DNA of 64,000 nucleotides from Nitrospirota bacterium (GTDB lineage: Bacteria > Nitrospirota > Thermodesulfovibrionia > Thermodesulfovibrionales > Magnetobacteriaceae): positions 27,175 through 91,174 of the forward strand of contig JADFYO010000008.1 in the NCBI GenBank assembly GCA_015233015.1. Reading direction: 5' to 3'. The position numbers and the translations under genes were made by a program. Positions 1-64,000 of the stretch are shown piece by piece. The notes beneath the pieces were generated by a model that saw only the letters and a program-made list of their open reading frames with translations, did no database searches and was not told the origin of the DNA. Every line of letters begins with the position of its first letter. Within the stretch, counting starts at the first letter, position 1.

Positions 1-265
1 CTTCTGTGCCGCAGATATCCGACTAAAGATAACACGACGGACAATATATTGTCAAATGCAGGACGTTTTTTGTCTTACCAAAGTAGAAATGTCCTTTGGA
101 TTAACACCTAAAGAAAAAAAAGTTGACGCCGTTAAGCGATTTTTACTACACTTATAACTACCAAGCGGCAATGTCTTAAAGAGCGGGAACGTGAAGGACT
201 ACCGGTTGTTTTATCCCGATAAGATTTCACAGCCGAAAGCCGCATCTAAAAAGGAGATGGACGCG

Positions 266-763
266 ATGACAGAACAACACGCAGTTATAGAGACGGGCTT
301 TGGCAGGATTAATCTGAAATTCTATCCTGATACTGCACCACTCCATGTGAATAATTTTATAGAGCTTGCAAAAAAAGGGTATTATAATGGCACTACATTC
401 CACAGGGTGATCCCGGGATTTATGATTCAGGGCGGCGACCCCAACACAAAAGACCACGACAAATCAAACCACGGCACGGGAGGTCCGGGCTACACTGTGA
501 AGGCGGAGTTCAACGATAAGCCGCACAAGCGCGGAATTCTCTCGATGGCAAGGGCGCAGCACCCTGATTCGGCCGGCTCACAGTTTTTTATCTGCGTCTC
601 AGACTCTCCATTTCTCGACGGACAATACACAGTATTTGGAGAAGTCATCGAAGGCATGGATGTCGTCGATAAAATCGTCTCTGTGCCCAGGGATGTGCGC
701 GACAACCCTAAGGAAAGGATTGAAATGACTGTCGGAATAGTTGAAGTGGAACATGATGTATGA
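266..763 (+). CDS. Peptidyl-prolyl cis-trans isomerase, cyclophilin type
   Basis: Cyclophilin motifs FHRVIPGFMIQGGDP, GSQFFI and YTVFGEVIEGMDVVD. ATG at 266 has AAGGAG about 9 nt upstream; the ORF track opens at 191. Confidence 0.93.
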   Translation: MTEQHAVIETGFGRINLKFYPDTAPLHVNNFIELAKKGYYNGTTFHRVIPGFMIQGGDPNTKDHDKSNHGTGGPGYTVKAEFNDKPHKRGILSMARAQHPDSAGSQFFICVSDSPFLDGQYTVFGEVIEGMDVVDKIVSVPRDVRDNPKERIEMTVGIVEVEHDV

Positions 764-775
764 TAGGATAATGGC

Positions 776-1147
776 TTGAAAAATAAAAAAGATGATAGGA
801 TAATTTGTGCGGCGGAGACTACCATACCGCTTCCGCCTATGGATATTTATGAAACCTCCGATATGCTGGTCTTCGACATTGACCTGCCCGGAGTGGCAAT
901 TCAGGATATGTCGCTGACAGTATATGACGACATAGTCGTAATCGAGGGTATCAGAAGCAAATTATCTATAGATAACTGCCGTTTTCTTTGCATGGAAAGG
1001 ACTCACGAGACCTTCAGGCGGATGATAAAACTGCCTGTAAAGGTCAATACTGCGTCTGCATCGGCTGTTTATAAGGACGGCGTTATCACGCTGAGTTTCC
1101 CAAAGATAAAGGACAGAGTATTCCAAATCAGAATTGAAAAGGAGTGA
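776..1147 (+). CDS. Hsp20/alpha-crystallin family small heat shock protein
   Basis: [18 protein letters not shown]...[17 protein letters not shown]...[12 protein letters not shown], typical of the alpha-crystallin domain. Confidence 0.88.
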
Positions 1148-3555
1148 GCATGGGTGAAGCCGATAAAAAAGACGAAAAAGAAATAGAGATACCAGACACA
1201 CTGCCGATACTGCCAGTTCGTGACATTGTGGTGTTTCCATATATGATACTCCCGCTGTTTGTGGGCAGGGAGAAATCCATAAGTGCCATAGATTATTCTT
1301 TAAATACGAACAGGATGATAATGCTGCTGACTCAGAAGGATTTAAACGTAGAAAATCCAGATTCAGACGACCTCTTCAGCGTAGGCACGGTTGGGCTGAT
1401 TATGAGAATGCTCAAACTGCCGGACGGCAGGGTGAAAATCCTCGTTCAGGGGCTTGCCAAGGCCAGAGCTCTCAACATAGTGGAAAAGGATGGTATCTAT
1501 GTGGCCTCTATCGAAAAAATCGAAGAGCGCAAGCCCGAGGTTATCACCCTTGAAATAGAGGCCCTGATACGAAACGTCAAAGAGCAAATCGACAAGACGC
1601 TCTCTCTGGGAAAGACCATCCTTCCGGATATTATGATAGTTATAGAAAACCTCGACGACCCGGGGCGCCTTGGCGACCTTGTCGCCTCTAACATAGGGCT
1701 TAAGACCGACCAGGCCCAGCGCATTCTGGAAATTGACGACCCCGTGGAGAGGCTCAGGAAGGTCAGCGAGATACTTAACCGCGAAATAGAGCTGCTTATT
1801 GTGCAGCAGAAGATTCAGACCGAGGCCAGAGGGGAAATCGACAAGACACAGCGCGAGTATTTCCTCAGAGAGCAGCTCAAGGCGATACAAAAAGAACTCG
1901 GCGATATAGACGAAAAGATGGAGGAAATCAGGGAATTCAGGAAGAAAATCGTAGAAGCCAAGATGCCTGAGAAGGTATTAGCAGAGGCCGAGAAGCAGCT
2001 TAAACGGCTTGAAAAGATGCACCCCGACAGTGCCGAGGCCGCTACCGTGCGCACATATCTGGATTGGCTCGTTGAGCTGCCATGGTCAAAGGCAACAAAG
2101 GATAACTTAAATATAAAGGTTGCAAAGAAGGTACTCAACGAGGACCACTACGACCTTGAAAAAATAAAAGAGAGGATATTGGAGTACCTGAGCGTAAGAA
2201 AATTAAATCCTAAGATGAAAGGCCCTATACTGTGTTTTATCGGCCCGCCGGGCGTAGGAAAGACGTCTTTGGGGAAGTCCATAGCCCGCTCGCTAGGGCG
2301 TGAGTTCGTGCGAATCTCCCTTGGAGGAGTAAGAGACGAGGCTGAGATAAGGGGACACAGGCGGACATACGTCGGGGCGCTTCCAGGCCGTATAATCCAG
2401 GGCATTAAGCAGGCCGGCATGAATAACCCTGTGTTTATGCTCGATGAAGTGGATAAAATCGGTACGGATTTCAGGGGCGACCCCTCCTCGGCACTCCTCG
2501 AGGTGCTGGACCCTGAACAAAATAACTCATTCGTTGACCACTACCTGGGGGTCCCGTTTGACCTTACCCATGTCATGTTCATAACGACCGGCAATATTAC
2601 CGACACAATACCAAGTCCTCTGCGAGACAGAATGGAGCTGATACACCTTTCCGGTTACACGTCAGAGGAAAAGGTTGGCATAGCGGGAAACTATCTCATA
2701 CCCAAGCAGTTCGGCGAGCACGGTATCGGAAAACACATAATGAAAATCTCCGGCCCTGCCCTTCTTATGTTGATTGCCCAATACACAAGAGAGGCGGGGG
2801 TAAGGAATCTTGAGCGCTCCATTGCGACATTGTGCAGGAAGGTAGCAAAACAGATAGCCGAGGGGAAGAAAAAGAAGTTTGTCATATCGAATAAGAATCT
2901 GCATAAGTTCATGGGCCCGCCGCGTTTTCTGCCTGAAGAGGAGATGAAAAAAGACGAGGTAGGCGTAGCCACTGGGCTGGCGTGGACTGAGGCCGGTGGC
3001 GATATAATATATGTCGAAGCTATAACGATGAAAGGAAAGGGAGGTTTGACCATTACCGGGCAACTTGGCGACATTATGAAGGAATCGGCTCAGGCAGCCA
3101 TGTCTTACGTACGCTCGAGGGCAAAAGAGCTTGACATCAGCGACGACTTATTCTCCAAAAAGGATGTTCACATACATGTTCCCGCCGGGGCCATCCCCAA
3201 GGACGGCCCATCTGCCGGTATAACGCTTACTACAGCCATAGCCTCTGCCCTGACCGGAAAGCCTATCCACAAGAACATTGCCATGACAGGAGAGGTTACC
3301 CTGCGCGGCACCGTGCTTCCCATCGGCGGCCTGAAGGAAAAATCCCTCGCCGCTAAGCGCATGGGGATAAAGAAGATAATTGTCCCTAAGCGAAACGAAA
3401 AAGACCTCGAGGATATCCCTAAATATATCAAAAAAGACATGGAGTTCATTTTCGTAGAAACCATGGATCAGGTGCTGGCCATTGCGCTGATAAACGACAA
3501 CGCCAAAGGAACAAAGGTTAAAGCAGAGAAAGACAAATCCTCAAATGGCGCGTAA
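1144..3555 (+). CDS. lon: ATP-dependent protease Lon
   Basis: LON N-domain [23 protein letters not shown]; Walker [16 protein letters not shown]; catalytic [11 protein letters not shown]. Confidence 0.97.
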
Positions 3556-3558
3556 GGC

Positions 3559-4560
3559 ATGATACTCTCAGGAAGCGCCGGGCATGTCGGAGAACTCGCG
3601 CTTGTCAGGTACATACGGGATGAGTTCTCTAAGGGTTTATTAAGAAATAACCTTTCGATAGGCATAGGGGATGATGCGGCCGTAGTGAGGGTTGGCGGCA
3701 GGAACCTGCTTATCAGTGCCGATACGATGTGCGAAGGGGTTCACTTCGACATGTCCTTTATAACGGCATATCAGGTAGGTTACAAGCTGGTATCTGTTAA
3801 CGTAAGCGATATATACGCGATGGGTGGAACGCCGGAATGGTTCTTACTGACCACATCGTTTCCCGCCGGCACTTCAGAAACATTTGCACAAGAGTTTTTA
3901 TCCGGCATTAATGACGCGCTAAACCACTATGGCGCAGCTCTTATCGGAGGCGACGTTACGTCCTCAAATTCAGGGATTGTGGTGACTGGCATAGTTCTCG
4001 GTTTTGCCGATACACCCATATCGAGAAAGGGTGCGCGCCCCGGTGATAAGATATATGTTACTGGGGCGCTGGGGGACTCTGCCTGCGGCCTTGAGCTGCT
4101 TAAAAAAATCATGGCCCCCGTTGCAGTTGAAAAGGACGATGGGCCAAATATGCCCCTGCCGTGGGAGATAATGAGGCCGCTCCTTCAGAGACACCTTATG
4201 CCCAAGGTTATCAGGCCGGTCTTCGGAGGTTGTGCTGTCAGCTCTATGATGGACATAAGCGACGGCCTTGCGCTCGATCTCAGGCGGCTTTGTGAGGAGA
4301 GCGGCGTCGGCGCTATGATTTATGAAAATAAGATCCCTATGTCTGGTCAAATGCTCCTCTCGGCGAAATTCTTAAACAAGGACCCGCTCAGGTTCAGTCT
4401 TTGCGGCGGTGAGGACTATGAGTACCTGTTTACCTCTTCAGCAGATATAGATACGGCGCACTATATCGGAGATGTAACAGACAGGGGGCTTTTCTTAATC
4501 GGCAAAGACGGCAAATCAATAGAGTTGATGGACTGCGGCTATGAGCATTTCAAAACTTAA
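3559..4560 (+). CDS. thiL: Thiamine-monophosphate kinase
   Basis: GIGDDAAVV, SVNVSDIYAMGGTPEWFL, GGDVTSS, MDISDGLALDL, CGGEDYEYLFT motifs. Confidence 0.93.
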   Translation: MILSGSAGHVGELALVRYIRDEFSKGLLRNNLSIGIGDDAAVVRVGGRNLLISADTMCEGVHFDMSFITAYQVGYKLVSVNVSDIYAMGGTPEWFLLTTSFPAGTSETFAQEFLSGINDALNHYGAALIGGDVTSSNSGIVVTGIVLGFADTPISRKGARPGDKIYVTGALGDSACGLELLKKIMAPVAVEKDDGPNMPLPWEIMRPLLQRHLMPKVIRPVFGGCAVSSMMDISDGLALDLRRLCEESGVGAMIYENKIPMSGQMLLSAKFLNKDPLRFSLCGGEDYEYLFTSSADIDTAHYIGDVTDRGLFLIGKDGKSIELMDCGYEHFKT

Positions 4561-5002
4561 GGAGATGTTTAAATCCCTGATGGGCAGCAACGCCTCGCCA
4601 AAGAATATGGCTGCGTCTTTTGGCGTTGGGACATTAATAGGTATGTCGCCATTATTTGGGATTCACACATTTCTGGGTTTGTTCGCGGCCTTAGTGTTTA
4701 AACTCAACAAGCCTGCCACGATTACGGGCGTTTATGTTACCAATCCGTTTACCATTGTACCAATTTATACGTTTAGTACATGGGTTGGGATAAAGCTCAT
4801 GAGGATGGATTTGGGTATATTGAAACTTGATTTTAAGCATATTACGTTTTCAAATGTGATACACGAATTAGGCGCTTTCCTTCTGCCATTTTTCGTAGGT
4901 TCGACGGTTTGTGCAATAATCGGCGGTCTTTTGAGTTATTATATAATGCTCCAGGTCTTCCTGTACAGAGATAAAAAGAGACCCCGCGAAACCACGGTAT
5001 GA
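4541..5002 (+). CDS. DUF2062 domain membrane protein
   Basis: ASFGVGTLIGMSPLFGIHTFLGLFAALVFKLNKPATITGVYVTNPFT, characteristic of DUF2062; overlaps the thiL end. Confidence 0.82.
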   Translation: MSISKLKEMFKSLMGSNASPKNMAASFGVGTLIGMSPLFGIHTFLGLFAALVFKLNKPATITGVYVTNPFTIVPIYTFSTWVGIKLMRMDLGILKLDFKHITFSNVIHELGAFLLPFFVGSTVCAIIGGLLSYYIMLQVFLYRDKKRPRETTV

Positions 5003-6339
5003 GGCCATCCTTATCACCAACATTGTCAATAATTACGCTTGGCTGTCCAAAGAACCAGGCCGACTCGCAACGCCTCGAGCGGCTCTTTGCCTCAGAGGGG
5101 TTTTCATGTACTGAGGCGCCGGAAGACGCCGGAATTATACTCATAAACACATGCGGATTTATCGAAGCAGCCAGAGCCGAGTCGATAAACGAAATCCTTG
5201 AACTTGCGGCTTGTAAGACCAGCGGGAAAACGCTTCTCGTCTTTGGATGTCTGGCAGAGAGATATAAGGAAGAGCTGGTAAAAGAAATACCGGAGATCGA
5301 TGCCATCTTCGGCGTGGGACAAGAGCCGGCCATAGTTGAGTATTGCAGAAAAAACGCGAAGGCTGTCAGGACACCTAAGAGTGTCTGGACACCTAAGAGT
5401 GTCTGGACACCTGCAGCGCATACAGAGATACTCAGTCCGCGGCCTCTTCCCTACGCCTATCTGAAGATAGCCGATGGCTGCAACCGTGGCTGCCGCTTTT
5501 GCGCTATACCGTTAATCCGCGGGCGTTTTAAGAGCGCTGCCATTACCGGCATACTGGAAGAGGCCGTAATGCACCTTCAGGAAGGCAAGCGGGAGCTGAT
5601 ACTTGTTGCCCAGGACCTGGCATCTTTTGGCGTGGACACAGGGGAGAGCCTCGTTACGCTTCTTGACGCCCTCGCCTCTTTAGATGGGGATTTCTGGATA
5701 CGCCTTATGTACTTATATCCCACCGCGGTCAGCGACGCACTTATTGATTGTATTAAGAGGCACGATAAGGTAATTTTAAGATATCTCGATATTCCCATTC
5801 AGCACTCCGAGGACGGCATCCTAAGGGCGATGGGGCGGGCGGGGTCTCGCGGCGGTTATATCGACTTATTTGAAAGGATAAGGTCTCAACTGCCCGATGT
5901 GTGTCTCAGGACTACGCTGATGGCGGGATTCCCCGGTGAGAGCGCCAGGGATTTCAAGGCACTCCTGTCATTTGTCGAAGAGGTGAAATTTGACAGGTTG
6001 GGCGTCTTTGCCTATTCGGACGAACCTGGCACTGCTGCCTTTGGGATGACTAAGAAGGTCACTAAAAAGACCACGTTAAGGCGGGTAGAAGAGATAATGT
6101 TGCTGCAAGCGGAAATATCATACGAAAAAAACCGCGCGTTAGTCGGAAGACAATTCAGAGGTTTAATTGACGAGGTACAAGACGGCACTGCCCTTGCCAG
6201 ATTATACTGCCATGCCCCCGAAATTGACGGCTGTGTCGTTATCGAAAATATCCGAGGCGATTTTACCACGAATGATTTTATCGATATTCGGATAACAGAC
6301 GCAGAGGAGTATGACCTCAGAGGGGATATAATTTATTGA
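4999..6339 (+). CDS. rimO: Ribosomal protein S12 methylthiotransferase RimO
   Basis: LGCPKNQADSQ, radical SAM ADGCNRGCRFCAIPLIRG, LRTTLMAGFPGE, TRAM-like C-terminus. Confidence 0.94.
   Translation: MRPSLSPTLSIITLGCPKNQADSQRLERLFASEGFSCTEAPEDAGIILINTCGFIEAARAESINEILELAACKTSGKTLLVFGCLAERYKEELVKEIPEIDAIFGVGQEPAIVEYCRKNAKAVRTPKSVWTPKSVWTPAAHTEILSPRPLPYAYLKIADGCNRGCRFCAIPLIRGRFKSAAITGILEEAVMHLQEGKRELILVAQDLASFGVDTGESLVTLLDALASLDGDFWIRLMYLYPTAVSDALIDCIKRHDKVILRYLDIPIQHSEDGILRAMGRAGSRGGYIDLFERIRSQLPDVCLRTTLMAGFPGESARDFKALLSFVEEVKFDRLGVFAYSDEPGTAAFGMTKKVTKKTTLRRVEEIMLLQAEISYEKNRALVGRQFRGLIDEVQDGTALARLYCHAPEIDGCVVIENIRGDFTTNDFIDIRITDAEEYDLRGDIIY
5365..5412 (+). repeat. 18-bp tandem repeat inside rimO (about 2.7 copies of GTCWGGACACCTAAGAGT)
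   Basis: gtcaggacacctaagagt / gtctggacacctaagagt / gtctggacacct; encodes VRTPKS-VWTPKS-VWTP. Confidence 0.95.
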
Positions 6340-6376
6340 AACACTGCCGCACAATTAATGTTAAAATTACGTAGTT

Positions 6377-7270
6377 ATGGCAGACGAGACCGATGTTATA
6401 TATCACCGCCAGGAACCACGTGAAGCGCCCTTAAAGGGGCTGACGCGCCTTCATGTAATCTTATTTGTTGCGACTTTCTTTACCACGCTGCTTGCCGGGA
6501 TGTTACAAAAGGGCATCAATCCCGTAGACGAGCCGTGGAGGTTTTACGAGGGGCTGCCATTTGCGCTGACGCTGCTTACGATTTTACTTACACATGAGTT
6601 AGGGCATTATTATTGGTCAATAAGACATCACACTGCGGCCACGCTGCCATATTTTATACCTGCCCCCTTGTCGCCAATCGGCACGTTTGGGGCGTTTATC
6701 AAGATGAAATCCCCGATAACCACTCGTACCGCCCTTATAGACATAGGGGCTTCGGGGCCGATTGCCGGTTTTATAGTTTCGTTTATAGCTGCCGCAGGGG
6801 GGCTGTTTTATTCTGAGATTGGCTTAGTAAATAGTAAGGCGGGGGGGATGGTCTTAGGGGATTCGCTGTTGTTTTCATTACTTACGAGGCTCATAGTTGG
6901 TACGCCGCCCGTAGGACAGGACGTGATATTAAATCCGGTTGCCTTTGCCGGCTGGCTGGGTTTTTTTGTCACATCGATGAATCTTTTACCGATAGGGCAG
7001 CTTGACGGCGGGCATATAATGTTCTCGGTCATAGGGAGGAAGCACTTGTGGGTTTCCGGCGTACTGGTAGTGTGTCTGATTATAATGGGTGAAGTGTTCT
7101 GGAATGGATGGTGGTTTTGGGCATTATTGATGAGTGTGCTGGGCTTAAGACACCCTCCGGTCATTTTCGATGAGATCCCATTAGAGCCGTCAAGAAAAAA
7201 GGTGGCGTTAATCTCGCTTGCCATATTTATAGTAACATTTGTACCTGCGCCATTTACGGTTATGGAATGA
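6377..7270 (+). CDS. Site-2 protease (M50) family membrane metalloprotease
   Basis: HELGHYYWSIRHH zinc motif; NLLPIGQLDGGH; multiple TM segments. Confidence 0.88.
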   Translation: MADETDVIYHRQEPREAPLKGLTRLHVILFVATFFTTLLAGMLQKGINPVDEPWRFYEGLPFALTLLTILLTHELGHYYWSIRHHTAATLPYFIPAPLSPIGTFGAFIKMKSPITTRTALIDIGASGPIAGFIVSFIAAAGGLFYSEIGLVNSKAGGMVLGDSLLFSLLTRLIVGTPPVGQDVILNPVAFAGWLGFFVTSMNLLPIGQLDGGHIMFSVIGRKHLWVSGVLVVCLIIMGEVFWNGWWFWALLMSVLGLRHPPVIFDEIPLEPSRKKVALISLAIFIVTFVPAPFTVME

Positions 7271-7325
7271 ATCGATGATAGCGAACATGGCAAAAGCAGA
7301 GGAAACTACAGCCGGACGGGGGAAA

Positions 7326-7401
7326 TGGTAGGCGGAACAGGGCTCGAACCTGTGACCCCAGCCTTGTAAGGGCTGTGCTCTCCCAACTGAGCTACCCGCC
7401 C
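7326..7401 (-). tRNA. tRNA-Val (anticodon UAC)
   Basis: Minus strand GGGCGGGTAGCTCAGTTGGGAGAGCACAGCCCTTACAAGGCTGGGGTCACAGGTTCGAGCCCTGTTCCGCCTACCA; cloverleaf, loop CTTACAA, encoded CCA. Confidence 0.95.
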
Positions 7402-7455
7402 ACGTCAAGTTTGTAATTATCCCATAGTCTGATGGCGTTTGTCAAGCGGCAAAAT

Positions 7456-7500
7456 TGCCCTTTTTAAGTCAATGGCAAGCCAAAGCAGAAATATCCTAAA
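7456..7500. repeat. Left copy of imperfect direct repeat flanking MntA/HepT
   Basis: tgccctttttaagtcaatggcaagccaaagcagaaatatcctaaa; matches 8280-8324 at about 35/45 positions by eye. Confidence 0.75.
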
Positions 7501-7548
7501 TGACTTAACAATTCATTTATGTTAAAATATCATGAATTCTGATATGAG

Positions 7549-7848
7549 GTGAAGAGTGTGACAAAGGAAATTGTGATTCAGGTGTTGAGAGCAGTAACGG
7601 AAGAATCCTTTATTAAATATAATGCACATATACGGGGTATTTTCGGCTCAATTGCAAGGGGCGATGCGCGTGAAAACAGCGATGTTGACGTTCTTGTTGA
7701 CTTTACGGAAAATGCAGATCTATTCGATTATGTAGGACTTGAACTGTTTCTTGAAGAAAAACTCAACAGGCGCGTAGATGTTGTGCCAAGGGATACTATC
7801 AGGAGTGAAATCAGAAATGCCGTCATCAAGGAAGCTATTTACATATGA
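7549..7848 (+). CDS. mntA: MntA-like minimal nucleotidyltransferase (antitoxin)
   Basis: GIFGSIARGDARENSDVDVLVDF, the NTase GS(x)nDxD motif; followed by HepT with ATGA overlap. Confidence 0.9.
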   Translation: MKSVTKEIVIQVLRAVTEESFIKYNAHIRGIFGSIARGDARENSDVDVLVDFTENADLFDYVGLELFLEEKLNRRVDVVPRDTIRSEIRNAVIKEAIYI

Positions 7849-8192
7849 GGAATATTGTCCTTTATGTGACAGACATTTTTGAGTCAATAGAGTTTATTGA
7901 GCAGTTCATACTCGGAATGGGGCTTGAGGACTTCAAGAAAGACGTCAAGACCTCAGATGCTGTGATAAAAAGGTTTGAAAATATTGGCGAGGCGGCAAAA
8001 AATATTCCTGAAGAGATAAAATCCCTCTATCCTGAAATACCATGGAAGGAGATGATAAGAATGCGGGATAAGTTGGTACATTTCTATTTTGGGGTAAAGC
8101 ATGAACTGGTGTGGGCTGCGATAAAGAACAGGCTGCCTTCGATTAAGCCGTTACTCAATAAAATGCTTGACGAATTGACCAACGACCACTGA
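7845..8192 (+). CDS. hepT: HepT-like RNase toxin (DUF86)
   Basis: RFENIGEAAKNIPEEIKSLYPEIPWKEMIRMRDKLVHFYFGV, including the Rx4-6H-type RMRDKLVHFYF motif. Confidence 0.92.
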   Translation: MRNIVLYVTDIFESIEFIEQFILGMGLEDFKKDVKTSDAVIKRFENIGEAAKNIPEEIKSLYPEIPWKEMIRMRDKLVHFYFGVKHELVWAAIKNRLPSIKPLLNKMLDELTNDH

Positions 8193-8279
8193 AATATATC
8201 CTTAAAACCGGATGAGGGCTATGGTTATTAACTGATCAGGACATTTCTATCGAAGGCGGATAAAGGGCGGAGGTATAAC

Positions 8280-8324
8280 TGCCCCTTTTCAGCCAACATC
8301 AAGCCAAAACAGAAAAATGCTGAA
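8280..8324. repeat. Right copy of imperfect direct repeat flanking MntA/HepT
   Basis: tgccccttttcagccaacatcaagccaaaacagaaaaatgctgaa. Confidence 0.75.
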
Positions 8325-8331
8325 GGGATAC

Positions 8332-8982
8332 TTATTTTACCTTAGCTCTTATTATCGTATAAATACCTCCAAGCCCCGCTAAAAGCGCAAATATGATCGA
8401 TCCTACATCTGTCATGAGCGGCGCGTTTGTGGTGGGGGCAGCTGTGGTGGTTGTTGTGGCTGTTATGATTGCTGTGAAATAAGCATCGCAGCATGCACCA
8501 ACAACAAAGCCAGGACCAGCAACTTGATCATATAATTGACCTCCGGCATAAACTGAACCATCCGAATACCAAATCTTAGAACCGGTCAAAGTAAAGGTAT
8601 ATTGTTGCCCACTTGTAAGACTAACAGGAGTAGATAATGTGAGTGTGTTGTCCTGATTTGCTGTCAAATTCACAGCTTGTGTATATAATTGATCGCCTCC
8701 GGCAACGCTTTGGCCGGAATATATCGTTAAGGTACTGGCACCTGTAGTTTGAGGATAAATGAGGATAGAAGTTAAATTACCCGTACATGTTGCTGTAAAC
8801 GATTGTCCGTCCTTTGTACCATTACTCGTCCATGCAGTATGAGCTGTCTGAGAAATTGTGCAATCTCCGAAGGCGCTGTCTGCTGGATATATATTGCATA
8901 TGACTGCTAAGAAAATGATTGTTGTGACAAATAACATCCTTTTTCCATTTTCCATATGAATTGATTTTGTTAATACTCGCAT
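8332..8982 (-). CDS. Secreted protein with signal peptide and C-terminal TM anchor, unknown function
   Basis: N-terminal hydrophobic segment MLFVTTIIFLAVICNIYPADSA; C-terminal SIIFALLAGLGGIYTIIRAKVK; no family recognised. Confidence 0.65.
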   Translation of the reverse strand: MRVLTKSIHMENGKRMLFVTTIIFLAVICNIYPADSAFGDCTISQTAHTAWTSNGTKDGQSFTATCTGNLTSILIYPQTTGASTLTIYSGQSVAGGDQLYTQAVNLTANQDNTLTLSTPVSLTSGQQYTFTLTGSKIWYSDGSVYAGGQLYDQVAGPGFVVGACCDAYFTAIITATTTTTAAPTTNAPLMTDVGSIIFALLAGLGGIYTIIRAKVK

Positions 8983-9506
8983 TTTTACGTCTTAAATTTC
9001 TCATAAAAAACTCCCTGGTTCAGCGTGATTCGGACAAGTCCGCTTCACATTTTAAAGTTATTCAGAAGCCCCGTACTCCGAAACAGAACAAAGAACCCCC
9101 TAAATACAAAAGACAAAATAACATGACGTGGTTCATAACGAGATTCACATAGATACAATGCGGCTGTGGCAGAGATTGTGAGGTTATTAAAGAGGGCGCT
9201 ACTCCCGCACGCGATAGAAAATAGATAAATGCTCTCGTCAATGATTGACCCTATAACAAAGATATACGTTTGACATTCTCACGTTCCAACAGCTCATTCC
9301 TTGACAACGAAAACCTTCAGTGCGTTCATACTTAAAAGACAACTAAACTAAAACCCTGCACGGTAGTCTTACAGATTATAGAGGAGTTTGTCAATATGTA
9401 TAAAAACCTTACATGCATCTTGATTAACCATACGTTTTTTAAATCGAAGCCGGGTCACCGGCTATGAAGAATACCGGCAAATAGTAAAATAGCGAACCGT
9501 GGAAAA

Positions 9507-9527
9507 GGGCTGCTTTTGCAGCAGCCC
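9507..9527 (-). terminator. Stem-loop terminator downstream of ferredoxin
   Basis: gggctgcttttgcagcagccc: 7-bp perfect stem, followed on the minus strand by CTTTTCC. Confidence 0.7.
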
Positions 9528-9543
9528 CGGTCGTTGTCTTATC

Positions 9544-9729
9544 TTAGTCTGCCCACTTGATGGCTTCAACGGGACATGTGTCCATCGCTTCCTGAACGTC
9601 GCAAGTGCCGCACTTATCCGGTGAACTAACAAAGGCATGGTCTCCCTGCATCGTAAATACTTCGGGACAAAGTGACACGCATGTCTCACAGCCCGTACAG
9701 AGGTCTGGATCTACATATGGAACCTTCAT
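9544..9729 (-). CDS. Single-cluster 4Fe-4S ferredoxin
   Basis: DPDLCTGCETCVSLCPEVF...CDVQEAMDTCPVEAI. Confidence 0.92.
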   Translation of the reverse strand: MKVPYVDPDLCTGCETCVSLCPEVFTMQGDHAFVSSPDKCGTCDVQEAMDTCPVEAIKWAD

Positions 9730-9865
9730 CTTAAAATCCTCCTGCTACAGTTTGATCGGGCGCTCAATGCACCCTATGTTATTATTAATTAATTTGACGT
9801 CTGCATCTTTACAGCAATTTATGATAAACTAATATTTCTAAATTTGCAAGTAAAATATTTAAGCT

Positions 9866-12271
9866 ATGAAAGATACAGAAACCATAACAATACCTATAAC
9901 CGGCATGACATGCGCCGTTTGTGCCCAATCTATCGAGAAGGCGATTAAGAAAAATGAGGCTGTAATCAGGGCATCTGTCAATTTTGCCGCCGGAAGGGCC
10001 GCCGCTATCATTAACAGCTACGATGATATTAACTCTATTATCAGCTCTCTCGTCGATGCAATAAAGGAAGAAGGCTACGGCGTTTTGACCTCGAAGGTTG
10101 ACCTTTCTATCGCAGACATGAGCTGTGCCGCATGCGTATCCAATGTCGAGTGGGCAATAAAATCAGTCCGCGGCGTTACTGCGGCAACGGTAAATCTCAC
10201 TCTGGAGAGGGCAAGGGTTGAATATATATCGACGATTACCACTGTCAGCGAAATAATCCAGGCCATAAAACTGGCAGGCTATAAGGCCGAGGCACTCAAT
10301 GAGACCGCTGGAGATACAGAAAAAATAGAAAGGGAAAGGCAATATGCCTCGCTTAAGGCAGCCCTTTGGGGGAGCGCCATTATTTCGGCCATTATCATGA
10401 CCGCCTCGATGGTGAAACTCCCTATGCTGTCAAACCCGTATGTGTTGTGTGCCCTTGCCACCCCAGTGCAGTTTATATCCGGGATGCGGTTTTACCGGGC
10501 GGCTGCCTCAGCCCTCAGGCACTTTTCCACGAATATGAACACCCTTATTGCCGTCGGCACATCGGCCGCTTTTTTTTACAGCACGTTTGCCGTATTTTTC
10601 CCCGAAAGTCTCAGACGGCATGGAATGGAGCCTCACTTGTATTTTGACACATCCGCCGTTATCATAACGCTGATACTTTTTGGCCGTCTGCTTGAGCTGC
10701 GCGCAAAGGGACATACCTCAGAGGCTATAAAAAAACTCATCGGCCTTCAGGCAAAGACCGCCTCCGTAATCAAAGATAACATCGAGACAGCCATACCTAT
10801 TGACGAAGTCGCAGTAGGGGATATCATCATAGTGCGTCCGGGGGAGCGTGTCCCCGTCGATGGGACGATTATAGAAGGGGCCTCAAGCGTCGATGAGGCA
10901 ACGATTACAGGAGAAAGCCTGCCCGTGGATAAGACAATAGGCAACATTCTCTATGGCGGCACTTTAAATATGTACGGGGCATTTAAGATGACGGCGTCGC
11001 GCATAGGCAAGGACTCCATGCTTGGGTCAATTATCAGGCTTATCGAAGAGGCTCAGGCAACAAAGGCACCCATTCAAAGGCTTGCCGATAAGGCGGCCTC
11101 GGTGTTTGTGCCGGCAGTTATTGTAATAGCTTCGATGACGTTTATATTATGGTTTTTCTTAGGCCCTCAGCCCTCTTTCAACCATGCTATGATGAACTTT
11201 ATTGCCGTGCTGATAATCGCGTGCCCGTGCGCTCTTGGCCTTTCAACCCCGACGGCAGTTATGGTCGGCACGGGAAAAGGGGCAGAGAGAGGGATTCTTA
11301 TAAAAGGGGCTGAGGCACTCGAAACCGCCTATAAGATACAAGTCGTCGCCATGGATAAAACCGGCACGCTGACACAGGGCAAACCCTTTGTAACCGGCAT
11401 CGATGCAATTCATAGCGGATTTACTGATAACGATGCACTGAGGACGGCAGCCTCGGCAGAAAGATATTCAGAACACCCCATAGCAAGGGCTATCGTTGAG
11501 AAGGCTATGGCCGAAGGCATAGAGTTGTTTGACCTCGATACGTTTATATCCATAACCGGAGGCGGCGTAAAAGGCACATTCAGAGGCAGCGATATTATTA
11601 TTGGAAGTGCCAGATTGCTGACTGACGAGGGGATAGATGTACTCCCTGACATTAAGACCAAAACCACCGTTTACTTAGCCATAGACAGGGACTTAAAGGC
11701 GGTCTTTTCTATATCTGACACAATAAAAAAGACATCTGCCGCCGCGGTGAAAAAACTCAGGGCAATGGGGATTGAGACCATAATGCTGACCGGCGACCAG
11801 AAACATGCCGCAGAGGCAATAGCGCGTGAGGCTGGGATAGGCAAGGTTTACTCGCAACTCCTGCCAAACGAGAAACTGGATATAATCAAATCCCTGAAAA
11901 AGGAAAAAAAGATTGTTGCCATGGTAGGAGATGGAATAAACGACGCCCCCGCCCTTGCCGAGGCCGATGTGGGGCTGGCCATCGGGACAGGCATGGACAT
12001 TGCGATAGAAGCGGCAGACATCATCTTAATAAAGGGAGACCTCATGGCAGTGGCAGACGCTATAAGCCTCTCGAGGCTGACAATCGGGACGATTAAAGAA
12101 AACCTGTTCTGGGCATTTTTCTACAACATAGTCGGCATTCCAATTGCCGCCGGCGTGTTGACGCTATTTGGCGGCCCGTCGTTAAACCCTATGATTGCCT
12201 CATTTGCGATGGCCTTTAGTTCTGTCAGCGTAGTGAGCAATTCGTTGAGGTTAAAGAAGAAGAGGCTGTAA
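9866..12271 (+). CDS. copA: Copper-translocating P-type ATPase with two HMA domains
   Basis: GMTCAVCAQSIE and DMSCAACVSNVE HMA motifs; CPC (IACPCALGLSTPTA); DKTGTLTQG; GDGINDAPALAEADVG. Confidence 0.96.
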   Translation: MKDTETITIPITGMTCAVCAQSIEKAIKKNEAVIRASVNFAAGRAAAIINSYDDINSIISSLVDAIKEEGYGVLTSKVDLSIADMSCAACVSNVEWAIKSVRGVTAATVNLTLERARVEYISTITTVSEIIQAIKLAGYKAEALNETAGDTEKIERERQYASLKAALWGSAIISAIIMTASMVKLPMLSNPYVLCALATPVQFISGMRFYRAAASALRHFSTNMNTLIAVGTSAAFFYSTFAVFFPESLRRHGMEPHLYFDTSAVIITLILFGRLLELRAKGHTSEAIKKLIGLQAKTASVIKDNIETAIPIDEVAVGDIIIVRPGERVPVDGTIIEGASSVDEATITGESLPVDKTIGNILYGGTLNMYGAFKMTASRIGKDSMLGSIIRLIEEAQATKAPIQRLADKAASVFVPAVIVIASMTFILWFFLGPQPSFNHAMMNFIAVLIIACPCALGLSTPTAVMVGTGKGAERGILIKGAEALETAYKIQVVAMDKTGTLTQGKPFVTGIDAIHSGFTDNDALRTAASAERYSEHPIARAIVEKAMAEGIELFDLDTFISITGGGVKGTFRGSDIIIGSARLLTDEGIDVLPDIKTKTTVYLAIDRDLKAVFSISDTIKKTSAAAVKKLRAMGIETIMLTGDQKHAAEAIAREAGIGKVYSQLLPNEKLDIIKSLKKEKKIVAMVGDGINDAPALAEADVGLAIGTGMDIAIEAADIILIKGDLMAVADAISLSRLTIGTIKENLFWAFFYNIVGIPIAAGVLTLFGGPSLNPMIASFAMAFSSVSVVSNSLRLKKKRL

Positions 12272-12376
12272 TGCCGGGGTTGTAGTCAGGCAGGTGTAAT
12301 CTTTTTGTCTGGTTTTGGCCTGGCGGTCTCCGGCACCCGGAAGTCCCTGCTTTAATGACTGTTACTACCGCGGTTC

Positions 12377-12877
12377 TCAAAAACCAAGCTCTGCCAGCGT
12401 GACCCTGCCATTTTCGTACGAGGCATACTCCGTGCCGGTTTTCATATCAGTGATTCTCACTACCGGCGAGGTATCTATCACAGACTTTTGCGTGCCTATA
12501 TCCATGACGAAGGCCTTTTTTTCCTTCAGGCTCAGCTTTTTCCAACGCTCGGTGTCTATCCTGATAGTCAGGATGTTGTTTGCCTCTGAATGTTCTTTTA
12601 CAAATTGAGCCGAGATAAGACCCTCGATTTGCTTCTTCGCCGTTTCTATTTCCTCTTTGGTTGCATTTTTCCTGGGTACATTAGCCGTGGCCTTCCCGAA
12701 ACTCCCTGTAAACAGCAATATCGAATAGACCACAATTACAAGCGCTAAAACCAATAGCGCGCCGAATTTTATTACATTCATAGAGTTATTTTTACCCTGC
12801 GTATCTTCTTTCAGCATATCTCCTCCGTGTGCCTTAAAATCAGTCCGTTTGTTACACCTATTATATAATAGTTCCAT
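12377..12877 (-). CDS. Hypothetical single-TM protein
   Basis: Hydrophobic VIKFGALLVLALVIVVYSILLF; no recognised family. True start may be the downstream ATG (MLKEDTQG). Confidence 0.55.
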   Translation of the reverse strand: MELLYNRCNKRTDFKAHGGDMLKEDTQGKNNSMNVIKFGALLVLALVIVVYSILLFTGSFGKATANVPRKNATKEEIETAKKQIEGLISAQFVKEHSEANNILTIRIDTERWKKLSLKEKKAFVMDIGTQKSVIDTSPVVRITDMKTGTEYASYENGRVTLAELGF

Positions 12878-12917
12878 TTTGAATAGAAAGATATAAATTT
12901 ATATTTTTGCCGCGGTA

Positions 12918-13559
12918 TTAAGCGTAAACCGAGATATGGCTTTTGGTGGCGGTATTAGTTCCCGTTGAGTTTGCGGTTGATTTTGAATATGGGGATTGAC
13001 CGCCTGAGCCGGTGAACTGCTTCCGCGCTATTTCCTGTTCGGCCTCCGCTTCGATTTGGGATGCCTTCTGAGCAACATCCTCGTCCTGAGGTGAAGGGTC
13101 AGAAGGGGCAAGGGCAGAGGCCCTGACCTGCCTCATCTTTGCTACCGTTTCTTCAGGGGTTTTTGCCTTTGAGACATCGATGGATACCTCTCCTCCGCTT
13201 ATGTATGATTTCCCGTCAGGTCCTTTCGTATATGTGTATGTAGGGGCTCCGGCATATCTGCCGCCGACGGACTCGTGAGCCATTTCGTGGTTTATGACAT
13301 GCTGCTCACGCTGCTTGAGCCTATCCACTTCCCGTTGCGTTGCCGGGTCTTCTCCATTTGCGGCGGTGCCATTTGCGGCGGTGCCATTTGCGGCAGCCCC
13401 GGAGATAGTTACTTTGTCGGCATTGGCTGGCGCATTCCCGGAATTGCCACCGGCAGAACTGCCATGAGGCGTACCCCCTCCAGATACCAGATTACCGTAA
13501 TACGAACCGGCCTGATACCCCACAGGCGGGCTGACTGCTACTGCCGCAATAACCGCCAT
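12918..13559 (-). CDS. SprA-related putative metalloprotease (CJM1_0395-like)
   Basis: REQHVINHEMAHESVGGRYAGAPTYTYTKGPDGKSYISGGEVSIDVS, HExxH-like HEMAH motif of the SprA-like family. Confidence 0.8.
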   Translation of the reverse strand: MAVIAAVAVSPPVGYQAGSYYGNLVSGGGTPHGSSAGGNSGNAPANADKVTISGAAANGTAANGTAANGEDPATQREVDRLKQREQHVINHEMAHESVGGRYAGAPTYTYTKGPDGKSYISGGEVSIDVSKAKTPEETVAKMRQVRASALAPSDPSPQDEDVAQKASQIEAEAEQEIARKQFTGSGGQSPYSKSTANSTGTNTATKSHISVYA

Positions 13560-13600
13560 CTCCGCACCTCACTTGTTTACAATCACTATGCCTGTAACTT

Positions 13601-14053
13601 TTAGTGGGAACATCCACACCCGCATGATGGCTTCGAGTTCGGCGGATATTCCACATGCGCCTTCATGGACACGCTCTCGTCTTCTATAAATAAATGGGCT
13701 GCCTTCATATTTGCCGAATTTACTAATATTGGCGACTTCAAATTAGCAAACAGCTGATTGTTTTCCACAACGAGCATTACAAACACCACCATGTCTGCTA
13801 TGTCCTTGCACTCGAGATATTCCTCGACGAAGTCCTCCACTTTAAACCCGTAGTTATGAAATAATATAAACGGGTCAGACACTATAAAGGCCACATCGGG
13901 GTCATCCACCGATTGCAGCCACTGTATTGGCTCCTTGTATGGCAGCAGACAAAAACGCGTCAGATTTTTAAAACCTATGACGCCTCTTGGAAAATGAATA
14001 ATTTTCTCATCTTCCACTTCCACTTCATCAAACCTCGTGGTCTTGATCTTCAT
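13601..14053 (-). CDS. fliW: Flagellar assembly factor FliW
   Basis: IIHFPRGVIGFKNLTRFCLLPY...PIQWLQSVDDPDVAFIVSDPF. Confidence 0.92.
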   Translation of the reverse strand: MKIKTTRFDEVEVEDEKIIHFPRGVIGFKNLTRFCLLPYKEPIQWLQSVDDPDVAFIVSDPFILFHNYGFKVEDFVEEYLECKDIADMVVFVMLVVENNQLFANLKSPILVNSANMKAAHLFIEDESVSMKAHVEYPPNSKPSCGCGCSH

Positions 14054-14159
14054 AATTCCCCCAGTATGTTTTCACTATAACGGTGTCATAAAACACCTCA
14101 ATAATTTATTATACAATAATTCCCCTTAAAATATCGCGTAAATGGCAAGAGCCGGTGTT

Positions 14160-17100
14160 TTAAAACAAGCCGGAGATTCTTTTTGCTTCCCCTGAGACTT
14201 CCGCACTTGAATCGGCCATCCCTTTGTCGATTATCCCCTTAACCTTTGAACCCTTTATAAAGACAAGCGCCCCTACGGCATCCTTTCTTACCTTTTCGTC
14301 GGCGCTGCCCATTAATGTTTCAATCAACTGAAGCGCCCGCTCAGGTTCCAGTTTCTTCGAGGAGAATATTTTGCCTAACAATGGAGCGGCTATCGGGCCG
14401 AGGTATGGGTTGTTAGTCGCAAGATTAACCAGGGCGTTAACAGACTCCCCTGTCCCAATCTGTGCCACTGTGGAAGCCGCCAGCCTTGCGCCTGTTTCGT
14501 TTCCTTTGACAAACCCCTCGCTGCCCAATAAGTCTGTCAGAGAGGACAGCGCGTCATTGCCCATATATGACAGCAAAATGGATATGGCCTGTGAATTGCC
14601 GGGGTCTTCGTTTTGTACCATTTCATAAATCAGTTTTTTTACCACAATCTTATCGGTACGAAGGCCAATAAGACAGGCAATGTTGTCGCGGCTCTTAGCT
14701 TGAAGTGAAACCACGACCGCCCTGTCCTTTTTTATGAATGTCGCGTAGCTTTCCTTATAATTGTCGATGTCAGCCGCGCTGCATCCAGACGGCCGCTTAT
14801 CCATGAATTTTATTGCATCGTAAACAAGTGTAAAATATATGTCTTCTTTGACTGAATTTGCCAGCTGCTTCGTATTGTATCTCGTGGTTTTCATATTATA
14901 CACAACCACTGCCGCTGCGACCCCAACCAGCATGAGGACTGTGGCGGCAATTATTTTCCTGAGCCATGTGGTCTCGACCTTAGTCTGCACCTCGGCGGCG
15001 GTAGGCGCTATAGCTATCTCTTCCTGAATAAGCGGTGGGCGAGAGATGGCCTTCTTTACGTTAGTTTTTTCGATTTGTCTTAATGAGGATTCAAATGTGT
15101 TGTCTATCAGATGGCTCAAACCTGCCGCGGCGACTATTGTTCTCAGTTGCGCCGATTCCCCCCGGCTCTGAGGTGCAACAGACAGATATTGCGTCATAAT
15201 CTGTGTCAGCGCCTGCCGTGCAGATGTGTTTTCCTCCGTGGTAAGTTCCCACTCGATAAGCCACCTCACGATAGTTCCATCGAGACCCGCGGAGTATAAA
15301 TAAAAACCGTTTTGACTGAAAACAAGGGCATTGACGCCGTCCATATGGCCGGTAAGAGTGAATAAACAATCACTGCTTTCAATGTTGAATATATATATTG
15401 TCCCTTCCATAGTACCGCAGGCGAAATAACGCTCGTCACTCTTGCAGAAGTCCACAGAGAGGACACTTAAATCCCCTGTGTTAAAAGTCCTGATAAGTTT
15501 CATTGTCCTGATGTTCCACAAACCCAATAAACCATCGGAGGCTGCCGTAAGGGCATAAAGACCATTGCCGCTTAGCGCTATGGCATTGACCGCGCCCTCG
15601 TGGCAAGCCGCGCTCTTAGCCGCCTTCCCCGTTACACTGTCCCAAAAGATAACAGAGCCGTCTTCCATGCCTGAAAGGAAAATCCTCTCATCCTTATGTA
15701 ACGCCAAAGCAGTAACAGAAGCCCCGCATTCTTCGAAGCGTCCAAGATAGCTGCCCTCGCCGGTCGTATCCCACAGGCGTATAGTCCTTTCTGTGGCCGC
15801 GCTGAATATATACCTTCCATTTCCAGTCATTGCTATCGCCTTGACAGGTCCCTTGTGCTTTGAAAATTTATTTACCCGAACAGAGTTATTAATATCCAAT
15901 GTCAATACATTGCCGTTATCTGTGCCAACGCATATCAGTCCAGACAGATAGTCCGACGCCATCGATGTGACGGCACTGCCGTCTGCCCCTGTCTCACTGA
16001 TTATGGCAGTGGTTGAGACATCTATTTTACGCACTATGCCGTCGCTGTCTCCCGTGAGCAGGCCGCCGCCGTCACTCGTTATGGAAAGGGCGTTTGTTAT
16101 GCCGCCTGGGCAGGGATAATCGTTGACCCTCCAGCCGCTTTTGGGATATTTTCGACTATATGCAAGCGGTACCGCGGTCAACAGATCAACTGCCTCGGGG
16201 TTTTGTTCATATCCGCTTAGCGAACGTACCGCGTCAATAACGCTGGCTGCCCCTATGAAGTCGGAATGGTTTATTTTGTCTTTCGCTTCGGACAGTCTTT
16301 TTGAGAACTCATAGCTGATTTCACTCTCTCTGATTATTGCCGGCTGAACTAATGTGTATGACAACGCATAGGTATTGTCGAAGCTGATAAACATGATGTC
16401 ATTACCGGCACCTATGATGAGTTTGTTTTCCTTTTGACTTATAGCGCCACACTTAATTGTCCCGCTTTGTTTAATAATCCTGTGAATTAGTCCGGTCTTT
16501 AATTCCCAAACCCTGACGGCAGTCTCATCGACGCTAACCATGAAGCGCCCGTCGGCGCTAAAACCCGCAAAGATGATGGCCGCCGTGTGTCCTCGAAATT
16601 GTTCGACTGGTTTCCCTGTCTCAGTATCCCACAATATAACAGGGTCCCTGCCGCCGCCGGTAACGGCAAGTTTGCCGTCGCCGTTTAGGGCAATCGTCCC
16701 GGCTGCGCTTGATTGTCCAGAAAATCTGAGTGCGGGTTTCCCTGTTTTGGTCTCCCACTTACACGGCGGGCTGCCCTTGTGCGACGTATAGACGTACTTT
16801 AAATCTGGTGAAACTGCAAGGGAGGTTATTGGCGTATGGTCTGTTTTATAGGCGCCCACGGTCTTTGAGTTCTTTATGTCCCAAACTCTGATTGAGCCGT
16901 CGTGCGAGGCTGATACTACATAAATCGTGGAAGGCAGGAATTTTACTGCCGAGGTCCCTTTACCAGGGGCATGTCCTTCGAAGTTATGAATGACCTGACC
17001 GCTTGCTGCGTCCATTATCTGAACCCTGCCGTCTGCGAGGCCGGCGGCTATATAGCGCTTGTCAACGGTTATATCTATTGCCGTAACCGCAGCCTGCCGC

Positions 17101-18899
17101 TCCTTCTGAAATATGTCCGGAGGGGTCCCTGCGTTAAGGTCATATACACATATGCGGCCGTCGTTCATACCGGCATAGGCGTTTTTCCCGTCTTTAGACA
17201 GCGCTAATGAAGATGCCTCCCTGAACTCATCGACATATTTCCTTTGAACTGAAAACCCTGGAAGATATTCATACACGGCCTCAGAGAGCGCCTCGGGAAG
17301 TTCCTTAAAACGCCCTCTCCATTTCGCGTACGCGCCGCTGCTATCCCTGCCAAGTTCTTTCAGGCAGTGGCAATAACCAACTGCCGTTACGGGGTCCTCC
17401 CTACCGTTATCCAGAAACCATTGAAAATTGGCGGCTGCCGCCTCAAGCAGAGCAGTGTCCCCTCTGTCCATCCCTGTGCCGGCGGCTAACAGGGCGCGTA
17501 TTTTTTTGGCCTCTGGAAGGTCATTTCTATCTTTAGAAAACTCATCGATAATATTAGTGGCGGTATATTCGTCTCCAAGCAGGAGATGAAGTTTCCCCAT
17601 CAGAAATCTTCCCTGCCCGATGTGCTGAAGGCTTTGAAGATAATCCTGCATTTTGCTTACCGCGGCGTCCTCCTTAAGCGCGCCCTTTCGTACGTCGAGC
17701 AGGGCAAGATTAAAGGCGGCCTCCACGTGTTCGGGGTCAGCCTCGACGGCCTTATGCCAGTGCTCATCGGCACGATTTAACTGATTTATAGTCGCGTATG
17801 ACACACCCTGGTTATTGAGCGAGTCTGCCTTTAACTCAGAAGGCATTGCCTCTGGCCGTGGGTATGAAGTCCCCGTAGTGCGTGAATAAATCGCGATGAG
17901 CCTGTCCCTGATTTCCGCAAAGTCAGCAGGTCTTTGGTCTCTGTCTTTATGGAGACACTCAAGCATCAGCAAAGACAGCTCATCGTCGATGCCGGGGGTT
18001 AAGTCCTGTGGGATAGGGGGCGGGTCGTTCGTATGGATATTTTTCCAAAGCATAATCTGATAAAATATGATGCCCTGCCTCTGTTCCGGCGTAAGCAAGA
18101 ATGGCCTCCTGCCGCAAAACAATTCGTAAAGAATACAGCCGTATGCGTAAACATCAGAGGACATTCCTGCGGTATGGGCGTCTTTAAACTGCTCGGGGGC
18201 CATGTACTGAGGCGTTCCAAACGGGACGCCGCCGATGGTCATAGTCTGCCACGGGTTTGATATATCCTTGTGTAATTCGGCCTGAGCACTAAGAAGGTCA
18301 ATCATCGAGGCGTTTTCCTCGCCAATTGTAAGCTCTTCGTCTTTACCCCAGCTGCCAAGGCCAACGAGGCCAAAGTCGGTTATAAGGGCCATGCCGTACT
18401 TGCTCATCAGAATATTGGCGGGCTTGAGGTCCCTGTGGACGATTCCGGTTTGGGAGATACCGCTGTTGTCAGTCCATATAAACGTATGCGTCCAGTTCAT
18501 ACCGGAGGCGATTTGAATGGCCATGTCCAGTTTTTCGGTAAATGTGGATAATGTCCCTTCCCTGAGCCACGCATCCAGCGCACCGGCATCGACATATTCG
18601 ATAAAAAGACGTGGGAGGCCGTCCACTTCCGCGACATAGTATGCCGAGCATATGTTGGGATGAACTCCGAGGCTTATCCATGCCTCTGCCTCGCGATAAA
18701 ACCGGTTCAGCCCATTGGGGTTTTCCAAAACAGACGGCAGGGGGGTCTTAACGGCCACCATTCTCCCAATTTCCCTGTCGAAGACAAAATAAACCTCGCC
18801 CATTCCACCGCGCGCAAGGCCGCGAACCTCGTATCTATTGTCTATTACGGAGTTCTTCTTCCAAAGACCGCGTTGCGCTAAGGGTAAGTTTCCTATCAT
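14160..18899 (-). CDS. Hanks-type Ser/Thr kinase with TPR-like, WD40 repeats, TM helix and C-terminal HEAT-like region
   Basis: GGMGEVYFVFD, VAVK, HRDLKPANIL, DFGLVG, GTPQYMAPEQF; many WD40 blades (VRVWDIKNSK, IRLWDTTGEG); TM IIAATVLMLVGVAAAVVVYN. Confidence 0.92.
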   Translation of the reverse strand: MIGNLPLAQRGLWKKNSVIDNRYEVRGLARGGMGEVYFVFDREIGRMVAVKTPLPSVLENPNGLNRFYREAEAWISLGVHPNICSAYYVAEVDGLPRLFIEYVDAGALDAWLREGTLSTFTEKLDMAIQIASGMNWTHTFIWTDNSGISQTGIVHRDLKPANILMSKYGMALITDFGLVGLGSWGKDEELTIGEENASMIDLLSAQAELHKDISNPWQTMTIGGVPFGTPQYMAPEQFKDAHTAGMSSDVYAYGCILYELFCGRRPFLLTPEQRQGIIFYQIMLWKNIHTNDPPPIPQDLTPGIDDELSLLMLECLHKDRDQRPADFAEIRDRLIAIYSRTTGTSYPRPEAMPSELKADSLNNQGVSYATINQLNRADEHWHKAVEADPEHVEAAFNLALLDVRKGALKEDAAVSKMQDYLQSLQHIGQGRFLMGKLHLLLGDEYTATNIIDEFSKDRNDLPEAKKIRALLAAGTGMDRGDTALLEAAAANFQWFLDNGREDPVTAVGYCHCLKELGRDSSGAYAKWRGRFKELPEALSEAVYEYLPGFSVQRKYVDEFREASSLALSKDGKNAYAGMNDGRICVYDLNAGTPPDIFQKERQAAVTAIDITVDKRYIAAGLADGRVQIMDAASGQVIHNFEGHAPGKGTSAVKFLPSTIYVVSASHDGSIRVWDIKNSKTVGAYKTDHTPITSLAVSPDLKYVYTSHKGSPPCKWETKTGKPALRFSGQSSAAGTIALNGDGKLAVTGGGRDPVILWDTETGKPVEQFRGHTAAIIFAGFSADGRFMVSVDETAVRVWELKTGLIHRIIKQSGTIKCGAISQKENKLIIGAGNDIMFISFDNTYALSYTLVQPAIIRESEISYEFSKRLSEAKDKINHSDFIGAASVIDAVRSLSGYEQNPEAVDLLTAVPLAYSRKYPKSGWRVNDYPCPGGITNALSITSDGGGLLTGDSDGIVRKIDVSTTAIISETGADGSAVTSMASDYLSGLICVGTDNGNVLTLDINNSVRVNKFSKHKGPVKAIAMTGNGRYIFSAATERTIRLWDTTGEGSYLGRFEECGASVTALALHKDERIFLSGMEDGSVIFWDSVTGKAAKSAACHEGAVNAIALSGNGLYALTAASDGLLGLWNIRTMKLIRTFNTGDLSVLSVDFCKSDERYFACGTMEGTIYIFNIESSDCLFTLTGHMDGVNALVFSQNGFYLYSAGLDGTIVRWLIEWELTTEENTSARQALTQIMTQYLSVAPQSRGESAQLRTIVAAAGLSHLIDNTFESSLRQIEKTNVKKAISRPPLIQEEIAIAPTAAEVQTKVETTWLRKIIAATVLMLVGVAAAVVVYNMKTTRYNTKQLANSVKEDIYFTLVYDAIKFMDKRPSGCSAADIDNYKESYATFIKKDRAVVVSLQAKSRDNIACLIGLRTDKIVVKKLIYEMVQNEDPGNSQAISILLSYMGNDALSSLTDLLGSEGFVKGNETGARLAASTVAQIGTGESVNALVNLATNNPYLGPIAAPLLGKIFSSKKLEPERALQLIETLMGSADEKVRKDAVGALVFIKGSKVKGIIDKGMADSSAEVSGEAKRISGLF

Positions 18900-18920
18900 A
18901 AGAGACAGCTCCCCGGGATA

Positions 18921-19232
18921 CTACTGCATCAGTGCTAAAGCGCCTGTCTTAGGGTCATATTTATAGATTCCCTTGTCTATCACCACGCTTGCGAACTGCT
19001 CCAGTTCAGACAGGTCTTTTGGGTATCTGCCCTCTGCCCCGTAAAAATTATTCACGGCCTGGCGGAGATTCTCTATGTCGGTCTTGTGTGCTAATACTTT
19101 GGCCTTGTCCATGGTGTCAAGTTTTTGCTGCGCCACATTGCTGACTTTTTCAGAGACCTCGGCTGACTGCTTACACGACTGCATTACTAAGACAAAACAC
19201 AACAACACTATCATGTTAATAACAATTCTCAT
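18921..19232 (-). CDS. Small lipoprotein with pseudopilin-C-like segment
   Basis: Signal peptide ending VMQSC; LRQAVNNFYGAEGRYPKDLSELEQF resembles GspG-type globular domains. Confidence 0.6.
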   Translation of the reverse strand: MRIVINMIVLLCFVLVMQSCKQSAEVSEKVSNVAQQKLDTMDKAKVLAHKTDIENLRQAVNNFYGAEGRYPKDLSELEQFASVVIDKGIYKYDPKTGALALMQ

Positions 19233-19251
19233 ATTTCCCTCCGTTTGTGAT

Positions 19252-20778
19252 TTATTTGTTCCAGCCCTCAGACTGCATGATGGGTTCTATTGCAGTGATA
19301 AACTCATCTGCGTCCCTAAACCCATGGTCTATATCTTTTGAAACAGATTTGTCAACTGCCGCGGCAAGGGCGGCGGGGATTTGGGGATTGCGTTCTAATA
19401 TTGGGATTGGCTCTTCCTCCATGACAATGTCTATGGGATGGCGTTGTGAGACAGGCACTCCTTTGCCCATATTTTCGAAATAATTTTCAGGGATATTCAC
19501 TGTATATTTACCTGTGAGCATAAAATAAAGAGTAACTCCGGCAGCATATAAATCTACCGTGGGTTTGGCGTATTTAAAGTTTTTTATAATCTCCGGAGAC
19601 ATATACATGACAGACCCGGCAAATCCCCCATCAGTTTTTGTTATATCCAAAAATGAGTTTCCGGATTTCACAAACGACTTGGCAAGTCCGTAGTCGCAAA
19701 TCTTAGCCATAACGACGCCGTCCTTTTTAGGTCTGGTTAAGAGAATATTGGACGGTTTAATGTCCCTGTGGATAAATCCATTGGCATGCAGGGTGCTAAG
19801 CCCTTTAAGCACATCGACGGCGATGGCACAGGCCATCCGGGGGCTAAGTATCTTCCCTTGCGTACTATTCATAAGAGCCGGGATGCTTCCTCCCCGTATG
19901 AATTCCATTACAAAATAATATGTGCGGTTAACTATTCCCTTGTCCATGACACGAACGAGGTTAGGATGAATAACCTTAGATTGAACCATCATTTCGCGCT
20001 CAAATATCTTTATATTTTTGGGGTCGTCCACTGCGGACGGGTGAATTTTCTTCAGAGCGCATATCCTGCCCGTATCTTTATGAACGGCCTTATAGACCAC
20101 ACCCATTCCACCCTTGCCGATTTCTTTTAATATAAGATAATGATCGTCAAGGTCATATGTCTGAGCATTTTTCCTCAACGCCTTTACACAGTCCAGGCAT
20201 ACGTACATGGAATCTGGAAACTCACAGGCCAATCCATCAAAATCAGCACTGTCAGAAACATCGGCATGGCACTTGCAGCAGGAATAATGCCTTCCTGTCG
20301 TGCCTATCAAGGCTAAAAAATCCGAACATTCCGCTTTTGCCGCGGAGTCAAGTTTCACTTTCCAGCATCGTGGGCACAAAATTGCCTCGCCTCCGGCTTC
20401 CTTATCCCCGATACCAATATCTTCTTCAGAAAATGCAGCGCCGCAGACGCTGCAAACAAATGTCTTATCACCGATGTTTTCGAGGATAACGCGCAGAAGG
20501 GTACTTCCAACCCTTATCTCATCCAGGTTATTCAGGGCCTGGGAGGTTATTTTCTTTTCGTTGACAAGGGTGCCGTTTCTGCTGTTCAGGTCGGTAATAA
20601 AACACTTATCGTATCGAATTTCCAGTATGCAGTGGTTTCGTGAAACCAGCCTGTCGTTTGTACCTATCTGCAAATCGGAGGATTTAGAGCGGCCAATAAT
20701 AAGGGACTCGGTGTGGCATACGGTAAATCTCTTACCCTTCTGAAGACCTTCAAGTATCTGTATTGTCATATTCAGCAT
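19252..20778 (-). CDS. FHA domain-Zn ribbon(s)-Ser/Thr kinase
   Basis: FHA LIIGRSKSSDLQIG...VSRNHCILEI...LNSRNGTLVN; CSVCGAAF..CPRCW and CCKCHA..CLDC; kinase GKGGMGVVYKAV, HRDIKPSNILL, CDYGLAKS. Confidence 0.92.
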   Translation of the reverse strand: MLNMTIQILEGLQKGKRFTVCHTESLIIGRSKSSDLQIGTNDRLVSRNHCILEIRYDKCFITDLNSRNGTLVNEKKITSQALNNLDEIRVGSTLLRVILENIGDKTFVCSVCGAAFSEEDIGIGDKEAGGEAILCPRCWKVKLDSAAKAECSDFLALIGTTGRHYSCCKCHADVSDSADFDGLACEFPDSMYVCLDCVKALRKNAQTYDLDDHYLILKEIGKGGMGVVYKAVHKDTGRICALKKIHPSAVDDPKNIKIFEREMMVQSKVIHPNLVRVMDKGIVNRTYYFVMEFIRGGSIPALMNSTQGKILSPRMACAIAVDVLKGLSTLHANGFIHRDIKPSNILLTRPKKDGVVMAKICDYGLAKSFVKSGNSFLDITKTDGGFAGSVMYMSPEIIKNFKYAKPTVDLYAAGVTLYFMLTGKYTVNIPENYFENMGKGVPVSQRHPIDIVMEEEPIPILERNPQIPAALAAAVDKSVSKDIDHGFRDADEFITAIEPIMQSEGWNK

Positions 20779-20946
20779 AAATCGAAATCCCTGTGTAACC
20801 TTAGTCTATCACTAGCCGCGCTAAAAAGACAATAAGTATGAACAGTTTGTTTGCCCTTCGTGTCATCCCTCGTGGTTGTCGCGGAATTTTGCATAAATTA
20901 CATATCATGTGTTAAGATTTCCTTAAACGCTGCCGACAGGTAACAG

Positions 20947-22116
20947 ATGAAACCACAGACTGCCGTTATAATTTGCAACTGGAACAAAAAGGACTACCTG
21001 TTACAGTGTATTGCCTCGGTTCTAAACCAGACATACAGGGCATTCGATTGCTATGTAGTGGACAATGCCTCTGACGACGGCTCTGGCGCGGCGGTTAAGG
21101 AACGATATGGCGGCAGGGTCAATCTCATTGAAAATGAAACGAACAAGGGCGGCACCGGCGGCTTTAACACGGGGATTAACGCGGCCTTAAATTCAGGCAA
21201 AGACTATGAATTTCTGCATCTCCTCGATAACGACACAAGGGCTGAGCCTGACGCCCTTGCAGCCCTCGTCGGGTTTATGATTAAACGGCCTGAGGCCGCT
21301 ATTGCCGGCTCAAAACTCTACTATATGGATGGGACACCCGGCACACTTCAGGAATTCGGCGCATGGCTTGACTGGGAGAGGGCATTTATCAAACCCAATA
21401 AAAAAAACTTTTCGGAAATAACTCACGGCGAAATAACCGAAGATATTGAGGTTGACTACGTACCTGCGTGTTCGCTTATCGCAAGGGCAGCGGCCGTAAA
21501 AGAAACAGGCCTTCCCGACGAAAGCTATTTTCTCTACTGGGACGATATGGACTGGGCGTGGCGAATGAAATTAAAGGGTTATAAAATCTACGGTGCGGCG
21601 AAATCAAAGGTCTCACACGCGATGAGCATATCGAGCAAGAAAGACCTCCTCACTACATACTATTTCTGGAGAAACAGGGTAAGATTTTTCAGAAAATATG
21701 GGACTGCCGCGACGATGAAAGCCTTGCTTGACGATGTCTTTACGGCCATATATACGTGCGCGGCGCTCAAAAAGACAAATACAAAGAATATAATCTACCG
21801 CGCTGCCACAGACGGCCTCAGAGATATTGGCGGCAGGGCAGACTTCAATAACGCCGCCGCCCCCGCCCTCGCCTTAGATATACCGAACTCTAAAATAGTA
21901 TGCGGCATAAATAACGCCAGAGTGGTCAACGTAGGTCATGTGATTTTAGATGCCCTCGAGGCAGACGCCAAAGAGAGTGCCGTAATCTACACCGACGGCT
22001 ATGGAAATCAGATTACAGCTGCTGAGGCGTGGAAACTAAAGCAGGCGTACCCGGCTGCCAAAGCAAAATTTATGGATGAAATATTTTTAGCCGCAGGGAG
22101 GCCGACCATTGCCTGA
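20947..22116 (+). CDS. Glycosyltransferase family 2
   Basis: TAVIICNWNKKDYLLQCIASVLNQTYRAFDCYVVDNASDDGS; LHLLDNDTRAEPDAL. Confidence 0.88.
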   Translation: MKPQTAVIICNWNKKDYLLQCIASVLNQTYRAFDCYVVDNASDDGSGAAVKERYGGRVNLIENETNKGGTGGFNTGINAALNSGKDYEFLHLLDNDTRAEPDALAALVGFMIKRPEAAIAGSKLYYMDGTPGTLQEFGAWLDWERAFIKPNKKNFSEITHGEITEDIEVDYVPACSLIARAAAVKETGLPDESYFLYWDDMDWAWRMKLKGYKIYGAAKSKVSHAMSISSKKDLLTTYYFWRNRVRFFRKYGTAATMKALLDDVFTAIYTCAALKKTNTKNIIYRAATDGLRDIGGRADFNNAAAPALALDIPNSKIVCGINNARVVNVGHVILDALEADAKESAVIYTDGYGNQITAAEAWKLKQAYPAAKAKFMDEIFLAAGRPTIA

Positions 22117-23014
22117 TAATGCAGCAACGCCCCTTGTCAGCGCCGTAATAGTTTCATATAACCGGAGGGATGACCTCAGAGAAACTCTTTCGATGCTCAG
22201 CCTTCAGCATTATAAAAACCTTGAGATAATCGTCGTTGACAACGCCTCAGCCGACGGAACTGCCGCGATGATAAGCGAGCTGGTGCTGCCAAACCTGCGG
22301 CTCATTCAGATGGAAGAAAATGTGGGCGTTAAGGCGTATAACAGGGGATTTGAGGCGGCAAACGGGGAATATATCCTTATTCTTGACGACGATTCGTTCC
22401 CTGCCCCTGACGCTATCGAAAAGATGATAGAGAAGTTTAACCGTTATCCAGAAGTCGGCATAGTCTCTTTTACCGTAAAGGACTACTCAACCTTTAAAAA
22501 CAACTCACCGGCTGTGGCAGCTTCAACTGCCGGAGATACAGACTTTAACGATGACTATATAATGTCGTTTCACGGGGCGGGCGCGGGTGTCAGGCGTGAC
22601 GTGCTTAAAAAGGCGGGCGGATATCCGGAGGAATTCTTCCTGTATTTTAACGAGACCGACATGGCGCTGCGCGTGTGGAACGCGGGTTTCAGGATTGAGA
22701 GTTTTCCCGATGTGGTTTGTTACCATAAGAGTTCCATGACTAACAGGACATCGGAGCGCGGGCCGTTTTACTATACCCGTAATATCTTCTGGACGATATG
22801 GAAGAATTACCCTGGGCTGCTGATGTGGAAGGCAACGCTCCTGATGCTATTTTATGTCTTTTATTATGCCTTCGAGCAGCGCACGTTTATATATATCAGG
22901 GCGTTTTTTGACGCGGTTGTTAATGTCCGCATGATTACACGCAACCCCATAAGAACTCAGATTGCAAGGCGGTTCAGGATGCACTATAAGACCCCTTTTA
23001 CGATGTTCAGATGA
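22109..23014 (+). CDS. Glycosyltransferase family 2
   Basis: SAVIVSYNRRDDLRETLSMLSLQHYKNLEIIVVDNASADGT; ILILDDDSFP. Confidence 0.9.
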   Translation: MPDNAATPLVSAVIVSYNRRDDLRETLSMLSLQHYKNLEIIVVDNASADGTAAMISELVLPNLRLIQMEENVGVKAYNRGFEAANGEYILILDDDSFPAPDAIEKMIEKFNRYPEVGIVSFTVKDYSTFKNNSPAVAASTAGDTDFNDDYIMSFHGAGAGVRRDVLKKAGGYPEEFFLYFNETDMALRVWNAGFRIESFPDVVCYHKSSMTNRTSERGPFYYTRNIFWTIWKNYPGLLMWKATLLMLFYVFYYAFEQRTFIYIRAFFDAVVNVRMITRNPIRTQIARRFRMHYKTPFTMFR

Positions 23015-23511
23015 AGAATAAGAATATTCTCGTCATCAGATGCACAGACCTCCAGCACCTCGACAAGGTGTTTAAGAAACTGAGGGCCGAGTTCCCGGAC
23101 GCCAAGCTCTCACTTCTGACCCACCGGCACGGTGCCGCTGCTGCCGCGGCCTACACGGAGACAGTCATCGTCTATCCTTATACGCAGAGCTACGGTTTTT
23201 TCAGAGATATGAAGACCCTTAACGACATGAATTTTGATACGGTAGTAATACCTGTAGGAAACGTAAGCGGCTCAGGTTTTTTGAACGTCTTTCTGTTTAC
23301 GCTGACGATTAAGACAGGGACACGTCTTATGTGTAACCTGCCGCTTGAGCTTAAACCGCTATCAAAATCTAAAATCATAGGGCTGCTGCTGAGAAACAGC
23401 CTTTATACTTTGGCCTCCGGTGTGCTGGCAGCGGTGGCAGGAGCCGTCTTATTAATCGGCTGGCCGGTGTTTGCCTTGTTGACCAGGGGTGGTAAGAGTT
23501 CTGATAAATGA
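23011..23511 (+). CDS. Short heptosyltransferase-like N-domain protein with C-terminal TM
   Basis: NILVIRCTDLQHLDKVFKKLRAEFPDAKLSLLTH resembles the GT9 N-terminal fold; C-terminal hydrophobic AAVAGAVLLIGWPVFALL. Confidence 0.5.
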   Translation: MKNKNILVIRCTDLQHLDKVFKKLRAEFPDAKLSLLTHRHGAAAAAAYTETVIVYPYTQSYGFFRDMKTLNDMNFDTVVIPVGNVSGSGFLNVFLFTLTIKTGTRLMCNLPLELKPLSKSKIIGLLLRNSLYTLASGVLAAVAGAVLLIGWPVFALLTRGGKSSDK

Positions 23512-23601
23512 TTCATCATATGAGGGTGATAATTGACAATTATCATAACAGGTGTGTAGTATATCACAACAAGTTTAATAGGAGTATGTAAGGAATATTA
23601 T

Positions 23602-24807
23602 ATGTTGGTTGAATTTAGTGTAGGAAATTATCTTTCGTTTAAAAATAAAGTAACTCTGAGCATGGCTGCTGGCACTGTCAAGGAATATGCGGAGCATATT
23701 ATCCCTACTATAGATCCTAAGGTAAGTCTTCTAAAAAGTGCAGTTATCTATGGAGCTAATGCAAGCGGTAAAAGCAATCTTATAAAATCATTAAAATTTA
23801 TGAGGGATTTTGTACTTGAATCCGCAGGGACACAGATTACCCAGCTTATTCCCGTAATAAAATATCTTTTTTCCACAGAAAGCGATAAAATCCCTTCTGT
23901 TTTTGAGATAGTATTTATTATAAAGGATGTATTTTATAAGTATGGTTTCGAGGTCGATTCCGATAAGGTTCGTAAAGAGTATCTCTCTGCATATCCAAAG
24001 AAGAGAGAAAGAAAGTATTTTAATAGAGATGATGCCGGTATTCAAGTAGGAAAGTATTTCAGTGAAGGGAAGGGGTTAGAAAAAAAGACAAGGCCTAATT
24101 CTTTATTTCTATCGTACTGTGCTCAAAATAATGGTGCCGTTTCGGGAGGAATATTAAAGTGGTTTTCTAAAATAGATTTTTTGGATAATAATAATTACGA
24201 CTACAATATTGGATTTGCTTTAATGCTAAATGACATGTTAAGGGACAGTAATATAAAAGCAGATGTGCTTAAATTATTAGCAATTACCGATTTGCAAATA
24301 AAGGATATTGTACAAGAATTTATTATGAATGGCAAAGCATATTATTTTACGACGCTTCATACTAAGTATAACGATAAAAATATGCGTGTAGAGGATGTTA
24401 AACTGGGTTTAGAATACGAGTCAGAAGGTACAAAAAAAATAATAAAATATTCAGTTCCAATAATCAAAAAATTATTAAATGGTGGCATTCTGATAATTGA
24501 CGACATGAATGCCATGTTACATACGATAATAAGTAAAGAATTGGTAAAATTATTTAATAATAACGATAAAAATGCACAATTCGTTATTACCACACATGAT
24601 ACAAATTTATTGGATAAGAGGTATTTTAGAAGAGATCAGATTTGGTTTACCGAGAAAGATCAATATGGAGCAACTGATCTGTATTCTTTAATAGAATTCA
24701 AAATCGACAAAAAGAATGATGACTATTATGAAAGAGACTATATAAAGGGAAGATATGGGGCAATACCGTTTCTTGTAGATTTTTCAAAACTTTTTTCGGA
24801 AGATTGA
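23602..24807 (+). CDS. RloA-like AAA/ABC-type ATPase (abortive-infection family)
   Basis: FSVGNYLSFKNKVTLSM; AVIYGANASGKSNLIKSL; LLIIDDMNAMLHTIISKEL; VITTHDTNLLD. Confidence 0.88.
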   Translation: MLVEFSVGNYLSFKNKVTLSMAAGTVKEYAEHIIPTIDPKVSLLKSAVIYGANASGKSNLIKSLKFMRDFVLESAGTQITQLIPVIKYLFSTESDKIPSVFEIVFIIKDVFYKYGFEVDSDKVRKEYLSAYPKKRERKYFNRDDAGIQVGKYFSEGKGLEKKTRPNSLFLSYCAQNNGAVSGGILKWFSKIDFLDNNNYDYNIGFALMLNDMLRDSNIKADVLKLLAITDLQIKDIVQEFIMNGKAYYFTTLHTKYNDKNMRVEDVKLGLEYESEGTKKIIKYSVPIIKKLLNGGILIIDDMNAMLHTIISKELVKLFNNNDKNAQFVITTHDTNLLDKRYFRRDQIWFTEKDQYGATDLYSLIEFKIDKKNDDYYERDYIKGRYGAIPFLVDFSKLFSED

Positions 24808-25433
24808 CAATGCCAATATTTCAGAGGAAGAAAATAACAAAGCCTGCATATGATAAGATATTAATTGTTTGTAATGGAGAAAAGACTGAACCAAACTACT
24901 TTAATAAATTTAAAGATGATCTATATAACAAGATGATTAAAATCGAAGGATCAGAAAAGAATACGGAAAGTCTGGTAAAATATGTCTTAGATAATTATCA
25001 TATTTACGTAAAACCTGATGATGATGACGCTAAAGGATTTGATATTATATGGGTAGTATTTGACAGAGACAGCTTTCCGCCTCAAAAATTCAATGAAGCT
25101 ATCAGATTAGCAGAAAACAATAAAATACGTGTCGCTTATTCGAATGAGGCATTCGAACTATGGTACCTTCTTCATTTTAATTATCACGATAGTGCAATAT
25201 CAAGGAAATTATATGAAGGTAAATTAACAGATCTTTTAGGATATAAATATAAAAAAAACTCTGAGGATATGTATGATACACTCAAGGATAAACAGGAAAC
25301 TGCTATAAAAAATGCAAAGAGATCATTAGAATACTATGAAAATAATGATCCTAATGGGATAAACCCTGAAAAAAATAACCCTTCAACAACCGTTCATCTA
25401 TTGGTTGAAGAGTTAAATACATATAAAAAGTAA
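24804..25433 (+). CDS. RloB-like protein (TOPRIM-like nuclease candidate)
   Basis: KILIVCNGEKTEPNYFNKFKDDL; IIWVVFDRDSF; AYSNEAFELWYLLHF, classic RloB motifs. Confidence 0.9.
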   Translation: MTMPIFQRKKITKPAYDKILIVCNGEKTEPNYFNKFKDDLYNKMIKIEGSEKNTESLVKYVLDNYHIYVKPDDDDAKGFDIIWVVFDRDSFPPQKFNEAIRLAENNKIRVAYSNEAFELWYLLHFNYHDSAISRKLYEGKLTDLLGYKYKKNSEDMYDTLKDKQETAIKNAKRSLEYYENNDPNGINPEKNNPSTTVHLLVEELNTYKK

Positions 25434-25523
25434 AACCTAAAACTGCTGTTCCATTTTGACATCACAGACTATTTTTTTAAGGCACTTGCCCAACCGTCCC
25501 TGAAACTGTTATACTGCCAACTT

Positions 25524-28007
25524 GTGAACTTATCTCTTTTTAGAAAACCGAGCAGGTATATTGGCCATGAAGTCAATATGGTCAGGAAAAGTGGCTCTCC
25601 TGTTAAGGCCGTTTTGTGCTTCCCTGATGTTTACGACATCGGTATGTCACATCTTGGGCTTAAAATCCTTTATAAGATTATCAATGACATGCCGGACTGT
25701 GCCGCGGAGAGGGCATTCTCGCCGTGGATTGACATGGAAGAATACCTCAAGAGGGAGGGGCTGCCGCTTTGTTCTGTTGAAAGCGCCACGCCTCTCCGCG
25801 ATTTTGACGTTGTGGGGTTCAGTCTTCAGTATGAGCTTTCGTATCCGACAGTGCTGAATATGCTCAGCATGGGAGGGATACCCATAAGGGCGGAGGAACG
25901 GCAGGACGGCGGCGCGATAGTGATTGCCGGCGGGCCGTGTGCCTTAAATCCATTTCCCGTGCTCCCGTTTTTTGACGCCTTTGTCATAGGTGACGCAGAA
26001 GAGGTGATTAAAGATATAATGAACTCTGTCCATAGGCATAAGCGTGATGGCGACGGCAGGCGTGAAACTATTTTAAAGGAACTGGCCGCCCTTGACGGCG
26101 TTTTTGTACCGGCGTATTCATCGGGGACGGTAAGACGCCTCTATCTGGCTGACTTAAACGCTGCCCCATACCCGGACACCCCCGTAGTGCCGTACATGGA
26201 GGTCGTCCATGACAGGATAAACATCGAAATTTCGCGCGGCTGTTCATGCGGGTGCCGGTTCTGTCAGGCGGGGATGATTTACAGGCCGACGAGGGAGCGC
26301 GAGCCTTCCACAGTTTTGGCAATTGCCGAGGCTGCCGTTAAAAGCACCGGCTACGGCGAGATCTCCTTTACGTCACTAAATGCGGGGGATTATACCAGGC
26401 TGCCGGAGCTTCTCAGGATGTGCAACCGGAAGTTTGACGGCCGCAACGTGTCATTTTCGCTGCCCTCGATGAGGATAAATTCCATCACAGAGGCGGTCTT
26501 AAAGGAAATTAAAACGGTAAAGAAATCAGGGTTCACCATAGCCCCCGAGGCCGCATCCGCACGCCTTAGGAGCGTCATCAATAAGGATTTCAACGAGGAC
26601 GACTATGAGCGCACTCTCCATACGATTTTCAGCCAGGGATGGCTTAACCTGAAATTATATTTTATGATAGGGCTGCCCACTGAGACAAGCGAAGACATCG
26701 AGGCCATTCCCGCTATGGCGGTGAAGTCTCTGAAGATGGCAAAAAAATTCACCTCGCGCCACGTAAATATAAACATCGGCGTCTCCACATTCGTCCCCAA
26801 GGCACACACGCCGTTTCAGTGGTACGGGCAGATACCGCTTGAAGAAATAATCGAAAAGAAACGATTTCTCATAAAGGCAATCTCCAAAAAGGGCTTAAAC
26901 TTTAAGGGACACAATGAGCAGATGAGCGTGCTGGAGGGTTTTATTGCCAGAGGCGGGAGTTCCGCGGCAGCTGTCATCGAGGCCGCGTGGCGGGCAGGGG
27001 CGCGTCTTGACGCATGGGGAGATGTGTTTAAGTACGAGCACTGGCAGGAGGCGATGGAAAAAACTGGTATCGATATTGCCTCGGAGGCCGCGATGGCTTA
27101 TGACTTGGCCCATGAGTTTGAATGGAACAAGATAGACACGGGTGTTTCTCATGACTATCTGAAAAGGGAATATAAAAAGGCGCTGGAGTTGGAGACGACC
27201 CATGACTGCCGCAAAGGCTGTACCGCCTGCGGCCTTAAATGCGCAAGTGCAGAGTTCTTGTGCAGGGACACAGTCGTCTCAGGCACGAATAAAGTGGCTC
27301 AATTCATAGATAGTGTCTTTAATCCTGTAAGAGTGCGTGTGGCGTTTTCAAAGGCAGGGCATCTTATGTATCTTTCTCATCTTGAGATGATGTCGGCGGT
27401 GCTCAAGGGGCTGCGGCGCGCTCTGGTGCCGCTTGTGCACTCAAAGGGATTTCATCCCATGCCGGTGGTGTCGTTTTCTCCGGCGCTTGGAGTTGGAGTT
27501 GAGGGATTGCGGGAGTATTTCGATATGGAGGTTACGCCGCCCTTTGATATTATGAAATTCAGGGAGGCCATATCGCGGGAGATCCCCTTCGAGGTAAAGG
27601 AAATGTTTTTTATTTCACGGGATACGCCGGCGCTTGGAAAATTTGTTACAGCCTATAAGTACGCGTTCCGTATCGATGAATCTGAGACGATTTCCTCGCT
27701 CAGGGATAAATTAATTTCAGCAGAGCTGCAATGGTTGACACCAATGATGGTAAATTTTGATATAATTAATGGGAGACTTGTGATATTAGTTAAAGACACG
27801 AATGAAAAAAAGGTGAAAATTTCTGAGATAGCAGAGGTACTCACGGGGTTAAACGCGGTGGAAGCCGGTATTAAAAGACTGGCCCTCTATGGGTGGGTAA
27901 ACGGCGGCGATGGGGTAGGCGGCAGATGGGTGATGCCCTGCGAGGCTTCGGGCGGAAACAGTGTGCCCGAATTGCCGGAATTAAAAGAGGCGGTGGATAT
28001 TGGCTAA
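25524..28007 (+). CDS. TIGR03960-type B12-binding radical SAM protein fused to TIGR03936/DUF2344
   Basis: RPSRYIG-type start, CFPDVYDIGMSHLGLKILY; ISRGCSCGCRFCQAGMIYRPTRERE; C-terminal RVAFSKAGHLMYLSHLEMM...HSKGFHPMPVVSFSPALGVGVEG. Confidence 0.93.
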   Translation: MNLSLFRKPSRYIGHEVNMVRKSGSPVKAVLCFPDVYDIGMSHLGLKILYKIINDMPDCAAERAFSPWIDMEEYLKREGLPLCSVESATPLRDFDVVGFSLQYELSYPTVLNMLSMGGIPIRAEERQDGGAIVIAGGPCALNPFPVLPFFDAFVIGDAEEVIKDIMNSVHRHKRDGDGRRETILKELAALDGVFVPAYSSGTVRRLYLADLNAAPYPDTPVVPYMEVVHDRINIEISRGCSCGCRFCQAGMIYRPTREREPSTVLAIAEAAVKSTGYGEISFTSLNAGDYTRLPELLRMCNRKFDGRNVSFSLPSMRINSITEAVLKEIKTVKKSGFTIAPEAASARLRSVINKDFNEDDYERTLHTIFSQGWLNLKLYFMIGLPTETSEDIEAIPAMAVKSLKMAKKFTSRHVNINIGVSTFVPKAHTPFQWYGQIPLEEIIEKKRFLIKAISKKGLNFKGHNEQMSVLEGFIARGGSSAAAVIEAAWRAGARLDAWGDVFKYEHWQEAMEKTGIDIASEAAMAYDLAHEFEWNKIDTGVSHDYLKREYKKALELETTHDCRKGCTACGLKCASAEFLCRDTVVSGTNKVAQFIDSVFNPVRVRVAFSKAGHLMYLSHLEMMSAVLKGLRRALVPLVHSKGFHPMPVVSFSPALGVGVEGLREYFDMEVTPPFDIMKFREAISREIPFEVKEMFFISRDTPALGKFVTAYKYAFRIDESETISSLRDKLISAELQWLTPMMVNFDIINGRLVILVKDTNEKKVKISEIAEVLTGLNAVEAGIKRLALYGWVNGGDGVGGRWVMPCEASGGNSVPELPELKEAVDIG

Positions 28008-29499
28008 CGAGATAATAATAAATACGACATTGGACGAAGTACGCGTAGGGGTGCTCGAGGGCGGACAGCTCGTCGAGTTCTACGTGGAAAGAAAGAAAGA
28101 GGCGAGCCTCGTAGGAAACATATTTAAAGGTAAGGTGGTAAAAATACTGCCGGGAATGCAGTCTGCCTTCGTAGATATTGGGCTTGAAAAGGCGGCGTTT
28201 CTCTACGTTGCCGACATAAAGACCGAGGTTGACGATTTTTCTGAATTTATGGAGGACACCGACGTGCCTATTGAGATACCAGGCAGGCGCGCAAGGAGCG
28301 ACCTCACCATCAGCGAATTGATTCAGGAGGGGCAGGAGGTGCTTGTACAGGTCTCAAAAGATCCAATCGGGACGAAGGGTGCCAGAGGCACATCCTATAT
28401 AACCATACCCGGCAGATATCTCGTCCTCATGCCGACAATAGAGCATGTCGGCATCTCCAGACGCATAGTAAATGTCGAGGAGCGCCAGCGCCTCAGGGCA
28501 ATTATAGACGAGATAAGACCCAAGGGCTATGGCCTCATTGTAAGGACCGCAAGCGAGAACTCAGACCTCGAGGAACTAAGAAAGGACACCGAGTTCCTGC
28601 TTCTTATCTGGGACAATATTCAAAAGAAAAAGGAAAAGGTCTCAGCCCCGTCGCTGCTTTACAGCGACCTTGACCTCACCTTCAGAAGCGTACGCGACCT
28701 GCTTAACGACGATGTCGAACGTCTGGTCATAGACAACAGGGATGAGTACGAGAATATTCTCGACTTTGTAAAGAACTTCTTTCCAAAACTGCTGAAGAAA
28801 ATAGAGCTATATGACAGGCGCGAGCCAATATTCGAGGCATTCGGAATAGAAATAGACATATATAAGGGTTTGGACAGAAAGGTGTGGCTTAAATCAGGCG
28901 GCTACATTGTAATAGACCAGACCGAGGCCATGACCGTCATAGACGTAAACACAGGCAAGTTTGTCGGGAAAAAAGACCTTGAGGACACCATTTTAAAGAC
29001 GAACCTCGAGGCTGTCAAGGAAATCGCCTACCAGATAAGGCTGAGAAACCTGGGCGGCATAATCATAATAGATTTCATAGACATGGAAATTCTCGAAAAC
29101 AGGGATAAGCTCTACTCGGCCTTTGTTGAGATGATGAAAAAAGACAGGGCTAAAAACACCATATTCAATGTCTCAGAGATAGGTCTCATTCAGATGACGA
29201 GAAAGCGGATAAGGGAAAGCCTCGGCAGGACGCTGTGTGAAAGCTGCCCGATGTGCGATGGCAAGGGGTTTGTTAAATCTCCTAAGACTATAAGTTATGA
29301 GATTTTCAGGAGATTAAAAAAGATTCCCCTTCACAAGGGAGCCAAGGTAATCATCTCGGCCAATCCCATAGTCGCCGACTACCTTTCGGACGAACAACGC
29401 GCCGGTCTTGAGGAGTTCGAGGTAACCTATGATATAGTCATCATAGTGAAGGCCGACTCAAGGTTTCATCGCGAGAAGATTGAAATAATGGTTATTTAG
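28000..29499 (+). CDS. rng: Ribonuclease G/E family
   Basis: S1 domain GNIFKGKVVKILPGMQSAFVDIGLEKAAFLYV; GGYIVIDQTEAMTVIDVNTGKF; CPMCDGKG. Confidence 0.95.
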   Translation: MANEIIINTTLDEVRVGVLEGGQLVEFYVERKKEASLVGNIFKGKVVKILPGMQSAFVDIGLEKAAFLYVADIKTEVDDFSEFMEDTDVPIEIPGRRARSDLTISELIQEGQEVLVQVSKDPIGTKGARGTSYITIPGRYLVLMPTIEHVGISRRIVNVEERQRLRAIIDEIRPKGYGLIVRTASENSDLEELRKDTEFLLLIWDNIQKKKEKVSAPSLLYSDLDLTFRSVRDLLNDDVERLVIDNRDEYENILDFVKNFFPKLLKKIELYDRREPIFEAFGIEIDIYKGLDRKVWLKSGGYIVIDQTEAMTVIDVNTGKFVGKKDLEDTILKTNLEAVKEIAYQIRLRNLGGIIIIDFIDMEILENRDKLYSAFVEMMKKDRAKNTIFNVSEIGLIQMTRKRIRESLGRTLCESCPMCDGKGFVKSPKTISYEIFRRLKKIPLHKGAKVIISANPIVADYLSDEQRAGLEEFEVTYDIVIIVKADSRFHREKIEIMVI

Positions 29500-29504
29500 A
29501 TAAC

Positions 29505-30344
29505 ATGCAAATTCTTCCAAAAAAGTTCGGGGATAAGTACGAGGCTCTGCTGACGTATTTAAGGGGATTAGAGGGCGTGGTACTGGCGTACTCCGGCGGC
29601 GCGGACAGCACATTTTTACTCATGGCGGTGAGGGACTCAGGCGTTTCAGCTCTTGCGGTAACGGCCGTCTCTCCTTCGATGTCATCCTCTGATTTGAATG
29701 CCGCACTTGATATGGTCAGTGCCATCTCAGTTGCTCACGAGATAATTCACACCGACGAGCTTAACGATGAAAATTATTCCAGTAATACCCCTGACAGGTG
29801 CTTTTACTGCAAAAGCGAACTGTTTAAGAAATTAAAAGACATTGCCACGGCTAAGGGACTGCCCCATGTAATAGATGGAAGCAACATAGACGACCTCGGC
29901 GACTATAGGCCGGGCCTCAGGGCAAAGGCCAGCTATGGCGTGATAAGTCCGCTTGCCGAGGTAGGGCTTACAAAGGCTGAGATTCGTCAATTATCCAGAT
30001 GTAAGGGACTAAAGACATGGGACAGGCCCTCATCCCCCTGTCTCAGCTCGAGGCTTCCCTATGGGGAGCAAATCACCGTGAGTGCCCTGCGTATGGTTGA
30101 GCAGGCGGAGGTAGTATTAAAAGATCTTGGCTTTGTGAACCTGAGGGTGAGAAAACACGGCGACATGGCACGCATAGAACTCATGGATGAGGATATAGCA
30201 AAGGCAGTCAGGGCGGAAATCAAAGAGGTCATCATACAAAGATTTAGGGAAATCGGCTTTCTCTATGTAACCCTGGACATGGAGGGCTACCGGAGCGGGA
30301 GCCTCAACAGGGGGTTAAAAGCAGCTGGAGTTTCCATCTCGTAA
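29505..30344 (+). CDS. larE: ATP-dependent sacrificial sulfur transferase LarE
   Basis: AYSGGADSTFLL PP-loop; NTPDRCFYCKSELF; RPSSPCLSSRLPYG. Confidence 0.93.
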   Translation: MQILPKKFGDKYEALLTYLRGLEGVVLAYSGGADSTFLLMAVRDSGVSALAVTAVSPSMSSSDLNAALDMVSAISVAHEIIHTDELNDENYSSNTPDRCFYCKSELFKKLKDIATAKGLPHVIDGSNIDDLGDYRPGLRAKASYGVISPLAEVGLTKAEIRQLSRCKGLKTWDRPSSPCLSSRLPYGEQITVSALRMVEQAEVVLKDLGFVNLRVRKHGDMARIELMDEDIAKAVRAEIKEVIIQRFREIGFLYVTLDMEGYRSGSLNRGLKAAGVSIS

Positions 30345-30348
30345 CGCG

Positions 30349-31572
30349 ATGAACGAGAAGGAATTCATAAGTCTAATTCGCCTGTGCGTAAAATGTGGCG
30401 GCTGCAAGACGCAATGCCCCACTTACTCGGTGTGCAAAGAGGAGTCGGAGACCGCCCGCGGCCGCATAAGGCTCTTACACGCACTTGTCGAGGGCAAGGT
30501 CAAACCGACCAAAAAATTCAACGAAAAACTCAGAAGCTGTGTCCTCTGCGGCTCGTGCGCAAATCACTGCCCGCTCAACATAGACCTAATGGAGATATTC
30601 TACCACGCCAGGACAATAATAAAAGACCATGACAACACATTGGCCGCTGCCGGTTTTTTGAGTAAGCTCGCGTTTAAGAACACGGATTTCACCATAAACC
30701 TGATTAAGCCATTTCAGAAAATGATTAATAACAGGCTTGCAAGAAAAAAACTAATGCCGGCGAATGTCCAATTCACTGAGAATCAGTTCAAGAAGACGGG
30801 CATATTTATGGTAAAAAATAAGATAGGCCGTGTGGCGGTATTTACGGGCTGTACGATAAAGCATATATATCCTGAGCTGATGTTCTCGGTGGCGAGGGTC
30901 TTCAACGCGCTGCGCTATGAGGTGGTATTTCCGACGTCGGAGGTATGCTGCGGGGTGCCGTTCAGGTCGCTTGGCCTGGAGTCGACGGCTGTGTCATATG
31001 CGGAGAAGAACTACGAGATCTTTAGTAAACTGAAGGTTGATGCCATTATATCGCTCTGCCCGACGTGTGTAGTCTCGCTGAAAAAGCACTATCCCGTATT
31101 AATAAATAAGGAGCTTGAAAATGTCTATGACATATCGGACTTCCTGCGTGGCAGGATAGACATGGACATGATTGACGACAACATCGGCCAGCGGCGTAAG
31201 ACGGTGAACCTGAAAGCGGTGTTTCATGAATCATGCCATCAGCGCAACGAACTCAAAAACGGCAGCCAGACAAGGGAACTGATACGCGCGCTGCGACGTG
31301 AGCAGCACGATGCTTCCAACCCCTTTGACATAGAGCTTCTTGAGCCGGACAAGCAGTCATGCTGCGGCTTCGGCGGGACATTCAGCGTGTTTTTTAACGA
31401 TATGTCAAATTACATACTTAATGAAACCGTAAAAGAGCTGGACAAGACAAAGGCCGAGGCAGTAATCACCACATGCCCCAACTGCATATTCCAGCTAAGC
31501 AAGGCAATTCAGGACAAGCCCATCTACCATCTGATAGAAATCATCGAAGAGGCCATAACCCCGCAGGTGTAA
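30349..31572 (+). CDS. (Fe-S)-binding protein, glycolate oxidase GlcF-like
   Basis: CVKCGGCKTQCPTY, CVLCGSCANHCPLNID, CCG motifs CCGVPFRS and CCGFGGTF, TTCPNCIFQL. Confidence 0.88.
   Translation: MNEKEFISLIRLCVKCGGCKTQCPTYSVCKEESETARGRIRLLHALVEGKVKPTKKFNEKLRSCVLCGSCANHCPLNIDLMEIFYHARTIIKDHDNTLAAAGFLSKLAFKNTDFTINLIKPFQKMINNRLARKKLMPANVQFTENQFKKTGIFMVKNKIGRVAVFTGCTIKHIYPELMFSVARVFNALRYEVVFPTSEVCCGVPFRSLGLESTAVSYAEKNYEIFSKLKVDAIISLCPTCVVSLKKHYPVLINKELENVYDISDFLRGRIDMDMIDDNIGQRRKTVNLKAVFHESCHQRNELKNGSQTRELIRALRREQHDASNPFDIELLEPDKQSCCGFGGTFSVFFNDMSNYILNETVKELDKTKAEAVITTCPNCIFQLSKAIQDKPIYHLIEIIEEAITPQV
31408..31548 (+). repeat. Copy 1 (intact, coding) of glcF 3'-end direct repeat
   Basis: aattacatacttaatgaaaccg...gatagaaatcatcgaa; about 92% identical by eye to 32565-32704. 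Confidence 0.93.
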
Positions 31573-31616
31573 GGTTTTACGTAATTACTGTGCAGCTCTT
31601 GTGATATAATATACTA

Positions 31617-32345
31617 ATGAGCAAGAACGGCGAACAGTCTGACATGGAAGGGCAAGCGTGGGAAGCCGTGCTGTCGTCGATTTGCCGATTGCAAGTCGTG
31701 CTGCCGGAAGCAGTGCTTGTTGGCGGGACAGCTTCGGCGATTTACGCTGAGCACCGTCTTTCGTTTGACCATGATCATGTTCTGCCCGATCTCAGGGAGC
31801 GCTTCGATGCTGTTTTATCTGAACTGGAAGCGGTTTCAGGTTGGGAGACGGCACGTGTCAAACGTCCTGTTTTAATCCTCGGCTCTCTGGATGGGGTTGA
31901 GACTGGTGTGCGTCAACTACGCCGAACAAAGCCTTTAGAAACCACGGTCATGCGAGTGGGCGGTCATGAATTGGTTTTGCCGGCATTGCCGGAGGTGCTG
32001 CGCATAAAGGCCTTTCTCTGCCTGCAGCGTAATGCCACGCGGGACTATCTCGATTTGGCCGCTTTGGCTGCACATATTGGGGTCGAAGCCGCCTGTGACG
32101 CTCTATGGAGCATGGATGAACTCTACCCGCAAAAGAGCGGAGGTGAGTGGGTTGTGCGTACTCAGCTGATACAGCAGCTTTCAGCGCCGCAACCATACGA
32201 CCTCGATGAAATAGACCTTGCCGAATATAAGGGGGTTCGTCCTCCATTTGATAGCTGGGGTTATGTTGCCGGGATGTGCGGCAAATTGTCCGATTGGCTG
32301 CTGAATGTTTGTGAGAAGGCGTTGCCTGAGGAGTTTGAAGAATGA
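31617..32345 (+). CDS. AbiEii/AbiGii-like nucleotidyltransferase family protein
   Basis: EAVLVGGTASAIYAEHRLSFDHDHVLPDLRERF...ETTVMRVGGHELVLPALPEVLRIKAFLCLQRNATRDYLDLAAL, GG..D.D NTase pattern. Confidence 0.72.
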   Translation: MSKNGEQSDMEGQAWEAVLSSICRLQVVLPEAVLVGGTASAIYAEHRLSFDHDHVLPDLRERFDAVLSELEAVSGWETARVKRPVLILGSLDGVETGVRQLRRTKPLETTVMRVGGHELVLPALPEVLRIKAFLCLQRNATRDYLDLAALAAHIGVEAACDALWSMDELYPQKSGGEWVVRTQLIQQLSAPQPYDLDEIDLAEYKGVRPPFDSWGYVAGMCGKLSDWLLNVCEKALPEEFEE

Positions 32346-32578
32346 AGCACCGCCACTTAACGCATGAGAAATTTACGATTGCGGCAATTGAGGACATTAT
32401 TGACAGAGGCCAGGTACCCGACTGGATTCCATTGATCAGAGCAATTCGGGCTGACCCGTACGGTGAGATTGCCTTGAAAACTGGTGCCCTGTGCGAGCGC
32501 CCCCTGTTCGGGTCATCTGTATTTCGTCGCGTACTCAACGCCGCGAGACAGTCGCGTCCGTTAAAACTACATACTTAA
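32342..32578 (+). CDS. Small protein translationally coupled to the AbiEii-like NTase; putative partner
   Basis: ATGA overlap with the upstream ORF; 78 aa; C-terminus runs into the glcF repeat copy. Confidence 0.6.
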   Translation: MKHRHLTHEKFTIAAIEDIIDRGQVPDWIPLIRAIRADPYGEIALKTGALCERPLFGSSVFRRVLNAARQSRPLKLHT

Positions 32579-32722
32579 CGAACCCGAAAAGGGCTTGATA
32601 AGACAAAGGCCGAGGCAGTAATCACCACATGCCCAAACTGAATATTCCAGCTAAGCAAGGCAATTCAGGACAAACCCATCTACCATCTGATAGAAATAAT
32701 CGAAAAAAGACTTGACAAATGA
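32565..32722 (+). pseudogene. Degenerate copy of glcF 3' end (copy 2 of direct repeat)
   Basis: Homologous to 31408-31548; 1-nt deletion near 32581-32590, and TGC>TGA stop in TTCPN*IFQLSKAIQDKPIYHLIEIIEKRLDK*. Confidence 0.92.
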
Positions 32723-32738
32723 ATATTAGTGTTATAAA
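32712..32738 (+). promoter_or_regulatory. Candidate sigma70 promoter for the ATPase module (TTGACA-N15-TATAAA)
   Basis: cTTGACAaatgaatattagtgtTATAAAct. Spacing 15 is slightly short. The -35 lies inside the glcF remnant. Confidence 0.55.
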
Positions 32739-32745
32739 CTAGTAA

Positions 32746-32775
32746 ATGTTGTACAACAAAAGAGTTGTATAACAT
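32746..32775. promoter_or_regulatory. Operator-like inverted repeat
   Basis: ATGTTGTACAAC-aaaaga-GTTGTATAACAT: 11/12 arm match, just downstream of the promoter. Confidence 0.6.
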
Positions 32776-32820
32776 CACCGTCATGTCTGTGGCGGCAGTT
32801 TCTACTGGAGGTGTTAAGTT

Positions 32821-34065
32821 ATGGTTGACCACATTAACGACGAAGAAGGGCCATCATTCGTAATCGGCAATATCGCCAGAGGAATCGATATGTGGGACAG
32901 GGATGCTGAAATAGATGAAATTTGGAAAACCTTAAAAAATGACAATGTATTGCTCAAGGCATGTCGCAGGTTTGGTAAATCGAGCATTATGTTAAAGATG
33001 AAAGAAAATCCTCGTCATGATTTCATTTGCTTTATGTTCGATGCGGAAAGCACGAAAAGTCCTGAGGATTTCGTTGTTACCCTTCTTGATAAATTACGTG
33101 CCGAGAATGAATTAAATGGTGATGCAAACCTAAAGAAATTGTTAAAGAAAGCAATAAGGATTATAAAAAAATCATTTAACGCCATTGATCAGGTGGGTAT
33201 CTCAGAGTTTAGTTTGAAATTTAGAGATGCCATCTCTTCTGATTGGCGTAAAGTAGCAGTTGAACTTATTGATTATTTATCTGGTTTCAACAGAAAGATT
33301 TTGTTTATTATCGATGAACTTCCTCAGTTAATTCTAAATATGAAACAACACCACGATAATAACGTGGCGTGTGAGTTTCTTAACTGGTTTCGAGAGGTTC
33401 GACAATCACATAATTTATCGAATATTCGATGGCTTTTTGGTGGCTCAATTGGTATTGAACATGCAATAAAAAAGGTTGGTGCTCAAAACACCGTGATTAA
33501 TGACCTCTCTATAATTGTTTTAAAGCCATACAGCGATAAAATAGGCAGAGAATTTATCGCGGCATTATTAAAACAAGAGGGGAAGTTCAGAGAAATATCA
33601 TCAGGGATAATTGAAAAAATCATGAACACCGTCGGCTCACCGGTACCATATTTCCTTCAAATTCTCATAAAAGAAAGCTTGGATACAATGAACGCTGCGG
33701 GAGAGGCTACTCTGACTAATGAAATCATAGAAGATGCATATCATGAAAGCGTACTTGGTGTTGCAAAAAGGGCTTATTTTGAGCACTTTTATGATAGGCT
33801 TTCCGACTACTATGACAACAACGAGGTTGAAATAGTCAAGCAGATCATTGTCGAGACGGCTAGAAAAGAAGGTGGTATATCAAAAGCAGATCTCTCTGAT
33901 TTATATAAAACGATAGTGGGAGATAAAATCCCTGGGACACGTATTAACGATATTATGGCCGACCTTCAAAATGAATTTTATATTGTTTATGATCATACTA
34001 TCGGCACTTATCGTTTTTTAACGAATGTTCTAAGGGATTGGTGGTTGAGATATCACAGTGATTAG
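32821..34065 (+). CDS. AAA/STAND-type P-loop ATPase
   Basis: LLKACRRFGKSSIMLKM (atypical Walker A); RKILFIIDELPQLIL Walker B. Confidence 0.8.
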   Translation: MVDHINDEEGPSFVIGNIARGIDMWDRDAEIDEIWKTLKNDNVLLKACRRFGKSSIMLKMKENPRHDFICFMFDAESTKSPEDFVVTLLDKLRAENELNGDANLKKLLKKAIRIIKKSFNAIDQVGISEFSLKFRDAISSDWRKVAVELIDYLSGFNRKILFIIDELPQLILNMKQHHDNNVACEFLNWFREVRQSHNLSNIRWLFGGSIGIEHAIKKVGAQNTVINDLSIIVLKPYSDKIGREFIAALLKQEGKFREISSGIIEKIMNTVGSPVPYFLQILIKESLDTMNAAGEATLTNEIIEDAYHESVLGVAKRAYFEHFYDRLSDYYDNNEVEIVKQIIVETARKEGGISKADLSDLYKTIVGDKIPGTRINDIMADLQNEFYIVYDHTIGTYRFLTNVLRDWWLRYHSD

Positions 34066-34109
34066 AGGGGGTAACACTGAACCAATTATATGAATTCACG
34101 CCCGGACTT

Positions 34110-36305
34110 TTGACTTCAGATGTGCTCATTTCTATCTCTATGGGCAGGGATAGAGATATTTCGCGTATTGAGAACATTTTAAAGAACGCCTCAAGCGGCA
34201 GAAGTCTATCAAACTCCATACTTATCGGGCCTAAAGGAATCGGCAAGACTCATATTCTTAACATTATTTACCGTTCAATACGGGGCAATAGGAAAATAAA
34301 TGATAAGATTGCCGATCTTAAAGAGCGCTTTACGCCAGTCCTATTCTCTGAGGAAGAATATGTAAGCGGCGACATCACGAAGTTTGTTTTGACTATACTG
34401 CGTTATTTGCCTAACTCAAAAGATAATAAGCCTATTTCTATTCCGAAGGAATTTATCAATCTAACCCGAATAACAGAAAAAGAAAGGGCAGCGGCAGTTT
34501 CATTTCTAAAGACATTCAAGGAAAAGACGGGGAAAATCTTGCTCTTGTTAATAGACAACTTTAACGACATAATCGAAAAATTCACGAGAGAAGACCAATC
34601 CGCGCTGAGAGACGTACTGATGACGACAGACAGCGTATTAATAATTGGGGCGGCGCCGACACTCTTCGATGGCATAATCAATTACGACAAACCTTTTTAT
34701 AACTTTTTTGAAGTTATCAGGCTGCGTGATTTCTCATATAAAGAGACGACTGAACTGTTATATCGATTCGCGGCGATTGAAGGAAATGATGAGCTAATAA
34801 AAAAACTTGAAAACTCCAAATCTAAAATAGAGGCGATTCACAGACTCACCGGCGGCAACCCGCGTTTAATCCAGACACTTTTTAATATCGTCGTCAAAGA
34901 GGATGCGGCCTCTGTTGAGGATATGTTGATAAAACTTCTTGACAACCTTTCGTCATATTTTAGAGAACGAATGCGCGACCTTCCCAATCAACAAATGGAA
35001 ATCATAGATGTTATGGCGAGGGCGGAGACGCTTTTAACGCCCACAGAAATAGCCGCTGCGGCTCATTTACCCGTCAATACGGTAAACTCACAGCTTACGA
35101 GGCTGGAAAAAAGCGGCTATGTAAAAAATGTGACGCCAAAAAGAAAAAGAACTGTATTTTACGATATAAATGAAAGGCTGTTCAGCCTATGGCGTCAAAT
35201 GAGAGTAGATGCCGGAAGAAAACGACTGAGTTTAATCGTCAGGTTCTATGAAATATGGTTTTCTAAGGAAGAACTTCAATTGCATCTTGATAAAATATTA
35301 AAAGAGATCACAGAAAAATGCGCCGATGAGTGTCAATTGAGTAAGTGTATGGACAACCTCTACTATATTAAAGAAGCAATCCCTGAATTTAAAGGTAAAG
35401 GGGAAGCCTTGATAGCTTATCAAAAGGGAAACTATAAAGCAACTATTGTAATTTTAAAAAAACATTTAATGAAGAATCCTAATGACTATGAAGCGTTGTT
35501 AAATCTTGGTGCTGTATATTTAATGGAAGGACAACCTGATAAGGCGATAGCGGCATATAACAAGGCATTAGAGATTAATCCTAATGACTATGAAGCGTCG
35601 TCAAATCTTGGTGCTTTATATTCAAGCACAGGAGAACATGACAAAGCGATAGAGGCATGTAACAAGGCATTAGAAATTAATTCTAAATACGATGGTGCAT
35701 GGTATAATCTTGGTAATGCATATTCAGCCACAGGACGACCCCACAAGGCGATAGCGGCATATATCAAGGCATTAGAATTTGATCCTGAAAACTATAGGAC
35801 GTTGAATAATCTTGGGGTTATTTATCTTATTATTGGTCAACATAAAAAAGGATTTAACGCATTACTTAGTTCTATTAAGATTCAACCAAATGAAAAACTC
35901 CCATTAAATGGTATGTTTTATTTGTTTTATATAACATTTGTTCATGAGGCAATCAAAGGAAACGCTGCAAATGCTCTATATTCTTTACAAAAGATGATAG
36001 AAGTCTCATACGCTACCATATTAAAAAAAGAAATGCAAGATTTCTTTGTAAATTCGTTTAAAGAAATCGCAAAAAGCAAAAAATACAATTTCTTAAGACA
36101 GGCTTTAGACGAGGTAAAGAAGACCGGTGAAGATGAATTGTATGAATTATTACGGCCATTCGATATTATTGTAAAATATTACGAGACTAAGGACGAGAAC
36201 GTAATCGAACGGCTTAAGCCGGAGGTGCGTCTTATTGTCGATGAGATAATGAAAGAAATCGAAGGGGCGGCAGACACCGAATCATCACCAATCGAATCAT
36301 CCTGA
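34110..36305 (+). CDS. STAND-like ATPase with winged helix and TPR repeats
   Basis: LIGPKGIGKTHILNIIY Walker A; ILLLIDNFNDII Walker B; TPTEIAAAAHLPVNTVNSQLTRLEKSGYVKN wHTH; TPRs with NPNDYEALLNLGAVYLMEGQPDKAIAAYNKALEI. Confidence 0.85.
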   Translation: MTSDVLISISMGRDRDISRIENILKNASSGRSLSNSILIGPKGIGKTHILNIIYRSIRGNRKINDKIADLKERFTPVLFSEEEYVSGDITKFVLTILRYLPNSKDNKPISIPKEFINLTRITEKERAAAVSFLKTFKEKTGKILLLLIDNFNDIIEKFTREDQSALRDVLMTTDSVLIIGAAPTLFDGIINYDKPFYNFFEVIRLRDFSYKETTELLYRFAAIEGNDELIKKLENSKSKIEAIHRLTGGNPRLIQTLFNIVVKEDAASVEDMLIKLLDNLSSYFRERMRDLPNQQMEIIDVMARAETLLTPTEIAAAAHLPVNTVNSQLTRLEKSGYVKNVTPKRKRTVFYDINERLFSLWRQMRVDAGRKRLSLIVRFYEIWFSKEELQLHLDKILKEITEKCADECQLSKCMDNLYYIKEAIPEFKGKGEALIAYQKGNYKATIVILKKHLMKNPNDYEALLNLGAVYLMEGQPDKAIAAYNKALEINPNDYEASSNLGALYSSTGEHDKAIEACNKALEINSKYDGAWYNLGNAYSATGRPHKAIAAYIKALEFDPENYRTLNNLGVIYLIIGQHKKGFNALLSSIKIQPNEKLPLNGMFYLFYITFVHEAIKGNAANALYSLQKMIEVSYATILKKEMQDFFVNSFKEIAKSKKYNFLRQALDEVKKTGEDELYELLRPFDIIVKYYETKDENVIERLKPEVRLIVDEIMKEIEGAADTESSPIESS

Positions 36306-36320
36306 GCCTGTCGAAGGATG
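36298..36320. repeat. REP-like palindromic element CATCCTGAGCCTGTCGAAGGATG
   Basis: CATCCT...AGGATG arms. Recalled as similar to dispersed CATCCTTCGACARGCTCAGGATG elements of many bacteria. Contains the stop codon of the upstream gene. Confidence 0.75.
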
Positions 36321-36332
36321 CTCCTTTATTTC

Positions 36333-36357
36333 GCATTTCCCTATAAAAGTGAAATGC
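36333..36357. terminator. Hairpin between convergent genes
   Basis: GCATTTC-CCTATAAAAGT-GAAATGC, 7-bp stem. Confidence 0.4.
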
Positions 36358-37106
36358 TAAGACAAATTTTCACGGCTTTCGCCAATATCCCCGAATACAA
36401 ATTGTACCAGTGTCATCGCTGAAATAGCGGCCGTCTCTGCTCTTAATATCCTGCTTCCCAGAGTTGCGATTACAACCCCTGAGGACTCGGCGAGCTTGAC
36501 CTCTTCGGCAGTAAAACCCCCTTCGGGGCCGGTTATGACGTAGGTCGTTCCTGTTTGCGCTGTAAGGCTGATTTCCTTCAGACCCTTCCCTCGGGCTTCG
36601 TAAAACATTATGGCAGCAGCACCCTCGGCTTGTATCAATTCTGTCAACGCGGTAAAACTCGCAGTCTCCGCTATTTCAGGAACAACTACCCGCATCGACT
36701 GCCTCGCGGCCTCTATGGCTATCTTTTTCCACCTGTCTATCTTTCTTGTGTAATCAAGCTGTGTGCGGGTTGTTACCAACGGGATTATCCTTTTAACTCC
36801 AAGTTCAACGGCCTTCTGAACCACTAAATCCATTTTTGAACCCTTTAACATGCCCTGGCAAAGCGTTATTGAAAGTGGAGATTCAGTATCCGGTGCAGGC
36901 TGCGGGGTGATGGACAGATGTACTGCGTTTTTGGCGCAAGAGGTAATTATGCCCTTGAAAAACCGGCCCTTTTCGTCAAATATGAATAGCTCACCGCCGG
37001 TCTTATACCGCAGCACTGTAAGAATATATCTCGCAGTCTCACCAGTGATGACCGCCGCCGCACCCTGAATTGCCGAGGATTCTACAAATTGCCTGGTAGT
37101 GGGCAT
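36357..37106 (-). CDS. rsmE: 16S rRNA (uracil1498-N3)-methyltransferase
   Basis: QKAVELGVKRIIPLVTTRTQ; ARQSMRVVVPEI; VITGPEGGFTAEEV; LGSRILRAETAA. Confidence 0.95.
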   Translation of the reverse strand: MPTTRQFVESSAIQGAAAVITGETARYILTVLRYKTGGELFIFDEKGRFFKGIITSCAKNAVHLSITPQPAPDTESPLSITLCQGMLKGSKMDLVVQKAVELGVKRIIPLVTTRTQLDYTRKIDRWKKIAIEAARQSMRVVVPEIAETASFTALTELIQAEGAAAIMFYEARGKGLKEISLTAQTGTTYVITGPEGGFTAEEVKLAESSGVVIATLGSRILRAETAAISAMTLVQFVFGDIGESRENLS

Positions 37107-37116
37107 TGATCAGGAA

Positions 37117-38223
37117 TCAACCCGTAAACATCTCTTTCAGTTTCTCCCTGAATGTCTTTTGTACATCGTCGCCGCTGATACTGGCATATTCCTCGAGGAT
37201 CTCGCGCTGCCTCGGCGTTATCTTCTTTGGGATGTCTATGTAAACCCTTACGATTTGGTCACCGCGGGCGCCGCCTCCCAAACGCTGGACACCCTCCCCT
37301 CTTATTTTAAACTGTTGCCCCGATTGCGTCGCCTGAGGGATTTTCAGCTTTGAGACCCCCTTAAGCGTTGGGACCTCTAACTCACCGCCAAGAACCGCCG
37401 TTGGATAGCTGATTGGGATTTCGCAATATATGTCTCTTTCATGGCGTTTAAAAAACGGGTGCTCAATTACATTTATAAATATGTACAAGTCCCCCGGAGG
37501 CGCCCCGCGCTCTCCTGATTCGCCCTCAGAGGTCATTTTAAGACGTGTATTGGTATCGATGCCGGGTGGAACCTTTACTGACAAATTCCGCATCTTTTTC
37601 ACCTTGCCGCTACCGCCGCACTCACCGCAAGGGTCTGTAACTACAACGCCAGCCCCGCCGCACTTGGGGCATGTCCTGCTAACGGCAAAAAACCCCTGTT
37701 GAAAACGCACCTGCCCGTTTCCATTGCACTGCTGGCATGTCTGAGGTGGGCGGCCGCTTGCCGAACCACTGCCGCTGCACTTATCACAACTCTCCATTCG
37801 GGGGATGGATATCTTTTTCTCCGTACCAAAGGCCGCCTCCATGAGCGTAATCTCAAGGTCATACCGCTGGTCTGCCCCGCGCATTGAACGCTGTCTCCTC
37901 TGCCCGCCGCCTCCACCGAAAATATCCCCAAGAAAATCATCGAATATATCAGTGAAAGCGCCAAAACCAAAATCAGCCGCGCCTGCTCCTCCACCCATTC
38001 CCGACATCCCGTCCATCGAGCCGAACCTGTCATAATGGGCGCGCTTTTTGGCGTCGGACAGGCACGAATATGCCTCGTTTATCTCCTTAAACTTCTCCTC
38101 TGCCCCCTTATCGCCGGAGTTGCGGTCAGGATGATACTTAAGGGCCATCTGCCGGTAAGCCTTCTTTAGCTCATCGGGCGTGGCACCCCTCTCAACCCCC
38201 AGTGTATTATAGTAGTCTTTCAT
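37117..38223 (-). CDS. dnaJ: Chaperone DnaJ
   Basis: J domain HPD; four CxxCxGxG zinc motifs; C-terminal domain. Confidence 0.97.
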
Positions 38224-40148
38224 TATTGCTTTTTGTTCTTGTCAACATCTTCAAATTCTGCATCTACTACTTCCTCTTCGGGGCCTCCCGCCTTTGCGCC
38301 GCCTTCACCCTGATGTCCCTGTTCGGACGCGGACTTTGCCGCGGCGTCTTTATACATCTGCTCGGCAAATTTATGAGATACCGTCGTAAGGGTCTCCATT
38401 GCCTTTTTTAACTCTTCGGGGTCAGTGACGGTGTCCTTTATATCTTTCAGGTGTTTAAGGGCTGTCTCCGCCTCTTCCTTTTCAGCCGGATTAACCTTAT
38501 CGCCATATTCTTTCAGCGACTTCTCCACCGCATATACCAGTGCGTCGGCCTCGTTCCTGGTGGTTATAAGCTCTTTCTTTCTCTTGTCTTCGTCAGCGTG
38601 TGCCTCGGCGTCCTTGACCATCTTTTTTATCTCGTCGTCTGAAAGGCCGCTTGAGGCGGTTATTTTAATCGACTGCTCCTTGCCCGTACCAAGGTCTTTT
38701 GCCGAAACGTGGAGTATGCCGTTAGCGTCTATGTCAAATGTTACCTCAACCTGAGGGACGCCGCGAGGGGCGGGCGGAATGCCAAGCAGCTCAAAATTGC
38801 CAAGCAGCTTATTGTCCCCTGCCATCTCCCTTTCTCCCTGGAATACCTTTATCGTAACCGCCGGCTGGTTGTCCGTCGCGGTCGAGAATATCTGGCTCTT
38901 TTTCGTCGGTATAGTCGTATTTCTCTCGATGAGTTTCGTAAATACACCGCCGAGTGTCTCGATGCCCAAAGACAATGGGGTTACGTCAAGCAGCAGTACC
39001 TCTTTTACGTCTCCTTTGAGAACAGCGGACTGGATTGCCGCCCCGACGGCGACGACCTCGTCTGGATTCACTGTCCTGTTGGGTTCCTTGTTGAAAAACC
39101 CCTGTACGGTCTGAATAACCTTGGGCATTCTCGTCGAGCCGCCCACAAGGAGCACCTCGTCTATCTCCGATGTAGTCATTCCAGCGTCTTTCAGCGCCTT
39201 CCTGCACGGCTCTATAGAGTGCGTTATCAAATCATCGACGAGCTGCTCACACTTCGCCCTCGATAGTTTAAGCAGCAGGTGCTTCGGCCCGGAGGCGTCC
39301 GCCGTGACAAACGGCAGGTTTATCTCTGTCTCCGAAGCGCTTGAAAGCTCTACCTTAGCCTTTTCAGCCGCCTCCTTCAGACGCTGGAGGGCCATCTTGT
39401 CTTTCTTTAAATCAATGCCCTGTTCCTTTTTGAACTCATCCACCAGCCAGTCCATTATGCGTATGTCAAAGTCATCGCCGCCGAGGTATGTATCGCCGTT
39501 TGTCGATTTGACCTCGATTACGCCCTCGCCTATCTCAAGTATCGATATGTCAAACGTACCGCCGCCAAGGTCATAGACCGAAATCTTCTCCTCTTTTTTC
39601 TTGTCTATGCCATAGGCAAGCGAGGCCGCGGTCGGTTCGTTGATTATTCTCAGGACGTTCAAACCAGCTATTTTACCGGCTTCTTTTGTGGCCTGTCTCT
39701 GGTTGTCGTCAAAATATGCAGGTACTGTTATAACGGCGTCTGTGACCGTCTCGCCAAGAAAATCCTCGGCGGCCTGTTTTAGTTTCTGAAGTATCATCGC
39801 CGAAATCTGCGGCGGGGCATAGCGCTTCCCCCGGATTTCCACATGTGCGTCGCCGTTTGGGGCCTCTACTATCTTATATGGGAGCCTCTTTTTTGCGTCC
39901 ATAACCTCAGGGGAATTATACTTTCTTCCCATCAGGCGTTTTACGGAGAATATCGTATTTTCAGGATTCGTAATCGACTGCCGTTTTGCTATCTGCCCAA
40001 CCAATCTCTCGTCCTTATCTGTGAACGCGACCACGGACGGCGTCGTTCTGTTGCCTTCCTGGTTTGGTATTACCACAGGCTCACCGGCCTGAACCACTGC
40101 AACACACGAGTTCGTCGTCCCTAAATCTATCCCTATTGCTCTAGCCAT
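38223..40148 (-). CDS. dnaK: Chaperone DnaK
   Basis: [44 protein letters not shown]. Confidence 0.98.
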
Positions 40149-40158
40149 ATCTGCCTCC

Positions 40159-40752
40159 TTATTGAGTTATATCGTTATTTTGCTCAGTTTCAGGCTCTGA
40201 TGCCTTCCTCGACACCGACACCAGCGCCGCCCTTATTAATCTGTCCTTAAAGACGTATCCCTTTCTGAATTCCTCAACGACTGTTTTATCTTCAAGGTCG
40301 TCGCGCTCTACCTCTGCCATCGCGTGGTGGTAGGCAGGGTCAAAGGCTTTCCCCTTTGATTCTACTTCGACAACCCCGTTACTTACAAGTATCTTCTTTA
40401 GTTCCTTGAGCGTAAGATCGACGCCCTGCGCCAGGGCGTCCACCGCACCTGGGGGAACATGAGACAACGCCGCGTCAAGGTTATCCTTTACGACAAGCAG
40501 GCTTGATATCAGAGTCTCAGTGCCATACTTATATATTTCATCTTTCTCTTTTTGTATGCGCTTACGGTAATTATCAAACTCTGCATAGAGGCGCATGTAC
40601 TTATCACTAAGCTCAGCGTTTTCCTGCCTTAACTTTTCTGATTGGTCAACCTGAACTTCGACCTTTACGCCGCTGTCATCGGAAGACACAGAAGGCCGGG
40701 CAGCGTCCGCCGCGCTGTTGCCAACATTTATATCAATTCTTTTCTCTTCCAA
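40159..40752 (-). CDS. grpE: Nucleotide exchange factor GrpE
   Basis: [61 protein letters not shown]. Confidence 0.95.
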
Positions 40753-40766
40753 TTGAGACCTCCTGA

Positions 40767-41822
40767 TTATATGAATCCAAGCTGCCGCGACAGAAAATTC
40801 GCCGACGTGCTCACAATAGATATGGCATTGGCGTAGTCCATTCTCTGCGGCCCAATAAGACCAAGCACGCCAAACGGCTTGCCCTTTTCGTAAAATGTCG
40901 AAGCCACGAGGCTTAACGCCTTTTCATCCAGGAGCGGGTCGTTACCAACAAAGACCTGCACCCCTTCGCTTTGCAATATCTTATCGAGCAGATTTACCAT
41001 CAGGCTCTTGTCGTCAATAGCCTTGGACAGCTCCTTTATCTTTTGTATGTCGTCAAAATCCGGCAGATTAATCAACTCGCTCATGCCGGATATAAATATG
41101 TCGGCATTGATAGACGAAAACACTGTCTTACACAGGCACTTCGCCTTTTCTTTGAGAGAGTCGCACTTCTGCTTTGCCTCGGCCACAACCTCTAACAATG
41201 CCTGTTTTATATCCCGCAGGGTCAACCCGGCGTATTCCTTATTCAGATAGCGGCTTATCTCGTTCATATCTTTTTGAGTAAGCCGTCCCGATGATTCCAC
41301 TATCATATGGCGGACAACGCCGTATTCAGTCAGCAGGATTGCTACAATCATATTTTCTTTATATGAATAAAATTCAATCTTTCTCAGAATGCTGCTCTCT
41401 GCCGTCTTTGAAAGTATAACACCCATGTAGTGTGAGCAGTCAGACATCAGCCTCGATGTAATAGCAAGAAAATCGTCGAGACTTGCCTTCGTGTCTGTGG
41501 CCTTGTCTGAAAGCATCGAAAGAAGATTATTGTTTTGAGACATGCCGACCTCAAGCAGGGACTCAACGAAAAACCTATACGCCATACCCGTAGGAATACG
41601 CCCCGACGAGGCATATGGCTGGCTCAAAAACCCCAGGTCCTCTAAGTCGCTCATCGTGTTTCGAATAGTCGCCGATGACAGGCCAAAGCCGTATCGCTTA
41701 CTGATATAGCGCGAGCCAACCGGTGCCGCTATCCCAATATAGCTCTCTATCACCGCAAATAATATCTTTCTCGTTCTGCTGTCCATAGTCTCTGTCTCTG
41801 TAATTAACCAATCATTATACAC
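40767..41822 (-). CDS. hrcA: Heat-inducible transcription repressor HrcA
   Basis: PVGSRYISKRYGFGLSSATIRNTMSDLEDLGFLSQPYASSGRIPTGMAYRFFV; GLIGPQRMDYANAISIV. Confidence 0.96.
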   Translation of the reverse strand: MYNDWLITETETMDSRTRKILFAVIESYIGIAAPVGSRYISKRYGFGLSSATIRNTMSDLEDLGFLSQPYASSGRIPTGMAYRFFVESLLEVGMSQNNNLLSMLSDKATDTKASLDDFLAITSRLMSDCSHYMGVILSKTAESSILRKIEFYSYKENMIVAILLTEYGVVRHMIVESSGRLTQKDMNEISRYLNKEYAGLTLRDIKQALLEVVAEAKQKCDSLKEKAKCLCKTVFSSINADIFISGMSELINLPDFDDIQKIKELSKAIDDKSLMVNLLDKILQSEGVQVFVGNDPLLDEKALSLVASTFYEKGKPFGVLGLIGPQRMDYANAISIVSTSANFLSRQLGFI

Positions 41823-41855
41823 ATACTATTAATAATTTAACAATGCACCGCCTGT

Positions 41856-42039
41856 CCTAAATCCACCATCACATTAAAGGGTATCCATGTGAAATCCCGT
41901 GGATACTGCCTCCAACCATCTCCAAACATTATTCCATCGTGAGAAAAATATTTTCATTAATGTAAAAGTGTTATGTCTAAAAACCGTTGTATAATGATAC
42001 GTTACACTCTTTTCCCATAATTTTGATGGTGGATTTAGG
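41856..42039. mobile_element. MITE-like element, 184 bp, 16-bp perfect TIRs, candidate TSD CTGT
   Basis: CCTAAATCCACCATCA (41856-41871) / TGATGGTGGATTTAGG (42024-42039); CTGT at 41852-41855 and 42040-42043. Confidence 0.65.
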
Positions 42040-42096
42040 CTGTCATCCAAAGGAACTGGATTCCAGTCAACCTCATACCATTCACCGAAATAAGTC

Positions 42097-42129
42097 TTCA
42101 TGGGAAGGCCAATGAGACCTCCCCATGAA
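42097..42129 (-). terminator. Stem-loop downstream of groEL
   Basis: TTCATGGGaAGG...CCTcCCCATGAA arms; weak T-tract. Confidence 0.45.
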
Positions 42130-42140
42130 AAACTGTTATC

Positions 42141-43787
42141 TTAGTACATATCTCCCATACCGCCCATGCCGGGGTGGCCGCCGCCGCCCATTGGCATCTT
42201 GTCTTCCTTTTCGGGCAGGTCGGTTATCATCACCGAGGTCGTGAGCATTAACGACGAAACTGAGGCCGCGTTCTGAAGCGCGCATCTGGTTACCTTAGTC
42301 GGGTCAATTATGCCCTCGGCCATCATGTCGCAGAACTTCTCGTTCTGGGCGTCAAAGCCATAGTTCTGATCCTTGGACTCCTTCACCTTCTCGATTATTA
42401 TTGCGCTCTCAAGGCCGGCATTAGTGATAATCTGCCTGATTGGCTCCTCAAGCGCCTTTTTGATTATACTGGCACCGATTTTCTCGTCACCCTTTAACTG
42501 TAGCGCGTCAATCGTCGCTATACACCTGAGAAGGGCAACTCCGCCGCCGGGAACGATACCCTCTTCGACGGCCGCGCGGGTGGCGTGAAGTGCGTCTTCA
42601 ACGCGCGCCTTCTTTTCTTTCATCTCTGTCTCAGTGGCAGCACCCACATTGATTACGGCAACGCCGCCTACGATTTTGGCGAGCCTCTCCTGGAGTTTCT
42701 CTCTGTCGTAGTCAGACGTGGTCTCGTCAATCTGTGCCTTTATCTGCTTTACACGGCCTTTAATGGCGTCCTGTTTGCCTTCACCTTCCACTATCGTCGT
42801 GTTGTCCTTATCTATGGTTATCTTTTTGGCGCGCCCGAGGTCAGTCATCTTCACGTTTTCGAGCTTCATACCGAGGTCGTCAGAGATTACCGTGCCGCCG
42901 GTGAGAATTGCGATGTCCTCAAGCATGGCCTTACGCCTTTCGCCAAAGCCGGGGGCCTTTACGCCGCATACCTGAAGCGTACCGCGCAGCTTATTCACTA
43001 CCATTGTGGCAAGGGCCTCGCCCTCGATGTCCTCAGACAGGATAAGTAAGGGTTTGCCCATCTTCGCTATCTGCTCAAGCAGTGGAATCAGGTCTTTCAT
43101 CGAGGAAATCTTCTTGTCATAGAGAAGGATATGGGCGTTTTCTAATACGCACTCCATTCTTTCAGAGTCGGTAACGAAATACGGCGAGATATAGCCGCGG
43201 TCAAACTGCATACCTTCTACGACTTCAAGGGCGGTTGCCATGGACTTGGCCTCTTCAACGGTGATTACGCCGTCTTTGCCCACTTTGTCCATCGCCTCGG
43301 CAATCAGATCGCCGACTGATGGGTCATTGTTCGCTGAAATCGTCCCAACCTGCGCTATCTCTTTCTTGTCCTGAACCTTCTTGGACATCGCCTTGAGTTT
43401 CTCGATAACCGCGGTAACGGCCTTTTCCATTCCGCGCTTCAGGTCCATTGCGTGAGCGCCCGCTACGACATTCTTCACGCCTTCTTTGTAGATGGCGTGG
43501 GCGAGCACGGTGGCAGTCGTCGTGCCGTCGCCGGCGGTGTCAGAGGTTTTGGATGCAACCTCTTTTAATAACTGCGCGCCCATGTTCTGAAATGGCTCCT
43601 TAAGCTCTATCTCTTTGGCCACCGTTACGCCGTCTTTTGTGATTGTCGGAGAACCATACTTCTTGTCAAGTATGGCGTTTCTGCCCTTAGGGCCAAGTGT
43701 CGCCTTTACGGCACTGGCAAGTACGGTTATACCTTCAAGTATTTCCCTTCTTGCCGCTTCATCAAAAAGTAACTGTTTAGCTCCCAT
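42141..43787 (-). CDS. groEL: Chaperonin GroEL
   Basis: [43 protein letters not shown]-terminal [15 protein letters not shown]. Confidence 0.98.
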
Positions 43788-43797
43788 TTACACCCTC

Positions 43798-44058
43798 CTA
43801 TGCGATTATTCCTAAGACGTCTTCTTCTTTGATTATTAAATAATCAACATTATCGATCTGAACCTTGGAGCCGGAATACTTATCGAAAAATATCTCGTCC
43901 CCGACCTTAAGCTCTTTGACCTCTGAACCAACTGCCTCGACCTTACCGCGCTGCGGCTTTTCTTTGGCCGTGTCCGGTACATATAACCCACCGGCGGTTC
44001 TTTCCAGCTCTTCTTTGTAGCTTACGAACACACGCTCTTTTAATGGTTTAAACTTCAT
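43798..44058 (-). CDS. groES: Co-chaperonin GroES
   Basis: MKFKPLKERVFVSYKEELERTAGGLYVPDTAKEKPQRGKVEAVG...VDYLIIKEEDVLGII. Confidence 0.96.
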   Translation of the reverse strand: MKFKPLKERVFVSYKEELERTAGGLYVPDTAKEKPQRGKVEAVGSEVKELKVGDEIFFDKYSGSKVQIDNVDYLIIKEEDVLGIIA

Positions 44059-44082
44059 AGAGTCACGCTCCCTTCTGTATTA

Positions 44083-44109
44083 TTAGCACTCACAAGGAGT
44101 GATTGCTAA
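44083..44109. promoter_or_regulatory. CIRCE element upstream of groES
   Basis: TTAGCACTC-N9-GATTGCTAA: one mismatch to the canonical TTAGCACTC-N9-GAGTGCTAA. Confidence 0.92.
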
Positions 44110-44231
44110 TAATATAACATACCTTTTTCAGTTTTGCAAGTATTTTTTTCAGCCGGCACTTTTTTTACATAGGCTCGACATTCATAAGGTCGGGAATTGA
44201 CAAGGACATCCTAAACGGTTTACAATTAACT

Positions 44232-44669
44232 ATGGCAAAAACGTCTAAGCATGTACATACAGAAAGGGAGGCGTACCGGTACATGGAAAACGCCAGAGGG
44301 CTGTTAAAGGCGGCGGCTATTGAAGGTAATATCTATCTCGATAAGAAGCCAGTCCGTGAAGCGTTCGGCACGGCATACCTTGCCATTCTCGAAGCCATTA
44401 ACGAAGCTCTAATAAAGAAGGGGTTTACACGCAAAGAACTTCCAAAATCCGTTGACGGGTATATGGCGGCCATAAAAAAGCACTTGTCTGTTAACAATGG
44501 CAAGCTCGCAAGGGAATTTGACAGCCTCTATGAATCCCTTCATATTGCCGGATACTATCGGGGATTGCTATATCAAGTACCCTTAGTCAAAGAAGCTATG
44601 AAAGAAGCCGACGCCTTCATCAAGAAGATATTGCCTCAATCAGCGCCAGAGATTCCAAAACTACCATAG
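44232..44669 (+). CDS. DUF5618-like protein
   Basis: EAYRYMENARGLLKAAAIEGNIYLDKKPVREAFGTAYLAILEAINEAL...LYESLHIAGYYRGL. Confidence 0.7.
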   Translation: MAKTSKHVHTEREAYRYMENARGLLKAAAIEGNIYLDKKPVREAFGTAYLAILEAINEALIKKGFTRKELPKSVDGYMAAIKKHLSVNNGKLAREFDSLYESLHIAGYYRGLLYQVPLVKEAMKEADAFIKKILPQSAPEIPKLP

Positions 44670-44831
44670 ACGTGTTTTGCAATTATGTCACCTGCCGGAG
44701 GAACTTGACTTGTAAAACTAGACAGAAGAATCCTTTTTATATAGTTTTTACGGATAACGGGCTTATGTGCGTTCGAGGCTCAAGAGCAGGCAATAATCTT
44801 GGAATAAAATGAAAAATCCCTTTTCGAGGGA

Positions 44832-44860
44832 TTGACAGAATTTTCTGTATATGCTATAAA
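44832..44860 (+). promoter_or_regulatory. Consensus-like sigma70 promoter with embedded palindrome
   Basis: TTGACA-N17-TATAAA; palindrome ACAGAA-TT-TTCTGT at 44835-44848 overlaps the -35 and spacer. Confidence 0.65.
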
Positions 44861-45087
44861 CACCATGGAAACGAGTGTAGAAGACATAGCAAGCGATAGG
44901 AAGCCATTTTACAGCAGAGCTTATGATTATTTTGTTTAATAAAATTTATAATTTTGTATCATATGATACAGACACGTAAATATATGACATATTAGAATCA
45001 TCCACTGGCGGTTTTCTGCGCTGATTATAGGTCTGAAAAGGGTTAATTTATAACCATGGTGCCCGTGGTATTTTATCACGAACACCG

Positions 45088-48000
45088 GTGGATTTTTTAT
45101 TAAGGGGAGGGGTTATGCTTAATAGTAAAAAGTTGTTGGGAATAGTAAAAATACTTACATTGGTTATTGCATTGGCGCTCTCATACACTAGTGTCTTGGC
45201 TGCTAATGCTGGCAATATCTACACTGTTGCGGGTAACGGCTCCCAATCCTATGCTGGCGACGGAGGCCTTGCAACGAGCGCGACCCTTAACGATCCTTCC
45301 GGCATAGCAGTCGATAGCATCGGCAATCTTTACATAGCCGATCAATCAAACCACTGTATCCGCGTTGTAGCAAAGGTTTCAGGAACATACTTGGGTATGG
45401 CGATGACGGCGGGTAACATCTACACCATTGCGGGTAACGGCAGCTGGGGTTATTCGGGCGATGGTGGGGCTGCAACGAGCGCGACCCTTCGCAGTCCTTC
45501 CGGCGTAGCACTAGATAGCATCGGCAACCTGTACATTGCCGATTTCGGTAACAACAGAATCCGTGTGGTAGCAAATGTTACAGGTACATATTTAGGTGTA
45601 GCGATGACGGCGGGTAACATCTACACCGTTGCGGGTAACGGCAACCAATCCTATGCCGGCGACGGAGGCCTTGCATCCAGCGCATCCCTTTACTTACCTT
45701 ACTGTGTAGCGGTAGATAGCGTTGGCAACCTGTACATTGCGGACACATAAAATGTCAGAATCCGCGTGGTAGCAAATGTTACGGGTACATATTTAGGGGT
45801 AGCGATGACGGCGGGTAACATCTACACCGTTGCGGGTAGCGGCAACTGGGGCTATTCGGGCGATGGAGACCTTGCAACCAGCGCGTCCCTTTACTATCCT
45901 TACTGTATAGCGGTAGATAGCGTCGGCAACCTGTACATATCAGACCAGGATAACCACCGAATCCGCATTGTAGCAAATATTGGGGGTACATTCTTAGGCA
46001 TACCGGTGACGGCGGGTAACATCTATACCGTTGCGGGTAACGGCAACTGGGGCTATTCAGGCGACGGCGACCTTGCAACCAGCGCGACCCTTCATGATAC
46101 TTACGGCGTAGCGTTAGATAGCACTGGCAACCTGTACATAGCAGACATATACAACCGCAGAGTCCGCGTGGTAGCAAATGTTGAGGGTACCTATTTAGGT
46201 GTAGCGATGACGGCGGGTAACATCTACACCATTGCGGGTAACGGCACCTCTGGCTATTCAGGCGATGGTGGGGCTGCAACCAGCGCGACCCTTGATCCTG
46301 TCGGCCTAACGGTAGATAGCGCGGGCAGCCTGTACATAGCAGGCGATAATGTAATCCGCAAAGTTAATGCTTTTGCAACGTTCACAGTAACACCATGGGC
46401 TGGAGCTAACATGTACATAAACCCGGAAACAGCTCAGACTGTTTCTTATGGCAATACGGCACAATTCACTGTAACGCCATCCTACGGCTACACAGCCTCA
46501 GTAAGCGGATGCGGCGGAAGTTTATCCGGCAACATATACACTACTGGCGCTATTACCAGTGATTGCACGGTAACGGCAACATCTGTTGCAAATACCTACA
46601 GCGTGACGCCATCAGGGGGGACGAACGGTACAATAAGCCCGTCAACGGTTCAGACTGTTTCTTTCCATAATAAAACGACCTTCACGATAACGCCGAATTC
46701 AGGATACACAGCCTCAGTAAGCGGATGCAGCGGAAGTTTATCCGGTAACACATACACTACAGGCTCTATTAACGCTAATTGTACGGTAAGGGCAACGTTC
46801 TCACCAACCATTTATAAAGTAACGCCGTCGGCGGGCGCTAACGGGACAATAAGCCCGGCGACGGCGGTGTCTGTTTATTATAACAACACGTATCCATTCA
46901 CAGTAACGCCAAACACGGGATACACAGCCTCGGTAGGTGGGACATGTGGTGGGCATTTATATGGAAATTATTACATAACAAACGCAATCACTGACAATTG
47001 TACGGTAGTTGCATCATTCACTGCTAACACCGCTAACACCTACACAGTAACGCCGTCGGCAGGCGCAAACGGTACGATAAGCCCAACAACAGCGCAGAAT
47101 GTTTCTTCTGGTAGTATGACGACTTTCACGGTAACGCCGAATACAGGATATTCTGCCTCGGTAGGCGGCACATGCGGCGGCTCTTTGGTTGGCAGCACCT
47201 ATACAACAAACGCAGTTACCGGCAATTGTACTGTAACGGCAACGTTCACGCCAATCAATTATACGGTAACGCCGTCGGCAGGCGCGAATGGGACAATAAG
47301 CCCAACAACAGCGCAGAGTGTTGCTTATGGTAATACAACGACTTTCACAGTAACGCCAAAATCAGGATATACTGCCACGGTAGGCGGTACCTGCGGCGGT
47401 AATTTATCTGGCAATAATTACACAACAAACGCAGTTACCGGTAATTGTACGGTATCGGCAACATTCGCACCAACCGTTTATTATACGGTAACGCCGTCAG
47501 CGGGAGCGAATGGAACAATAAGCCCGTCAGCGGCTGTGACTGTTGCTTCCGGGTCAACAAAGCAGTTTACTCTGCGTGCACAGGCAGGATATGCATTAGG
47601 GTCAGTCACTGGTTGCAACGGCAGTTTGTCCGGCTCGATTTACACAACCGGAGCTATTACCTCTAACTGTGCGGTAACTGCAACATTTACAAAGAATACC
47701 TTTACGGTAACACCATCAGCAGGTGCCGGAGGGGCGATTAGCCCGTCAGCCGCCGTAACTGTTACTTCCGGCACTACAAAGGCATTTGCGATAAATCCTC
47801 GCACAGGATATACTATCGCTTCGGTAACTGGATGTAACGGTTCACTCTCTGGCACCACATACACAACCGGCGCTATTACCGCTGACTGTACGGTAGCGGC
47901 GACATTTACTACACCAACGAAATATACGGTAACACCGTCGGCAGGTACCGGAGGAACGATAAGCCCATCGGCCGCTGTAACGGTTACGTCCGGGTCAACA

Positions 48001-48579
48001 AAGGCTTTTACGATAAGTCCGCATACAGGATATACTATCGCTTCGGTAACTGGATGTAACGGTTCACTCTCTGGCACCATCTACACAACCGGTGCTATTA
48101 CGGCTGACTGTACGGTAGCGGCGACATATACTACACCAACGAAATATACGGTAACGCCAACAGCGGGCACAGGAGGAACGATAAGCCCATCAGCCGCTGT
48201 GAATGTTACTTCCGGGTCGACACAGGCGTTTACGGTACATGCACAATCAGGATATGCTATCGCCTCGGTAACGGGATGTAACGGTTCTTTGTCCGGTACG
48301 ACATACACAACAGGTGCTATTACCTCTAGCTGCACAGTAACGGCAACATTTACTACAAACACCTTTACGGTAACGCCATCTGCAGGCGACGGAGGGGCAA
48401 TAAGCCCATCGACCCCTGTAACTGTTACTTCCGGGTCAACAAGGGTGTTTACGGTAAATCCCCGAACAGGATATACTATCGCTTCAGTAACTGGATGTAA
48501 CGGTTCACTGTCTGGAAAAACATACACAACGGGTGCTATTACCGCTGACTGTACGGTAGCGGCAACGTTTACAAAATAG
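45088..48579 (+). pseudogene. Secreted NHL-repeat/B-repeat protein interrupted by an in-frame TAA at 45748 (ORF pieces 45088-45750 and 45766-48579)
   Basis: Signal peptide; NHL units AGNIYTVAGNG..GYSGDGG.ATSA.L..P.G.A.DS.GNLYIAD; then about 10 VTPSAGANGTISP...GCNGSLSGTTYTTGAIT units. Both pieces are in the same frame. Confidence 0.85.
46383..48579 (+). repeat. Tandem degenerate coding repeats of about 200 bp (roughly 70 aa B-repeat-like units)
   Basis: Recurring gtaacgccgtcggcaggcgc...acaataagccc...tgtaacggttc...tacacaac; the most 3' units are nearly identical. Confidence 0.85.
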
Positions 48580-48593
48580 TTCCAACAAATAAC

Positions 48594-48617
48594 AAAAAGG
48601 GGGCTGTGCCCCCTTTT
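48594..48617 (+). terminator. Rho-independent terminator
   Basis: AAAAAGGGGGC-TGT-GCCCCCTTTTTT. Confidence 0.9.
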
Positions 48618-48691
48618 TTACTTATCTATAAATTACATTTCGACATTCGTTAGATTACAGGTCGCTCTGCGGCTTTTATTTTATTGTCATT

Positions 48692-50539
48692 GTGAGGAAT
48701 AATATGGGGGCTGTAAGGTTAAAGAAGTTTTTGAACGGACTGTTAGTGTTACTGTCATTTCTTTCATTGTTTGTATCCACATCGGCATATGCAAATGTTT
48801 CCGCAGGTGCGTACCACACAGTGGGGATAAAAAGCAATGGTACTCTTTGGGCCTGGGGTTCTAATAACACAGGTCAATTAGGAAACGGCACAAACACAGA
48901 TAAGAACTCTCCGGTACAGATAGGGTCATCAACAAATTGGGCAACCGTATCCGCTGGTGCTTACCACACAGTTGGAATAAAAAGTGACGGCACGCTCTGG
49001 GCCTGGGGTTTTAATAACACTGGTCAATTAGGAGACGGCACGACCACAAATGAGAACTCACCGGAACAAATAGGGACATCGGCAAATTGGGTATCTGTAT
49101 CCGCGGGTGCTCAGAACACGGCTGGGATACAAAGTAACGGTACTCTTTGGGTATGGGGTGATAATAGCGATGGCCAAATAGGAGACGGTACCACAAATAC
49201 ATCTAATGCCTCGCCAGCACAGGTAGGCACCTCGACAAATTGGGTATCCGTATCTGCCGGTTCTGGTCACATAGCAGGGATAAAAAGCGACGGGACTCTC
49301 TGGGCCTGGGGTGATAATAGTTATGGCCAATTGGGAGATGGCACAAATACATCGAGAACCTCGCCTGTTCAGATAGGGACTTCGACGAATTGGGCATCCG
49401 TATCTGCCGGTGAATTCCACACGGTAGGGATAAAAAGTGACGGCACGCTCTGGGCGTGGGGTGATAATTACTATAATGAATTGGGAGACGGCACAAATAC
49501 ATCGAGAACCTCGCCTGTTCAGATAGGGATTTCGACTAGTTGGGCATCCGTGTCCGCGGGTTATACTTATACGATGGGGATAAAAAGCGATGGTACGCTT
49601 TGGGCATGGGGTTTTAATTATTATGGCCAATTAGGAGACGGTACAGCGCTGACTTATACGTATATTGACGCGCCGGAACAAATAGGGACATCTGCCTGGG
49701 CATCTGTATCCGCAGGAGGGGACGAACACACGGCAGGGATAAAAAGCGACGGCACTCTTTGGGCATGGGGGGGGAATGACAATGGTGAAATCGGAGACGG
49801 CACAAATACATCGAGAACATCGCCTGTTCAGATAGGGACTTCTTCATGGATAATATCGCCATCCTCATATACCCTGAATGTGAGTAAAACTGGCAGCGGC
49901 ACGGTAACAAGCAGTCCATCGGGAATAAACTGCGGCACTACCTGTTCTGCATCCTATGCGTCAGGCACTTCTGTAACGCTTACAGCAACCGCGGCTTCCG
50001 GTTATACTTTTTCAAGCTGGTCGGGGTGTAACTCATCAAGTGGCTCACAATGTACAGTTACAATGTCATCGGCAAAAACTGTGACGGTAACGTTTACGTC
50101 AGGCATTTCGGACTCTGATGCTGCCTCCGCGGCATTTAGCGCAGTCTATAGTCTATATGCTTCGTGGTTTGGGTCAGCATCCGGGACCATACAGACGGGA
50201 ACATCATGGATATCCTTTTACCAACTATATACGAATGGCGCTTACCTTGTAGCCGGAACAGATGGAAATATGTATGTGTACTATAATGGCCAGTTGTCCG
50301 GTTTAGGGTTAACGTGGAATTCATTAGGTGAGGCGGTTACGGAAATTAATGTAATCTATGCACAATATGCCTCATGGTTTGGATCAAAATCCAGAGGCAT
50401 ATCTGTTGGAACATCAAGTTCAGTCACGTACTATGTCCAATGGTTTACCAATGGTGCTGCTGTAGTAGCCTGGACAGATGGATATATGTACACTTATTAC
50501 AGTGGTACTTCGTATTCTTTAGGGGTAAAATGGAAATAA
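48692..50539 (+). CDS. Secreted RCC1-repeat beta-propeller protein with C-terminal duplicated module
   Basis: Repeats of VSAGxxHTVGIKSDGTLWAWGxNxxGQLGDGT; SGTVTSSPSGINCGTTCSASYASGTSVTLTATAASGYTFSSWSGC module. Confidence 0.9.
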   Translation: MRNNMGAVRLKKFLNGLLVLLSFLSLFVSTSAYANVSAGAYHTVGIKSNGTLWAWGSNNTGQLGNGTNTDKNSPVQIGSSTNWATVSAGAYHTVGIKSDGTLWAWGFNNTGQLGDGTTTNENSPEQIGTSANWVSVSAGAQNTAGIQSNGTLWVWGDNSDGQIGDGTTNTSNASPAQVGTSTNWVSVSAGSGHIAGIKSDGTLWAWGDNSYGQLGDGTNTSRTSPVQIGTSTNWASVSAGEFHTVGIKSDGTLWAWGDNYYNELGDGTNTSRTSPVQIGISTSWASVSAGYTYTMGIKSDGTLWAWGFNYYGQLGDGTALTYTYIDAPEQIGTSAWASVSAGGDEHTAGIKSDGTLWAWGGNDNGEIGDGTNTSRTSPVQIGTSSWIISPSSYTLNVSKTGSGTVTSSPSGINCGTTCSASYASGTSVTLTATAASGYTFSSWSGCNSSSGSQCTVTMSSAKTVTVTFTSGISDSDAASAAFSAVYSLYASWFGSASGTIQTGTSWISFYQLYTNGAYLVAGTDGNMYVYYNGQLSGLGLTWNSLGEAVTEINVIYAQYASWFGSKSRGISVGTSSSVTYYVQWFTNGAAVVAWTDGYMYTYYSGTSYSLGVKWK

Positions 50540-50560
50540 CTGAAGATTAGGAATGGTATG

Positions 50561-50588
50561 CGATAGGCGGCTTAAAGGCCGCCTATCG
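50561..50588 (+). terminator. Rho-independent terminator-like hairpin
   Basis: CGATAGGCGGC-TTAAAG-GCCGCCTATCG: perfect 11-bp stem followed by TTTAATGTT. Confidence 0.8.
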
Positions 50589-50665
50589 TTTAATGTTGCT
50601 CTATACGGGGCGGCGGCGCGGCAGAGAATATTCCCTATCGTTCGTGTTATCCTATTAGTATAGCC

Positions 50666-51559
50666 GTGGAGCGCCATAATGAGGTAAAAAGAGTGCATCA
50701 AAAGTATGACATCACATTAAAGAAACTTCTTAAAGACATACCGTCAGCGTTTCTTAAGATTCTGACCGGCTTTGAGACCGGTAAGTTTCTCGATATTACG
50801 CTTGTGGACATTCAGTACCGGATGCCTGATTTGATTATTGAACTGCCTGACAGCAGCATCTTACATATCGAGATTCAAAGCACTTCAGACAGTACGATGT
50901 TAATGAGGATGTATCTCTATTCAGCCCTGATTTTCGGCCAGTACGGCAGGCTGCCGAGGCAGATTGTCCTGTATGTCGGCAGCAAACCTCACACAATGAA
51001 AAATCAAATCGGGCCGTACTCATATGAGATAGTTGATATTCGCGACATCAACTGCTCCGAATTACTAAAGAGCGATAAACCCGAGGACGCGGTATTAGCG
51101 CTTCTTTGCAACTCAGACGATATGGACGCCGTAATTGCCATGATTTTAGAAAAGTTATCTCTGCTGCCGGTAAAGACCATGAATGATTATATAATAAAGC
51201 TGCTGAATATAGCGGATTTACGAAATATGTCAATGAAAGTAAAACAGGAGGTAGAAAACATGCCTATAACGATGGATGTAAGAGAATCATGGCTTTTCAA
51301 GGAAGGGTTAAACGAGGGGAAACGTGAAGGAGTCACCGAGGGGAAACTTGAGGGGAAACTCGAGGGGAAACTTGAGGGGCTGTTTGAGGCTATTGAGCTA
51401 GGACTTGAACTCAAATATGGCTCTGCCGGACTTGAGTTAATGCCTCTGGTCAGGGCAATAACTACCATAGACAAACTGGAGGAATTCAAAAATCTTATAA
51501 AGAAGGCCGGGTCAGTGGATGAGCTGAAGGGGTTTTTCTCAGACAATAGTGGTGTCTAA
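50666..51559 (+). CDS. Rpn family recombination-promoting nuclease/putative transposase
   Basis: KYDITLKKLLKDIPSAFL...MPDLIIELPDSSILHIEIQSTSDSTMLMRMYLYSALIFGQYGRLPRQIVLYVG, PD-(D/E)XK pattern. Confidence 0.8.
   Translation: MERHNEVKRVHQKYDITLKKLLKDIPSAFLKILTGFETGKFLDITLVDIQYRMPDLIIELPDSSILHIEIQSTSDSTMLMRMYLYSALIFGQYGRLPRQIVLYVGSKPHTMKNQIGPYSYEIVDIRDINCSELLKSDKPEDAVLALLCNSDDMDAVIAMILEKLSLLPVKTMNDYIIKLLNIADLRNMSMKVKQEVENMPITMDVRESWLFKEGLNEGKREGVTEGKLEGKLEGKLEGLFEAIELGLELKYGSAGLELMPLVRAITTIDKLEEFKNLIKKAGSVDELKGFFSDNSGV
51328..51378 (+). repeat. 12-bp in-frame tandem repeats (GAGGGGAAACTY)
   Basis: gaggggaaacttgaggggaaactcgaggggaaacttgagggg, encoding EGKLEGKLEGKLEG. Confidence 0.9.
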
Positions 51560-51655
51560 AGCAAACGACGCCTTATATGGAAACGCATGGAAACGGTGGC
51601 GGCAGCCGTCCACGCGCGTTATTGGGGTCTGTTAACTAAACTGTGTCAGGCCCGG

Positions 51656-54600
51656 TTATTGCCTTAACCCCCTACCCTTCCAGATTATGTATATTGCCGG
51701 ATAGATGACCAACTCCAGGATTGTCGATGTTACAACGCCGCCGACCATTGGAGCGGCTATGCGTTTCATTACGTCTGACCCTGCCCCCGTTGAAAACATC
51801 ACAGGGACTAAACCCGCCAATATCACGCTTACCGTCATTATCTTAGGTCTGATGCGCTTAACCGCGCCGTGCATTACCGCATCTTTGAGGTCAGCGTATG
51901 AATTCAACCGCCCATCTCCTTTCCATTTATCATAGGACAGCTCAAGATACAGCAGCATCACCACACCCGTCTCGGCGTCCAGCCCCGCCAGGGCTATCAT
52001 CCCAACCCACACCGCTATGCTCATGTTATAATTTAAGAGATAAAGTATCCAGAACGACCCAACCAGCGAAAACGGTACGGCCAACAGCACGATTGCCGTT
52101 TTTACCGCCGATTGGGTGTTGATGTACACCAACACGAAAATCAGAAACGCCGTAAGCGGGATTACTAGTTTTAAGCGCTTATGGGTCTCCACTATATATT
52201 CATATTCGCCGCTCCACTTAAGGCGATACCCCGATGGGACTTTTATCAGCTCAGCGACCTTCTTCTTCGCATCCTCTACGTAACTTCCTACGTCTCTGCC
52301 AGAGAAATCTATATAGACATATGCCGTTAAAAGCCCCTCTTCGCTTTTTATCGACGTTGGGCCTTGAGTAATTTTTATGTCGGCTATCTCGCTGATAGGA
52401 ATTTGTGGAATTTGAGCGGCACCCGGCATCTGAGCTGTCTGAGCGTTGCCCCCTTTAAGGCTGCCCGGCATCAGCGGGACGAGCACCCTTTTCAAGTCGT
52501 CTATATTACCCCTTAAATCCCTTAAATATCTTACGTTTACAGGAAATCGCTGCCTTCCTTCCACAGTTGTCGTCAGGTTCATCCCTCCTACGGCAGACTG
52601 TACTACCTCCTGAACGTCATCCACCGTCAGGCCATAGCGGGCGGCCTCCTTTCTCTTGACCTCGAAATCGAGAAAATACCCCGTCATCACACGCTCCGCA
52701 TAGGCACTCCTCGTGCCGGGGATAGTCCTTACGGCGTTTTCTATTTCAAGCCCTATCCGCTCAAGCTCCTCAAGTCTCGGGCCTAATATTTTTATACCAA
52801 CCGGCGTTCTTATCCCCGTTGAAAGCATATCTATGCGCGCCTTTATGGGCATTGTAAATGAGTTGGCAACGCCGGGAATAGTCAACGCATCGTTCATCTC
52901 GTTTTTTAAGTCCTCGACGGTCAGACCTTTTCGCCACTGCGCCTCCGGTTTCAGATTAACCACCGTCTCAAACATCTCTATCGGGGCAGGGTCGGTTGCC
53001 GTCTCAGCCCTACCCGCCTTACCAAATACCTGCGCCACTTCGGGGATTGTCTTCAATATTTCGTCCTGCATTTGCAATAACTTCGCGGCCTCCGAAATCG
53101 AGGCGCCCGGCACCGTCACAGGCATGTAAAACAGCGTCCCCTCATAGAGTGGCGGCATAAATTCAGTCCCAAGTTTCTTGTATGGATACACAGTTAGTCC
53201 CATTATTATGAGCGCCAGTATTATGACAATCCACCTGAAACGCAGCGCCAGTCTCGCCACCGGTTCATAGAGAAAATGTAGCGCCCTGCTTACCGGGTTT
53301 TTCTCCTCCGGCCTTATCTTCCCCCGGATAAACAGCGTCATCAGCACCGGCGTTATCGTTACGGCAAGAAACGACGAAAAGAGCATGGCAAATGTCTTAG
53401 TATAGGCAAGCGGCTTAAACAGCCTGCCCGCCTGCTCCTGAAGCGTAAACACCGGCAGGAAGCCCACCATAATGACTAACAGGGAAAAGAATAGCGACGG
53501 CCCTACCTGCTGAGCCGCTTCTATAATCACATCGGTTCTGCTTCCCGGCCTGCCGTCATGCTCCCACTGCTCAAGTTTCGTATGTGCCTGTTCCACCATG
53601 ATTATCGAGGCATCGACCATTGCCCCAATGGCTATGGCAATCCCGCTCAGGCTCATTATATTTGACGTAACGCCCAGATAGTACATACATATAAACGACA
53701 TTATTATGGCTATCGGCAGCGTCAGTATTACCACCAGCGCACTGGGCAGGTGAAATAAAAACACCACACACACCACACTGACGGCGATAGAAAGTTTTAT
53801 TATTTCATCTTTTAACGTGTCAATGGCTTTACCTATCAGGTCAGACCTGTCGTATGTGGTTACAATCTTCACGCCTTTGGGAAGGCTTGGCTCTATGTCG
53901 TTTTTTATCTTATCCTTAACACGCTCGATAACGTCGAGGACATTTTCACCAAAACGCACCACTACGATACCGCCCGCCACCTCGCCCCTTCCATCGAGGT
54001 CAACAAGGCCGCGCCTTATCTCCGGGCCAAGTTTAACCTGTGCTATATCTTTAACGAATACGGGTGTGCCGGCGCCGTTTGTCCCAACGGGGATGTCTTC
54101 AATGTCTGCAACGTTCTTGATATACCCCCTACCCCTTACCATGTATTCAGTGCCGGAAAATTCCAGGACGCGTCCCTCTACGTCGCGGTTGCTTTTTCTG
54201 ACCGCCTCTGTAACCTTCGTTATGGGTATGTTATATGCTGCGAGGCGGTTGGGGTCAATATTTATCTGGTACTGTTTCACAAATCCGCCCACACTTGCCA
54301 CCTCAGAGACACCCGGTACACTCTCTAACGCGAGTTTCAGATTATAATCCTGAATGGTCCTCGTCTCCGATAAATCATGCCCACCGGTCTCATCTACTAT
54401 GGCATACTCAAAACCCCAGCCGAGGCTCGTTGCGTCCGGGCCAAGAACTGGATTTACATCTGCCGGAATCTTGCCTTTCACAGACTGCAGGTACTCAAGC
54501 ACACGGCTCCTTGCCCAATATATATCTGTCCCTTCCTCAAATATCACATAGATAAACGACGTACCAAAAAAGGAATAACCCCTGACGGCCTTTACCTTAG

Positions 54601-54829
54601 GGGCGGCAAGCAGGGTTGAGGTTATCGGGTAGGTTACCTGGTCTTCGATTAAATCGGGGGAACGGCCATCCCACTGCGTGTAGATAATCACCTGAGTGTC
54701 GCTGAGGTCGGGGATGGCGTCAAGCGGGGTCTTCTTTAGCGCCCACAGGCCCCAGAGAAATAAAAAACCAACAAGCAATACGACGATAAACTTGTTACGC
54801 GCGCTATAGGCTATCAGTTTTGCTATCAT
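51656..54829 (-). CDS. cusA: CusA-type heavy-metal RND efflux pump
   Basis: ALKKTPLDAIPDLSDTQVIIYTQWDGRSPDLIEDQVTYPI; GFLPVFTLQEQAGRLFKPLAYTKT; 1057 aa. Confidence 0.95.
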   Translation of the reverse strand: MIAKLIAYSARNKFIVVLLVGFLFLWGLWALKKTPLDAIPDLSDTQVIIYTQWDGRSPDLIEDQVTYPITSTLLAAPKVKAVRGYSFFGTSFIYVIFEEGTDIYWARSRVLEYLQSVKGKIPADVNPVLGPDATSLGWGFEYAIVDETGGHDLSETRTIQDYNLKLALESVPGVSEVASVGGFVKQYQINIDPNRLAAYNIPITKVTEAVRKSNRDVEGRVLEFSGTEYMVRGRGYIKNVADIEDIPVGTNGAGTPVFVKDIAQVKLGPEIRRGLVDLDGRGEVAGGIVVVRFGENVLDVIERVKDKIKNDIEPSLPKGVKIVTTYDRSDLIGKAIDTLKDEIIKLSIAVSVVCVVFLFHLPSALVVILTLPIAIIMSFICMYYLGVTSNIMSLSGIAIAIGAMVDASIIMVEQAHTKLEQWEHDGRPGSRTDVIIEAAQQVGPSLFFSLLVIMVGFLPVFTLQEQAGRLFKPLAYTKTFAMLFSSFLAVTITPVLMTLFIRGKIRPEEKNPVSRALHFLYEPVARLALRFRWIVIILALIIMGLTVYPYKKLGTEFMPPLYEGTLFYMPVTVPGASISEAAKLLQMQDEILKTIPEVAQVFGKAGRAETATDPAPIEMFETVVNLKPEAQWRKGLTVEDLKNEMNDALTIPGVANSFTMPIKARIDMLSTGIRTPVGIKILGPRLEELERIGLEIENAVRTIPGTRSAYAERVMTGYFLDFEVKRKEAARYGLTVDDVQEVVQSAVGGMNLTTTVEGRQRFPVNVRYLRDLRGNIDDLKRVLVPLMPGSLKGGNAQTAQMPGAAQIPQIPISEIADIKITQGPTSIKSEEGLLTAYVYIDFSGRDVGSYVEDAKKKVAELIKVPSGYRLKWSGEYEYIVETHKRLKLVIPLTAFLIFVLVYINTQSAVKTAIVLLAVPFSLVGSFWILYLLNYNMSIAVWVGMIALAGLDAETGVVMLLYLELSYDKWKGDGRLNSYADLKDAVMHGAVKRIRPKIMTVSVILAGLVPVMFSTGAGSDVMKRIAAPMVGGVVTSTILELVIYPAIYIIWKGRGLRQ

Positions 54830-54833
54830 GTGA

Positions 54834-55970
54834 TTAGTGGTGGGCAGGGGCTGCCGGGTTGATGCCCTTGAGTTTGGCCTCCGAATCTATGAGAAACGAG
54901 GCTGCCGCCACTACTTTTTCCTTGTCCTTTAAGCCATGCGTAATTTCCACCATATCGCCCGTATTTAAACCAGTGGTAACCACTCTTGGCTCAAAAAACC
55001 CCTCTTCGGCCGCCACATACACGACCTGGGTCTTCCCTGTATCAATTATCGAATCGCGCGGGACAACGAGTTTATTACCCATATTCACCGTCAGCTCAAC
55101 GTTTGTAAACATCTGCGGAAGCAGGCGGTCATTTGCATTCGGCACACTAAATCTGACTCTTACAGTTCTCGTATCAGACGCGATGCCAGGATATATGTAG
55201 TCAATCTTAGCAGATAATTTCATATCGGGATAATAACTCAGCGTGATAGCGGCGGTCTGCCCCAGTTTAATCATCGGGAGTTCGTTTTCATAGATGTCGG
55301 CGATGACCCAGAGGGTTGACAAGTCCGCAACATCGAAGAGTTTCTCTCCAGCGGTAACACGCTGCCCCTGAACAACCTTTTTCTCAGTCACGTAGCCGCT
55401 TGCAGGGCTATAGAGCGTAAGGGTTCTGATTGGCTTACCCGTTTCTTCGATTTTTTTTATCTCTTTATCTGTGATGTCCCAGCGCTTCAGGCGGGTCTTA
55501 GCTGCCTCTACGATTGATGTGGCGTCTTTTGAAAGTGCGGCGTTAAGCGAACTGCTTACGTCATCCGGCGTGCCGGCAGACGACGGCGTTTTTGCAGCGT
55601 CATACCGCTTCGCCCATTTGATTAAATTGATGTATTCCTGCTGAGTTGCCATAAGCTCAGGGCTATATATCTCTGCTATCGCCTCCCCTTTTTTCACGTA
55701 TCTGCCGGTGTAATCAACATAGAGGCGTTCTATCCAGCCGTCAACCTTGGTGTTGACTGTGGCCTGGCGTTTTTCGTCAAGCTCTATCCTCCCCACGGTT
55801 CTTATTGTCCTGATCATGGGTTTCATTTCTACGACCACTGTCTTGAGGCCAATTTGACGCTGCTTTTCAACAGGGATTTCGACGGTCTTTGGCTCTTCGG
55901 CAAATAGGGCACTTCCATTAATAACTAATAATATTGTGATAAATACTACCGGATAAAGACTTCTCATCAC
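54834..55970 (-). CDS. cusB: CusB-type membrane fusion protein
   Basis: RQIGLKTVVVEMKPMIRTIRTVGRIELDEKRQATVNTKVDGWIERLYVDYTGRYVKKGEAIAEIYSPEL. Confidence 0.92.
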   Translation of the reverse strand: MMRSLYPVVFITILLVINGSALFAEEPKTVEIPVEKQRQIGLKTVVVEMKPMIRTIRTVGRIELDEKRQATVNTKVDGWIERLYVDYTGRYVKKGEAIAEIYSPELMATQQEYINLIKWAKRYDAAKTPSSAGTPDDVSSSLNAALSKDATSIVEAAKTRLKRWDITDKEIKKIEETGKPIRTLTLYSPASGYVTEKKVVQGQRVTAGEKLFDVADLSTLWVIADIYENELPMIKLGQTAAITLSYYPDMKLSAKIDYIYPGIASDTRTVRVRFSVPNANDRLLPQMFTNVELTVNMGNKLVVPRDSIIDTGKTQVVYVAAEEGFFEPRVVTTGLNTGDMVEITHGLKDKEKVVAAASFLIDSEAKLKGINPAAPAHH

Positions 55971-57235
55971 TCCCCCCTCACACTTGGCGCCGTCAACGCC
56001 TCAATACGCGCCGCGGCCTTTTCTCTGGCGGCATATTGGCTCCAGTACTCAAGTTCATAGTCGAGGAGCGATTTTAATCTGGTAACAACATTAAGGGCGT
56101 CAACCCTGCCATTTATATAGCTTGAGACAGCAAGTTCATAGTCCTGCCATGTTCGCGGGATTAATGCGTCCTTATAGAGACCCATCAGTTTTTCAGACGA
56201 TTGTATCATAGTATAATTTTCCCGAACTGATGCGGCGCGCATCGCCTTAGCATTATCAAGTTCATGCTCGGCCTCAGCTGCCATAGAGGCGGCCTCGGCA
56301 ACGGCCATCGATTGCTTTTTTTTATAAAATATAGGGATTGGGAATGAGGCGGTCAGGCTCCACATGTCCTTAAAATCGCCGCTCCTCTTAAAATATCCCG
56401 CGCTGAGAGACACGTCCGGGTAAAAATCCTTTTTTGCCGACTCAATCTTTATCTTTGCCTGTGAAATAAGCTCCTCTTTGGCCCTAATCGCTGGGGCAGC
56501 CTCGTACGCCCGCCTGATTGTCCCCTCAAGTGTCATAGTGAATGGCGCCTTAGGGCGGACAACCGGCCTTCCCAGCGGGGAGTTCACGTCGCGCCCAAGT
56601 GTGGTGTTCAAATCACCCGAAATGGACTGAATCTTTTGCCTTTCCATCTCTTCTTTTTCCATAAGCATGTACTTTTCCTTCTGCGCCATGAGGACATCCT
56701 CCTGCTGGCCTATACCGGAGGAGTAACGGGCAATGGAGGCGTCGGTAAAAGAGTCAAACAAGGCGGCGCGCTCTGCAATTATCTCTATAGTCTTATACGA
56801 AAGCAGGAGGTCAAAGTATAGCTCCTTCACGCGGGCGACTGTTTTCAGGCGAACATCCTCACTCGCCAATTTCAGGGAATCGGTCTCTTTAGCAGCGGCC
56901 TGTTCTTTGAGGGCAAGTTTGCCGGGGAACGAGAATGTCTGTGCAAGACCCAACATAAACTGTGCCCCCTGTTCTTCGCCCAACGTAAAGCGCTGAAATC
57001 CTTCGTTTTGATAACCGACAGAGATCATGGGGTCAGGGGGGCTTGCGGCCTGAGATATTCTAAACGCCGACGTGTCAGCCTTCGTCTCGGCGGCGATGAT
57101 TTCGTGATTTCCCGATAGAACCTCCACGATTAACTTGTCGAGGTCTAAAAAATCCTCAGCCGCGGCTTTGTTCAGCCCAACGGCCGAGACAAAGAGCAGC
57201 CCCAGAAGCAATATTGAAGCGGCTTTATTTCGCAT
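55967..57235 (-). CDS. CusC/TolC-like outer membrane efflux protein
   Basis: AAETKADTSAFRISQAASPPDPMISVGYQN; coiled-coil OEP repeats; ATG at 57235 overlaps the upstream stop. Confidence 0.88.
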   Translation of the reverse strand: MRNKAASILLLGLLFVSAVGLNKAAAEDFLDLDKLIVEVLSGNHEIIAAETKADTSAFRISQAASPPDPMISVGYQNEGFQRFTLGEEQGAQFMLGLAQTFSFPGKLALKEQAAAKETDSLKLASEDVRLKTVARVKELYFDLLLSYKTIEIIAERAALFDSFTDASIARYSSGIGQQEDVLMAQKEKYMLMEKEEMERQKIQSISGDLNTTLGRDVNSPLGRPVVRPKAPFTMTLEGTIRRAYEAAPAIRAKEELISQAKIKIESAKKDFYPDVSLSAGYFKRSGDFKDMWSLTASFPIPIFYKKKQSMAVAEAASMAAEAEHELDNAKAMRAASVRENYTMIQSSEKLMGLYKDALIPRTWQDYELAVSSYINGRVDALNVVTRLKSLLDYELEYWSQYAAREKAAARIEALTAPSVRGE

Positions 57236-57623
57236 CGACGGTGAATTTTGCCGACACGGTCTTTTTATCATGCGTAACCTTAACGTCGACGTTCCACGAA
57301 CCGGCCATCGACAGGTTCATTGTTGCGTTATAGACCTCACCGGTCTGCTTAACATCGGCCGAGTAGTTCATAGCGGGCATTCCCGGCATCGCGGGCATGG
57401 AGTAATCGAGCTTAACCTTCGCGTCGGTGACAAGTCTGCCATTAGCGTCTGTTACTTCGATTTGGACGGCGTTATCACCGGCAATGGGGCTTGCCTTGTC
57501 AAATTTAACCTGCACGGTATATTCCCCCGCCTTCTTCACCATCGTCAAGTCCTTTGCGTAAACCGCTGTAACCGTCAACGCCATCACGAATACTACTAAT
57601 AACAGAAACACCTTTTTTCTCAT
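57225..57623 (-). CDS. FixH/YtkA-like secreted protein
   Basis: Signal peptide; YTVQVKFDKASPIAGDNAVQIEVTDANGRLVTDAKVKLDYSMPAMPGMPAMNYSADVKQTG. Confidence 0.82.
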   Translation of the reverse strand: MRKKVFLLLVVFVMALTVTAVYAKDLTMVKKAGEYTVQVKFDKASPIAGDNAVQIEVTDANGRLVTDAKVKLDYSMPAMPGMPAMNYSADVKQTGEVYNATMNLSMAGSWNVDVKVTHDKKTVSAKFTVDAK

Positions 57624-57720
57624 ATCGTTCCTCCTGAAAATAATTGAACACGGTGCGGTGCACCAACCCCTTTATTTATAACAAGTTACCGTCAAAGAAG
57701 TAAAGAGATTTCCAGAGTCT

Positions 57721-57748
57721 GTCATTCCCGGCAAGGAGCGGGAATGAC
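57721..57748. repeat. Perfect inverted repeat GTCATTCCCG-gcaaggag-CGGGAATGAC
   Basis: 10-bp perfect arms, 8-nt loop; resembles dispersed GTCATTCCCGC REP-like elements. Confidence 0.85.
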
Positions 57749-57793
57749 AAAATTACAGTTGCAGCTTAGTATTACAGTCCCCTAAGGGAGAGA

Positions 57794-58072
57794 TTATGGA
57801 ACTATGTTACCCATGCCGTTGCTGCCCATTCCATTGCCCATGCCGTTACCCATGTTTCCACCGCCCATGCCGTGACCACCCATACTGTTGTTGTCCATGC
57901 CGTGGCCGCCCATGCCGTTGTTGCCCATGTTGCCGCCACCCATGTTTCCACCGCCCATGCCGTGACCACCAGTGCCGCTGCCGCCCATGCCGCCTCCCAT
58001 AAAGGCGTTACCATTAGCTGCCAACAATAACACAACCATCGACACTACAAGTAAAACTCCCATCTTCTTCAT
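57794..58072 (-). CDS. Secreted Gly/Met/Asn/His-rich low-complexity protein (candidate metal-binding)
   Basis: Signal peptide; GMGGHGMGGGNMGGGNMGNNGMGGHGM...; adjacent to the cus operon. Confidence 0.75.
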   Translation of the reverse strand: MKKMGVLLVVSMVVLLLAANGNAFMGGGMGGSGTGGHGMGGGNMGGGNMGNNGMGGHGMDNNSMGGHGMGGGNMGNGMGNGMGSNGMGNIVP

Positions 58073-58166
58073 TGGCTTACCTCCTGATTTTTACTTATGT
58101 CTATTTATCTGTCTTGATTATATAATTAAATTGTGAAGAAATTATGAAGTCTGAACCAATTTCAGA

Positions 58167-59549
58167 TTAAACTCCCGAAGCGGCAGGAAACCTTACCGTA
58201 AATACGCTTCCCCTGGTCATTTCGCTTTTGACAGTGATAGTGCCGTTTAACGCGCTGACCAACTCTTTTGCTATGGAAAGTCCTATTCCCATGCCAGATG
58301 CCGCTCCTTTTTTATATAATCTGCCAAATATCAGCTCATGGTCTGCTGCCGCTATCCCGCATCCCGTGTCTTTTACTGAAATACTGAAGCCATCGCCGTC
58401 CTGTGTGCCAGAGATTTCAATTTCGCCCGATGACGTGAACTTAACGGCATTTGATATGAGATTAATTAGTATCGTGGATAGTTTTTCCCTGTCTGTCATC
58501 ACGACCATTGAGCCGGCAACATCGATATCGATAATAACACCCTTTTGGGCTGTGGGCAAAATAAACGGCTCGGTCAGCGACGATATAAACTCCCTCAAAT
58601 CTATTGCTTCATATTTACATTGTCTCAGCAAGTCCTCGTCAGCCTTTACCATATCTTCAATTCTCCTGACAAGTCCCGTAAGCCTGTCGATACCCTGATT
58701 GACGTTTTTTAGGGCGTCTGCGGGGCTTGCGACAACGCCGTCAATGACGGCCTCGACGTTTGCCTTCATTATGGTCAGCGGGGTTCTGAGTTCGTGGGTT
58801 ATGTTGGCCATCATGTGCTTTCTCAATAAATCCTCGCGCTCCAGGGCTGAGGCCATTTGATTAAACGATGAGGCAAGTGCGCCGACCTCGTCGTTTGAGC
58901 CGACGACACACCGGACATTTAAGTCACCTTTGGCAATTTTATCTGAGGCATCCTTCAGGCGTTTAATCGGATTTATCAGCAGCCTCGTAAATAAAAAGGC
59001 CAGCAACACCGACCCGCCACCGGCAACGGCAAGCGAGACGAGCATGAAATACGTCCCATGCTTTTTAAACAACTCCTCCTTTATCGAGGCATACACCTGG
59101 GCAGGGCGTATCTTTACCGTGCCAAACTTCACCCCCTCGGCGTTAAGCGGCATCAACACATACTGGCCTGTGGCATTGTCGTGTTCCAGCATATCCATCA
59201 TCCTGTGTTTCATCGCATGTGGGAGCATCTCATAGACCCGCTCGGAGTCCATGATTACACCCCCCTTCGGGTCAAGCACCTGAATGTCAAACCCCAGCAT
59301 GGTTGCCCAGTGAACTGCCTCAAACATGACGTTATCGTCCAGTCTGCCGTCTTTATAACTTTCCTCCAGTGATGCCACGACCCAATAGATATTCCTGTTT
59401 TGCATCGTCCCGGCATAGTCTGTGAAATCCTTGTACATAAGCCACTTAAAGATATAGCCGGAGATGAGTGCGGTAATAATTACCGCAACAAAGGCAAGAA
59501 AAATCTTATTTCTCATCTGGAATACCAATGAAGACATAACCCACGCCAT
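58167..59549 (-). CDS. HAMP sensor histidine kinase
   Basis: HAMP; H-box MANITHELRTPLTIMKANVEAV; N-box LINLISNAVKFT; G-box DTGCGIAAADHELIFGRLYK. Confidence 0.95.
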   Translation of the reverse strand: MAWVMSSLVFQMRNKIFLAFVAVIITALISGYIFKWLMYKDFTDYAGTMQNRNIYWVVASLEESYKDGRLDDNVMFEAVHWATMLGFDIQVLDPKGGVIMDSERVYEMLPHAMKHRMMDMLEHDNATGQYVLMPLNAEGVKFGTVKIRPAQVYASIKEELFKKHGTYFMLVSLAVAGGGSVLLAFLFTRLLINPIKRLKDASDKIAKGDLNVRCVVGSNDEVGALASSFNQMASALEREDLLRKHMMANITHELRTPLTIMKANVEAVIDGVVASPADALKNVNQGIDRLTGLVRRIEDMVKADEDLLRQCKYEAIDLREFISSLTEPFILPTAQKGVIIDIDVAGSMVVMTDREKLSTILINLISNAVKFTSSGEIEISGTQDGDGFSISVKDTGCGIAAADHELIFGRLYKKGAASGMGIGLSIAKELVSALNGTITVKSEMTRGSVFTVRFPAASGV

Positions 59550-60201
59550 ACACCGTTCTGATGAATTCAGGGCTTCCGGCGTCTTTTTCTATCTTACGGC
59601 GCAGGTTTTTAATGTGCGCATCGACTGTCCTATCAGTGCCGCTGAAATCATAACCCTGCACGATTGCGATTAGCTGCTCCCTGCTTAACGGCCTTTGGAT
59701 ATTGTTTACGAAGGCCAGAAGGAGTTTAAACTCTGTCGGTGTGAGCGTGAGCGGCCTTTGTTCTAATATGGCCTCATGTCTTAAAGTATCTATCAGCAGC
59801 CTTCCCTGATTAAAACTCAACGTACTGGAATTGCCGGTCAGTGTTTTGCGAAGCCGCGCCCTGACGCGCGCGACGAGTTCCTTTGGGCTGAATGGTTTTA
59901 CGATGTAGTCGTCCGCACCGGCGCTAAAGCCGTTGAGTTTATCGTGTTCACGGCTTTTTGCGGTCAGCATTATTACAGGCACATCGGAGCTGCCTCTTAT
60001 AATTCTGCAAATATCCTCGCCGTCCATATCGGGAAGCATGAGGTCAAGAATGACGAGATCAGGGCAATCCATTAGTTTTCTCAACCCGTCGTCGCCGGTC
60101 TGGGCGGTATCAACGGTAAATCCTTCTTTTTCTAAATACGCAGTTATAACGTCGGAGATCTTCTTCTCGTCCTCGATTATCAAAATCCTTGCAGTGTTCA
60201 C
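59506..60201 (-). CDS. OmpR/PhoB-type response regulator
   Basis: ILIIEDEKKISDVITAYLEKEGF; DLVILDLMLPDMDGEDICR; wHTH REQLIAIVQGYDFSGTDRTVDAHIKNLRRKIE. Confidence 0.95.
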   Translation of the reverse strand: MNTARILIIEDEKKISDVITAYLEKEGFTVDTAQTGDDGLRKLMDCPDLVILDLMLPDMDGEDICRIIRGSSDVPVIMLTAKSREHDKLNGFSAGADDYIVKPFSPKELVARVRARLRKTLTGNSSTLSFNQGRLLIDTLRHEAILEQRPLTLTPTEFKLLLAFVNNIQRPLSREQLIAIVQGYDFSGTDRTVDAHIKNLRRKIEKDAGSPEFIRTVYGVGYVFIGIPDEK

Positions 60202-60401
60202 CGCGATAATGTCTCCGTTTAAGCCTCCACAGCCGTCGCATTTTAGGATTCAGCCTGCCAATGGAGACCGTATATTATTTTATCATTAGCGCCGGGGGAA
60301 AGGCCACCGTTGCTCCATGATGTTGAGTTAAGAAGACCGTAAGTGCGGAATTTTTCCTTTGCCGTGTGTCCAAAGTTGTGCTCTATTCATACCTTGCATT
60401 T

Positions 60402-60791
60402 TTACTTCACCGGGAATTGCCTGGGCTGCCCTACGGCTTTTCCTACTGCCGCTCTCAGGTCGTCTGGTGTGAATGGTTTTTCGAGGAAATCAAACGCGCC
60501 ATTTTCCATTGCATACCTTGCCAGTTCCATCATGGCAAAGCCGGTCATCAGTATAACTTTTGTCTTGCCTGATTTGTTTAGGACATGCTCCAGTACCTCA
60601 ATCCCGTTTATGTCGTCCATTCGAATGTCCGTCACAACTACATCGAACTCCTTTTCATCTATTCGTTTCAGGGCATCTACCGGCAGCACGCACGTCTCGA
60701 CATTGAAGCCGTCCTTCGAAAGAGCCTGCCTCAACTGCTTACCTACAATAGGCTCGTCGTCAACTACGAGCACCTCATAACCATTTCTCAT
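60402..60791 (-). CDS. REC-only response regulator
   Basis: VLVVDDEPIVGKQLRQAL; DVVVTDIRMDDINGIEVLEHV; ILMTGFA; DFLEKPF. Confidence 0.92.
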   Translation of the reverse strand: MRNGYEVLVVDDEPIVGKQLRQALSKDGFNVETCVLPVDALKRIDEKEFDVVVTDIRMDDINGIEVLEHVLNKSGKTKVILMTGFAMMELARYAMENGAFDFLEKPFTPDDLRAAVGKAVGQPRQFPVK

Positions 60792-60807
60792 TTATTCTCC
60801 ATTTCAG

Positions 60808-61554
60808 TTACCTGTATGTCCCCGCGTATTTTTGAAATATGTCTTCGGTTACGGTGACTTCCACGTTTACCACATCCCTTATGCTTTTTACCATATTGCC
60901 GATAGCGGCAGTGAGTTTTTGCCTTTTACGGTCTGCTGCCCTGACATGAATATACACGCTGCCACCTGATGCCCTGACATTTACATCATGGTCAACATCT
61001 ATAAGGGCGGCTTTTACCTTAGAGGAAAGGGCGATGTTTTTTACACAATTCATCGAGTAAGTCGTCGTGTGGTAGCGCGTGGACAAGGCATGGTCTGAGA
61101 TAATTTTCACAGCATCTTCCACAGATGTTTTCCCGGTATCAATTACCAGATCGCAGAGAGATTCCCCATTAATAACCTCATGTAGAGACATATAACCTAC
61201 TGATTTACCAGTGGTATTATCTCCTGGCCATAAGAACACCTTAAGCGCGTGGGACACACCCTGTATGAGTAGATGCCCGGCCGGCCCATAGTACACTACG
61301 TTGCCCCTGAGAAGGAACTTTGCAAGGGTTGACTGATAACAGGCAATAAGTTTTTGTCTCGTGGCAGAGGACATTCCCCAGAACTTAGGGGCGACTTCCA
61401 GGGCGCTGCGAATCTTCGCCTCAGGAACGCCGAAATCCTTTGACGCAGCAAGGAAAACCTCATCGCTATCAAAATAGCCGTAACAAAACTCGCGGCGTAC
61501 GCCGTCGGCGACTGTCTTGCCCATGCTGGCTTTGCTTATAGTTATAACCGCCAT
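60808..61554 (-). CDS. Cytidylate kinase-like protein with C-terminal BON-like domain
   Basis: VITISKASMGKTVADGV...FGVPEAKIRSAL...GNVVYYGPAGHLLIQGVSHALKVFLW; C-terminal SKVKAALIDVDHDVNVRASGGSVYIHVRAADRKRQKLTAAIGNMVKSIRDVVNVEVTV. Confidence 0.75.
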   Translation of the reverse strand: MAVITISKASMGKTVADGVRREFCYGYFDSDEVFLAASKDFGVPEAKIRSALEVAPKFWGMSSATRQKLIACYQSTLAKFLLRGNVVYYGPAGHLLIQGVSHALKVFLWPGDNTTGKSVGYMSLHEVINGESLCDLVIDTGKTSVEDAVKIISDHALSTRYHTTTYSMNCVKNIALSSKVKAALIDVDHDVNVRASGGSVYIHVRAADRKRQKLTAAIGNMVKSIRDVVNVEVTVTEDIFQKYAGTYR

Positions 61555-61587
61555 TTTTTTTAAAACACCTCCGTATTAGATTTTCTA

Positions 61588-63483
61588 TCACATGCTTTCA
61601 TAAACTGGAATGCAATGGCCGATATGGGAATGGCCAAGATGTGAGACTGCCTCCCTTTCATTGTATATCTTCAGGCCGATGGACCTGTTTATGTCGCATT
61701 CCGAAAAAACATTAAACTGGCAATTAACACATTTTTTCATGTCGAGAACAGGAATGATGCCTTTAAGGGCCGTCTTCTTGTGGTCGAAGATATGGTCTAA
61801 ACCAATCATGTCAACAACGCCACTTATCAGCAGTATATTGAATACCTTAGGTTTGAAGCCGCTGAAATAAATATCGCCGCCATTTCTGCGGTATTCGTTT
61901 ATGATGTTTTTGAACGACTCACACCCCGCCGTATCGATATGGTTTATGTTGGAAACAGCTACGATGAGCTTGTTTTGGTCTGGATAATAGGTTTTCAAAC
62001 GGGAAATCTGCTCTTCCACGTAAAAAGTAGCCGCAAAGTACATGTCTCCTTCAATTGTGGCTATGCCGAGCTGAGGACACTGTGACAGATTTGGGTTCGT
62101 AACGAACTTGCGGCTGCCCGGCTCCGGCACTTTGGCAAGCACGGCAGGTTTGGCGGTTTTCTTGAGATATTGCCCTATTGAAAGCAGAGTTCCGATGTAG
62201 ATGGCAAACTCCAGTTCGAGAAAAAGTGCGGCGAGAAATGTGACTACCATAACGGAAGTATCTGCCCTCGATATCTTCATTATATCGCCGATGTGGTGAA
62301 AGTTTATCAGCTTATAGGCTACTACCAAAATGACTGCCGCCATGGATGGCATAGGTAAATATGCAACATAGGGGGCGACAAGTAATAAGATACCTGCAAG
62401 CAAGACGGCGGCAAAGATGGCAGCGGCAGCGGTCTTAGCTCCCGATTGGAAGTTTATGCCCGACCTTGTAAAAGACCCTGAACAGGCATAGGCCGAGAAA
62501 AACGACCCAATCACATTGGAAAGTCCCTGTCCTATGAACTCCTGGTTTCCGTCTATTCGCTGCCCGGAATGTAAGGCTATTGACCGTGCTATTGACACAG
62601 CTTCCATCAAACCGAGCATAGCGATAGCCAGCGCTGGTGTTGCGAGAAGTTGTATCGACGCCAGTGAAAAGTGAGGCAGCTTAAATGGGGGCAGGGAGGC
62701 GGGTAGAGCCCCCACAACGGCCACCCCGCTGTTGTTCCAGCCAAGCGATACCGTTAATAAGCTGCCTATAACCATGGCAATCAACATGCCAGGCCATCTT
62801 GGTTTTACCCTGTGTATAAATATGACGGAGGCGAGCGTTACCGCCGCTACGGCCAGAGAGCGGGGATTGTACTGGCCGATATTTGCTATGAGTTGCTGCA
62901 AACCCTCTACAAATCCCGGCTTGTTCTTGATAGTAAGGCCGAAAACGTGCTTTAGCTGACTTGCAGCAATGAGCAGTGCCGCTCCGGTAGTGAATCCGGT
63001 AACGACCGAATGAGAAACAAAATTAATCAATCCCCCAAATCTGGAAAGCCCAAGTGCAAACTGAAACATGCCAGTTATAAAGGTTAGAAGCATGGCAAGC
63101 TCTATGTAATGGCCTGAGCCAGGCTCAGCCAGGCCTACCAGCGTGCCGAAGATGACAATGGAAATAGCCGTTGTCGGTCCTGAAATAAGATGCCTTGACG
63201 AGCCAAACAGTGCCGCAATAATTGCGGGAATCATGGCTGAATAAAGGCCGTATTGCGGCGGCATGCCCGCTATCATAGCAAATGCCACGCCCTGAGGAAG
63301 CACCAAAACCGCGCCGGTCAAACCGGCAAAAAGGTCATTCTTCCATGTGTAACGTACTTCAGGCAGCCACTTCAAAAAAGGAAACAGCGGCATTAACCAA
63401 AGTTTATAATTTTCGCCCAAAGCAGATAAATCCGTATGGGAGGTGCCTCTTACAGCCGTGATAATCGATTCTCTTGCATTCAT
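61588..63483 (-). CDS. SulP family anion transporter with STAS domain
   Basis: DLFAGLTGAVLVLPQGVAFAMIAGMPPQYGLYSAMIPAIIAALFGSSRHLISGPTTAISIV; STAS region NHIDTAGCESFKNII. Confidence 0.94.
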   Translation of the reverse strand: MNARESIITAVRGTSHTDLSALGENYKLWLMPLFPFLKWLPEVRYTWKNDLFAGLTGAVLVLPQGVAFAMIAGMPPQYGLYSAMIPAIIAALFGSSRHLISGPTTAISIVIFGTLVGLAEPGSGHYIELAMLLTFITGMFQFALGLSRFGGLINFVSHSVVTGFTTGAALLIAASQLKHVFGLTIKNKPGFVEGLQQLIANIGQYNPRSLAVAAVTLASVIFIHRVKPRWPGMLIAMVIGSLLTVSLGWNNSGVAVVGALPASLPPFKLPHFSLASIQLLATPALAIAMLGLMEAVSIARSIALHSGQRIDGNQEFIGQGLSNVIGSFFSAYACSGSFTRSGINFQSGAKTAAAAIFAAVLLAGILLLVAPYVAYLPMPSMAAVILVVAYKLINFHHIGDIMKISRADTSVMVVTFLAALFLELEFAIYIGTLLSIGQYLKKTAKPAVLAKVPEPGSRKFVTNPNLSQCPQLGIATIEGDMYFAATFYVEEQISRLKTYYPDQNKLIVAVSNINHIDTAGCESFKNIINEYRRNGGDIYFSGFKPKVFNILLISGVVDMIGLDHIFDHKKTALKGIIPVLDMKKCVNCQFNVFSECDINRSIGLKIYNEREAVSHLGHSHIGHCIPVYESM

Positions 63484-63629
63484 AGTAATAGTCCCCGCTC
63501 CCTAAAAAAATGTAATTAATACAACAAAGTTAAAATCTCCTTTACTATTAAACTTTATAGTATGTCTTTATGATATTAATTGGCTTCATCTTATATCAAC
63601 CGGTAATGATTTGAATTATCAGTGATATG

Positions 63630-63724
63630 TTTACCTATAAAGACCTGTAATTTACCTACGATACCCTGCAATTTACGGATAATATACCTGCAAATTACTT
63701 ATTGTAATAGGCAAATTACCTATT
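63630..63724. repeat. Five tandem 21/22-bp degenerate direct repeats (WTTACCTAT...CCTGCAA)
   Basis: WTTAC at 63630, 63651, 63672, 63694, 63715 (periods 21, 21, 22, 21). Confidence 0.8.
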
Positions 63725-63875
63725 GAATTTATCTGTTAACATGGTTATAATCGTTATATGCGGGGAAGCCTGTGGATCATATATATTTAAGACATGACAT
63801 GGACGTAATCTACTTCTTTTATGGGCTTTCATTATTCATAATGGGCACTAGTATTCTGGCCCAGTACAAACTCAA

Positions 63876-64000
63876 CTGAGGTAAGCTGGAAAAAGTGGAC
63901 ACCAAAATAGAGTAAAATAAGAAACTCAATGGAGGTGTCAGATGGAAAGGATCCCGAATGGGAAGTACACGAAGGAGTTCAGAGAGGAAGCGGCAAAATT
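63876..64000 (+). mobile_element. Left end of an IS3-like insertion sequence, truncated by the window edge
   Basis: Terminal-like gctggaaaaagtggacacc, then orfA start MERIPNGKYTKEFREEAAKL. Confidence 0.75.
63942..64000 (+). CDS. IS3-family orfA transposase, partial
   Basis: ATGGAAAGGATCCCGAATGGGAAGTACACGAAGGAGTTCAGAGAGGAAGCG; RBS ggaggtg. Confidence 0.75.
   Translation, partial: MERIPNGKYTKEFREEAAK

Follow-up and report, generated by a model that had tools for sequence, protein, structure and literature searches.

A toxin-antitoxin-like AbiEii/MenT-type module has probably inserted behind a glcF-like gene of Candidatus Magnetominusculus with long duplication of its target

How does a small two-gene cassette come to lie between two copies of the 3′ end of a host gene? 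The question is raised by a locus in the window, the whole stretch of 64,000 nucleotides analysed here (genome G000; genus Candidatus Magnetominusculus, Nitrospirota), in which all features discussed below lie on the + strand. The host gene is an intact glcF-like gene of 407 aa (30349..31571) with a 4Fe-4S and two CCG domains, which is GlcF-like but at 135.8 bits scores under the NCBIfam GlcF cut-off of 333. Its 3′ end forms copy 1 of a direct repeat (31407..31548), which returns at 32564..32704 as copy 2, a decayed duplicate of glcF codons about 359–403. The two copies align over 141 bases at 92.9% identity, a single 1-nt gap being needed, and a change of AACTGCATA into AACTGAATA (TGC>TGA) has given copy 2 a stop codon. 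Local BLAST of flank against flank returns the pair with E ~1e-54, and the repeat is therefore not a product of chance. The original target probably extends to about 31590, on the grounds that some 17 bp past the glcF stop still resemble the cassette-free site of a relative (G006, see below).

Between the copies lie an AbiEii/MenT-type nucleotidyltransferase (NTase) gene of 242 aa with conserved active-site residues (31617..32345) and a gene for an antitoxin-like partner of 78 aa (32342..32578), coupled to the first by an ATGA overlap and taking its final codons and stop from copy 2. The alignment and the open reading frames thus confirm what an earlier sequence-only reading had reported, namely the repeat (put at ~92%, with the 1-nt deletion and TGC>TGA), the NTase with its 78-aa coupled partner, and the partner stop inside copy 2. 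At the left edge of the cassette lies a conserved extended −10-like promoter, TTGTGATATAAT (31599..31610), which is common to the cassette at unrelated loci. No further gene-like reading frame and no recombinase gene was found between the glcF copies, and profile searches with the NTase/partner cargo gave no restriction–modification (R-M) match. Beyond copy 2 follows an ATPase_2-type gene (32821..34065), the original downstream neighbor of glcF, which it directly follows in G006, preceded by its promoter (TTGACA, 17 bp, TAAACT; 32712..32740) that is conserved in G006 and G007. Copy 2 had also been credited with a terminus of its own, IIEKRLDK*. Such a reading is indeed present, its stop ending at 32722, but it is not a glcF terminus: the bases AAAAAAGACTTGACA find their match, in G006 and G007, in the intergenic sequence and −35 region ahead of the ATPase gene. 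EKRLDK* was accordingly rejected as an alternative glcF C-terminus, the sequence being that of the ATPase promoter with its conserved −35 region; copy 2 is without the last glcF codons, a deletion fusing it to the conserved AAAAAA..CTTGACA of this promoter. The genus-typical glcF end, EEAITPQ(V/A), is found at the terminus of copy 1, and the C-terminus of the window gene is the same in G004, G006 and G007. Two tandem ATPase_2-type genes, the second with TPRs (together 32821-36305), are present downstream of glcF in G000, G007 and, in part, G006; between species, the ATPase DNA is just 68–69% identical, whereas the upstream region reaches 84%.

Genomes of the same genus reveal the site in other states. 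In G006 a single glcF end is followed directly by the same ATPase gene, without cassette, making this the empty site. G007, with a contig that corresponds to Candidatus Magnetominusculus xianensis HCH-1, does carry the cassette: glcF is followed in turn by NTase, partner, a glcF remnant that is shorter and has decayed further, and the ATPase gene. G001, G003, G004 and G005 have a single glcF end as well, with downstream sequence that does not match the ATPase gene. The sequence after glcF varies among these four congeners (loci L018, L017, L015 and L019), and insertions may therefore favor this spot. Copy 2 of the window resembles the window's own copy 1 (92.9%) more than it does the sequences of other genomes (at most 87.2%), and the G007 remnant likewise has its closest counterpart in the G007 copy 1, few sites being informative in either comparison. 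Given this affinity within one genome and the native end retained by copy 1, the duplication of the target was local, and the proposal that copy 2 had been imported with a foreign glcF end was rejected. The nearness of the copies within each genome can mean that the duplication is young relative to the species split, or that gene conversion has acted between the copies. A tree built from the 2.8 kb upstream places the cassette-free genomes G003 and G005 inside the clade of G000 and G007, which calls for loss of the cassette or for its exchange between lineages.

The same scar occurs at other genes. About 50 family loci were scanned for direct repeats across the cassette, the names gspB, GST, TTT receptor, anmK and ABC transporter used here being readings of translations and not profile matches. 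In L073 (Natronospirales), an intact gspB-like gene is followed by the HTH/partner gene, the NTase gene, a 134-bp repeat of the gspB 3′ end that takes in the stop (82% identity) and a GST-like gene, with no recombinase between the gspB copies. Genome G1610, from the same order, represents a second empty site, in which the GST gene comes right after gspB without cassette, and the bases after copy 2 in L073 align with its gspB–GST intergenic region. The gspB copy 2 is again nearest to copy 1 of its own genome (81.7% versus at most 76.3%). In L047 (a Syntrophobacteraceae MAG), the 3′ end of a serine recombinase gene is repeated (259 bp at 91%) and copy 2 starts at the stop of the partner, a case that is weaker because the recombinase is multicopy in the genome. 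Full and partial copies of this gene are scattered through the L047 genome (G403), and the sequence downstream of copy 2 resembles that of another partial copy. In L065, from a Betaproteobacteria MAG, the repeat (99 bp at 86%) covers the final 33 codons of a TTT-receptor-like gene together with its stop and encloses the cassette plus one extra gene; this case too is weaker, since paralogues of TTT-receptor-like genes are common. All four bracketing repeats are gene 3′ ends, with lengths of about 99 to 259 bp, and in three (L073, L047 and L065) homology between the copies stops at, or a few bases from, the stop codon, while at glcF the ~17 bp past the stop appear retained. At most of the ~50 loci a flanking duplication is absent; it is therefore not an obligatory mark and may have decayed or never formed. 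A 66-bp flanking repeat at L061 was not counted, being a dispersed palindromic element, and flanking repeats at L137 were set aside as dispersed intergenic repeats. In L062, an 86-bp tRNA-end-like repeat (3644-3729 and 5546-5631) encloses other acquired genes immediately upstream of a cassette relative.

Chance expectation was estimated by applying the same repeat search to 6,993 intervals of one kilobase each from these loci. In this control, which is modest and silent on other acquired genes, bracketing repeats occurred in about 0.27% of the non-cassette intervals (19 of ~6,990). The expectation for 50 cassettes is then ~0.14, and found, beyond the discovery locus, were L047 and L073 (within 600 bp) plus L065. 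Four background regions that we inspected proved to be a repeat-rich reading frame, paralogues, a dispersed repeat and a tRNA-like duplication. The window itself contains, at 46386-48575, a long reading frame made up of ~220-bp internal repeats that are 65–74% alike.

The cassette has been transferred horizontally and has spread across phyla. NTases that are 72–83% identical in amino acid sequence to that of the window occur across phyla at unrelated sites: within Nitrospirota adjoining an anmK-like gene (G004) and an ABC transporter gene (G010), and beyond in Acetobacteraceae MAGs, Ca. Magnetaquicoccus and one Syntrophobacteraceae MAG, where single taxon assignments could suffer from MAG binning errors. 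The partner stands beside the NTase in nearly all of these relatives. In the wider family its gene can stand on either side of the NTase gene, proteobacterial relatives carry it as a fusion with an Xre-type HTH at the N-terminus, and on a Pseudonocardia plasmid a gene for an HTH protein comes next after the NTase gene; on account of this fusion and this neighbor, the partner is read as a putative antitoxin or regulator. No NTase relatives were found in the viral contigs and phage records searched, and the repeat-bracketed arrangement occurs in none of the plasmid records inspected. On plasmids of Acidiphilium and Deferribacter (L131 and L134), NTase relatives lie a few kilobases from CRISPR-associated genes.

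The window NTase scores 17.2 bits against Pfam AbiEii (PF08843; cut-off 22.5); of 31 family members, 22 hit this profile at E<=0.01, the best of them at 1.2e-7. The residues at the MenT motifs (G36-G37, S49, D51, D53, K131, R142, D143 and D146) are invariant or nearly so, G36, S49, D51, K131, R142, D143 and D146 being invariant in 31 sequences and D53 being kept in at least 90%. A profile search of the NTase sequence against the PDB found no relative; its predicted structure (pLDDT 90.7) has H. pylori 4ok0 and MenT1/MenAT1 (8an5) as nearest neighbors. MenT1 extends the 3′ ends of tRNAs by added nucleotides and is kept in check by its 68-aa partner MenA1 (PMC10435456). The partner encoded in the window has no match in Pfam, NCBIfam or PADLOC and does not qualify as an AbiEi/COG5340-type antitoxin; its model comprises four short helices of modest confidence and gave no match in a structural search. 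The NTase may be a tRNA-modifying toxin that the partner restrains.

We consider it likely that a mobile AbiEii/MenT-like, toxin-antitoxin-like module inserted behind glcF with a long target duplication. In the course of such an event, the horizontally transferred NTase/partner module would land directly behind glcF and about 140–180 bp of the target would be duplicated upon insertion. The intact glcF would then flank the cassette on one side, and on the other a copy of its tail, no longer functional, would remain attached to the gene originally downstream. Thanks to the duplication the target gene would come to no harm, and the module would persist afterwards because it is addictive or protective. 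An insertion that duplicates the gene end in which it lands was already part of the sequence-only reading, as was the advice to look for an empty site in a relative and for the same pair beside duplicated 3′ ends of other genes. These points are supported: G006 has the single glcF end followed by the same ATPase gene, and like layouts are found at gspB (L073), at the serine recombinase gene (L047) and, less cleanly, at the TTT-receptor-like gene (L065). As to how the long duplication might arise, we infer repair- or replication-associated illegitimate joining and not a dedicated enzyme. It seems rather doubtful that the module commands a dedicated recombinase-free route, landing at host stop codons and duplicating the preceding 100–260 bp as an autonomous mobile element.

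Among the rivals to an insertion with target duplication, a Campbell-type single crossover fares best, though we hold it to be unlikely. Here a circle carrying a glcF 3′ fragment and the cassette recombines into chromosomal glcF, yielding the intact gene, the cassette and a truncated repeat; the predicted topology is identical to that observed, and the same cassette moving at glcF between Magnetominusculus lineages would be accounted for. A donor fragment does not fit with copy 2 being nearest to its own copy 1, at glcF as at gspB, nor does a circle with the NTase being in no phage record and the arrangement in none of the plasmid records inspected. Moreover, the circle must first capture a different gene end each time (glcF, gspB, recombinase), so that an initial insertion with duplication is still needed. 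A genomic island moved by an integrase, with gene 3′ ends serving as attachment sites and being regenerated on insertion, is very improbable, even if such ends are typical attachment sites and the cassette relative in L062 adjoins a tRNA-like duplication. No recombinase lies between the repeats at glcF or gspB, where just two genes are found, and the target genes differ and share no core, with repeats of ~99 to 259 bp; the earlier comparison with genomic islands therefore holds loosely for the landing at a 3′ end but not for the rest, there being no integrase, no tRNA target at the glcF site, a cargo of ~1 kb, and varied targets and repeat lengths. Least probable of all is that the glcF end had long ago undergone a simple tandem duplication and the cassette later fell into it by chance, an alternative raised at the outset that is in keeping with there being two copies only, the second partly decayed, but that is contradicted by the absence of a second copy without cassette from all relatives examined, and that would make the same arrangement around cassette relatives at other genes a coincidence.

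The insertion with target duplication that we favor is closest to what has been described for R-M gene complexes, which insert with long, variable target duplications on the order of 100 bp according to the summaries of Nobusato et al. 2000 given in PMC3874152, PMC1643837 and PMC3031569. Common to both are an addictive two-gene module without transposase of its own, long and variable direct host repeats of local origin, and an empty site in a related genome. The cargo here is, in contrast, an AbiEii-type NTase with a small partner, and all four repeats are gene 3′ ends, three of them ending at or near the stop codon; the event resembles an R-M insertion but the cargo is not R-M, and we therefore regard it as a variant of R-M-type insertion and not as a member. 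With MenAT and AbiE the module shares the NTase fold, the conserved motif residues, a coupled two-gene operon and a very small partner (68 aa in MenA1), and it differs by the weak Pfam score of the window NTase and by a partner that matches no known antitoxin family, can stand up- or downstream and may be fused to an Xre HTH. Islands that target 3′ ends likewise land at a gene 3′ end, keep the gene intact and have the duplicated end on the far side, but the present case has no integrase, no common attachment core and a cargo of ~1 kb. A text search of the openly accessible literature that paired AbiEii with target site duplication returned no paper. The case bears on how small toxin-antitoxin or abortive-infection modules spread without a transposase, and offers sequence-level insertion scars at gene 3′ ends, with matched empty sites at two of the sites. 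Its signature, a module followed by a truncated copy of the tail of the preceding gene, is searchable in any genome, and the findings suggest that long target duplication is possibly a wider entry route for addictive modules.
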